Of a stretch of 37,718 nt of DNA, positions 1-37,718 are shown piece by piece. Origin of the DNA: an uncultured Verrucomicrobia subdivision 3 bacterium (GTDB lineage: Bacteria; Verrucomicrobiota; Verrucomicrobiia; Limisphaerales; UBA8199); NCBI GenBank assembly GCA_903913865.1, contig CAIWMU010000054.1:1-37718 (forward strand). Direction: 5' to 3'. Under the pieces are notes generated by a model. The model was not told the origin of the DNA, made no database searches, and was given only the letters and a program-made list of their open reading frames with translations. The stretch's first letter is position 1, and every line of letters starts with the position of its first letter. The translations under genes and the position numbers were made by a program.

Positions 1-620
1 CTCCCAGGCTGATTACACCGCAGAAATTGGACGTCCCAAAAGGAGTTTTGTAGTGAAGACTTTTCACCTGCCACCCCTCAAAAACCCAATGAATCGAGGG
101 GTATCCCCAAAAAAAGTGCTCCACTTCCGAAAGTCAGGTTAGCATCTATCTCCAGCAAGAAAAAGGCTCGGGAGCCATAACCTGCATAATTCAAAATGGG
201 ACAAATGTTTATGGTGGTTTGTAGCCCGCCCGTTGAAGATCGATTCCGGACTCTTTGGGAAAGTCCCCACTCCGCGCCCCATCTGCGATAATCTGCGAAA
301 TCTGCGGATAATATCCGGACATTGGCGTTATGCTTTCAGGGAAGGCGCCCCATCCCCGGCACAGCCCCCCAATGGCAGGCGGGTGACTCCAGAGCCCGGA
401 AAGGTATGGGAACGTGGTGCCCGCAATCCATTCCTGCTTTCCACCCATCCCAATCCGCTATGCCTGCCCGCCGATTTGTCCCCGGACGAAAATTGGGGCC
501 TGTTCGCACCATGCTGAGCCGTCCAACACCCGCATACTGATCCGCCGCCGCCTCCCACTCCCCCCCCGGCGTTCAACTTGCCGCTTGGCTTCACACCGGC
601 TCTCGGGCATACAGAGTCCC
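1..620. other. Region without a supported gene at the left edge
   Basis: I see no convincing gene here. A plus-strand frame is open from the left edge (base 2) to a TAG at 140-142, but its translation resembles nothing I know. An imperfectly spaced inverted repeat (7-base arms at 73-79 and 96-102) and a short GGGG/CCCC hairpin near 98-108 are present, but neither has a properly placed T-run. Three copies of ATCTGCG lie at 281-306. From about 320 the sequence becomes C-rich and several overlapping frames are open by composition only. The upstream extension of the next gene's frame (from 414) is rejected because the signal peptide begins at 621-636. Confidence 0.5.
281..306. repeat. Three short direct copies of ATCTGCG
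   Basis: ATCTGCG occurs at 281-287, 291-297 and 300-306 with spacers of 3 and 2 bases. It sits in non-coding DNA. Such short ATCTGCG/ATCTGTG strings recur in intergenic DNA of some bacteria, so this may be a fragment of a dispersed repeat. Function unknown. Confidence 0.4.
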
Positions 621-1919
621 ATGAATGTGGAGTCCATGAAAAATATCTGGCGGTCCGTCGCATTACTGGCGGTCCTTGGCTGCCTGAATCCTACCCCCGG
701 CTTCGCGGCCAGCCCTCCCGGAACCTGGCCACAGTGGCGCGGTCCCCTGCTGACTGGCGAGGCTCCGGATGCCAATCCCCCCGTCTCCTGGAGCGAGACC
801 AACAACATCCGCTGGAAGGTGGCCATCCCCGGTTCCGGCACATCGACTCCCATTGTCTGGAGCAACCGGATTTTCCTGACCACAGCCCTCCCGGCACCCG
901 CAGGAACCAATGCGGAAGGCTCCTACCAATTCCAAATCCTCTGCCTCGACCGGAAGGATGGCCACACCCTCTGGACCCGCACCGTCCGCACCGAAGTGCC
1001 GCATGAGAAACACCACCCGGACCACGGCTACGCCTCCGCCTCTGCGGTGACGGATGGCGATATCGTCCTGGCCTATTTCGGCTCGCGCGGTCTTCACGCC
1101 TGCGACCTTGCCGGAAACATCAAGTGGTCAAAGGACTTCGGGCGGATGAAGACCCGCAACAGCTTCGGCGAAGGTTCATCCCCCGCGGTCCAGGGGGATA
1201 CCGTCGTGGTGAATTGGGACGACGAAACGGAGAACGATTTCATCACGGCGCTGGATCGCAAAACCGGCAGGGAACTGTGGCGCACACCCCGGAGTGAAGA
1301 CACCGGATGGTCCACTCCGCTCATCGTCACCCATCAGGGGAAGGCACAGGTCATCGTCAGCGCCACCCGGCGCGTCCGCAGCTACGATCTGCAGACCGGT
1401 AAACAACTTTGGGAATGTGGCGGTCAAACAGCGAACGCCATCCCAACCCCGGTCGCCTCGGGGGACACTGTCTTTGTCACAAGCGGCTTTCGCGGCAGTG
1501 CCATCACCGCCATAGCCCTCGGCCGCGAAGGGGATCTCACAGGCACCGATGCCATCCGCTGGAACCGCTCCCGCAACACCCCCTACGTCCCATCCCCCCT
1601 GCTTTATGCCGGGAATATCTATCTGGTCACGGGCAACAACCCTGTCCTGACAGCCCTCGATTCCACCAGTGGCAATCCTTTTTTTGACGGGGAAAAGCTG
1701 GAGGGAATGACGGGCATCTACGGCTCCCCGGTCGCCGCTGCTGGCAGGATCTACATTTTGGGCAGGAACGGCCTTTGCCTCACCCTCAAGAACGGGCCGA
1801 AACTGGAAATCCTCGCCCGCAACCAACTGGATGACAAAATGGATGCCTCCCCGGCCCTGGCCGGCAGGGACATCCTCCTGAGAGGTCACCAATTCCTCTA
1901 TTGCATCGCCGAACCGTGA
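621..1919 (+). CDS. Exported PQQ-like beta-propeller protein
   Basis: A 432-residue exported protein with repeated outer beta-propeller blades of the PQQ-dehydrogenase-like (quinoprotein/BamB-like) type. Visible signs are an early PQWRGP motif, typical of planctomycete and verrucomicrobial PQQ-like repeat proteins, and recurring blade motifs such as CLDRKDGHTLW, ALDRKTGRELWR and SYDLQTGKQLWE. A hydrophobic signal peptide follows MKNIWRS and ends near GFAAS, so the protein should be periplasmic or exported. The start is taken at ATG 621; ATG 636 is an equally good in-frame alternative. The frame stays open upstream to 414, but that part is low-complexity and precedes the signal peptide. No dehydrogenase active-site set is evident, so the role is probably scaffolding or unknown rather than a named enzyme. 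Family call is firm, function is not. Confidence 0.85.
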   Translation: MNVESMKNIWRSVALLAVLGCLNPTPGFAASPPGTWPQWRGPLLTGEAPDANPPVSWSETNNIRWKVAIPGSGTSTPIVWSNRIFLTTALPAPAGTNAEGSYQFQILCLDRKDGHTLWTRTVRTEVPHEKHHPDHGYASASAVTDGDIVLAYFGSRGLHACDLAGNIKWSKDFGRMKTRNSFGEGSSPAVQGDTVVVNWDDETENDFITALDRKTGRELWRTPRSEDTGWSTPLIVTHQGKAQVIVSATRRVRSYDLQTGKQLWECGGQTANAIPTPVASGDTVFVTSGFRGSAITAIALGREGDLTGTDAIRWNRSRNTPYVPSPLLYAGNIYLVTGNNPVLTALDSTSGNPFFDGEKLEGMTGIYGSPVAAAGRIYILGRNGLCLTLKNGPKLEILARNQLDDKMDASPALAGRDILLRGHQFLYCIAEP

Positions 1920-2068
1920 CCGCGGCGGGAGGGATTCCGCCCGTCATCACCGGATAATTTATTGTTAAAGTCCGGAACTGCTCCTGATCCACCAGATGCG
2001 GGTCACAGCCGGATGCCCAGGGTATCCTGCGGATTTCGATCGGCAAAATTCGGACTGGAGGAACGTGC

Positions 2069-2097
2069 TTGACTTCCAAGCCGTTCTGTGCGAGAAT
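2069..2097 (+). promoter_or_regulatory. Possible sigma70-type promoter for RNase R
   Basis: TTGACT (2069-2074), a 17-base spacer and GAGAAT (2092-2097; 4 of 6 matches to TATAAT). This would start transcription near 2104, about 50 bases before the chosen start at 2154, which supports that start over the longer frame from 2088. Confidence 0.4.
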
Positions 2098-2153
2098 TCA
2101 AAAAGTTGCACCTCAGGAGTTCACTCTACTTCGGCGGTCCTAACCTCATTTTT

Positions 2154-4739
2154 ATGGAAGAAAAGATTTTACATTTGCTTGCCCGGTCCGATTACTCGCC
2201 TCTGGATGCAGCAGGACTTCTGGCCCGTCTGAAACTGGCCAAACCCCAGGCACAGGAACTATCGCAGGTGCTGGGCCGGTTGGAACGTTCCGGTCGCATC
2301 GCCCGGATCAAAAAGGGGGCCTGCTACGCCCTGGCCGTGGAGGCCGACCTGATTCCGGGACGCATCCGCATGAACCGGCAGGGTGTCGGTTTCATGCAAC
2401 CGGATGATCCGCGCCTCCCCGCCATCCGTATCCCCCAGGATGCCACAGGAACAGCCATGCACGGGGACAAGGTCCTGGTGCGGTTGGATGTGAGTCCCCG
2501 GCCCGGTGGCCGAAACTCCGGCGAGGGGTCGGGTCGGGTGATCCGCGTTCTCGAAAAAGCCCGCATCCAGCTCGTCGGCACCCTGCAGCAGGGACGTCAG
2601 GTCCTTTTTGTGATTCCTGACGACCCGCGCATCACGCAGGACATTCTGGTTCCGGCCCCCACCGATGTGGGTCGCCCCGCCCGCGCTGGCGACAAGGTGG
2701 TGGTGGAACTTAAGGAGTGGACCCATCGGAATGCCAGTCCCGAGGGGGAAATCGTTGAAGTGCTCGGACCTCCCGGAGCCGAGGGGGTGGACATGCTCTC
2801 CATCATCCGCAACTACGATCTCTCCCTGCACTTCCCCAAGGTTGTGTTGCGCGAAGCTCGCGAGATCGGGACCCAGGTAAAGCCCGAGGACATCCTGGGC
2901 CGAATGGACTGCCGTTCCCACGATGTGATCACCATCGACCCTTTTGATGCGAAGGATTTTGACGACGCCTTCTGCCTCCAGCGGGCCGATCAGGACCAGT
3001 GGAAACTCTGGGTTCATATTGCGGATGTCTCCCATTATGTAAAGCCCGGCACCGCACTGGATGCAGAGGCGGCCGAGCGTGGAAATTCCACCTATCTGGT
3101 GGACCGCGTCATCCCGATGCTCCCCGAGGCCCTCAGCAATGAACTCTGCTCGCTGAAACCCGGGGTGGACCGGTTGACAAAGTGCGTGGAGTTCATCCTT
3201 ACGCCCACAGGGCAGGTCTTGCGGACACAATTCTACGCCGCTGTCATCCATTCCAGCCGACGGTTCAGCTATGAGGAGGCCTTCGCCACCCTGCAACGCC
3301 CCCCGAAGGACGCCACGGAGACGATGCTGCATCAGGCCCACACCCTCGCCCAGAAGGTTCGCCGTGCCCGGTTCCAGGCAGGATCCCTCGATCTTGATTT
3401 TCCGGAGACGAAGATCCGTCTCCGCGAGGATGGATCCATCGACCGGATCGAGAAGGTGGTGAACGATTTCTCCCACCAGCTCATCGAGGAGTTCATGCTC
3501 CTGGCAAATGAGGCTGTTGCCACCCGGCTCATGAGCCTGAACCGCCCCGCCCTCTACCGCATCCATGAACCGCCGAATGAGGGACGGCTCACGGAATTCC
3601 GCGAGGAGGTGCTCAGCCACTTCATCCCCTGCGGCAACCTGACCCAGAAACGGGAGGTCCAGAAGCTCCTCGCGAACCTGAACGAACTGCCCATCGGCCC
3701 CGCCCTCAAGATCGGCTTCCTGAAGTCACTCATGCGTGCCCGTTACTCGATCGAACCGCTGGGGCATTATGGTCTCGCAAAAGCCAAATACACCCACTTC
3801 ACATCCCCCATCCGGCGCTACGCTGACCTTGTGGTCCACCGGGCCCTGTTCCAAAAGCCGGGAGAACCGCTGGGCGCCAAATCCCTCACCGAAATTTCAG
3901 ATCACATCTCCGTCACAGAACGGACCTCCGATGACGCCGAGCGGGACAGCCGGGATGTCAAACTCATGGCCTATCTGGATTCCCTCTGCAAATCCAAGTC
4001 ACCCCAATCCTTCCCGGCCCTCGTCACCGACGTCCGCAACTTCGGCTTCTTTGTCGATGTCCCGGATCTCGGCATGAGCGGCCTTGTGCCCCTCTCCGGC
4101 ATGGGGGATGACTTTTACCAGTTCGATGGCACGCAGGGACGCCTGGTCGGCCGACGCACACGCCACGTCATCCAGTTGGGGGATCGCCTCCATGTCCGGC
4201 CTGCCAAGGTGGACCACTTCAAAAAGCAGGTGGATTACGAATTGGCGGAGATGCCGGGACAAAAGACCCGCACCCCTGCCAGGGGAGTGCCAACTCAACG
4301 GCCAAACCTGAAGCCCCCACAGAAGCCCCAGCCGCCCCGGCAGACCCGCCCCCCGGGCAAACCTCATTCACAGCCCAGCCGCAGACCCGCCGGGACAGCC
4401 CCCGCGCCCGCACACAACCGCCGCCCCAACACGGCTCAACGGCGACCCGACGCCGCACAACCACGTCCGAACACGGCGCAACCTCGTCCGAACACCACTC
4501 AACCACGTCCGAACACCACTCAACCACGTCCGAACACCGCTCAACCACGTCCGAACACGGCACAACGGCGACCCGACACCGCACAACCACGGCCCGCAAC
4601 CACAAACCCGTCAAGACCGCCCCACGTCCCGAAGCCTCCGCAGGCCCATACCCCACGCCCCCAGCCAAATCGCCAACCGCAACACCCTGGAAAAAAACCG
4701 GATCGACCGAAGGCAAACCGCCCCCCGGAAGGCCGGTAG
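2154..4739 (+). CDS. rnr: Ribonuclease R (RNB-family 3'-5' exoribonuclease)
   Basis: An 861-residue RNase II/R-family exoribonuclease that degrades structured RNA processively from the 3' end in the cytoplasm. Order of domains: N-terminal winged-helix-like segment (about 1-65), cold-shock-type RNA-binding region (about 70-220), RNB catalytic domain with the acidic motif DPFDAKDFDD (about 262-271), and a C-terminal S1 domain starting near residue 620 (ALVTDVRNFGFFVDV). From about residue 700 the protein has a basic, proline-rich tail of about 160 residues that includes nine heptapeptide units. E. coli RNase R also has a basic tail, but not this repeat. ATG 2154 (MEEKILHLL) is chosen because the family fold begins there; the frame also opens at 2088, which would add 22 atypical residues. 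No clear Shine-Dalgarno is seen. The Nudix gene follows after 114 bases. Confidence 0.93.
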   Translation: MEEKILHLLARSDYSPLDAAGLLARLKLAKPQAQELSQVLGRLERSGRIARIKKGACYALAVEADLIPGRIRMNRQGVGFMQPDDPRLPAIRIPQDATGTAMHGDKVLVRLDVSPRPGGRNSGEGSGRVIRVLEKARIQLVGTLQQGRQVLFVIPDDPRITQDILVPAPTDVGRPARAGDKVVVELKEWTHRNASPEGEIVEVLGPPGAEGVDMLSIIRNYDLSLHFPKVVLREAREIGTQVKPEDILGRMDCRSHDVITIDPFDAKDFDDAFCLQRADQDQWKLWVHIADVSHYVKPGTALDAEAAERGNSTYLVDRVIPMLPEALSNELCSLKPGVDRLTKCVEFILTPTGQVLRTQFYAAVIHSSRRFSYEEAFATLQRPPKDATETMLHQAHTLAQKVRRARFQAGSLDLDFPETKIRLREDGSIDRIEKVVNDFSHQLIEEFMLLANEAVATRLMSLNRPALYRIHEPPNEGRLTEFREEVLSHFIPCGNLTQKREVQKLLANLNELPIGPALKIGFLKSLMRARYSIEPLGHYGLAKAKYTHFTSPIRRYADLVVHRALFQKPGEPLGAKSLTEISDHISVTERTSDDAERDSRDVKLMAYLDSLCKSKSPQSFPALVTDVRNFGFFVDVPDLGMSGLVPLSGMGDDFYQFDGTQGRLVGRRTRHVIQLGDRLHVRPAKVDHFKKQVDYELAEMPGQKTRTPARGVPTQRPNLKPPQKPQPPRQTRPPGKPHSQPSRRPAGTAPAPAHNRRPNTAQRRPDAAQPRPNTAQPRPNTTQPRPNTTQPRPNTAQPRPNTAQRRPDTAQPRPATTNPSRPPHVPKPPQAHTPRPQPNRQPQHPGKKPDRPKANRPPEGR
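4416..4604 (+). repeat. Nine tandem 21-bp units encoding a heptapeptide repeat
   Basis: Within the RNase R tail, nine consecutive 21-base units encode Q-(P/R)-R-P-(N/D)-(T/A)-(A/T); the first unit begins with N. Units 3-7 (4458-4562) are almost identical at the DNA level, pointing to recent duplication, and units 4 and 5 differ by a single base. Frame is preserved through all units. It is not a CRISPR because there are no unique spacers and it is coding. Confidence 0.9.
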
Positions 4740-4853
4740 AGGGGATCCCCGATGGGATGGTCTGTTCCGCTTCGGGCGGGCAGAATCCCGGTCCTGCAAG
4801 ATTTATCCCTTGCCACCCATCAGGGAAGGGATAGATTTTTATCAGCAGAATTG

Positions 4854-5273
4854 ATGAAGATTGCATACGGCGGAGTTGTCATAAACAGGGAGGGCAAGGT
4901 GCTTTTGCGCAAGCCGGCCGGGACCCCGGGAGGCACGTTGTGGACCTTTGCCAAGGGCAGGCCTGAACGCGGGGAAACCATGGAGGCCACGGCCCTGCGT
5001 GAGGTGCTTGAAGAAACCGGGATTGAGGCGCGGGTCGTTCGCAAGATTCCGCTTCAACTGGTTGGAGGGACCAGCATGAGCGAGTTTTTCCTGATGGTCC
5101 CGATCCAGGACCATGGAGTCTTTGACGCCGAAACCGAGGCGGTCGTGTGGGCCACCCGGCCGGAAGCCGAGGATCTGATCTCTTTGACCGCCAAAGATCG
5201 AAGGCGCATCCGGGATCTCCAACTGCTGGATGAGTCCTACGCCCTTTTCAACTGCCTGCCCACCCGATCCTGA
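4854..5273 (+). CDS. Nudix hydrolase
   Basis: A 139-residue Nudix-fold hydrolase, expected to cleave a nucleoside diphosphate linked to another group with Mg2+ or Mn2+. The complete Nudix box is visible: G35-x5-E41-x7-R49-E50-V51-L52-E53-E54-T55-G56-I57. The preceding segment (GGVVINREGKVLLRKPAG) is the usual first strands of the fold. The start at ATG 4854 is chosen because the family fold begins at once with MKIAYGGVV; an in-frame ATG at 4752 would add 34 residues without family resemblance. The substrate cannot be read from the sequence. The overall pattern resembles the bacterial Ap4A/ADP-ribose-type small Nudix proteins, but this is only a guess. Confidence 0.9.
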   Translation: MKIAYGGVVINREGKVLLRKPAGTPGGTLWTFAKGRPERGETMEATALREVLEETGIEARVVRKIPLQLVGGTSMSEFFLMVPIQDHGVFDAETEAVVWATRPEAEDLISLTAKDRRRIRDLQLLDESYALFNCLPTRS

Positions 5274-5366
5274 TGATGTCCCGGCGTTCAACCCCTCCCG
5301 CTTCACGCGGCTGATCTCTCCCGCACGGCTTTACAAGGAGAGGGTTATCCAGCAACTTATCCCCAC

Positions 5367-6401
5367 ATGCTACCGATCGGTAAGAGAATGATTGCCAGCG
5401 GGATGACCGCCGCCCTCCTTGCTTTTGGAATCCCCTGCGCCATCAGCCAGGACCAAACAGGGGCGGTGACCGAGGTTTACAACCTGATCCGGACCAACCT
5501 CGCAGGGCTGACCCCGGCTGAGATCGAGAAAACCGCCATCACCGGGATGATTTCGGGTTTTGGCCCCCGCGTGCAGCTGGCGGCCAAACGGGACAGCGCC
5601 ACAACGGCGACCCCTGTTGTGAAAACCTGCATTTACGAGGATGAATTCGGCTACATCCGGGTCGGCTCCGTGACTGCAGGGTTACCAGCGGCAGTTCGTG
5701 CCGCATTCGAGGGATTCACGAAGTCGAACAAGCTCTCGGGCTTGGTCATCGACCTGCGTTATGCCGGAGGGGATGACTATGCCGCAGCGGCCGATACTGC
5801 GGATCTCTTCCTCCAGCAGGAACGGCCACTGCTCGATTGGGGAGCCGGAGTGGTCAAATCCAAGGCCAAGGACAATGCAATCCGCATGCCCGTAGCACTG
5901 CTTGTGAATCGCCAGACATCCGCAGCCGCAGAAGCCCTTGCCAGTGTCATGCGGCAGACCGGAACCGGGCTGCTGCTCGGGAACAAGACCCCCGGCAATG
6001 CCCTCATCTCGAAAGAATTCAAACTTCAGGGTGGAGAGGCCCTCTCCATCGCCATCACCCCCGTCAAAATGGGGGATGGATCCCCCGTAGCCCCCCAGGG
6101 AGTCCAACCCGACATTCTCGTTGAACTGGCCGCGGAGGCTGAATCCGGCTGGTATTCCAATGCCTTTGCCACCCTGTCACAAGGAACCGGGGCACGACTG
6201 ACCGGCACCAACGCCACCCGCCGCACGCGGTTTGGGGAGGCGGATCTGGTTCGAAACCGGCGCGAAGGCCTGCCGATGGATACCGAAGCGCACTCCGCCG
6301 CCGCGGCAGAATCCGACAAGCTGGTCGTGCGCGACCCGGCTCTGGCCAGGGCATTGGATGTGCTCAAGGGGCTTGCACTTGCACGACCCGGCAAATCCTG
6401 A
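5367..6401 (+). CDS. S41-fold (CtpA-like) exported protein lacking the catalytic dyad
   Basis: A 344-residue protein with an N-terminal signal-like segment (about 8-28) and a tail-specific-protease (peptidase S41) core. Fold landmarks are GLVIDLRYAGGD (about 125-136), PVALLVNRQTSAAAEAL (about 175-191) and LLLGNKTPGNA (about 202-212). Aligned without gaps to the intact CtpA encoded at 17400-18737 (NQSSASASE and GEKTFGKG), the nucleophile Ser position is Ala186 and the general-base Lys position is Asn211. A neighbouring Ser185 is off register. No PDZ domain is apparent. It is therefore probably a non-catalytic S41 homologue, perhaps a substrate-binding or regulatory protein; that role is inference. 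AAGGAGAGGG lies 22 bases before the ATG, unusually far for a Shine-Dalgarno. An in-frame ATG at 5388 is an alternative start. Confidence 0.75.
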   Translation: MLPIGKRMIASGMTAALLAFGIPCAISQDQTGAVTEVYNLIRTNLAGLTPAEIEKTAITGMISGFGPRVQLAAKRDSATTATPVVKTCIYEDEFGYIRVGSVTAGLPAAVRAAFEGFTKSNKLSGLVIDLRYAGGDDYAAAADTADLFLQQERPLLDWGAGVVKSKAKDNAIRMPVALLVNRQTSAAAEALASVMRQTGTGLLLGNKTPGNALISKEFKLQGGEALSIAITPVKMGDGSPVAPQGVQPDILVELAAEAESGWYSNAFATLSQGTGARLTGTNATRRTRFGEADLVRNRREGLPMDTEAHSAAAAESDKLVVRDPALARALDVLKGLALARPGKS

Positions 6402-6464
6402 CAAGATTTCTCGGTTGACGATTGAGCCCCGGCAACCCAAGTTTGCGCTCTTACTTACGAGTTC

Positions 6465-8627
6465 ATGAAGACCATTTTGTTCATTTGCACCGGTAACATA
6501 TGCCGCAGCCCCATGGCTGAGGGAATTTTTCGCGCTGCCGTGAAGGGCCGTGGCGATTACCGTGTGGTTTCAGCCGGCCTGGGCGCCATGGATGGACAGG
6601 CCCCCAGTGTCAATTCGGTGAAGGCGGTCAGGGAGCTTGGGATCGATATCACTTCCCAACGCAGCCAGATGATCACCCCTGAGTTGGTCGATGAGGCGGA
6701 TTATATCTTTGGCATGACCCACAGCCACATCGACACGATCATGATGCTCTACCCCCAGGCCGCGGAGAAAACCTTCCTCCTGAGGGAATTCGATGAGACG
6801 CTGGAGGTCTTCGAAAAGGATATCAGCGACCCGATCGGCGGGGATCTGGAAGTTTACATCAACTGCCGGGATCAGATTGAGCAGGGAATCGCATCGCTCC
6901 TCAAGTTCATAGAGCAAAGCAACCCGGGCTTGGGTGCCGGAGGCCGGCCGACAGCCGTTGTCCTTGGGGCCGACCATGGGGGATTTGACCTGAAGGGGTT
7001 GATCAAGCAGCACCTACAGAATGAGGGCATCGATTTTGCCGATCTCGGGGCGAACACAAAGGAATCGTCCGATTACCCGGATCACGCCATTGCCGTGGCC
7101 CGGGAAGTCGCCGAAGGCCGCGCCGAAGCCGGAATTCTCGTCTGCACCACCGGGGTGGGCATGAGTATGGCCGCAAACAAGGTGGCTGGTATCCGCGCCG
7201 CACTGGTGCAGGATCCCGAAACCGCATCCCTCGCACGGCGACACAACAATGCCAACGTCCTCTGCCTTGCCGGGGGCAAACTCGAGACCTCTCTGGCCTT
7301 GAAAATAGTGGATGTCTTCCTCAGAACAAAGTTCGAGGGGGGCAGACACGAGCGCCGGGTGAACAAGATGGAAATCCAGAATCTCTCCCGCGATCTGCTG
7401 CTTTCCTCGGTGGACCCGGAGATTGCATCGATCATTGAGCACGAGCGCCAGCGCCAGCAGGAGAACATCGAGCTTATCGCCAGTGAAAACTTCACCAGTC
7501 CCGCCGTGATGGCGGCCCAGGGTTCCGTCCTCACCAACAAATATGCCGAGGGCTACCCCGCTAAGCGGTGGTATGGCGGGTGCGAAAACGTGGACGAGGC
7601 GGAGAAACTGGCTATTGACCGCTCAAAAAAGCTGTTCGGTGCCGATCACGCCAACGTTCAACCCCACTCCGGAAGCGGTGCCAACATGGCCGTTTACTTC
7701 GCATTCCTCAAGCCGGGGGATAAACTGCTCACGATGGATCTTTCCCACGGCGGCCATCTCACCCATGGCAACAAGGCCAACTTCTCAGGGAAGTTCTTTG
7801 AAATCGTCCATTACGGTGTCAGCAAGGACGAGGAGAGGATTGACTATGAGCAACTGGCGAAGATGGCCCGGGAACACAAGCCGAAGATGATCACGGTCGG
7901 TGCCAGCGCCTACCCCCGCGTCATAGATTTCGAGCGCATGGGCGAGATCGCCCGGGAAGTGGGGGCTTACCTGCTGGCGGATATTGCACACATCGCCGGT
8001 CTCGTGGCCACCGGTCTGCACCCCAGCCCTGTTCCACATGCCGATTTCGTGACCACCACCACCCACAAGACCCTCCGCGGCCCCCGTGGCGGGCTCATCC
8101 TCTGCCGCGAAAAATATGCGAAAGAGATTGATTCCCAGGTGTTTCCAGGGATTCAGGGTGGACCGTTGATGCATGTCATCGCGGCCAAGGCCGTCTGTTT
8201 CCATGAAGCATCCCGACCGGAATTCAAGGCCTACCAAAGTCAGGTCGTTCGGAATGCAAAAGCACTGGCCGAGGGAATGCGCCGGAATGGATTCAGGCTG
8301 GTCAGCGGCGGCACGGACAACCACCTGATGCTTGTGGATGTCGGTGCCAGGAACCTGACCGGCAAGGAGTGCCAGGCAGCACTGGACGAGGCCGGGATCA
8401 CCGTCAACAAGAACACCATCCCCTTCGAAACCCGCTCCCCATTCCAGGCCAGCGGGATCCGGCTCGGCACCCCCGCAGTCACCACCCGGGGCATGGCGGA
8501 GCCAGAGATGGCCGCCATCGCAGATATGATCAGCGAGGGCTTGATGGACATTAAAAACCTTGACACCCTCGCAAAAGTCAGGCAGCGTGTGCGCGAACTT
8601 ACTGGAAGATTTCCCTTGCCCTACTGA
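6465..8627 (+). CDS. Triple fusion: LMW protein phosphatase / RpiB / serine hydroxymethyltransferase
   Basis: One uninterrupted 720-residue frame joins three enzymes. Residues 1-150: low-molecular-weight protein-tyrosine-phosphatase fold with C8-x5-R14-S15 and the general-acid D122-P123. Residues 163-300: ribose-5-phosphate isomerase B with D170-H171, active-site C227 in [14 protein letters not shown] and H260; it interconverts ribose 5-phosphate and ribulose 5-phosphate. Residues 302-720: full-length serine hydroxymethyltransferase (GlyA) with YAEGYP, D506-x-x-H509 and PLP lysine K535 in [14 protein letters not shown]; it makes glycine and 5,10-methylene-THF from serine. All three active sites look intact. 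The linker between domains 1 and 2 is about 12 residues and between 2 and 3 essentially none. No Met lies near the RpiB start; M302 could in theory start GlyA alone, but no good ribosome site precedes it. In Bacillus subtilis ywlE, ywlF (rpiB) and glyA are neighbouring separate genes in this order. Confidence 0.93.
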
Positions 8628-8772
8628 GATGCGGGTTTAGCCTTCGAGAATTGCTGCGTAGCAGGAGGTGTGGGACATTCCATTTCGTCGACCGCCCCCT
8701 GAGCGATCCACGCCCGCACGCCGGGCTCATTTGACCCGGCTGCCAACAGTTGATACTGAACAATTTTGACGT

Positions 8773-10416
8773 ATGCCAAAAGCCACCACCAAAAAGGCCA
8801 AGACAAAAGCTCCAAAGCCCTCCAAGGCAGCGGCGCCATCCCCATCTTCACAGCAACCGCTGCCCGGCATGACCCCGGAGCCGCCCCAACCCAGAAAGCA
8901 GAGCGCCTACCCCCAGGAGTTGCAGCCTCCGACAACCCCCGTTGAACCGAAGAACGAGGATCGGCCGGCTCCTTCCCCCGAAAAGGGCAGAGGCAGGGAA
9001 AAACCCCGGGGACACCAGCCGCCCGCCACTCAGGCGGCCCCAAAGGGCGATGTCAGACAGGCACAAAAGCCTGTTCCTGAGCCGGAATCGGATGAGACTT
9101 CGGCCGCACCCAAGTCCCGTCCTCCGCAGGGGAACGAGAAGGACCATATCGTGACATCCCTCAACATCGCCAAGCTTCAGGCCATGTCGATGGGTGAACT
9201 CAACCGGATGGCCCGGGATCTGGCGGTCGAAAATTTCGGCACCATGCGCAAGCATGAGGTCATCTTCCACATTCTGCAGAAAAACGCGGAACGGGCCGGC
9301 GTCCTGTTCTCCGAGGGTGTCCTCGAGGTTCTGCCCGAGGGATTCGGCTTCCTCCGCTCCCAGAGCTTCAACTACCTCCCCTGCCCTGAGGATATCTACG
9401 TCTCCCCCTCCCAGATCCGGAGGTTCGATCTCCAAACCGGCAACCTGATTGCCGGCCAGATCCGCCCCCCCAAGGAAAAGGAGCGTTTCTTCGCCCTTCT
9501 CAAGGTGGAGGGTGTGGATCAGGAGGATCCTGACAAGGCCAAGGACAAGACCCATTTCGACAACCTCACCCCTCTGTTCCCGAACAGGCGCTTCATTTTG
9601 GAGACCGGTCCGGAGGAGCTTTCCACCCGGGTATTGGATCTCGTCTGCCCCATCGGCAAGGGAACCCGCGGTCTGATCGTTGCGCCGCCCCGGACTGGCA
9701 AAACAGTCCTGATGCAGAAGCTGGCCAACGCCATACTGAAGAACAATCCCGAAGCCTATCTCTTCATCCTCCTGATCGATGAACGCCCTGAGGAAGTCAC
9801 CGACATGGAACGGACCTGCCGCGGCGCGGAGGTGATCAGTTCCACCTTCGATGAACCCCCCGAGCGGCATGTTCAGGTGGCTGAGATGGTCATCGAAAAG
9901 GCCAAACGAATGATCGAGCACAAGCGCGATGTCGTCATCCTGCTCGACTCCATCACCCGTCTGGCCCGTGCCTACAACACCGTCCAACCCCACTCCGGGA
10001 AAATCCTTTCCGGCGGTGTGGACGCAAACGCCCTGCACAAGCCCAAGCGTTTCTTTGGCGCGGCGCGTAACATTGAGGAGGGCGGGTCCCTGACAATCAT
10101 CGCCACCGCCCTCGTGGATACCGGATCCCGGATGGACGAAGTCATCTTTGAAGAGTTCAAAGGCACCGGCAACATGGAAGTCCATCTGGACCGCGCCCTG
10201 GTGGATCGGCGTATTTTCCCCTCCATCAACATCGAGCGCTCAGGAACACGCAAAGAGGAGCTGCTCTACCACCCAGACGAATACAACCGCGTCGTGATGC
10301 TCCGCCGCGCCCTGACAGGTGTCCCGCCCGTGGAGGCGATGGAACTGGTGCTCAACAAACTCAAAAAGACAGGCAGCAACATCGAGTTCCTGCTGACCAT
10401 GGCATCGATCGTCTGA
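8773..10416 (+). CDS. rho: Transcription termination factor Rho with long disordered N-terminus
   Basis: A 547-residue Rho, the hexameric RNA-dependent ATPase that terminates transcription. Residues 1-125 are a low-complexity K/P/Q/A-rich extension absent from E. coli Rho (419 residues). Then come the Rho N-terminal helical domain (about 128-172), the cold-shock-like RNA-binding domain (about 178-250) and the RecA-type motor: Walker A APPRTGKT (304-311), IDERPEE (335-341), Walker B VVILLDS (387-393) and the secondary RNA-binding loop near SGGVDANAL (413-421). Arg307 replaces the Lys common at that Walker A position in E. coli. The gene follows the triple fusion by 145 bases and is closed by a strong intrinsic hairpin. 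The identity is certain; the extension's role is not. Confidence 0.97.
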
Positions 10417-10441
10417 TCATCCATCCAATTCTTTCTCAGAG

Positions 10442-10478
10442 GGCGGGACAACCTTACGGTTGTCCCGCCTTTCTCTTT
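10442..10478 (+). terminator. Intrinsic terminator after rho
   Basis: A perfect 12-bp stem (10442-10453 with 10458-10469) closes a TTAC loop and is followed by TTTCTCTTT. It lies 26 bases after the rho stop and before the convergent end of the HD-domain gene. The T-rich tail is on the plus strand, so it serves rho primarily. Confidence 0.88.
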
Positions 10479-10509
10479 GGAACAACTGCTCAGGGGGCTT
10501 ATTCTGGGA

Positions 10510-11364
10510 TCACAAGCCGCTCTGTTTCCGGGCCATCAACCGTTCCATGTGTTTCTCGATGCGGTTGATATAGAAATTGGGTCCGGATGGATAGGGTTCA
10601 TTCAAAAAGGCATACAACCCTAGAAAATCCCCCCCCAGCTTCGGGCCGACAAAATCCCTCCAAAAGCCAGGGGTCTTGTTGATCAGATCCTCCGGGCTTG
10701 AAAACAGGTTTACAAACCCGCCCCTCTCACTCGAAAAGGCGGATGCCTCCGCAAATTCGCCATAGAGCACCGGCAGTTTGTCCACATAGTCATCAGCTGC
10801 CATCTGGCCCAGCAGGTCGGCAGTGGCCAGGGCCAGGCCCGCGATCCTATGCGCCTCGCTTTGAAATGAGAGTTTATCGAGGGCGGTGTTCACTCCCGTG
10901 CACAAAATCATGCTCTGAACAGCCTGGATCTCTGCAGCGGAAAGTTGATGCTGGCGGAGAATTGTCGCAGCGAACTCGGCACTTCTTAGCACGTGGGTTG
11001 CCGTATATTTGGCACCTGTCCCCTCCGTGTCCTCCGTTCGCTTGAGGTAGCCGGTGTCGTGAAGCAGGATGGCCAGAATGCCCAGTTCGAACTCCCTTTG
11101 GGTCAGCCGGGGCAAAACTCCCTCGCGATCCCGATTGGCCAGCAACCGTGCCAGACAGAGGGTTCCTTGCAGGGTGTGTTCGAGATCGTGATAACGGGCA
11201 TCAATGGCCTGATAGCCCTTGTAGTGCCCGGTAAAACATTCGACCACCCACCGGAACGACTTTGGAACAAACAGCCGGTCCCCCCCGGGAAACATCCCGA
11301 GGTAGGCCGCCTGCACTTGCTCCTCAACCGCTACCGGGTCTTTGGTGGCAACCGCGCTGAACAT
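10510..11364 (-). CDS. HD-domain phosphohydrolase-like protein
   Basis: A 284-residue predicted metal-dependent HD-superfamily protein. Visible ligands are H59 and H63 in YHDLEHT, the H102-D103 doublet in LLHDTGY, and a later Asp in ATADLLGQM (about residue 183). The YHxxxH followed by HD arrangement is reminiscent of cyclic-nucleotide phosphodiesterases as well as of other HD hydrolases; the substrate cannot be decided. There is no signal peptide or membrane segment, so it is probably cytosolic. The start at 11364 is supported by AGAAGG just upstream. It is divergent from the ABC exporter (91-base gap) and convergent with rho. Confidence 0.75.
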   Translation of the reverse strand: MFSAVATKDPVAVEEQVQAAYLGMFPGGDRLFVPKSFRWVVECFTGHYKGYQAIDARYHDLEHTLQGTLCLARLLANRDREGVLPRLTQREFELGILAILLHDTGYLKRTEDTEGTGAKYTATHVLRSAEFAATILRQHQLSAAEIQAVQSMILCTGVNTALDKLSFQSEAHRIAGLALATADLLGQMAADDYVDKLPVLYGEFAEASAFSSERGGFVNLFSSPEDLINKTPGFWRDFVGPKLGGDFLGLYAFLNEPYPSGPNFYINRIEKHMERLMARKQSGL

Positions 11365-11455
11365 ATCCTTCTTTTAGCCCATTTTGTGAAAATTGCACGT
11401 TGAAATCTTGTTCCGGACCGGCTTTTTGAGACCCTGAGGTTGTGAGGGATACCTT

Positions 11456-13285
11456 GTGACGCATCATCAATCCGTTCGCTCAGCCCCGGACCCGTCGTTC
11501 CGGGCACGCTCCCGGTCCACCTGGGAGGTGCTCCGCCGCGTCTGCCGCTACCTCATACCCTACAAGGGACTGGCCACCGCCACGATCCTCTGCGCCCTGC
11601 TCTCCATGGGAGCTTCCCTCGCGTTCCCCAAGCTTCTCCAATGGGTCATTGATGGAGTCATCTCCAAAGGCCGAGCAGGCCTGCTTCCCGCAGCCGTTTT
11701 AGGCTTGCTGGGGGCGTTCCTGCTCAGGGACCTGTTCAACAGCCTCCGTATTCTCCTGAACAACACCCTTGAGCAAAACGTCATCTACGACATGCGACGG
11801 GAGGTCTTTGCCCGCCTTCAGCGGCTTCCAGTCGATTACTTTGACCAGCGGGCCTCGGGGGATCTCATGACGCGGGTCATTGAGGACGTCAATTCACTGG
11901 AGCGGGCCCTTATCGATGGCACCGAGCAGGGGTCTGTGGCTGTTTTGGGGGTTGTCGGGGTAGCCATCATCATGTTCGTCACAGACCCGCTGTTGGGCTG
12001 CATGGCACTGCTGCCGCTGCCTCTGCTGGCGGGGGGCGCGCTCTGGTACACCTTGACCGCCCACAGGCGCTACAGGGCCCAGCGCGAGGCCTCCAGCGCC
12101 ATGAACACCCTCCTTCTGGATGACTTGCAGGGGGTGCGTCAGATCAAGGCCTTTGGTCGTGAGCCCCACGAGGATTCCCGCTTCGCCTCCCGTGCCGCCG
12201 ATCTGCGCACCGGAACCCTCGGCATCATGCGGGCCTGGGCTGTTTACTCCCCGGCGATGGCCTTCACGGGGTCGATCGGCATGGCCTGTGTCCTATGGGT
12301 CGGCGGGGGCAAAGTGATCAACGGCAGCCTGTCTGTGGGCGAATTGGTCGGCTTTCTCTTCTACCTCGGCCTCTTTTATGAACCCATCGGCCGGCTCCAC
12401 GCCCTGAACCAGATGCTCCAGTCTGCCCGGGCCGCCGGGGAAAGGGTTTTCGACATCCTCGACTTTCCGGTCGAGCCGGATTCGATCCACGAATCCTCCC
12501 TGAAACTCCCCGTCCGCGGGGATGTTGTTTTCGAAAACGTCTCCTTTGAATATCAGGCCGGATCGTCAACTCTGGACCAGATCAGCTTTCGGGCGGCACC
12601 GGGAGAGATCTTTGCGCTGGTGGGGCCCACCGGTGCCGGAAAATCGACCATCCTCAACCTCCTGCCCCGCTTTTATTCCCACAAGTCCGGCTCGATCCGG
12701 CTGGATGGGCATGAGACGTCCACCCTTCCCCTTCATGTGCTGCGGTCCCAGATCAGTGTCGTGAGTCAGGAATCGTTCCTCTTCAATGGCACCATCCGGG
12801 AGAACATCCTGTTCGGACGCCTTGAAGCGACCGAAACCGAACTGCTGGAGGCAGCCCGCTCCGCCAACTGCCATGAATTTATCAGCCGGCTGCCAAACGG
12901 ATACGATTCCAGGGTGGGTGAGCGGGGAGTGAAACTCAGTGTTGGAGAGAAGCAAAGGGTCACCATCGCCCGCGCCCTGCTGAAAAATGCTCCGATCCTC
13001 ATTCTGGATGAGGCCACGGCAAGTGTGGATACCGCCACTGAAAAGCTGATCCAGGAGGCACTGGAGCACCTGATGGCCAACCGCACAAGTTTCGTCATCG
13101 CCCACCGCCTGAGCACCATCCGCCGGGCCACTCAGATCCTTGTCATCCAGCAGGGGCGGATCCTCGAGCGCGGCAGCCACGAGCAGTTGATCGCCTCCAA
13201 CGGACTCTATAGCAGGCTCTCGAAAATTCAGGATGCGTCATCCATCGAGGAGGGCTTTAAGAAACTCGATATGTCGGCTCCCTGA
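11456..13285 (+). CDS. ABC exporter, fused permease and ATPase (MsbA/ABCB-like)
   Basis: A 609-residue half-transporter that should dimerise in the inner membrane. Residues about 40-330 contain the type IV exporter membrane domain (several hydrophobic helices, with the coupling region around YDMRREVFARLQRLPVDYFD). The nucleotide-binding domain follows: Walker A GPTGAGKST (about 390-398), signature LSVGEKQRV (about 494), Walker B ILILDEAT (about 514) and the H-loop IAHRLSTI. Translation begins at GTG 11456, preceded by GAGGG at a spacing of seven bases. The family includes lipid-A flippases and multidrug or peptide exporters; the substrate here is unknown. The signature has V-G-E-K in place of the usual S-G-G-Q, a common variant in the glycan or lipid exporter subgroups. 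Confidence 0.9.
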   Translation: MTHHQSVRSAPDPSFRARSRSTWEVLRRVCRYLIPYKGLATATILCALLSMGASLAFPKLLQWVIDGVISKGRAGLLPAAVLGLLGAFLLRDLFNSLRILLNNTLEQNVIYDMRREVFARLQRLPVDYFDQRASGDLMTRVIEDVNSLERALIDGTEQGSVAVLGVVGVAIIMFVTDPLLGCMALLPLPLLAGGALWYTLTAHRRYRAQREASSAMNTLLLDDLQGVRQIKAFGREPHEDSRFASRAADLRTGTLGIMRAWAVYSPAMAFTGSIGMACVLWVGGGKVINGSLSVGELVGFLFYLGLFYEPIGRLHALNQMLQSARAAGERVFDILDFPVEPDSIHESSLKLPVRGDVVFENVSFEYQAGSSTLDQISFRAAPGEIFALVGPTGAGKSTILNLLPRFYSHKSGSIRLDGHETSTLPLHVLRSQISVVSQESFLFNGTIRENILFGRLEATETELLEAARSANCHEFISRLPNGYDSRVGERGVKLSVGEKQRVTIARALLKNAPILILDEATASVDTATEKLIQEALEHLMANRTSFVIAHRLSTIRRATQILVIQQGRILERGSHEQLIASNGLYSRLSKIQDASSIEEGFKKLDMSAP

Positions 13286-13305
13286 TGGGCAGGCAGGCCG
13301 GGTGG

Positions 13306-13337
13306 CACCCATTCCATCTGCCACCCATTCCATCTGC
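13306..13337. repeat. Exact 16-bp tandem duplication with hairpin potential
   Basis: The 16-base unit CACCCATTCCATCTGC occurs twice in direct succession (13306-13321, 13322-13337). An 8-bp inverted repeat (13300-13307 with 13319-13326, or alternatively 13335-13342) could form a stem just after the ABC exporter stop. There is no T-run, so a Rho-independent terminator is not supported. Confidence 0.7.
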
Positions 13338-13440
13338 CACCCCAGTGCTTTCCTGAAACAATGCTGATGTCAAACTCGATCCCCCTCCATTCCCGTCCAC
13401 TGCATCTCGACAAGCACCCCATTTCAGGCTAAGTTTCACC

Positions 13441-13749
13441 ATGGCCGAGATAGCTGAACCACAAGTTTTGCCGGGGTCTGTTGAATCCGTGAAGGACAAA
13501 ACGGACTCGAAGATCGACCCCGGCTACCTTGTCATCTGCTGGAACGACCCGGTCAATTATATGGAATACGTCACCCATGTCTTTCAGCGTGTTTTTGGCT
13601 GGAACAGACAAAAGGCTGATTTCCATATGCTTGAGGTCCATGAACAGGGGAAAAGTGTTCTGGCCCGCGAGAGCCTGGAGAAGGCTGAGCACTACGTGCA
13701 TCAACTTCAGAAATTCAGTCTCCACGCCACCTTGGAACGTGACGAATGA
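13441..13749 (+). CDS. clpS: ClpS, N-degron adaptor for the Clp protease
   Basis: A 102-residue ClpS-family adaptor, which delivers proteins with destabilising N-terminal residues (Leu, Phe, Tyr, Trp in bacteria) to a Clp ATPase. After a poorly conserved 28-residue N-terminal arm the core begins at YLVICWNDPVN. Pocket residues match E. coli ClpS in register: N35 and D36 (E. coli N34, D35), gatekeeper M41 (M40) and H67 in MLEVHEQG (H66). This argues for canonical substrate recognition. The stop overlaps the next start by ATGA at 13746-13749, so the two genes are translationally coupled. Confidence 0.93.
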   Translation: MAEIAEPQVLPGSVESVKDKTDSKIDPGYLVICWNDPVNYMEYVTHVFQRVFGWNRQKADFHMLEVHEQGKSVLARESLEKAEHYVHQLQKFSLHATLERDE

Positions 13750-14207
13750 AGCTCCGCACCCGCCAGAATGACGAACTGATCTTCGAACTCACCGAGCGGG
13801 AAAGGTCCTGCCTTGTCAACGTTCTTGGGCTTTACCCCCTTACCCCTCCCGCTCACTATCAACTCAGCCGGAACCAGTGCGTTCCCGAGCCGGAGGAAGC
13901 CCAGAAATTGCTGGATGAGGCCATGGCCGAGCAACGGGCCGGCCATCGCAAGGCACTGGATGAGTTCCTGAACAGTTCCACCCGTTTTTCCAGGGCTGGC
14001 CGGAAGGTGTTATTCACCCTGTCGGAACCCGAGGCCGATTTCCTCCTGCAGGTGCTGAACGATATCCGGGTCGGCAGCTGGATTTCGATCGGCTCACCCG
14101 TTGAACTTCCACCGATTCCGACTCAGGGAAACATCCGGGGCATATCAATCATGGAAATTGCCGGGTTCTTCGAAGGAAACATCCTCGCAGCCCTCACCAG
14201 TGACTGA
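13746..14207 (+). CDS. DUF2017-like protein between clpS and aat
   Basis: A 153-residue soluble protein without signal peptide or membrane segment. It starts in the ATGA overlap with clpS. The C-terminal part, LSEPEADFLLQVLNDIRVG (about 97-115), resembles the NDVR motif region of DUF2017 proteins, which lie directly after clpS in Actinobacteria (for example Rv1332 after Rv1331, from memory). The N-terminal third (LIFELTERERSCLVNVL) fits the same family's opening helix, but overall similarity is weak. No catalytic motif is visible. Its position inside an N-degron operon suggests a ClpS- or Clp-associated factor; this is inference. Confidence 0.6.
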   Translation: MKLRTRQNDELIFELTERERSCLVNVLGLYPLTPPAHYQLSRNQCVPEPEEAQKLLDEAMAEQRAGHRKALDEFLNSSTRFSRAGRKVLFTLSEPEADFLLQVLNDIRVGSWISIGSPVELPPIPTQGNIRGISIMEIAGFFEGNILAALTSD

Positions 14208-14246
14208 ACTCCTGAGGGATCCAACCCACCCAACAAAGCCAACGCC

Positions 14247-14912
14247 ATGTCCGGCACCCCCACCCTTGATCACCGGCTGATTTTTCCAGATGCCCGTAAA
14301 GCCAATCGTGACGGTCTGGTGGCCGTCGGTGGAGACCTCTCCGTGGAGCGGTTGCTGCTCGCCTACCGATCCGGCATCTTCCCGTGGACGGTGGATCCCA
14401 TAACCTGGTGGTCGCCGAACCCACGTGGTATTTTCAATCTCGATGACGTTCACGTTCCCCGCAGCCTCCGCCGGGTGCTGCGAGATCCCCCGTTTGAGGT
14501 CACGATCGACAGGGCGTTCCGTCAGGTGATGTCCGGATGCGCCAAATCGGCCCCGGGAAGGGGGGATTCGACCTGGATCTCCCCAGAATTTCTCGATGCC
14601 TACACCCGCCTCCACGAAGCCGGACACGGCCACAGCGTCGAGTGCTGGGCGGATGGAAATCTCGTGGGGGGGATCTATGGTGTGGCAGTGGGAGGACTGT
14701 TCGCCGGGGAATCCATGTTCCACACCGCGAGCAATGCCTCCAAGATAGCCCTCCATACCCTCATCGACCACCTGCGGCGCCGCGAATTTGCCTTGTTCGA
14801 CATTCAGATGGTCACCGACGCCACCGAACCGTTCGGGGCAATCGGGATCCCCCGGGATGATTACCTCCCGCTCCTGGCAAATGCGGTGGCGAAAAGGGTT
14901 TCCTTTAAGTAG
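14247..14912 (+). CDS. aat: Leucyl/phenylalanyl-tRNA--protein transferase
   Basis: A 221-residue Aat enzyme, which transfers Leu or Phe from aminoacyl-tRNA to N-terminal Lys or Arg of proteins, creating primary N-degrons read by ClpS. Family signatures in order: FPDARKANRDGLVAVGGDLS (about 13-32), LLLAYRSGIFPW, WWSPNPRGIF (about 54-63), STWISPEFLDAY, the GxxxGGIYGVAVGGLFAGESMF core (about 136-157) and QMVTDATEPFGA near the C-terminus. Length matches the family. It follows the DUF2017-like gene by 39 bases on the same strand, so clpS, the middle gene and aat form a probable operon that makes and reads the same degradation signal. Confidence 0.95.
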   Translation: MSGTPTLDHRLIFPDARKANRDGLVAVGGDLSVERLLLAYRSGIFPWTVDPITWWSPNPRGIFNLDDVHVPRSLRRVLRDPPFEVTIDRAFRQVMSGCAKSAPGRGDSTWISPEFLDAYTRLHEAGHGHSVECWADGNLVGGIYGVAVGGLFAGESMFHTASNASKIALHTLIDHLRRREFALFDIQMVTDATEPFGAIGIPRDDYLPLLANAVAKRVSFK

Positions 14913-15021
14913 TCCATTTTGCGGAGGCAACGCGCCGGAATGGCACCACCATCCCGTCATCCGCACAAATCCCGAAATAACCGCTTGCACTTGGCGTGGC
15001 TGATGCTAATTGTGGCGCATT

Positions 15022-16197
15022 ATGATGTATAAGATTTCTCAACGTGCGGCGGTTTTGTCCCCCTCGCTGACTCTGGCAATCGATTCGAAGGCCAAGCAGA
15101 TGAAGGCGGAGGGCCAGGATGTGGTGGGTTTCGGTGCCGGGGAACCGGATTTCGACACCCCACAACACATCAAGGATGCCGCCATAAAGGCCCTGAATGA
15201 GGGCTTCACCAAATACACTCCCGCAAGTGGAACACCGGAACTCCGCCAGGCTGTCGCAGACAAGCTGAAGCGCGAGAACGGCCTGACCTACAAGGCCTCC
15301 CAGGTGATCATCTCCTGCGGCGGCAAACACTCCTGCTACAACGTCATTCTGGCCACCTGCGAAGAGGGTGATGAAGTGATCATCCCCGCCCCCTACTGGC
15401 TGAGCTACCCTGAGATGGTGAAGCTCGCGGGAGCCACTCCGGTAATCATCCAAACCTCGGACCGCACCGAGTTCAAGATCACCGCTGAACAACTTCGTGC
15501 CGCCATCACACCGCGCACCCGGTTGTTCATCCTGAATTCCCCGAGCAACCCGACCGGTTCCATCTACACTCCGGAAGAGATCAAGGCTCTTGGGGATGTC
15601 TGCGTCGAAAAGGGCGTGCTCATCATGAGCGACGAGATTTATGAGCACCTCCTCTATGATGGTGCCCAGCACAAGAGCGTGGCGAGTTTCTCCCAGGCCC
15701 ATTACGAGCACACCATCATTGTTCATGGCTTCGCAAAGGCCTGGAGCATGACCGGATGGCGCCTCGGTTTCTGTGCCGCACCGGAGCCGATCGCCAAGGC
15801 GATCGACGCCATCCAGAGCCACAGCACCAGTAATCCGACATCCTTCGCCCAAAAGGGCGGTCTCGCAGCCCTCACCGGCCCCCAGGATCACCTGCCCAAA
15901 TGGCTGGAGGAGTTCAGCAAGCGCCGCGCCTATGCGTTTGAAAGGCTGAACCGCATTCCGGGTGTCTCCTGCGTGAACGCCAAGGGTGCCTTCTACCTGT
16001 TCCCCAACATTTCCGGCACCGGCCTGAAATCCACCGAGTTCTGCGCGAAGTTGCTCGAGCAGGAAAAGGTGGCCGCAGTGCCTGGAATCGCCTTCGGAGC
16101 GGACGATTACATCCGCCTCAGCTACGCCACCAGCATGGCAAACATCGAGAAGGGGTTGGACCGGATCGAGAAGTTCTGCATAGCCCTGAAGAAGTGA
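15022..16197 (+). CDS. PLP-dependent aspartate-type aminotransferase (class I, subgroup Ib)
   Basis: A 391-residue fold-type I aminotransferase of the AspB/AspC-like Ib group; the likely reaction is aspartate + 2-oxoglutarate to oxaloacetate + glutamate. Visible active-site elements are FGAGEPDFDTP (37-47), SPSNPTG with N176, SDEIYE with D204 and Y207, PLP lysine K239 in HGFAKAWSMTGWRLGF, and the carboxylate-binding Arg in YIRLSYA near the C-terminus. The HGFAKAW context differs slightly from the usual NG(V/F)SKAY. Start at ATG 15022 or the adjacent ATG 15025; an in-frame TTG at 15010 is less likely. Broad or aromatic substrate specificity cannot be excluded. Confidence 0.9.
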   Translation: MMYKISQRAAVLSPSLTLAIDSKAKQMKAEGQDVVGFGAGEPDFDTPQHIKDAAIKALNEGFTKYTPASGTPELRQAVADKLKRENGLTYKASQVIISCGGKHSCYNVILATCEEGDEVIIPAPYWLSYPEMVKLAGATPVIIQTSDRTEFKITAEQLRAAITPRTRLFILNSPSNPTGSIYTPEEIKALGDVCVEKGVLIMSDEIYEHLLYDGAQHKSVASFSQAHYEHTIIVHGFAKAWSMTGWRLGFCAAPEPIAKAIDAIQSHSTSNPTSFAQKGGLAALTGPQDHLPKWLEEFSKRRAYAFERLNRIPGVSCVNAKGAFYLFPNISGTGLKSTEFCAKLLEQEKVAAVPGIAFGADDYIRLSYATSMANIEKGLDRIEKFCIALKK

Positions 16198-16232
16198 CCG
16201 GCCAAAGGGGTTCACTCCCCTGACGATATCAT

Positions 16233-16264
16233 CCTGCCCCGCCACCGCTGACTGGCGGGGCAGG
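16233..16264 (+). terminator. Hairpin between convergent aminotransferase and tsaD genes
   Basis: A perfect 12-bp GC-rich stem (16233-16244 with 16253-16264) with an 8-base loop, followed on the plus strand by TTCAATCCTTCC. The tail is only moderately T-rich, so termination may be partial. It lies 35 bases after the aminotransferase stop and 12 bases before the convergent tsaD stop. Confidence 0.7.
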
Positions 16265-16276
16265 TTCAATCCTTCC

Positions 16277-17314
16277 TCACACTTTGGTGCCCGCAAGTTC
16301 CCATGAGGGCATGATGTCTGCATCGCATGGAGTTGGATCCTTGCCAAGAATCATCTGCCGCTCAGCCAGCACCCCGATCATCGCTGCGTTATCGGTGCAA
16401 TAGGCCTTTTCAGCCAGCCGAAGCTTGATCCGCTCCCGGGCACAGGCGCTGGCCAGCTGACGACGCAACCCCCCGTTGCAGGAAACCCCTCCCGAAGCTG
16501 TCACGCAGCGCACGCCCATCCGCTTTGCCGCCCGGATCGTTTTGGCGACCAGCACATCCACGATTGCCCCCTGGACACTGGCACAAAAGTCGGCCAACCC
16601 TTTCCGGTCATCCAGAATGCCGGGGTGGTCCCGCAAACAATACCGCACGGAGGTCTTCAGACCGCTGAAACTGAAATCGTCATCCGGATCGCTCAGTTTG
16701 GGGCGCGGGAAATCGAACGCCTTGGGATTACCCTCCGCAGCAAGCCGATCAATATGGGGCCCTGCCGGATACGGCAGGCCCATGAGCTTCCCTGATTTAT
16801 CAAAGCACTCCCCGGCTGCGTCATCCACAGTCGCCCCGAGAACACGGTGCTTCAACTCAGACTCCACAAACACGAGGATCGTATGCCCCCCGCTGGCAAT
16901 AAGGGAAACATTCGGTTCAAATTCATCGAACCGGGCCTGTGCGGGATTGCCCGAGATCCAAGGGGAATAAAGGTGGGCCTCATGATGGTGGACCCCGAAA
17001 AATGGGAGGCGAAGGGTAAATGCGATCCCTTGGGCCGCCTTGAGCCCCGCCATCAAGGCACTGGGAAGTCCCGGCCCCCGGGTGGCTGCAACCCCTTGAA
17101 TCCGGGAAATCGGCACCCCCGATTCGGCCAAAGCCGCCCGAACCATCGGCTGGAGATTGCGAAGATGCTCCCTTGCCGCCAACTCCGGGACCACTCCCCC
17201 ATATTCGGCATGGAGAGCCACCTGCGAAGAGACGGCGTTGGAAAGGATTCTTCCCTCATGCACCACCGAGGCACTGGTTTCATCACAACTCGTCTCGATC
17301 GCCAGTAGAGCCAT
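16277..17314 (-). CDS. tsaD: tRNA N6-adenosine threonylcarbamoyltransferase TsaD
   Basis: A 345-residue TsaD (Gcp/Kae1/YgjD), which transfers threonylcarbamoyl from TC-AMP to A37 of ANN-decoding tRNAs, working with TsaB/TsaE. The ASKHA-fold start is LLAIETSCDETSASVV, followed by GGVVPELAAREHL, ATRGPGLPSALMAG, the metal-binding histidines in GVHHHEAHLYSPW (about 107-120), GGHTILV and TASGGVSCNGGLR. ATG 17314 is chosen because the fold begins at once; the frame extends 15 codons further without family resemblance. It is the last gene of the minus-strand block and lies 85 bases from the ctpA start. TsaB and TsaE are not in the window. Confidence 0.96.
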   Translation of the reverse strand: MALLAIETSCDETSASVVHEGRILSNAVSSQVALHAEYGGVVPELAAREHLRNLQPMVRAALAESGVPISRIQGVAATRGPGLPSALMAGLKAAQGIAFTLRLPFFGVHHHEAHLYSPWISGNPAQARFDEFEPNVSLIASGGHTILVFVESELKHRVLGATVDDAAGECFDKSGKLMGLPYPAGPHIDRLAAEGNPKAFDFPRPKLSDPDDDFSFSGLKTSVRYCLRDHPGILDDRKGLADFCASVQGAIVDVLVAKTIRAAKRMGVRCVTASGGVSCNGGLRRQLASACARERIKLRLAEKAYCTDNAAMIGVLAERQMILGKDPTPCDADIMPSWELAGTKV

Positions 17315-17399
17315 GCAATATAGCGGTCTTAAACCCGGAAAAAACGGGCAGCTTCCCACGTCTCCTGCGACAGGGTTTTGCTGATATCCGGAAGCGTTC

Positions 17400-18737
17400 T
17401 CACTTGGCCGCCATCTTGCCCGGCTTCTCCTGACTGCCCTCGGTTGCGGGAGCGCGGCTGCTGAAAAGAATCACACCTTTCAGAAGGTCCGTGGCGCGAT
17501 CCAACTGGGCGTCCCGGGCCTTGGACACCCGCTCACGGTCAACCGGCTCCAAACTCTCAAGACCGCCCGGCGTGCGCTGCATGATGATGTCCCGCTCCTC
17601 CTCATCTGTAAGAGGCACGACCCGGTCCGGCATGATACCCTGCTCATGAATCACCTTGTGGCTGGGGGTGTAATACTTGGCCGTCGTGAGGCGAAGAGCC
17701 GCACCATCATCCAGGGGGATGACGCTTTGCACGGAACCCTTTCCGAAGGTCTTCTCCCCAACCAACACCGCCCGCTTCAAATCCTTGAGGCAGCCTGCCA
17801 CGATCTCGGAGGCGCTGGCGCTGCTCTGATTCACCAGCACCACGATGGGCATCCCATGGAGGATATCCCCATGCCCCCTCGCGCGCCGCGTGATGTTCTG
17901 GGCCGGGTTTCTCCCCTCGGTCGTTACCACAAGTTCCCCCGTTGGCAAAAACTTCTCGCACACATCCACGGCCTGCTCCAGCAACCCGCCGGGATTCCAA
18001 CGCAGGTCCAGAATCAGGCCCTGCATCCCCTGCTTTTTCAATTTCTTCAAGGCTGTGTCCAGATCATCGCTGGTTTTCTCCCCAAACTGCACCAGCCTCA
18101 CGTAACCCACCTTGCTCTGATCCAGCGGAAATTCCTTTTTGCTGTTGATATCCTTCACCATGTCCACGTTGATCACGGCCCTGGCAAGTGAATATTCCTT
18201 GGTCTCCCCGGAGGAGGGTCGGAACACGGAAAGTTTGACGGCCGTCCCTGGTTCCCCGCGCAGGGTCTTGACTGCATCCTGAATCCCCAGCTTCTCAGTT
18301 CCCTTGCCATCGATTTTCAGAATCCGGTCCCCTGAAAGAATCCCCGCCTTGAATCCCGGAGTATCCTCCATGGGCGCTACCACGGTGAGGAATCCATCCT
18401 TCACCGACACCACAATACCCAACCCGCCAAAAGCTCCCTGGGTGTCGTTTTGAAGTTCCTTGTACTTTTCCGGTTCCATGAACTCACTGTGGGGATCCAA
18501 TGTGTTCAACATCCCCTTCAAGGCACCATAAACCAGCTCCTGATAGGTCAATTTTCCGCCATCGACATAGTCGCGCCGGACTTTCTCCAGCACCAGGGAA
18601 AACAATTCCAGACTCGGATAGACCGATTCCTTCTGAGCGGCACCCGCAGAGCCCAGGTAAACACGCGCGCCGGCGAACAGGTTCAGAGCCAGCCCGGCGA
18701 CCACCACTCCATAAAGTAAACGTCTTTTCATATCCAT
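17400..18737 (-). CDS. ctpA: Carboxy-terminal processing protease CtpA (S41)
   Basis: A 445-residue periplasmic tail-specific protease. An N-terminal signal/anchor (about 5-25) precedes a helical region, a PDZ domain (about 98-170, GAFGGLGIVVS) and the S41 core. Catalytic Ser308 lies in NQSSASASE and Lys333 in GEKTFGKG, 25 residues apart as in E. coli Prc (S430/K455). GLILDLRWNPGG (240-251) is the characteristic strand-turn. It cleaves near the C-termini of exported proteins, often cell-wall enzymes. The start at 18737 has an alternative ATG two codons later. A non-catalytic relative is encoded at 5367-6401. Confidence 0.95.
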   Translation of the reverse strand: MDMKRRLLYGVVVAGLALNLFAGARVYLGSAGAAQKESVYPSLELFSLVLEKVRRDYVDGGKLTYQELVYGALKGMLNTLDPHSEFMEPEKYKELQNDTQGAFGGLGIVVSVKDGFLTVVAPMEDTPGFKAGILSGDRILKIDGKGTEKLGIQDAVKTLRGEPGTAVKLSVFRPSSGETKEYSLARAVINVDMVKDINSKKEFPLDQSKVGYVRLVQFGEKTSDDLDTALKKLKKQGMQGLILDLRWNPGGLLEQAVDVCEKFLPTGELVVTTEGRNPAQNITRRARGHGDILHGMPIVVLVNQSSASASEIVAGCLKDLKRAVLVGEKTFGKGSVQSVIPLDDGAALRLTTAKYYTPSHKVIHEQGIMPDRVVPLTDEEERDIIMQRTPGGLESLEPVDRERVSKARDAQLDRATDLLKGVILFSSRAPATEGSQEKPGKMAAK

Positions 18738-18865
18738 CCGAATTCTTACTCACGGGCACAATACGGGCTCACTCACCACAATGCAAGAAACAGGGAACCC
18801 CGGGGAAATCGTGCAACGGATACCAATCCCGGACTCCGCTTCTGGAATCAGGAATACCAGCACGG

Positions 18866-19549
18866 TCAGCAGCCGTTCTTAAGCAGCCATTCAATGAAGG
18901 GAATATCTTCTGGCCGGGTGACTTTGGGATTCGGCTCGGGACTGGAAACCAATTCAACCGGTTGCCCGATGACCTCACACGCAGCCGTATCATCCGTCAC
19001 GACAAGGCCACGAAGACGAACCTCCTCCAGCGCACGGCGAATAATCTCCAGCCGGAATACCTGCGGAGTCTGCACGGCCCACAATTTCGAACGATCCATC
19101 GTGCGATCAACCATCCGCCCATCCCCTGATTCTTTGATCGTATCGGTAATCGCCTGTGCTGCAACGGCCGCCCCGGTGCGCCGCGCTGCCGCTAAAGCCG
19201 CAACGATCACTCTCAGGGATGTGCAGGGGCGGGCGGCATCCTGAATCGCAACGATCTCGACCCCGGAGGAAACGGCCTGCAACCCATTCCAAACGGAGTC
19301 CTGCCGCTCCTTCCCCCCGATGGTGAAACGAAATGGCTTTTTGACTCCGGCCAGTCGTGCAAGTTCCTCAAAGGCACTCTCCATGCCGGACCGGACCACG
19401 ACCACGATCTCATGAATCTCCGGGCAGGCATCAAACCGCCTCCACGTATGTGCCACCACAGGGGATCCTGCCAGCTCCAGAAAAATCTTGTCCACGTTGG
19501 GCCCCATTCGGGTCCCCCTGCCGGCTGCAACCAGAACCGCTGCGTTCAT
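18866..19549 (-). CDS. ispD: 2-C-methyl-D-erythritol 4-phosphate cytidylyltransferase
   Basis: A 227-residue IspD, the third enzyme of the MEP isoprenoid pathway (MEP + CTP to CDP-ME). The N-terminal nucleotide loop AAVLVAAGRGTRMG (residues 3-16) is complete; KERQDSVWNGLQA, IQDAARP, QTPQVFR and VTDDTAACE follow in the right order. ATG 19549 is chosen because the loop follows directly and because it forms an ATGA overlap with the recJ stop (19546-19549). The frame opens further upstream inside recJ, but that is out of register with the family. IspF, often adjacent or fused, is not here. Confidence 0.95.
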   Translation of the reverse strand: MNAAVLVAAGRGTRMGPNVDKIFLELAGSPVVAHTWRRFDACPEIHEIVVVVRSGMESAFEELARLAGVKKPFRFTIGGKERQDSVWNGLQAVSSGVEIVAIQDAARPCTSLRVIVAALAAARRTGAAVAAQAITDTIKESGDGRMVDRTMDRSKLWAVQTPQVFRLEIIRRALEEVRLRGLVVTDDTAACEVIGQPVELVSSPEPNPKVTRPEDIPFIEWLLKNGC

Positions 19550-21294
19550 GCCTGTTCCTCCGATGGACGCCAGTCGAGCACCTTCAACTGCACCTGTCGG
19601 CGCCCATTGTAATGATTGATCTGCGGACTGAAGGCGAGATCGAACCGGCCCACGGGCAGCGGTTCCTGCCCTGCCCCCCACCAGACACATTCCTGCGGGC
19701 AATGGCCATCCGTGACCCACAGCTTGACGTGCTGCTTTTCAGTCCCCATCCGCTGCAAGGGGCGCTCGTGGTGGAGGCCAGATGCGAAAAATTGGACGGA
19801 CGGATTCCCCTGCCCAGTGGGCTTGAGTCGTTCCAGCTGCACCAGGGCCGCAAGGTCCATGTCCCTCAACGCCACCTCCCCGTCCAGCTTCAGCACGGGC
19901 TGTAAATCGTTCTGCGAAAGTCGTTTTCTCGCCACCTCGTTCAACCTCAGCCGGAAGCGCTCCAGATTCTCAGGGGCAACGGTCACGCCTGCGGCCATCG
20001 CATGTCCGCCATGCTTGAGTAGCAGGTCATGGCACTCCTGCAATCCCGCAGCCAGGTCAAACCCCGGAATACTCCGGCCCGATCCTCGCAAATTCTGACC
20101 ATCGCCACCAAAGATGAGGGTGGGCCGGTGAAAATGGTGGCATAATCTTGACGCCACGATCCCGACAACCCCCACATGCCACTCGGCCCTGGCCTCCACC
20201 ACCACGTAATCCGTATCCCGGTTGAACCGTCCCTGTGCCGAGATCAGAGCCTCCTGAGAAATCGCACGTTCGATCCGCTGTCGCTCCCGATTTTGGGCAT
20301 CCAGACCGGTGGCCAGCTTGGTCGCCTTCTTCACATCCCGGGTCAGCAGCAAATCCAATGCGTCCCGCGCCGTCTCCAGGCGCCCGGCTGCATTCAGCCG
20401 GGGGGCTATCTGGAACCCGACCTGATGCACATCGGGAATGTCGCCACATTTTGCCACTTGCATCAACTCCCGCAAACCCAGCCTCTCCCGGCGTCCCAAC
20501 ACGCTCAAACCGGCACTCACCAGAATGCGATTTTCTCCAGTCAGGGAAACCACATCAGCAACCGTTCCGAGGGCGACGAGATCCAGCAGCCGCTTCAAAT
20601 CAAATTGGGCCGCCCCGGGGAGATTCCGCTCACGCCCCAATTTCAAAACCGCATGGGCCAGCTTGAACGCCAATCCGGCAGAACAAAGATCCAGAAAATT
20701 GGGCCCGGGAACCCGCAGGTCTCCGTTCTCATCCAGGCTCACACGGGGATTCACCAGCGCCGTGACAACCGGGGCCGGAATCGAAATCTGGTGGTGGTCC
20801 AGCACGATGGCATCCACCCCCTGCTCCTTCAACCAGGCCAATGGGACGGGTGTGCTCGATCCACAGTCCACCGCCAGCAGAAGTGTGGCTGGAAAAGCTT
20901 TGAGGCAGTTCTCAGCAGCCTCCATGCTCAGGCCGTAACCTTCGTCAAACCGGTGAGGTAGATAGCACTGGACCTTCCAACCCAACTCACCCAAAACCTC
21001 CAGCAGGATTGCTGAGGCCGTAACCCCATCGACATCGTAATCACCAAAGATAGTGACACTTTCTCCTCGCTCACGCGCCTGCCACAGCCGCTCCGCAGCC
21101 TTGGCCATGTCCGGAATCAGGAACGGGTCAAGCAGCGACCTGAGGCGTGGCTCAACAAATGAGGCTATCTCGACCGGGTCTGTCAACCCCCGGTTGATCA
21201 GGCACTGAGCCAGAAGGGGAATGGTTCCAGATGATTGAACCACACTGGAAATCAGCAGCGGATTCGGGTCTGGGAGGGTCCACCGAAATCTCAT
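19546..21294 (-). CDS. recJ: Single-stranded-DNA-specific exonuclease RecJ
   Basis: A 582-residue DHH/DHHA1 nuclease that degrades single-stranded DNA 5' to 3' in RecF recombination and mismatch repair. Motif I FGDYDVDG (about 82-89), motif with AVDCGSS, the DHH signature VLDHHQIS (about 163-170), and the DHHA1 glycine-rich motif GGHAMAAG (about 430) are visible. The C-terminal OB-like region follows. The start ATG 21294 overlaps the terC stop by ATGA; the frame extends upstream but the extra residues do not fit the family. Both ends of this gene overlap a neighbour by four bases, so terC, recJ and ispD should be co-translated. Confidence 0.95.
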   Translation of the reverse strand: MRFRWTLPDPNPLLISSVVQSSGTIPLLAQCLINRGLTDPVEIASFVEPRLRSLLDPFLIPDMAKAAERLWQARERGESVTIFGDYDVDGVTASAILLEVLGELGWKVQCYLPHRFDEGYGLSMEAAENCLKAFPATLLLAVDCGSSTPVPLAWLKEQGVDAIVLDHHQISIPAPVVTALVNPRVSLDENGDLRVPGPNFLDLCSAGLAFKLAHAVLKLGRERNLPGAAQFDLKRLLDLVALGTVADVVSLTGENRILVSAGLSVLGRRERLGLRELMQVAKCGDIPDVHQVGFQIAPRLNAAGRLETARDALDLLLTRDVKKATKLATGLDAQNRERQRIERAISQEALISAQGRFNRDTDYVVVEARAEWHVGVVGIVASRLCHHFHRPTLIFGGDGQNLRGSGRSIPGFDLAAGLQECHDLLLKHGGHAMAAGVTVAPENLERFRLRLNEVARKRLSQNDLQPVLKLDGEVALRDMDLAALVQLERLKPTGQGNPSVQFFASGLHHERPLQRMGTEKQHVKLWVTDGHCPQECVWWGAGQEPLPVGRFDLAFSPQINHYNGRRQVQLKVLDWRPSEEQA

Positions 21295-22253
21295 TTGGCA
21301 GCATTCCTTTCGCGCCAGGTGGCGAGGAGTGAAATTAGCATCGAGAGCAGTATAAGCCCCGCGATAATGGCAAGTGAAGTCCCAACGGAGATATCCATCT
21401 GAAACCACTTTGGAGGACCATCATGGGGATCCAAAAGCATCTTAACCCCAATGAACACCAGCACGAGTGAAAGTCCGTATTTCAGATAGCGGAAATACCC
21501 GATCGCACCAGCCAGAACAAAGTAGAGGGAACGCAGTCCCAAAATCGCCAGAACATTTGAAGTGAAAATGATGAATGGCTTGGTGGTCACAGCAAAGACG
21601 GCAGGAATGGAGTCAACCGCGAACAGAAGATCGGTCGTCTCAACCATGATCAGCACCAAACCCAGCGGGGTGAGTGCCCGTCTGCCATTCCACTGTGTTG
21701 TAAAACGGTGACCATCGAATTCCGGCGCAACGGGGTAAACCATACGGGCCCATCTCACAACCGGATTCTTGTCAGGTTCCACATGAGCATCCACCAGCAT
21801 CATCTTGAAACCACTAAATACGAGGAAGGCCCCGAACAGGTAGAGGACCCAGGATATCATCGCTATCAGCGCCACCCCGATCCCTATCATCCCGCCACGC
21901 ATGATGAGCGCACCCATAATCCCCCAGAACAGCACCCGGTGCTGGTATTGGCCGGGGATCTTGAAATAGGCAAAAATGAGTGCTATGACGAACACGTTGT
22001 CCATCGACAACGAAAGTTCAATGAGGTACCCGGTCAGAAACTCCAGTGCCTCCTTTTCACCACGCAATGGACGCAGGATGGCAAAGAAAACAAGTGCAAC
22101 ACAGACCCACACTGTGGTCCATGAGAGGGCTTCGCGAAACTTGACGACGTGGTCCTTTTTGTGAAACAGCCCCAAATCCACCGCCAGACAAACGAGAACG
22201 AAGGCTATGAAGCCCACGTAGTGCCAGACAGTGATTTCGATGATTCCGAGCAT
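21291..22253 (-). CDS. TerC/Alx-family integral membrane protein
   Basis: A 320-residue polytopic membrane protein with about nine hydrophobic segments. The TerC family core SLSMDNVFVIALIF (about 86-99) and the second acidic membrane motif TTDLLFAVDSIPAVFAVT (around residues 210-230) are both present. TerC/Alx proteins have been linked to tellurite resistance and to manganese export at the membrane where proteins are being metallated or secreted. Here the gene lies directly downstream of secDF and overlaps recJ. I see no upstream manganese riboswitch (yybP-ykoY) within the 113-base gap from secDF, though I cannot exclude a divergent one. Confidence 0.92.
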   Translation of the reverse strand: MLGIIEITVWHYVGFIAFVLVCLAVDLGLFHKKDHVVKFREALSWTTVWVCVALVFFAILRPLRGEKEALEFLTGYLIELSLSMDNVFVIALIFAYFKIPGQYQHRVLFWGIMGALIMRGGMIGIGVALIAMISWVLYLFGAFLVFSGFKMMLVDAHVEPDKNPVVRWARMVYPVAPEFDGHRFTTQWNGRRALTPLGLVLIMVETTDLLFAVDSIPAVFAVTTKPFIIFTSNVLAILGLRSLYFVLAGAIGYFRYLKYGLSLVLVFIGVKMLLDPHDGPPKWFQMDISVGTSLAIIAGLILLSMLISLLATWRERNAAK

Positions 22254-22366
22254 ACTTCAAAGGACCTACCCCGTCCCATTCCACGGTCCGAACCAATCCC
22301 CAACACCACCCCGATCCGGCCCAAAGGCCGAATCCCCAATCATCAACCACCCCGAACCACCAACTT

Positions 22367-24886
22367 TCAGGCGGCAGACTTGGTGCTTCCGGATCCTTCC
22401 AGACTCACCTGCGAACTGGCTCCGAGTGTCGGGCGCTGGCCCTTGTGCCAGAACAGTACGATCGCGCTAGCAATATAAATGCTGGAGTAGGTTCCTGTCA
22501 AAATACCGACAAGGAAGGTGAAGGCGAAATCGTTGATCACGCCGCCACCAAAGATATACAGGGCTGCGGTGGCCAGGAATACAGTACCTGATGTGATAAT
22601 CGTCCGGCTCAGGGTCTGATTCAGTGCCTGATTCATAATCTCGCGGAAAGAACCCCGGACTCCAAGCTTCAGATCCTCACGAATACGGTCAAAGATAACG
22701 ATGGTGTCGTTGATCGAGAACCCGATGATGGTCAGCAAGGCCGCGACAGTGGTCGCATTCAGCTCCCGTCCGGCGAGGAAATACCAGCCAGTGGTCATCA
22801 GGATATCATGAATAATGGCGATCACGGCGCCCACGGCAAAGGAGAACTCGTAGCGGAAGGCCACATACACCAGAATGCCGAACATCGCCAACAATGCGGC
22901 GTAAATCGCCGTCGTGCGAAGCTCCGCCCCTACGGTCGGACCAACGCGGTCCATTCCTGCGACTTGAAAAGCCGCTGCTGGAAAGTCTTTCCTCAACTGA
23001 GCGATCACTTTATCTGCAGAATCAACAGTTGCCACCTTTCCCTCCACGGAACGAACCGTGACGCGCAAGCTCTCCTTGTTGTTTGCAATATCCTTCTGGT
23101 AGGCAATTTGAACATCGCCAACGCCTGCTGTGGTGGACGACTTGCGCAACTGGTCCACGTCCACTTTCTGAGTGAAATTCATGGTGATGGTGTTACCGCC
23201 GGCGAACTCAACGCCCATGACATCACGTCCACGATAGATGCCGTAGCTATTACCGATCAGAATCAACAACCAGGATGCCGCGAAGGCGGGTGCGGCAACC
23301 TTCATGAAATCATACTTCGCACCCTTCACAATGTGCATCATGTTGAAGTTCTTGATCAGGTTGCGCGAAAGCAGGAAGTCGAAAATGAGCCGGGTCACGA
23401 TCAGCGCGGTGAACATGCTGACGGTCACACCGATTGTCAGTGTCACACCGAATCCCTTGACCGGGCCGGTTCCCATGAAAATCAGAATCACCGACGAAAT
23501 CAAAGTCGTCAGGTTGGAATCGAAGATGGTTCCAAAGGCCTTGTCATAACCGGCGGAAAGGGCTCCCCGAAGCGATTTCCCTGCTGCAACTTCCTCACGA
23601 ATACGTTCGAAGATCAGCACGTTCGCATCGACCGCCATACCAATGGTCAGCACGATACCGGCAATGCCCGGCAAGGTCAGGGTCGTCCCGACAGAGCACA
23701 TGACGCCCAGCAGGACAATGATGTTCAACATCAGGGCGGCGTTGGCCACAATCCCCGCCATCATGTAATAGACCATCATGAACACCACGACTGCGATGGT
23801 TCCAATCACAGCAGCCTTGATACCGCTGGTGATGGAGTCCTTGCCGAGGGTTGGATCAACCTCGCGGGACTCAATGATCTTGAGGGGGGCCCTGAGTGGG
23901 TTTTCAAGCACGTTAGCCAGTTCGAAAGCCTCTTTCTGATCGAAATTGCCGGTGATGGATCCGCTGCCTGTTTCAATCGGGCCGCGAATCACGGGTGCAG
24001 AATAAAGCTCGCCATCGAGGATGATCGCCAGCCTTTGGTTCACATTCTCACGGGTGATCTGCGCAAAACGCTCAGCCCCCTTGGAATCGAGCGAAAAATT
24101 AATTTCAGGCTCACCCATGTTCCCACGGATAACCATCGCATTCCGAATGCCGCTTCCATCCATCTCTGCACGCTTCCTGACCATCACCGCTTCGGTCGTT
24201 TCACGGCCATCCTTGCCCTTCTGTTTGCGACGCATCACTTCATAGCCGGGCTCCGTGAGTCCGTCGCGAAGCAATTCCTCACTCTGGGGATGCACCAGGC
24301 GAAATTCCAGATAGGCTGCCTTCTGAATCGTCGACATCGCAGCTTCCTTGTCCGCTTCAGATAATCCGGGCAACTGCACCAGAATCCGGTTGTTCCCCGC
24401 AGGCTGGATGATCGGCTCCGCAACGCCAAACCGGTCAACGCGCTTGCGCAGGACTTCCACCGCTTGATTCAACGCAAAAGTGGTATCAACGGCTTTATCC
24501 AGGCGATTGGTGTCCATCTCGACGAGAAACGAGGTTCCCCCCTTTAGGTCGATGCCAAGATGAATCTTGCCTGCAGCCTCCCGCTGGAGCCGGTTCAAAA
24601 TGAAGCTGTTGGGCTTCAACTCCGCATGGGCGTCATACATGGGGAAGTAGCGCGTCAGGTCGTTCGTGCCCGTCGCCTCGAGCAGGTTCGCATATTCGCG
24701 AAGCGGCCGGACTTTCTGAAACTCCTGATAGCGGTTCAGAATCTCAGCAAAGCCAGCATCCCGGCTGACCGCCTTCTCCCTGAACACTTGACCCAACGGG
24801 CGATCCTGAGGGGGGTAAATTTCAAAAAATGCCCATACCACGACGAGCACGATGAAGACCAGCTTCCAAAAATGATTTCGGTTCAT
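22367..24886 (-). CDS. secDF: Fused protein translocase subunit SecDF
   Basis: An 839-residue fusion of SecD and SecF, the proton-driven partner of SecYEG that pulls exported proteins through the inner membrane. SecD: first membrane helix at about 8-24, periplasmic domain including GIDLKGGTSFLVEMD, five helices at about 350-520 with GTGPVKGFGVTLTIGV. SecF begins near 525 with its own helix, VEFAGGNTITMNF, a periplasmic loop and five helices (about 680-830) including VGAVIAIIHDILMTTG and GFSINDTIVIFDRIRE. The periplasmic base insert of SecD is relatively short. It follows yajC by 27 bases, the classic order. Confidence 0.96.
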   Translation of the reverse strand: MNRNHFWKLVFIVLVVVWAFFEIYPPQDRPLGQVFREKAVSRDAGFAEILNRYQEFQKVRPLREYANLLEATGTNDLTRYFPMYDAHAELKPNSFILNRLQREAAGKIHLGIDLKGGTSFLVEMDTNRLDKAVDTTFALNQAVEVLRKRVDRFGVAEPIIQPAGNNRILVQLPGLSEADKEAAMSTIQKAAYLEFRLVHPQSEELLRDGLTEPGYEVMRRKQKGKDGRETTEAVMVRKRAEMDGSGIRNAMVIRGNMGEPEINFSLDSKGAERFAQITRENVNQRLAIILDGELYSAPVIRGPIETGSGSITGNFDQKEAFELANVLENPLRAPLKIIESREVDPTLGKDSITSGIKAAVIGTIAVVVFMMVYYMMAGIVANAALMLNIIVLLGVMCSVGTTLTLPGIAGIVLTIGMAVDANVLIFERIREEVAAGKSLRGALSAGYDKAFGTIFDSNLTTLISSVILIFMGTGPVKGFGVTLTIGVTVSMFTALIVTRLIFDFLLSRNLIKNFNMMHIVKGAKYDFMKVAAPAFAASWLLILIGNSYGIYRGRDVMGVEFAGGNTITMNFTQKVDVDQLRKSSTTAGVGDVQIAYQKDIANNKESLRVTVRSVEGKVATVDSADKVIAQLRKDFPAAAFQVAGMDRVGPTVGAELRTTAIYAALLAMFGILVYVAFRYEFSFAVGAVIAIIHDILMTTGWYFLAGRELNATTVAALLTIIGFSINDTIVIFDRIREDLKLGVRGSFREIMNQALNQTLSRTIITSGTVFLATAALYIFGGGVINDFAFTFLVGILTGTYSSIYIASAIVLFWHKGQRPTLGASSQVSLEGSGSTKSAA

Positions 24887-24913
24887 GTAACTAGAAAAAG
24901 TGTGTTGGTGGTT

Positions 24914-25270
24914 TTAGGGTTGGCTTGAGGATTCGCTGCCGCGGTCTGCTGTAATCTCAGCAATCGCGCTCTTGGCAATCTCCAGCTTGGAGTCGCAGGA
25001 CCGGATCGTGACAGTGCGGTCTTTGACACTGAGAACTTTTCCGTAAATGCCCGAGGAAGTGACAACCTCATCCCCAGCTTTGACGGATTTCAAGAGTTCG
25101 GCGTGTTTCTTTGCTTTCGCCTGCTGAGGGCGGATCATCGCAAAGTAAAACACGGCAATCAACAGCAGCATGGGCACCAAGGATACCCAAAACGGCTGCT
25201 GCGGCTGCCCGGGTTGGGCGGGCGGCGGAGCCAGTGCCAATAACACATTCAGACCTGATAAGTTAGCCAT
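24914..25270 (-). CDS. yajC: Sec translocase accessory subunit YajC
   Basis: A 118-residue single-span membrane protein. A short N-terminal arm rich in Pro/Gln is followed by one membrane helix (LVPMLLLIAVFYFAMIRPQ, about 31-49) and the conserved cytosolic domain LLKSVKAGDEVVTSSGIYGKV. ATG 25270 is chosen since the frame upstream does not resemble the family. It is the first gene of the yajC-secDF-terC-recJ-ispD block and has a possible promoter just upstream. Confidence 0.94.
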   Translation of the reverse strand: MANLSGLNVLLALAPPPAQPGQPQQPFWVSLVPMLLLIAVFYFAMIRPQQAKAKKHAELLKSVKAGDEVVTSSGIYGKVLSVKDRTVTIRSCDSKLEIAKSAIAEITADRGSESSSQP

Positions 25271-25286
25271 AGCAAATGAGTTGATT

Positions 25287-25314
25287 AATCTAGGGATGAT
25301 GGGCCATTTGGCAA
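25287..25314 (-). promoter_or_regulatory. Possible promoter of the yajC-secDF operon
   Basis: On the minus strand, TTGCCA (25314-25309) is separated by 16 bases from TAGATT (25292-25287). The predicted start lies about 10 bases before the yajC ATG, giving a very short leader. Match is five of six and four of six to the sigma70 boxes. Confidence 0.35.
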
Positions 25315-25445
25315 GGCTTAACATCGCAGGAAAAAAATTGCACGGCGCAAACTCCTGATTTTGCCTGCAGCGGACGCATAACCTTCCGCGCCGGCAACTC
25401 CCAATGCCCCCCCCGGGATCACGTCACCGTTATAGAAGGTTAAGC

Positions 25446-26414
25446 TCACGGATTCAGGGCCGGGGCGGTTCCCTTGGCGGATGGCCCATGCCCTCCATTG
25501 ATGACCGGCCACCCATCCGCTCCCCAGATCACCTCATCCAGCAACCCCTGGCGCCCCTTCCTGGCATCCGATCCCGCAGAATAGGCATGATACAACAACC
25601 AGTCCCGCCCGGAAGGATCCTTTACAATGCTGCCATGCCCGGGACAGTTCCAGTCCTTGTTTGCCGCAAGGATCGGATTTCCCGGATGTTTCTCCCATGG
25701 CCCCATCAGTTTTCTGGAGCGGGCCACCCCCATGGCATACTTGCATCCCTCTCCGCAACATCCGCTGCCGGAATAGAACATGTAGAACCACCCGGCACGT
25801 CTGACCACAAAAGGCCCTTCCACCACGCCCCCCTCCCAGGGAGCATCATTCCTGAACAAGGCCGTATGGGGACCTGCAAGACGGGTCCCATCCGCATCCA
25901 GTTTTGCAGCCCAAAGAAAGGTGGGTTGTCCACGGCTGTTGCCATCGTCCTTCCAGATCAAATACCGCTTCCCATCCTCGTCATCCACCGCCACTGGATC
26001 AATGGAGCCCTCCTCCTGCGCCACGATCACACCTTTGTCGACATAAGGTCCCTGGGGTTGATCCGCAACCGCCACTGCCACTGATAGCGGGCCACCCCGC
26101 TGCCTCGCCACATAGTAAACATAATATTTCCCCTTCCATTCCTGCAGTTCCGGTGCCCAGAAACTGCCAGCAGCCCAGTCGGGTGATTTCGGGAAAACCT
26201 CCCCTGACTGTTCCCATTTCACAAGATCCGATGACTTCATGATCGGAAAAAAGGGTGCCCACTTTGAACCGGTTGCCGCCGCCCAATAAGTGCCCCCCAC
26301 CCGAATCACCGAAGGGTCCGGAAAGTCTTTTGGGACCACCGGATTGGAATATTCAGCGCCAAACGACACGCAGGGTGATAGCAGCGCCAACAACAGGAAA
26401 ACAGTCGATCGCAC
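25446..26414 (-). CDS. Exported glycoside hydrolase family 43-like enzyme
   Basis: A 322-residue exported glycosidase of the five-bladed GH43 type, which removes arabinose or xylose units from plant polysaccharides. The three carboxylates of the family are visible: base D33 in FPDPS, pKa-modulator D139 in SIDP and general acid E199 in VVEGPF. A signal peptide (about 1-20, ending near SFGAE) precedes the catalytic domain. The GTG at 26414 is chosen because it places the signal peptide at the N-terminus; ATG codons at 26486 and 26534 are in frame but would add 24-40 mostly basic residues. An unusual Cys pair cluster (GCCGEGC, about 219-225) may form disulfides or bind metal. Substrate undecided. 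Confidence 0.85.
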   Translation of the reverse strand: MRSTVFLLLALLSPCVSFGAEYSNPVVPKDFPDPSVIRVGGTYWAAATGSKWAPFFPIMKSSDLVKWEQSGEVFPKSPDWAAGSFWAPELQEWKGKYYVYYVARQRGGPLSVAVAVADQPQGPYVDKGVIVAQEEGSIDPVAVDDEDGKRYLIWKDDGNSRGQPTFLWAAKLDADGTRLAGPHTALFRNDAPWEGGVVEGPFVVRRAGWFYMFYSGSGCCGEGCKYAMGVARSRKLMGPWEKHPGNPILAANKDWNCPGHGSIVKDPSGRDWLLYHAYSAGSDARKGRQGLLDEVIWGADGWPVINGGHGPSAKGTAPALNP

Positions 26415-26535
26415 CCGCCCATTATCAAAGGCATCCGCGGACCTTGTCACGCCCCATCTGCGCCACTTCTTGCGGTGATGAACCATTTTTCTTTTGCGCC
26501 ACCGCGCCCCATCCCACATGCTGCAACCCATCACT

Positions 26536-28326
26536 ATGATTCAACCTCATCTCCGCCTGCGAACAGCCACCTTGGCGCTGCTTCTCGGCACACTCCTGTC
26601 CGGTTGGGAAGCCCCCTGCGCTGCAGTCACCAATGACCCCATTGCCCAAATCCGGGACGAGGGACTCAATCGATCCAAGGTCATGGAGATCGTCCGGCAC
26701 ATCACGGAGGTGAACGGCCCCCGTTTGACGGGATCCCCGGAACACAAAAAGGCTGCGGAATGGGCACGCGACGAGATGAAAAAATGGGGATTGGAGCACG
26801 CCGCTTTGGAGCCTTGGGGGCCATTTGGCCGGGGCTGGACTCTCAAGCGGTTCAGCGCTCAGGTGGTGGAGCCTTACACATTCCCGTTGATTGCCTGTCC
26901 CAATGCCTGGAGTCCGGGCCTCAAACAACCCATCCTCGCCGATGTTGTGTTTCTGGATATCGGATCCACCAACGATTTGGAGAATCTGAAGGGCCAGTTT
27001 GCAGGTAAAATTGTTCTCGTCAGTTCCCTGAGGGAACTGAAGCCGAAGTTCGATCCCATTACCACCCGCTATAATGAGACCAACCTCCTCAAAATGGCCA
27101 ACGCCGCCCCCTCTTCATCCTCGCGAAGTCCCCGCTCCGACATCCAGAGCCGCACGAACACAAGCTCAGCCTCCTCTCTCGTTCGGATTTCCAGCCCGAC
27201 AAATCAGATTGCCGGAGCCACCACAAACCGTTCCCGCTTCGGCGGTCCGGGTCCCGGTTCCGAAATGGGGCGCCGCGCCCGCACCCTTGCATTCCTTCAG
27301 GAGGAATCTGCCGCACTCGTCGTTTTTTCCAGTTCCCTGGGAGATGGTGGTGCGCTGTTTGCCGCCGCGGCCTATATGCCGCAGTTGCCCGGAGCCAGCT
27401 TTGCTGATATGCCAAGGGCCTGGCACACCAACGCGCCCCTGCGGATCCCCCAGATCACTCTCGCGACTGAGGATTACAACCGGCTCTTCCGGCTGGTTCA
27501 AGACAAGGTGCCGGTAAAAATGGCTGTCGATCTGAGTGTCGCCTTCAACGACAAGGACCTCATGTCCTACAACACCGTTGCCGAAATCCCCGGATCGGAT
27601 CTGAAGCAGGAGGTGGTCATGCTGGGCGGGCATCTGGACAGCTGGCACGCAGGGACCGGTGCCACCGATGACGCCATCGGCGTGGCAGTCGCCATGGAGG
27701 CAGCCCGATTGATCAAGGTGCTGGACCTCCACCCAAGGAGAACCATTCGGGTTGGTTTGTGGTCTGGCGAAGAACAGGGCCTTCTCGGCTCCAAAGCGTA
27801 TGTCTCCCGCCATTTCGGCTATTACACCAACACATCCTCCGTAAAATCCACGGCCAAAGGTTCACTCGAGACCCCGCGCGAATCCAGTTCCAACCCGCGC
27901 GGCCGGTCCACCGGAAATGATCCGGACCGCAAGCTCATCACCACCCGCGATTACAAACAGTTCTGCGCCTATTTCAATGTGGATAATGGAGCAGGCCAGT
28001 TGCGCGGAATCTACCTGCAGGGCAACGAGGCCATGCGCCCGACCTTTCGCCAGTGGCTGGAACCATTCCGGGACCTCGGTGCGGAAACCATCTCGGCCTC
28101 CAACACAGGCGGCACGGACCACCTCTCATTTGATGCCATCGGTCTGCCCGGTTTCCAGTTCATTCAGGACCCGCTGGACTACTTCACCCGCACCCATCAC
28201 TCCAATCAGGACACCCTCGACCGGATCATACCCGAGGATGCAAAGCAGATTTCGGTGATCCTCGCAGCCATGGTTTACGACGCAGCCATGGCCGATGCCA
28301 AGGTCGCACGCAAGCCGAAGGAGTAG
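26536..28326 (+). CDS. Exported M28-family zinc aminopeptidase/carboxypeptidase-like
   Basis: A 596-residue secreted metallopeptidase. A signal peptide (about 1-29, ending near APCAA) leads into an N-terminal region, a PA-type insert with a Ser/Thr-rich low-complexity stretch (about 190-240), and the M28 core: H366 in GGHLDSW, D378 in TGATDDAIG, catalytic E412 with zinc ligand E413 in SGEEQG, and H555 in THHSNQDT. GGTDHLSFDAIGLPGFQF is the usual closing motif. A second low-complexity insert (about 435-465) follows VSRHFGYYT. Start ATG 26536 is preferred for the signal peptide; 26494 and 26518 are in frame. It is divergent from the GH43 gene. Confidence 0.9.
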   Translation: MIQPHLRLRTATLALLLGTLLSGWEAPCAAVTNDPIAQIRDEGLNRSKVMEIVRHITEVNGPRLTGSPEHKKAAEWARDEMKKWGLEHAALEPWGPFGRGWTLKRFSAQVVEPYTFPLIACPNAWSPGLKQPILADVVFLDIGSTNDLENLKGQFAGKIVLVSSLRELKPKFDPITTRYNETNLLKMANAAPSSSSRSPRSDIQSRTNTSSASSLVRISSPTNQIAGATTNRSRFGGPGPGSEMGRRARTLAFLQEESAALVVFSSSLGDGGALFAAAAYMPQLPGASFADMPRAWHTNAPLRIPQITLATEDYNRLFRLVQDKVPVKMAVDLSVAFNDKDLMSYNTVAEIPGSDLKQEVVMLGGHLDSWHAGTGATDDAIGVAVAMEAARLIKVLDLHPRRTIRVGLWSGEEQGLLGSKAYVSRHFGYYTNTSSVKSTAKGSLETPRESSSNPRGRSTGNDPDRKLITTRDYKQFCAYFNVDNGAGQLRGIYLQGNEAMRPTFRQWLEPFRDLGAETISASNTGGTDHLSFDAIGLPGFQFIQDPLDYFTRTHHSNQDTLDRIIPEDAKQISVILAAMVYDAAMADAKVARKPKE

Positions 28327-28338
28327 GCCTTGCAAGTC

Positions 28339-28378
28339 GGGTGTCCTCGCTTTGGCAGATTCCCAAAGCAGGGCACCC
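28339..28378 (+). terminator. Long hairpin after the M28 gene
   Basis: An 8-bp outer stem with one G-U pair (28339-28346 with 28371-28378) and a 7-bp inner stem (28349-28355 with 28363-28369), 12 bases after the M28 stop. No T-run follows, so it may stabilise the 3' end or assist factor-dependent termination. Confidence 0.5.
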
Positions 28379-28442
28379 TGCCCCTCACAGCCAGTGCGGG
28401 TAGTTTGGTCCGCGAAAGAAGGATCAAAGGACTGCAGAACGA

Positions 28443-28482
28443 AGAAAAAGACCTGCCCCATCAGGTCTGAAGGTTGTTTTTC
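28443..28482. terminator. Bidirectional intrinsic terminator between convergent genes
   Basis: A 7-bp stem (28449-28455 with 28462-28468) is flanked by a run of A on the left (minus-strand tail TTTTTCTTC) and by TTGTTTTTC after a short gap on the right. The minus-strand reading has the better-placed T-run. It lies between the M28 gene and the minus-strand basic-secretory-protein gene. Confidence 0.65.
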
Positions 28483-28536
28483 TCCCGACCCGCAGACCAT
28501 GCATAGGATCACCCCCCCTTCGGAGGAGCCCACCGG

Positions 28537-29328
28537 CTATTGTTGCTGACCCTTTGACTCGTTTTCCACCTTCTTGGCAAGAGTCGTTTTCCACAACTCG
28601 CCCAACTCTTGAAGGGGATGCCCGGTCAAGGTGACCCACAACTCCTCACTATATACCCCTTCACGCATCGCCGCGTTGAGCTTATACGGGATGTCCCGAT
28701 GATGGTTGACAACCGTCCAATTTAGAAAGTTTGCTGTGACCCGGTAACTCCCATCGTGGCGGGCACCCGCAAGGCCGCGCTTGCCGATTTCCGTCCCCCG
28801 GATTTCAGGCTCATAGAGATACCATCGCAAATAGTCGGCCAACCCCTCCACCAGCCAGCCGGGGTTTCGCTGACTGCCACGGGCACGGGAATGCCCATAG
28901 CTTTGAATGACATGAACCAACTCGTGAAAAATGCTGCCAACCCCCTCTCCGTCCAGCTCCTGCCGCATCCATCGGGCTGCGCAGAAAATGTTGGTGCCAC
29001 TCGTTGCGGCCACCCCATCCATCCCAGCACGAAAGGTGATCGTCAACTGTTTGGGGGCCTCGAACCCATCGCTCCCCAGCATCCTGACCAGTTTCGGATA
29101 CCATCTCCTGGCCATCGGGGCCACCCTCTCACGAGTCCACTGGGTCAGGTCGGGCGTCTCGGTGGTGTCGATCGCAATCTCGTAGCCACCGGGAATAACC
29201 ACAACATCACGAACACCCTTTTCAGGGCTGTTCGTGACGGTTGTGGGGGAATTGGACGATTCTGGCGCTGTCTGGGCTTCCAAAGAGGCCACAGACAACG
29301 CCAGAACCAATACGGTCTTGAGTATCAC
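28537..29328 (-). CDS. Exported basic-secretory-protein-like metalloprotein
   Basis: A 263-residue exported protein of the plant basic-secretory-protein (BSP) family, a putative gluzincin-type zinc peptidase group. H135-E136-x-x-H139 (FHELVHVIQ) is visible, followed by GWLVEGLADYLRW, where a third ligand is expected (about 158-168). The signal peptide runs about 1-19 (ending SLEAQ). The start is the GTG at 29328, which puts the signal peptide first and leaves 11 bases after the oxidoreductase stop; an in-frame TTG at 29352 would overlap that gene by 13 bases. It is probably co-transcribed with the upstream Gfo/Idh gene. Peptidase activity is inferred from the motif only. Confidence 0.8.
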   Translation of the reverse strand: MILKTVLVLALSVASLEAQTAPESSNSPTTVTNSPEKGVRDVVVIPGGYEIAIDTTETPDLTQWTRERVAPMARRWYPKLVRMLGSDGFEAPKQLTITFRAGMDGVAATSGTNIFCAARWMRQELDGEGVGSIFHELVHVIQSYGHSRARGSQRNPGWLVEGLADYLRWYLYEPEIRGTEIGKRGLAGARHDGSYRVTANFLNWTVVNHHRDIPYKLNAAMREGVYSEELWVTLTGHPLQELGELWKTTLAKKVENESKGQQQ

Positions 29329-29339
29329 AATTGGTCTGC

Positions 29340-30749
29340 TCAGGCACCCCAACCACTGCGATTATTGCGCTTCACGAACTTCGCAGCTTCGGGAAGGTTC
29401 TTGGACTTCATATTCGGACCATCCCAATCCACCCGGACGCCTTCGCCAACACGCAGCGCAACGCATCCGAGCAGGATGATTTCGGTGAGGTAGGCGGCGA
29501 TGTCGAAGTTGGAGAAGGCCGGCTTGCTGGGATCCTTCATCATGTCGAACCATTCTTTCATGTGCCCGGGTGAGCGGGGGATGGTCTGAGGCACGTTCTT
29601 TGCCGCATCATGACTGTCGCCCGGGGTCATCTCGTCCTGCCCCTTCATCGCCAGGAAGAACCGTGCACCGTAGTCATCCGGCGAGAAGAGCTTGCCCTTT
29701 TCACCGATGATCAGGGCGCCCGCCTCCGGCAATTTGCCCATCGTGGTAACAATCTCATGGGTCGATTCCGCAGTCGGGCGGACCGGCTTGAGGGCATCCG
29801 TCGGGTTGCCGTCATACCACCAGAATTTCAACGGGGGAAGGCCGTCCCGTTCTGGGAACTCGAAGCGGATGCGCGATGTCTTGGGGAACGTCTCCGCATA
29901 AACACGGGAGGCCATTTCGCATTCGATCACATCCGGAAAGCCCAGCTTCAGCGCGCGGAACGGCATGTTCACAGTGTGACAGGCCATATCCCCAAGAGCA
30001 CCGGTCCCGAAATCATACCATCCCCGCCACTTGAAGGTGTGATACACATCCTTCTTATACGGGCGGTTGGCCGCAGGCCCGAGCCAGGAGTCCCAATTCA
30101 AGGTCTTCGGAATCTCGTCTGATCCCGCCGGCCGTTCGAAACCCTGGGGCCAGACCGGGCGATTGGTCCACACATGCAGTTCCAAAGGCTTGCCAATGAC
30201 TCCCGCCTGAATGACTTCCACCGCACGGCGCAAACCGGTTTCAGCGCTGCCCTGGTTGCCCATCTGGGTCGCCAGATTCTTCTCCTTCGCGAGCTGGCGC
30301 ATGAGCCGGGCTTCAGCCACGGTCTGCGTCAACGGCTTCTGACAGAACACATGCTTCCCCATCTTCATGGCCGTGATCGCCGCCAGACCGTGGTTGTGGT
30401 CCGGGGTCGAAACGGTCACTGCGTCAATATCCTTGCCCATCTTCTCGAACAGACGCCGATAGTCGTTGAACTTCTGCGGCTTGTCCTTCTCGAACTGGAT
30501 GGCCTTCTTGTCAAGTGTCGTCTGATCAACGTCGCACAGGGCGATCATGTTTGCCCCATTGCGGGCTGCATCCGAACTGTCGCTGTCCCCCTTGCCCCCC
30601 ACGCCGATGCACGCCACATTGATTCGGTCGTTTGCACCGAGCACTCTCCCCACGTAGGGAAAGTAAATCGCCGCGGTACCGGCCGCGAGCGCACTGCGCC
30701 GGATGAAGTCCCGGCGGGAAAACGGATTGGCTTTTGGTGTCTCTTTCAT
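29340..30749 (-). CDS. Tat-exported Gfo/Idh/MocA-family oxidoreductase
   Basis: A 469-residue NAD(P)-dependent sugar oxidoreductase-like protein. It has a twin-arginine signal (SRRDFIRRSALAAG, RR at residues 12-13), so it should fold in the cytosol and be exported. The Rossmann fold begins with INVACIGVGGKGDSDS, and the family motif for substrate and cofactor is VFCQKPL (EKP variant with Q in place of E). The C-terminal half contains WRGWYDFGTGALGDMACHTVNMPF, typical of the large verrucomicrobial and planctomycete exported subfamily. ATG 30749 is chosen since the Tat signal follows; the frame runs upstream another 92 codons without family resemblance. Substrate unknown. Confidence 0.9.
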   Translation of the reverse strand: MKETPKANPFSRRDFIRRSALAAGTAAIYFPYVGRVLGANDRINVACIGVGGKGDSDSSDAARNGANMIALCDVDQTTLDKKAIQFEKDKPQKFNDYRRLFEKMGKDIDAVTVSTPDHNHGLAAITAMKMGKHVFCQKPLTQTVAEARLMRQLAKEKNLATQMGNQGSAETGLRRAVEVIQAGVIGKPLELHVWTNRPVWPQGFERPAGSDEIPKTLNWDSWLGPAANRPYKKDVYHTFKWRGWYDFGTGALGDMACHTVNMPFRALKLGFPDVIECEMASRVYAETFPKTSRIRFEFPERDGLPPLKFWWYDGNPTDALKPVRPTAESTHEIVTTMGKLPEAGALIIGEKGKLFSPDDYGARFFLAMKGQDEMTPGDSHDAAKNVPQTIPRSPGHMKEWFDMMKDPSKPAFSNFDIAAYLTEIILLGCVALRVGEGVRVDWDGPNMKSKNLPEAAKFVKRNNRSGWGA

Positions 30750-30961
30750 TTTGTTCGATCTTAGGTTTGCTGGTATCCGGGTAAAATGGATCACATTAGG
30801 GTCCATGGCCGTCGCGAGGCCCCGCGCCGGTGCTGGAATCTCCACCACCGACAACCGAATTGTTGTCAAATAGCAAACGCTGCGCAAGTGGTTTAGTTCA
30901 TTGCGAGGCAAACTGTGTGAACTTTTTTGAATCCGTCTCGTCACAAACCATCCTGCGCAAA

Positions 30962-30997
30962 GTAAAAACCCTCCAACCCGACGAGCAGGTTGGAGGG
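30962..30997 (-). terminator. Intrinsic terminator of the outer-membrane-protein gene
   Basis: A perfect 10-bp stem (30969-30978 with 30988-30997), loop of 9, is followed on the minus strand by TTTTTACT. It lies 48 bases after the stop of the minus-strand gene at 31045-31914 and separates it from the Gfo/Idh gene. Confidence 0.88.
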
Positions 30998-31044
30998 TGA
31001 TATGAAAACCGGCGACCTCGATCACTCAAGGCACTGCCACTGAA

Positions 31045-31914
31045 TCAGAATATCTTGGTCAACGTGAGGGTCACGCGCTGTCCTTCCGGTCGATCCTGCG
31101 CACCAAACTCAAAGTTCCAGCGCAACGAGGTGAACAAGCCCAGGCCGGGCCAGAATGCGCTGACCTCAGGACCCACGCCGACGACGCGGTCCAGCAAGGG
31201 AGAACTGCTGTCAAGCGTTGTCTGCCGCTGGTAATAACCGACGCAACCCACATCAATGGTCTTCGTCACGGACTTGCTCAAGCCCCATTCAACGGTGTAA
31301 ACCTGACCCGGATCGATGTGCGTGTCCTTCTGCTCGTGGGCGAACTCATAGCGGTTCAGGATCGAGAAAGCCCAGGTCTTGGCCTCATCAATGTGCCAGG
31401 TTCCACCCGCTGTCAGCATGTGGGACCAGTAACCCTTCGAGATCAGGTCGGGCTGACCCACCTTGAAATCCCCGGTCGGCGCCCAGAAGGCATACCCTGC
31501 AGCAAGATCAAACTGACCCAGATTCCATGAGAGCAGCAACGGCTCCACTGAGATATCGCCCAGGCCAAAGTGATGACCGTGGGAACCCATGACTTCCCAA
31601 TCCATGTAACCGAAGGGAACGATCACATCCATCCCATAACTCGCGCCGAGAACCTTCTTGTCGGTCATCCAGATCACACGCGGAGCATTGATGAAGGCCG
31701 AAATATCAAAGCTGGGAGGACCATCCTTGTAGGTGTCAGCACTGTAGTAAAAGCTGTAATCCCGCAGGTAGAGCCCTGGAGGTGGCAGCGATCCCGCCTT
31801 TATGCCTTCGGCGCCGGCTGGGTAATGCCCCGCCACGATCTGTGCCTGGGCAACACCGCCAAGGCACATGCCTGCGGCCATTACGCCGCCCAGCAATGAC
31901 AATGAGTCTTTCAT
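31045..31914 (-). CDS. Outer-membrane beta-barrel protein, SphA/phenol-meta-degradation type
   Basis: A 289-residue exported protein with signal peptide (about 1-24, ending VAQAQ) and many alternating-hydrophobicity strands ending in a C-terminal Phe (LTLTKIF), as expected for an outer-membrane barrel. Segments such as LPPPGLYLRDYSFYYSADTYKD, GLGDISVEPLLLSWNLGQFDLAAGYAFWAPTGDF and WNFEFGAQDRPEGQ match the SphA / phenol MetA-degradation family of putative channels for hydrophobic substrates. It follows trpB2 by 34 bases on the same strand and is terminated by the hairpin at 30962-30997, so the two are probably one transcript. The natural substrate is unknown. Confidence 0.8.
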   Translation of the reverse strand: MKDSLSLLGGVMAAGMCLGGVAQAQIVAGHYPAGAEGIKAGSLPPPGLYLRDYSFYYSADTYKDGPPSFDISAFINAPRVIWMTDKKVLGASYGMDVIVPFGYMDWEVMGSHGHHFGLGDISVEPLLLSWNLGQFDLAAGYAFWAPTGDFKVGQPDLISKGYWSHMLTAGGTWHIDEAKTWAFSILNRYEFAHEQKDTHIDPGQVYTVEWGLSKSVTKTIDVGCVGYYQRQTTLDSSSPLLDRVVGVGPEVSAFWPGLGLFTSLRWNFEFGAQDRPEGQRVTLTLTKIF

Positions 31915-31948
31915 AACTATCTAATGGTTTATTGTTGTTGTTAGGTTT

Positions 31949-33250
31949 CTATATGTCGGAAAGCTTTCCGTTCAAGTAGGTTTCGTAGGCGCTCAGATCA
32001 AGGAGTCCGTGACCGGAAAGGTTGAACAGAATCACGCGCTTCTTCCCGGTTTCCCTCGCTTTGATGGCCTCCTCAACCACACCCGCTATCGCGTGCGCGG
32101 ATTCAGGAGCCGGTATGATGCCTTCCGTCCGCGCGAAGAGTGTCGCAGCCTCAAACACCTTGGTCTGGTGGTAGGCTTCCGCCTCAATCAATCCAAGCTT
32201 CAACGCATGACTCACCATGGGTGACATTCCGTGGTAGCGCAGTCCGCCGGCATGAATCGACGGCGGCATGAATTTGTGACCCAGCGTATACATCATCATC
32301 AAAGGAGTCGTCTCAGCTGTGTCGCCAAAATCATACCTCAACTCGCCCTCGGTCAGGGATGGGCACGCGGAAGGTTCCACACCCACAATCCGGTAGTTCT
32401 TCCCCTCCTTGATCTTCTTCCGCAGGAATGGGAACGCCAATCCGGCGAAATTGCTCCCGCCTCCGCAGCAGGCAAAGATGGAATCCGGCTCCTCACCCGC
32501 CATCTCCATCTGCTTGATGGTCTCCTCGCCGATCACCGTCTGATGGAGGCAGACATGGTTCAACACACTGCCAAGAGAATATTTGGTGTCCGGATGGGTG
32601 ACCGTGTCCTCGATCGCTTCGCTGATCGCAATGCCCAAACTCCCTGGACAATGGGGATCCTCGGCGATCAGTTTCCGACCGTAGCTCGTTTGGTCACTGG
32701 GGCTCGCATGGACGGTGGCACCCCAGGTATGCATCAGCATGCGCCTATAGGGCTTCTGCTGGTAGCTGACTTTCACCATGTAAACATTGCACTCGAGCCC
32801 AAAAAGCTTGCAGGCGAGCGCCACAGAGGAACCCCACTGCCCGGCCCCCGTCTCGGTGGCCAACCGCTTCGTACCAGCCTCTTTGTTAAAGAACGCCTGA
32901 GGCACCGACGTGTTGACCTTGTGACTCCCCGAAGGACTTGCCCCCTCATACTTGTAGTAAATATGGGCTGGAGTCTGCAGGGCGCGCTCGAGCCGCACAG
33001 CCCTCAGCAGGGGCGTGGGCCTCCAGAGTGCGTAAATCTCACGAACCGGCTCAGGAACCTCCACCCACTGGTCCGGGCACATCTCCTGCCTGACCAGATT
33101 TTCCGGAAAAATCGCCGTCAGCGCCTCAGGGGGGCACGGTTGCTTGGTGCCCGGATGCAGGGGGGGCGGAAGCGGCTCGGGGAAGTCCGCGAGCAGGTTA
33201 TACCAAGCCTTCGGAATGTCGGATTGAGTCAGATCAAAACGTGTTTGCAT
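31949..33250 (-). CDS. trpB2: TrpB2-type tryptophan synthase beta chain
   Basis: A 433-residue PLP enzyme of the TrpB2 group, longer than ordinary TrpB (about 390-400) and usually found without TrpA. PLP lysine K111 lies in [23 protein letters not shown] and the phosphate-binding CGGGSNFAG are intact. The long N-terminal arm (about 1-70, with [16 protein letters not shown]) and the C-terminal [12 protein letters not shown] are typical of this group. It should condense indole and serine (or a related nucleophile) to tryptophan. No other trp gene is nearby, and its partner here is an outer-membrane protein gene. Some TrpB2 proteins act as indole-salvage enzymes. I assign the symbol by subgroup. 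Confidence 0.9.
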
Positions 33251-33278
33251 GTTACAACGGCGTTTGTTTGTTGAATGG

Positions 33279-33312
33279 TCAGGGGCATTATTAAACAGGT
33301 ATCCTCCCCTGA
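33279..33312. promoter_or_regulatory. Inverted repeat upstream of trpB2
   Basis: TCAGGGG (33279-33285) and CCCCTGA (33306-33312) form a 7-bp inverted repeat separated by an AT-richer 20-base spacer, 29-62 bases before the trpB2 start. It could be an operator or leader stem. No T-run or known riboswitch pattern is seen. Confidence 0.3.
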
Positions 33313-33345
33313 GTCACGAAAAACTTTCGACATCTTCCAAAAAAA

Positions 33346-35442
33346 TTACAACCCAAGAGCACGCCTGGCCTCGGGATGTCCCGGACGCAACCGCAACGCC
33401 TCCTCAAAGTGCTTCCGGGCCTCGGCTCCCCTGTTCAACCGCTGCAAAGATAGCCCCAGATTACAATGCGCCTCAGGATTGTCTGGCTGCAGACGGATCG
33501 CCTCCTCATACTCCGCCACGGCATCAGCCACCTTCCCCTGCTCCACCAGCACGTTGGCCAGATTGTTGTGCGCCTGTGGATCCTTCGGATTCAACCGCAG
33601 GCAAACCCGATACTGCTCAACGGCTGCCTCAGGCCTTTTTAGAGCAGCCAGGGCGTTGCCCAGATTGCTGTGGGCGGAGGCATAATCCTTCTTGTTCTGG
33701 ATCGCAGTTCGAAAGTGACCGACCGCGTCCTCAAGATTCCCCTTCATCGCCAAAGCAATCCCCAGATTGTTGTTGGCGTCCGGATGCAGCCGATTCCTTT
33801 GGATCACGAACCGGTATTGTTCAATGGCCTCATCCAAACGTCCCAAGTCAGAAAGGGAGTTTCCGTAGTTGTTTCGCACCTCCACCTGATCCGGCTGCAC
33901 CCGTATCGCTGCCTCGTAATAGGGAATCGCTTCCGCATGTCGACGCTGCGCCGCTAGGGCGTGCCCCATGTTGTTCAACGCATCCGGATACTGCGGATTG
34001 ATGGCAAGGGATTTCCTGTACTCAGTCAGCGCTTCCTCCGTCCTGCCCTGATTGGAGTAGTAAAAGCCCAGATTGTTGTATGCGAGATAATTGTCCCGCG
34101 TCGCGGTGACGGTTTGCCTGAAAAGGGTCTCCGAATTGCCCCAAACATCCACCTGGCGACGCCCCAGTCCGGCACACAGAGCCATAACAACGACCGCCAC
34201 GGCAACCACCGCACGCCTCCCGATTCCTAACCGTTGAGACAATTCGCCAGCACCCCATGCCATCGCGATGAACAGGCCGATCATCGGAAGATACGTATAA
34301 CGGTCGGCCATCGACTGGATTCCAACCTGCACAATCCCCACCACCGGCACAAGCATCCCCAAAAACCAGCACCATCCCGTGAGCACCCACGGTCGCCCCC
34401 TCCAACACCATGCGGCAACAGCCGAGATTCCGAGCATAACCGCCAGGCTTCCACACACCGCCCATGTCGCCCAATGGCCCGGGTGGGGATACAGCACGGC
34501 AAGATCCATCGGCCAGACCATCTTAGCCATATACCTCACACAGGCCACAACCGCATTTCCCAATCTCGCTTCCAGCGGCAGGCTCATCGAAACAGCCCCT
34601 CCCTCCCGCTGCACGAGAAACGTCACAACGCTCGATCCCACACTCAGGGCGAGAAAAGGCGCTTTCTCAAACAGGATCCACACCACGCGTCTGCCCCACC
34701 CCGGTTCTTCAAAACCCAACCGTCCCAAAGGCCACCAATCGAGCAGGATAAGAAGAAACGGAACAGTCACCAGCATCGGCTTGCTCATCAACCCAAGAGC
34801 AAAGGCCGCCAATGCCCCCATATACCACAACCAGCGCCGACTCTTCCCGGCAACTACCGCCCCCCCGGTTCCAACACACACGGCTGGTTGAAGACTTCCC
34901 AAGTAGGTTCGGTAGCTGAGGAGAGTTAAAAAAAAGAAAAACGCGCTTAGCACATCCTTGCGCTCCGATACCCACGCAACCGATTCCACATGAAGCGGAT
35001 GCAGCGCAAAAAGACCGGCAACCGCCAGACTGCGCCATCTTGCCCCGGTCAAAGACCGCACTGCGAGAAAGAGCAAAACGGTGTTCGCAAGGTGCCAAAA
35101 AAGGCTCACAAGGTGGGGGCCACCCGACCCGGTGCCAAAAAGCGTGCAATCCAGTTGGTGACTGATCCATGTGATGGGATGCCAGTTGCTCGCATGCCCC
35201 GTGGTGAACGCCCACTTCACCCCCTCCAGAGTCACGCCATCGGTGACGTGCGGGTTGGCGGTGACATAATCCGGGTCGTCATAATTGACAAAATCATGAT
35301 GCCACCCGGGCCCATACATCCACGCTGTGACCAATAGAATGAGTCCCAGCCAAAAGCCAACCCGATCCCACGGGCGAACCACCGTAAATTCGGCGGACAC
35401 GCCAGTCGGTTGCTTGCGTTTTGAACCATGACCAGGAGCCAT
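33346..35442 (-). CDS. TMTC-like polytopic membrane protein with seven TPR repeats
   Basis: A 698-residue inner-membrane protein. The N-terminal half has about ten hydrophobic segments and GT-C-like motifs: NYDDPDYVTANPHVTDGVTLEGVKWAFT (in parts), NWHPITWISHQLDCTLFG, ALHPLHVESVAWVSERKDVLS and the later QSMADRYTYLPMIG. This pattern is that of bacterial relatives of TMTC / protein O-mannosyltransferases. The C-terminal half (from about residue 455) holds seven tandem TPR units such as YNNLGFYYSNQGRTEEA and HNNLANVLVEQGKVADA. ATG 35442 is chosen; a TTG at 35514 would overlap the ClpX-like gene. Glycosyltransferase activity is a family inference; acceptor unknown. Confidence 0.85.
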   Translation of the reverse strand: MAPGHGSKRKQPTGVSAEFTVVRPWDRVGFWLGLILLVTAWMYGPGWHHDFVNYDDPDYVTANPHVTDGVTLEGVKWAFTTGHASNWHPITWISHQLDCTLFGTGSGGPHLVSLFWHLANTVLLFLAVRSLTGARWRSLAVAGLFALHPLHVESVAWVSERKDVLSAFFFFLTLLSYRTYLGSLQPAVCVGTGGAVVAGKSRRWLWYMGALAAFALGLMSKPMLVTVPFLLILLDWWPLGRLGFEEPGWGRRVVWILFEKAPFLALSVGSSVVTFLVQREGGAVSMSLPLEARLGNAVVACVRYMAKMVWPMDLAVLYPHPGHWATWAVCGSLAVMLGISAVAAWCWRGRPWVLTGWCWFLGMLVPVVGIVQVGIQSMADRYTYLPMIGLFIAMAWGAGELSQRLGIGRRAVVAVAVVVMALCAGLGRRQVDVWGNSETLFRQTVTATRDNYLAYNNLGFYYSNQGRTEEALTEYRKSLAINPQYPDALNNMGHALAAQRRHAEAIPYYEAAIRVQPDQVEVRNNYGNSLSDLGRLDEAIEQYRFVIQRNRLHPDANNNLGIALAMKGNLEDAVGHFRTAIQNKKDYASAHSNLGNALAALKRPEAAVEQYRVCLRLNPKDPQAHNNLANVLVEQGKVADAVAEYEEAIRLQPDNPEAHCNLGLSLQRLNRGAEARKHFEEALRLRPGHPEARRALGL

Positions 35443-35476
35443 TGCACCGCAGTCTGCCAGCCTTGCCGCTTTTTCG

Positions 35477-37039
35477 CTACGGTGTTTTTTCAGGTTCTGC
35501 TCGATAGCTCGCAACCACCCACCCGCTCAGCACCTTGTCAGGATTTTCAACCGCGGCCACATCCAGCAGGAATTCCGTCTGGCCGGAATTCTGCGCGATC
35601 AACTTCAACCCGAAATGGAAATCCTTGAAACGCTCCGAGCACAGATCCCGCACGGACTTCCCCTTTTCCAAAGCCTCCCCCACAAGCAGGTCAGTCGCTG
35701 CATCGCAGAAGGAAATCTTCATCCCGTGCAACTCCCGAAATCGATGGGCGAACTCCTCCACCAGTCCCCGGGCGATCAACCGCTCCTCCCGCCGGGGATC
35801 AGCCAGCAAGCTCTCCAACTCCTTCCGGGGGTTGTCCACGACGGGGCGGGTGACCACAAACCGGCGCACGCTTGAGGATGGCAGTTCAAATTTGATATCA
35901 CGAAAAACCCGCTCACACACAGTCATCAAGCCCCGTGCTCCGGTCTGCTCCTCCACAGCCTTCTCTGCGATCCTCCTCAAGCCCTCATCCGAAAACAGCA
36001 CCTCTATGCCATAAGCCGAAAAATCCTCTTCATATTGCCGGATGATGCTTCCCTCGGCGTTTTTGAGGATCAGGAACAGGTCATCCACCTCCAACGATTG
36101 GCAAACGACCCGCACCGGCAATCGACCAATGAACTCCGGCTCAAAACCGAACTCAATAAAGTCCCTGGTCCGTGCATCCTCAAGCAGTTGCTCCCGCCCC
36201 GATGGATGGATCTCCCGTGATGCAAATCCCAGAGATGCCTCCCGCTTCCGCTTCCGCACAATGGCCTCAAGCCCGCCGAAGGCTCCGCTGACAATGAACA
36301 GGATGTGCTTCGTGTTGATTGTGGCGGGACTCTTCTTCCCCCGTTGCGTAAAATCCATCATCGCTTGAAGCTGACCGGCCAGATCATTTGGAGGCCTTGC
36401 CGGAACCTCAGTCTCTTCCATCAATTTCAGCAGGTTTGTCTGCACCCCCCGCCCGCTCACATCCCGACTGCCCATATTCCCCACTGCCCCGATCTTGTCG
36501 ATCTCATCAATGTAGATAATCCCATACTGGGCCCGCTTCACATCTCCATCCGCCAGCTTGACCAGATCCCGCACCATGTCTTCTACATCAGCCCCCACAT
36601 ACCCTGTCTCCGAAAACTTCGTCGCATCCGCCCTCGCAAACGGAACGCCGATCAAATCTGCCGCCTTTCGGATCAGGTAGGTCTTCCCCACCCCGGTTGG
36701 CCCGACCAGAATGATGTTCTGCTTCGCGTAGTTCGGCGACTCGCGCCCCTCCATTGCCAAACGCACGTGGTGGTAGTGATCGCACAGTGCCACACTCAAA
36801 ACCTTCTTGGCATCCTCCTGCTTGATGACGAATCGGTCGAGGTAGTCCTTCACATTCCTGGGCTTGTGACTGAACTGGAATGCTCCGGAATCAGGCTTCA
36901 CCTCGCTCGGTTGAATGGGCTCCCCAGCCACCCCGGGGGCAGTCCGGCCTGAACTGGCCATGTGCCCACTCAGCAAATCCGAAAACTGGCGTTGAAAGTC
37001 CTCCGGGGATGGCGGGCCGCTAAAAATCGCATTTTCCAT
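35477..37039 (-). CDS. ClpX-like AAA+ unfoldase lacking the zinc finger, with C-terminal extension
   Basis: A 520-residue AAA+ protein. With this start, landmarks fall almost at E. coli ClpX numbering: Walker A GPTGVGKT at 113-120, pore-1 loop GYVG at 146-149, Walker B YIDEID at 176-181, an LGF tripeptide at 270-272 (E. coli IGF loop, which docks ClpP, at 268-270), arginine-finger region GRL at 305-307 and sensor-2 GAR at 367-369. The first 60 residues contain no cysteine, so the Cys4 zinc domain that binds adaptors is absent. About 100-125 residues follow the normal ClpX end (from about 395), including a helical EEFAHRFRELHGMKISFCDAA stretch. ATG 37039 is used; 37048 is three codons upstream. 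It is probably a ClpX paralogue that may still use ClpP. Confidence 0.88.
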   Translation of the reverse strand: MENAIFSGPPSPEDFQRQFSDLLSGHMASSGRTAPGVAGEPIQPSEVKPDSGAFQFSHKPRNVKDYLDRFVIKQEDAKKVLSVALCDHYHHVRLAMEGRESPNYAKQNIILVGPTGVGKTYLIRKAADLIGVPFARADATKFSETGYVGADVEDMVRDLVKLADGDVKRAQYGIIYIDEIDKIGAVGNMGSRDVSGRGVQTNLLKLMEETEVPARPPNDLAGQLQAMMDFTQRGKKSPATINTKHILFIVSGAFGGLEAIVRKRKREASLGFASREIHPSGREQLLEDARTRDFIEFGFEPEFIGRLPVRVVCQSLEVDDLFLILKNAEGSIIRQYEEDFSAYGIEVLFSDEGLRRIAEKAVEEQTGARGLMTVCERVFRDIKFELPSSSVRRFVVTRPVVDNPRKELESLLADPRREERLIARGLVEEFAHRFRELHGMKISFCDAATDLLVGEALEKGKSVRDLCSERFKDFHFGLKLIAQNSGQTEFLLDVAAVENPDKVLSGWVVASYRAEPEKTP

Positions 37040-37078
37040 ATTTATCATACCTGCCGGCTGCAGAACGGCGGAACACAC

Positions 37079-37107
37079 TTGTAACGATACGCCACCTTTG
37101 AGATAAA
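37079..37107 (+). promoter_or_regulatory. Possible promoter for the DUF4202 gene
   Basis: TTGTAA (37079-37084), 17-base spacer and GATAAA (37102-37107), each four of six to sigma70 boxes. The predicted start would fall at about the GTG start codon (37114), which would make the message leaderless; no Shine-Dalgarno is seen. Confidence 0.3.
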
Positions 37108-37113
37108 ACAATC

Positions 37114-37590
37114 GTGACTCAGCGTGCCGCAGAACCAACTCCTGAATTTTCTCCCTTTGAAAAAGCGATCCGGCGCTTCGATGCGGAAAACTCTGCAGAC
37201 CCAAACCGCGTCATGGTGGAGGGTCAACCGTGCCCAAAGGAACTGGCCCACGCTCAATGGCTGACCGCATGGGTTCACCGGCTCCACCCTGCCCCGTCTG
37301 AAGAATTGCTCCTCGCCGCCCGGGCACAGCACCTCCGTCGTTGGCAGATCCCCCGGGAGACCCACCCGCGCACAAGACAGGGCTACCTGCAATGGCGGGA
37401 AACGCTCAAGCGCTTTCACGCCCAATCCGCAGGAGAGATACTTCTCGAATTCGGCTATCCGGAGGCTTCAATCGCCCGTGTCAGAGATCTCATCCTCAAA
37501 AAAAACATCACGACGGACCAGGACGGTCGCACACTTGAGGATGCCCTGTGCCTCGTGTTTCTTGAACATCAATTTGACGATCTTTCGTAA
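37114..37590 (+). CDS. DUF4202 protein, probably C-terminally shortened
   Basis: A 158-residue cytosolic protein starting at GTG. It carries the DUF4202 signature: FEKAIRRFDAENSADPN (about 14-30), AARAQHLRRWQIPRETHPRTRQGYLQWR (about 68-95, read in parts), FHAQSAGEILLEFGY and LEDALCLVFLEHQFDD at the end. Family members as I recall them continue for roughly 40 more residues after this EH-x-F-D/A-D segment, so the stop at 37588-37590 appears early. None of the other frames after the stop restores a family-like end. Biochemical role of the family is not known to me. It is divergent from the ClpX-like gene. Confidence 0.8.
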   Translation: MTQRAAEPTPEFSPFEKAIRRFDAENSADPNRVMVEGQPCPKELAHAQWLTAWVHRLHPAPSEELLLAARAQHLRRWQIPRETHPRTRQGYLQWRETLKRFHAQSAGEILLEFGYPEASIARVRDLILKKNITTDQDGRTLEDALCLVFLEHQFDDLS

Positions 37591-37718
37591 GCGGTAAGCG
37601 GAGCACGTTGCTCCCATGGAATTGGGAGTGGCATGAGAGGCTGGGATGGGACGGTGAGACCTCTTGCTGTGTCAGGCGAGGATAACCGTGGCTTGATGTG
37701 GGGTTCTGCCCCCCAGAG
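37591..37718. other. Right-edge sequence with no assigned gene
   Basis: A plus-strand frame from ATG 37633 is open to the window end but resembles nothing I recognise. CTCCCA (37612-37617 region) and TGGGAG form a short inverted repeat around the ATGGAATT centre. The composition changes from the preceding gene and might mark a dispersed repeat or insertion edge; the window ends before this can be judged. Confidence 0.3.

What the first reader, a model, noticed from the sequence alone, without database searches (positions are those of the whole stretch)
13441..14912. clpS / DUF2017-like / aat operon: an N-degron module with an uncharacterised middle gene
The enzyme that adds Leu/Phe degrons (Aat) and the adaptor that reads them (ClpS) lie in one run, with an unstudied gene starting inside the clpS stop codon. 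DUF2017 follows clpS in Actinobacteria, which generally lack aat as far as I know, so the same association in a distant phylum points to a functional partner of ClpS rather than chance.
Basis: partly seen in the sequence, partly recalled or inferred. Interest (0 to 1): 0.6.

Follow-up and report, generated by a model that had tools for sequence, protein, structure and literature searches.

The report
Partner gene of ClpS degradation adaptor
A small gene of unknown function was found in nearly every genome examined that has one particular kind of ClpS, the protein that picks out proteins for destruction by their first amino acid, so the two probably work together.

Summary
In detail: clpS (13441-13749), a 153-aa ORF starting inside the clpS stop codon (13746-14207) and aat (14247-14912) form one run. 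The middle protein is a divergent relative of DUF2017: alone it is below Pfam's cut-off (14.4 against 25 bits), but family members, bridging relatives and profile comparison connect it.

In 146 genomes of the order, all 97 with a ClpS over Pfam's cut-off carry a DUF2017-type gene, mostly directly behind clpS. In 288 genomes of the phylum the gene tracks one ClpS clade, with a D-P-V-N motif shared with two Actinobacteria: found in 60 of 62 such genomes, 0 of 31 with other ClpS and 0 of 194 without ClpS. Of the two misses one has the gene, one is unresolved. Classical ClpS sits before clpA instead. Six genomes keep both genes although they lie apart. The aat link is largely confined to the window's own subfamily.

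Most likely a dedicated ClpS co-adaptor or regulator acting at ClpC; no binding is shown. The actinobacterial neighbourhood was noted in 2006 (PMC1779556).

The parts
13441..13749 (+). clpS, 102 aa, DPVN-type ClpS adaptor
   Evidence: Pfam PF02617 E 1.6e-18; groups in the DPVN clade with two actinobacterial ClpS
13540..13563 (+). codons of the ClpS motif W-N-D-P-V-N-Y-M; E. coli positions 33-40, with D36 replaced by P and T38 by N
   Evidence: sequence; column counts over 81 DPVN-type ClpS
13746..13749 (+). ATGA overlap: start codon of the middle gene inside the clpS stop codon
   Evidence: sequence; same overlap in 70 of 90 order-sample loci
13746..14207 (+). DUF2017-related gene, 153 aa; predicted structure beta-hairpin, helix, long helix, beta-hairpin, two helices
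   Evidence: Pfam PF09438 E 0.043, 14.4 bits, below cut-off; 22 of 29 family members match DUF2017 at E<=1, best 2.2e-6; profile comparisons; AlphaFold2 pLDDT 90.7, pTM 0.83
14043..14099 (+). most conserved stretch of the middle protein, residues 100-118 (LLQVLNDIRVGSWISIGSP)
   Evidence: alignment A1 (part of this stretch was a search pattern, so its conservation there is partly selected for); N and R of this helix are the only invariant columns in the more diverse A2, R alone in A3
14247..14912 (+). aat, leucyl/phenylalanyl-tRNA--protein transferase, 221 aa; lineage-specific neighbour
   Evidence: Pfam PF03588 E 3.1e-67; NCBIfam TIGR00667 202.5 bits, cut-off 143.55

Best explanation
The middle gene encodes a divergent DUF2017 protein that is a dedicated partner of the DPVN clade of ClpS. 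Most likely it binds ClpS (or the ClpS-ClpC contact) and acts as a small co-adaptor or setter of ClpS activity at the ClpC unfoldase: the two are made together from overlapping genes, ClpS supplies the N-degron pocket, and the DUF2017 protein alters or completes delivery of substrates to ClpC. Shown here: co-occurrence, adjacency, retention when unlinked, near-exclusivity for one ClpS clade in the samples, no ClpA over the curated cut-off in the genomes of that clade in the phylum sample, and a ClpC-type protein with UVR motif in this genome. Inferred: physical contact with ClpS, co-adaptor action, the direction of the effect. In this lineage Aat, which makes N-degrons, lies in the same run.
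For: Order: all 97 of 146 genomes with a ClpS over Pfam's cut-off have a DUF2017-type gene (93 by A1, 3 by Pfam DUF2017 right behind clpS, 1 with both genes at contig ends); 48 of 146 have neither. Phylum: DUF2017 family at E<=1e-5 in 60 of 62 genomes with DPVN-type ClpS, 0 of 31 with other ClpS, 0 of 194 without ClpS (G129 untyped); a 61st, G158, by A2 and Pfam. Unlinked yet kept: six genomes of family f21, each gene over Pfam's cut-off, and two of genus g167. DPVN ClpS, two Actinobacteria included, is one side of a branch, 98/93, and 96/83 without the motif columns and three long rows. Classical ClpS is followed by a ClpA-like gene in 16 of 17 loci, as in E. coli and S. meliloti; the nine genomes over the ClpA cut-off all have classical ClpS. 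The neighbour shared by the two Actinobacteria and Verrucomicrobiota is ClpS: M67, MoaD and CysM 0 of 61. Distances of ClpS and the middle protein correlate beyond Aat, partial r 0.49. ClpC-type protein with Clp_N and UVR. Mycobacterial ClpS, whose listed residues Trp33-Asp-Asp-Pro-Val-Asn-Leu39 are of this type, acts through the ClpC1 middle domain (PMC6274998, passages).
Against: No binding or activity data. [quoted passage not shown] One DPVN genome, G134, has an ORF of the right size and place without detectable similarity to the family. Counts are of related genomes: one ancient pairing inherited together, and adjacent genes lost by one deletion or one assembly gap, explain part of the correlation. 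The middle protein itself misses Pfam's cut-off. A ClpS-DUF2017 complex was not modelled. The gene's distances also correlate with Aat's given ClpS (partial r 0.46), and in genus g167 it stays with aat, not clpS.
Confidence: 0.6

Rival explanations
1. Anti-adaptor or stabiliser: the DUF2017 protein binds ClpS to shut it off, protect it from ClpC, or time its activity, rather than helping delivery.
For: Same genomic evidence. Overlapping genes suggest coupled translation and fixed stoichiometry. Acetylated HspQ is described as an anti-adaptor that binds ClpS (PMC7966870, passage).
Against: This partner is retained in nearly every sampled genome of the ClpS clade, which fits an obligate subunit better than an optional brake (inference).
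Confidence: 0.2
2. Partner of Aat or of N-degron making: it assists transfer of Leu/Phe or hands tagged proteins from Aat to ClpS.
For: aat directly downstream in 69 of 93 order genomes; one fusion of the DUF2017 protein with Aat in a 411-codon open frame, G400/L110; in G299 and G386 the gene stays by aat while clpS is elsewhere; partial r with Aat given ClpS 0.46.
Against: 16 of 93 genomes with the gene have no aat found; aat near clpS in only 1 of 61 DPVN loci of the phylum sample besides the window, that one with the same subfamily, while 5 of 31 loci with other ClpS also have aat nearby; none in the two actinobacterial loci.
Confidence: 0.08
3. Member of the actinobacterial ThiS/MoaD-JAB-cysteine synthase (ubiquitin-like or sulphur) pathway that happens to sit by clpS.
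For: The 2006 neighbourhood analysis lists an uncharacterised helical protein in that operon type (PMC1779556, passages); the same order of genes in Tsukamurella and Nonomuraea.
Against: M67, MoaD and CysM relatives are near clpS in 0 of 61 DPVN loci of the phylum sample and in none of the order-sample loci searched.
Confidence: 0.05
4. No functional tie: an old gene pair kept together by linkage and common descent.
For: The tree does not rule out one origin of DPVN ClpS, so the pairing may be one event; sampled genomes are related.
Against: Eight genomes (six f21, two g167) keep both genes although unlinked; within families that have both, some members lack both (for example f1 G385, f81 G308, f103 G330), and at the thresholds used no sampled genome keeps the DUF2017 gene without a ClpS.
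Confidence: 0.07

Closest known systems
DUF2017 (Pfam PF09438), annotated behind clpS in Actinobacteria
   Same: Position directly behind a DPVN-type clpS; same sequence pattern in the C-terminal half with an L-N-[DQ]-x-R helix in most groups; profile similarity
   Different: The window's protein is shorter and below the Pfam cut-off; its neighbour is aat and not M67/MoaD/CysM
ClpF of plant plastids, proposed co-adaptor with ClpS1 for ClpC (PMC7966870, passages; primary paper Nishimura 2015 not read)
   Same: A second protein that works with a ClpS whose unfoldase is ClpC (by analogy)
   Different: ClpF has UVR and YccV domains; the middle protein shows neither by Pfam; interaction is not shown here
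Acetylated HspQ and MgtC as anti-adaptors (PMC7966870, passage)
   Same: Proteins that alter ClpS or substrate choice
   Different: Not encoded with clpS as far as I recall; no sequence relation was looked for beyond the Pfam scan
E. coli clpS-clpA operon
   Same: A ClpS co-encoded with its working partner
   Different: There the partner is the unfoldase; here the ClpS clade differs and the adjacent partner is DUF2017

Membership tests
DUF2017 (PF09438) | Score over Pfam's curated cut-off (25 bits) for the protein itself | tested here: not met
   14.4 bits, E 0.043; 12.5 bits in the genome search
DUF2017 (PF09438) | Score over cut-off for members of the same gene family at the same locus | tested here: met
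   13 of 146 order genomes over cut-off: 9 at the A1-family gene, 3 directly behind clpS in genomes without an A1 match, 1 (G307) at a contig start
DUF2017 (PF09438) | Profile-profile similarity to actinobacterial DUF2017 | tested here: met
   A-Act E 2.8e-4 with probability only 41% (two actinobacterial sequences); A-C E 2.7e-6 (89%), C-Act E 3e-6 (88%); reversed controls below 2% probability. A C representative passes Pfam, E 2.3e-8
ClpS (PF02617) | ClpS domain over cut-off | tested here: met
   66.7 bits, cut-off 23; NCBIfam NF000668 just under its cut-off, 83.8 of 86
ClpS (PF02617) | N-degron pocket residues as in E. coli ClpS (N34, D35, D36, M40, M62, H66) | tested here: inconclusive
   N34, D35, M40, M62, H66 kept in the window protein, D36 is P; that these residues form the pocket is recalled, not from a call
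Aat (PF03588, TIGR00667) | Score over curated cut-offs | tested here: met
   225.8 and 202.5 bits
ClpF | UVR and YccV domains | tested here: not met
   Pfam scan at E<=1 shows neither; so it is not filed as a ClpF, only compared in mode of action
ClpF | Binds ClpS and ClpC and delivers substrates | not testable with these tools
   No binding assay; no joint model was made
MecA and other solved ClpC adaptors | Similar fold | tested here: inconclusive
   Fold comparisons of the model were run and cannot decide this

The most novel reading that the evidence does not exclude
DPVN-type ClpS is not a complete recognin on its own: it has lost the acidic residue at E. coli position 36, and the DUF2017 protein forms the second half of a two-subunit N-recognin for ClpC, present in Actinobacteria and Verrucomicrobiota, that replaces the ClpS-ClpA arrangement and widens or gates which N-termini are taken.
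Probability: 0.25. Interest if true: 0.85.

Novelty: new variant of a known kind. Interest (0 to 1): 0.62.

Why it matters
ClpS is the textbook bacterial N-recognin, known mainly with ClpA. In mycobacteria the unfoldase is ClpC1, a drug target, and how ClpS works there is unsettled (abstracts and passages). The data split ClpS into a clade that sits with clpA and a clade that comes with a DUF2017 protein. That gives a family with no paper in the searched library a concrete function to test, points to ClpS rather than the sulphur or ubiquitin-like genes as its partner, and predicts that in vitro work with this kind of ClpS alone may have been missing a subunit or regulator.

Tried and rejected
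Single-sequence searches of the middle protein gave no NCBIfam or PDB match. The PDB profile hits, mostly coronin coiled coils (best E 0.022), align a coiled-coil-like stretch and were set aside. The AlphaFold2 model had no Foldseek match at E<=0.001 in the PDB, and the structural second look gave only middling, mostly helical matches (best 6bms_A, Z 6.6, rmsd 4.2, 113 aligned), not used; a known fold is not excluded. Scans of viral contigs with the actinobacterial DUF2017 and with A1 found nothing. The idea that the gene is rare in the phylum (2 of 145 with the single protein, 2 of 288 with A1) was wrong: A1 is too narrow, and broader profiles found it in 61 of 62 genomes with DPVN-type ClpS. 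The idea that the f21 genomes lack it was also wrong; it is unlinked there. The remaining one, G134 (L165), has an ORF of the right size and place, but a profile without it gives no match; I had put it in group G, where the links of that group rest on the other two rows. The idea that aat is an obligate part was rejected. DUF2397 and the other weak Pfam hits of single members are scattered and were dropped. Promoter and terminator scans of the region found 1 and 4 sites against 0.6 and 2.2 expected; no tRNA or Rfam family in the window.

The motif that defines 'DPVN' was chosen after the first 30 phylum loci and applied to the next 62 that could be typed; the expression was widened after two of those (L218, L221, with N-D-A-V-[ST]) had been seen. 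The tests ignore kinship between genomes; the Fisher values are only descriptive. In one search a locus was not scored by the group profile it helped to build, with two flaws: L231 is the same gene as L003, a row of A1 (other groups give it at best E 7e-4), and L167 was scored by a profile with near-identical rows. Groups were drawn up by eye.

Full report
What is there. The window lies in a 6.27-Mb draft genome of 267 contigs; records with relatives of the middle protein are mostly titled Verrucomicrobia, some Limisphaerales or Pedosphaera. At the stated place there are three genes in one direction: clpS (13441-13749), a 153-codon gene that starts inside the clpS stop codon (13746-14207), and aat after a 39-base gap (14247-14912). 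Pfam names the first and third beyond doubt; the second gets only a weak DUF2017 match, E 0.043 and 14.4 bits where the curated cut-off is 25. In the whole genome searched with the DUF2017 profile, this gene is the only match up to E 10 (four candidates scored).

The family of the middle protein. A protein search of GTDB genomes found 26 relatives, 26 with clpS directly upstream and 20 with aat downstream; in L009, L012 and L019 the contig ends within or before aat. The selection partly used the peptide NDIRVGSW, so conservation of that motif in A1 is partly selected for. With the 29-row profile A1, 93 of 146 genomes of the order have the gene, one match each. Each row of A1 on its own: 22 of 29 match DUF2017 at E<=1, best 2.2e-6; the next family is matched by 3 of 29.

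Linkage in the order. ClpS was found in 98 of 146 genomes, 97 over the curated cut-off, Aat in 86. All 93 genomes with the middle gene have ClpS; 91 have it directly upstream on the same strand (17-186 bases between the domain matches); in two genomes of one genus (G299, G386) clpS lies elsewhere and the gene stays in front of aat. Of the five ClpS genomes without an A1 match, three (G326, G327, G328) have a Pfam DUF2017 match directly behind clpS, one (G307) has both genes at contig ends, and one (G415) is a sub-cut-off ClpS match with a stop inside. So 97 of 97 genomes with a ClpS over the cut-off have a DUF2017-type gene. Pfam DUF2017 exceeds its cut-off in 13 of 146 genomes, at this gene in 12 and at a contig start in G307; many weaker matches in the same table lie elsewhere and look like chance. 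Aat is less tightly tied: 77 genomes have both, 16 have the gene without aat found, 9 have aat without an A1 match. One genome (G400) has the DUF2017 protein and Aat in one 411-codon open frame; the two other sampled genomes of its genus do not.

Across the phylum. A1 found only 2 of 288 genomes, yet ClpS is in 94 of 288. Reading the ClpS sequences and what follows them showed types. Classical ClpS with N-D-[DE]-[YF]-[TS] (17 genomes) is followed by a ClpA-like gene in 16 of 17 (L150 is the exception), and the nine genomes over the curated ClpA cut-off are all of this type. ClpS with [ND]-D-[PA]-[VI]-[NST] ('DPVN', 62 genomes with the window) is followed in most by a small gene of about 150-190 codons. 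Of a mixed rest (14 genomes) two (L155, L157) are followed by a ClpA-like gene and none by a DUF2017-type gene. Scored by group profiles that do not contain the locus, 54 of 61 DPVN loci have a DUF2017-type gene next to clpS at E<=1e-10 (one of these, L231, only through A1, which holds the same gene), 0 of 31 other ClpS loci do. The seven exceptions are L165 and six genomes of family f21 (one of them, L161, with only 95 bases of contig left).

These groups are one family. hhalign between group alignments joins them to each other and to the two actinobacterial DUF2017 proteins in a chain of significant links (A-C 2.7e-6, B-C 6.9e-20, C-Act 3e-6, E-Act 4.9e-6, F-Act 5e-7, E-F 8.2e-22, D-E 1.3e-6, D-G 1.5e-23), while several direct pairs are not significant (A-D, A-E, A-G among them); reversed-sequence controls stay below 2% probability. 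Pfam agrees independently: one representative each of groups C, E and F passes the cut-off, that of D is under it (22.1 bits). L165, filed under G, gives no match to a profile built without it and is left open.

The f21 exceptions. All six f21 genomes carry a DUF2017 gene elsewhere (E 2.8e-11 to 2.8e-5 with A2), all six over Pfam's cut-off over nearly the full profile (E 1.1e-12 to 1.9e-18), in other surroundings. Over the 288 genomes the broad profile A3 finds the family at E<=1e-5 in 60 genomes: 60 of the 62 with DPVN-type ClpS, 0 of 31 with other ClpS, 0 of 194 without ClpS; one genome (G129) was left untyped. The two misses are G158 (found by A2 and Pfam) and G134 (L165, unresolved). Four weaker A3 matches (E 0.0017-0.0072) are G158, G178 (a genome with another ClpS type), G098 and G250 (no ClpS found); I take the last three for chance. 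Sister genomes within families that have both genes sometimes lack both (for instance f1, f81, f103, f3, f10, f19); at these thresholds none keeps the DUF2017 gene alone. Draft gaps can remove two neighbouring genes at once, which weakens that point for the linked cases but not for the unlinked ones.

ClpS history. On a tree of 114 ClpS domains the 81 DPVN sequences, both actinobacterial ones included, lie on one side of a branch with support 98/93, and 96/83 (79 of 111 rows) when the eight motif columns and three long-branch rows are left out. The alignment is short and many inner forks are unresolved. At E. coli positions, D36 is P in 79 of 81 DPVN sequences, T38 is N in 79 of 81, K84 is Y in 62 of 81 (K in 17 of 18 classical); D35 and H66 are kept in all 81. 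I recall, without a call, that residues 34-36 and 66 hold the N-terminal residue and that E79/K84 touch ClpA.

Neighbours. In the two actinobacterial records clpS and DUF2017 are followed by an M67 peptidase, a MoaD/ThiS-like protein and cysteine synthase. None of these is found in the 61 DPVN loci of the phylum sample (flanks of 1.5-2.2 kb for most), and aat in one, G118, which has the window's subfamily; aat is also near 5 of 31 other clpS. Among 67 loci of the A family with all three genes, pairwise distances of ClpS and the middle protein correlate after removing Aat (partial r 0.49; 0 of 500 permutations reach it), of the middle protein and Aat after removing ClpS 0.46, of ClpS and Aat after removing the middle protein 0.14.

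The unfoldase. This genome's best match to the ClpA model is an 837-aa protein with two Clp_N stretches and a UVR motif, which I read as ClpC, under the ClpA cut-off (793.7 of 993.15 bits). [quoted passage not shown] a review says that ClpS also enhances degradation of an N-end-rule substrate in vitro (PMC8165232, passage); another notes replaced pocket residues (PMC5515868, passage).

Mechanism. The evidence fits a dedicated protein partner of DPVN-type ClpS at ClpC. A co-adaptor is my first choice because the pairing is close to universal in the sampled clade; an anti-adaptor is the main rival. The predicted structure is confident (pLDDT 90.7, pTM 0.83): hairpin, short helix, long helix, hairpin, two helices. 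Residues L101, N105, R108 and W112, spaced along one helix, are invariant in A1, the N and R also in A2; I read this as a binding face (inference). The plastid ClpS1-ClpF pair is the nearest precedent for the idea (PMC7966870, passages).

Prior knowledge. Iyer and colleagues (PMC1779556, passages) listed an actinobacterial operon with ThiS/MoaD, JAB, cysteine synthase, ClpS and 'an uncharacterized helical protein', and considered ubiquitin-like modification before ClpS; that this protein is DUF2017 is my inference from the gene order. The word DUF2017 is in no paper of the open-licence library. 'Rv1332', the name I recall for the tuberculosis homologue, gives six listed papers, four of them on rabies or bat lyssaviruses by title (none read). 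Further searches for ClpS with Verrucomicrobia, Actinobacteria, co-adaptor or anti-adaptor (listings) showed no report of the link in titles or abstract starts. Subscription journals are not covered. New here, as far as these searches show: the tie to one ClpS clade in a second phylum, its survival without linkage, and the contrast with clpA-linked ClpS.

Noticed in passing
L110 (G400) 1531-2763: DUF2017-type protein and Aat in one 411-codon open frame; seen in one of three sampled genomes of the genus. Not checked against sequencing error.
   Followed up: partly
L232-L237: In family f21 the DUF2017 gene is unlinked from clpS and lies beside a FolE2-like gene (L232, L234), an endonuclease/exonuclease-like gene (L233, L236) or a SpeA-like gene (L235); the names of these neighbours are from my reading of the sequences, not from a search.
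   Followed up: partly
L165 (G134): DPVN-type ClpS whose neighbour ORF has the right size and place but no detectable similarity to DUF2017: a very diverged copy or a replacement.
   Followed up: partly
L212, L213, L226, L228 (family f8) and L176, L206, L217, L223-L225, L227, L229: Two further ClpS kinds in the phylum (roughly N-D-D-T-H-T-Y and N-D-D-[VH]-N), next to neither clpA nor DUF2017; in L212, L213 and L226 the residue at E. coli H66 is D.
   Followed up: no
L108 (G414) and L112 (G393): ClpS lies in very long open frames (1017 and 900 codons); not checked whether these are real fusions or GC-rich read-through.
   Followed up: no
L027: Record titled Akkermansia muciniphila carries the same ClpS and DUF2017 sequences as L037 (G295, this order), so the title looks wrong.
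   Followed up: no
window 16277-17359 (-) and 17400-18737 (-): Downstream genes on the other strand look like tsaD and a C-terminal processing (S41) peptidase by eye. The aminotransferase 15010-16197 and the ABC transporter 11456-13285 that flank the run are named by Pfam and are near clpS in 0 and 1 order-sample loci (short flanks).
   Followed up: partly
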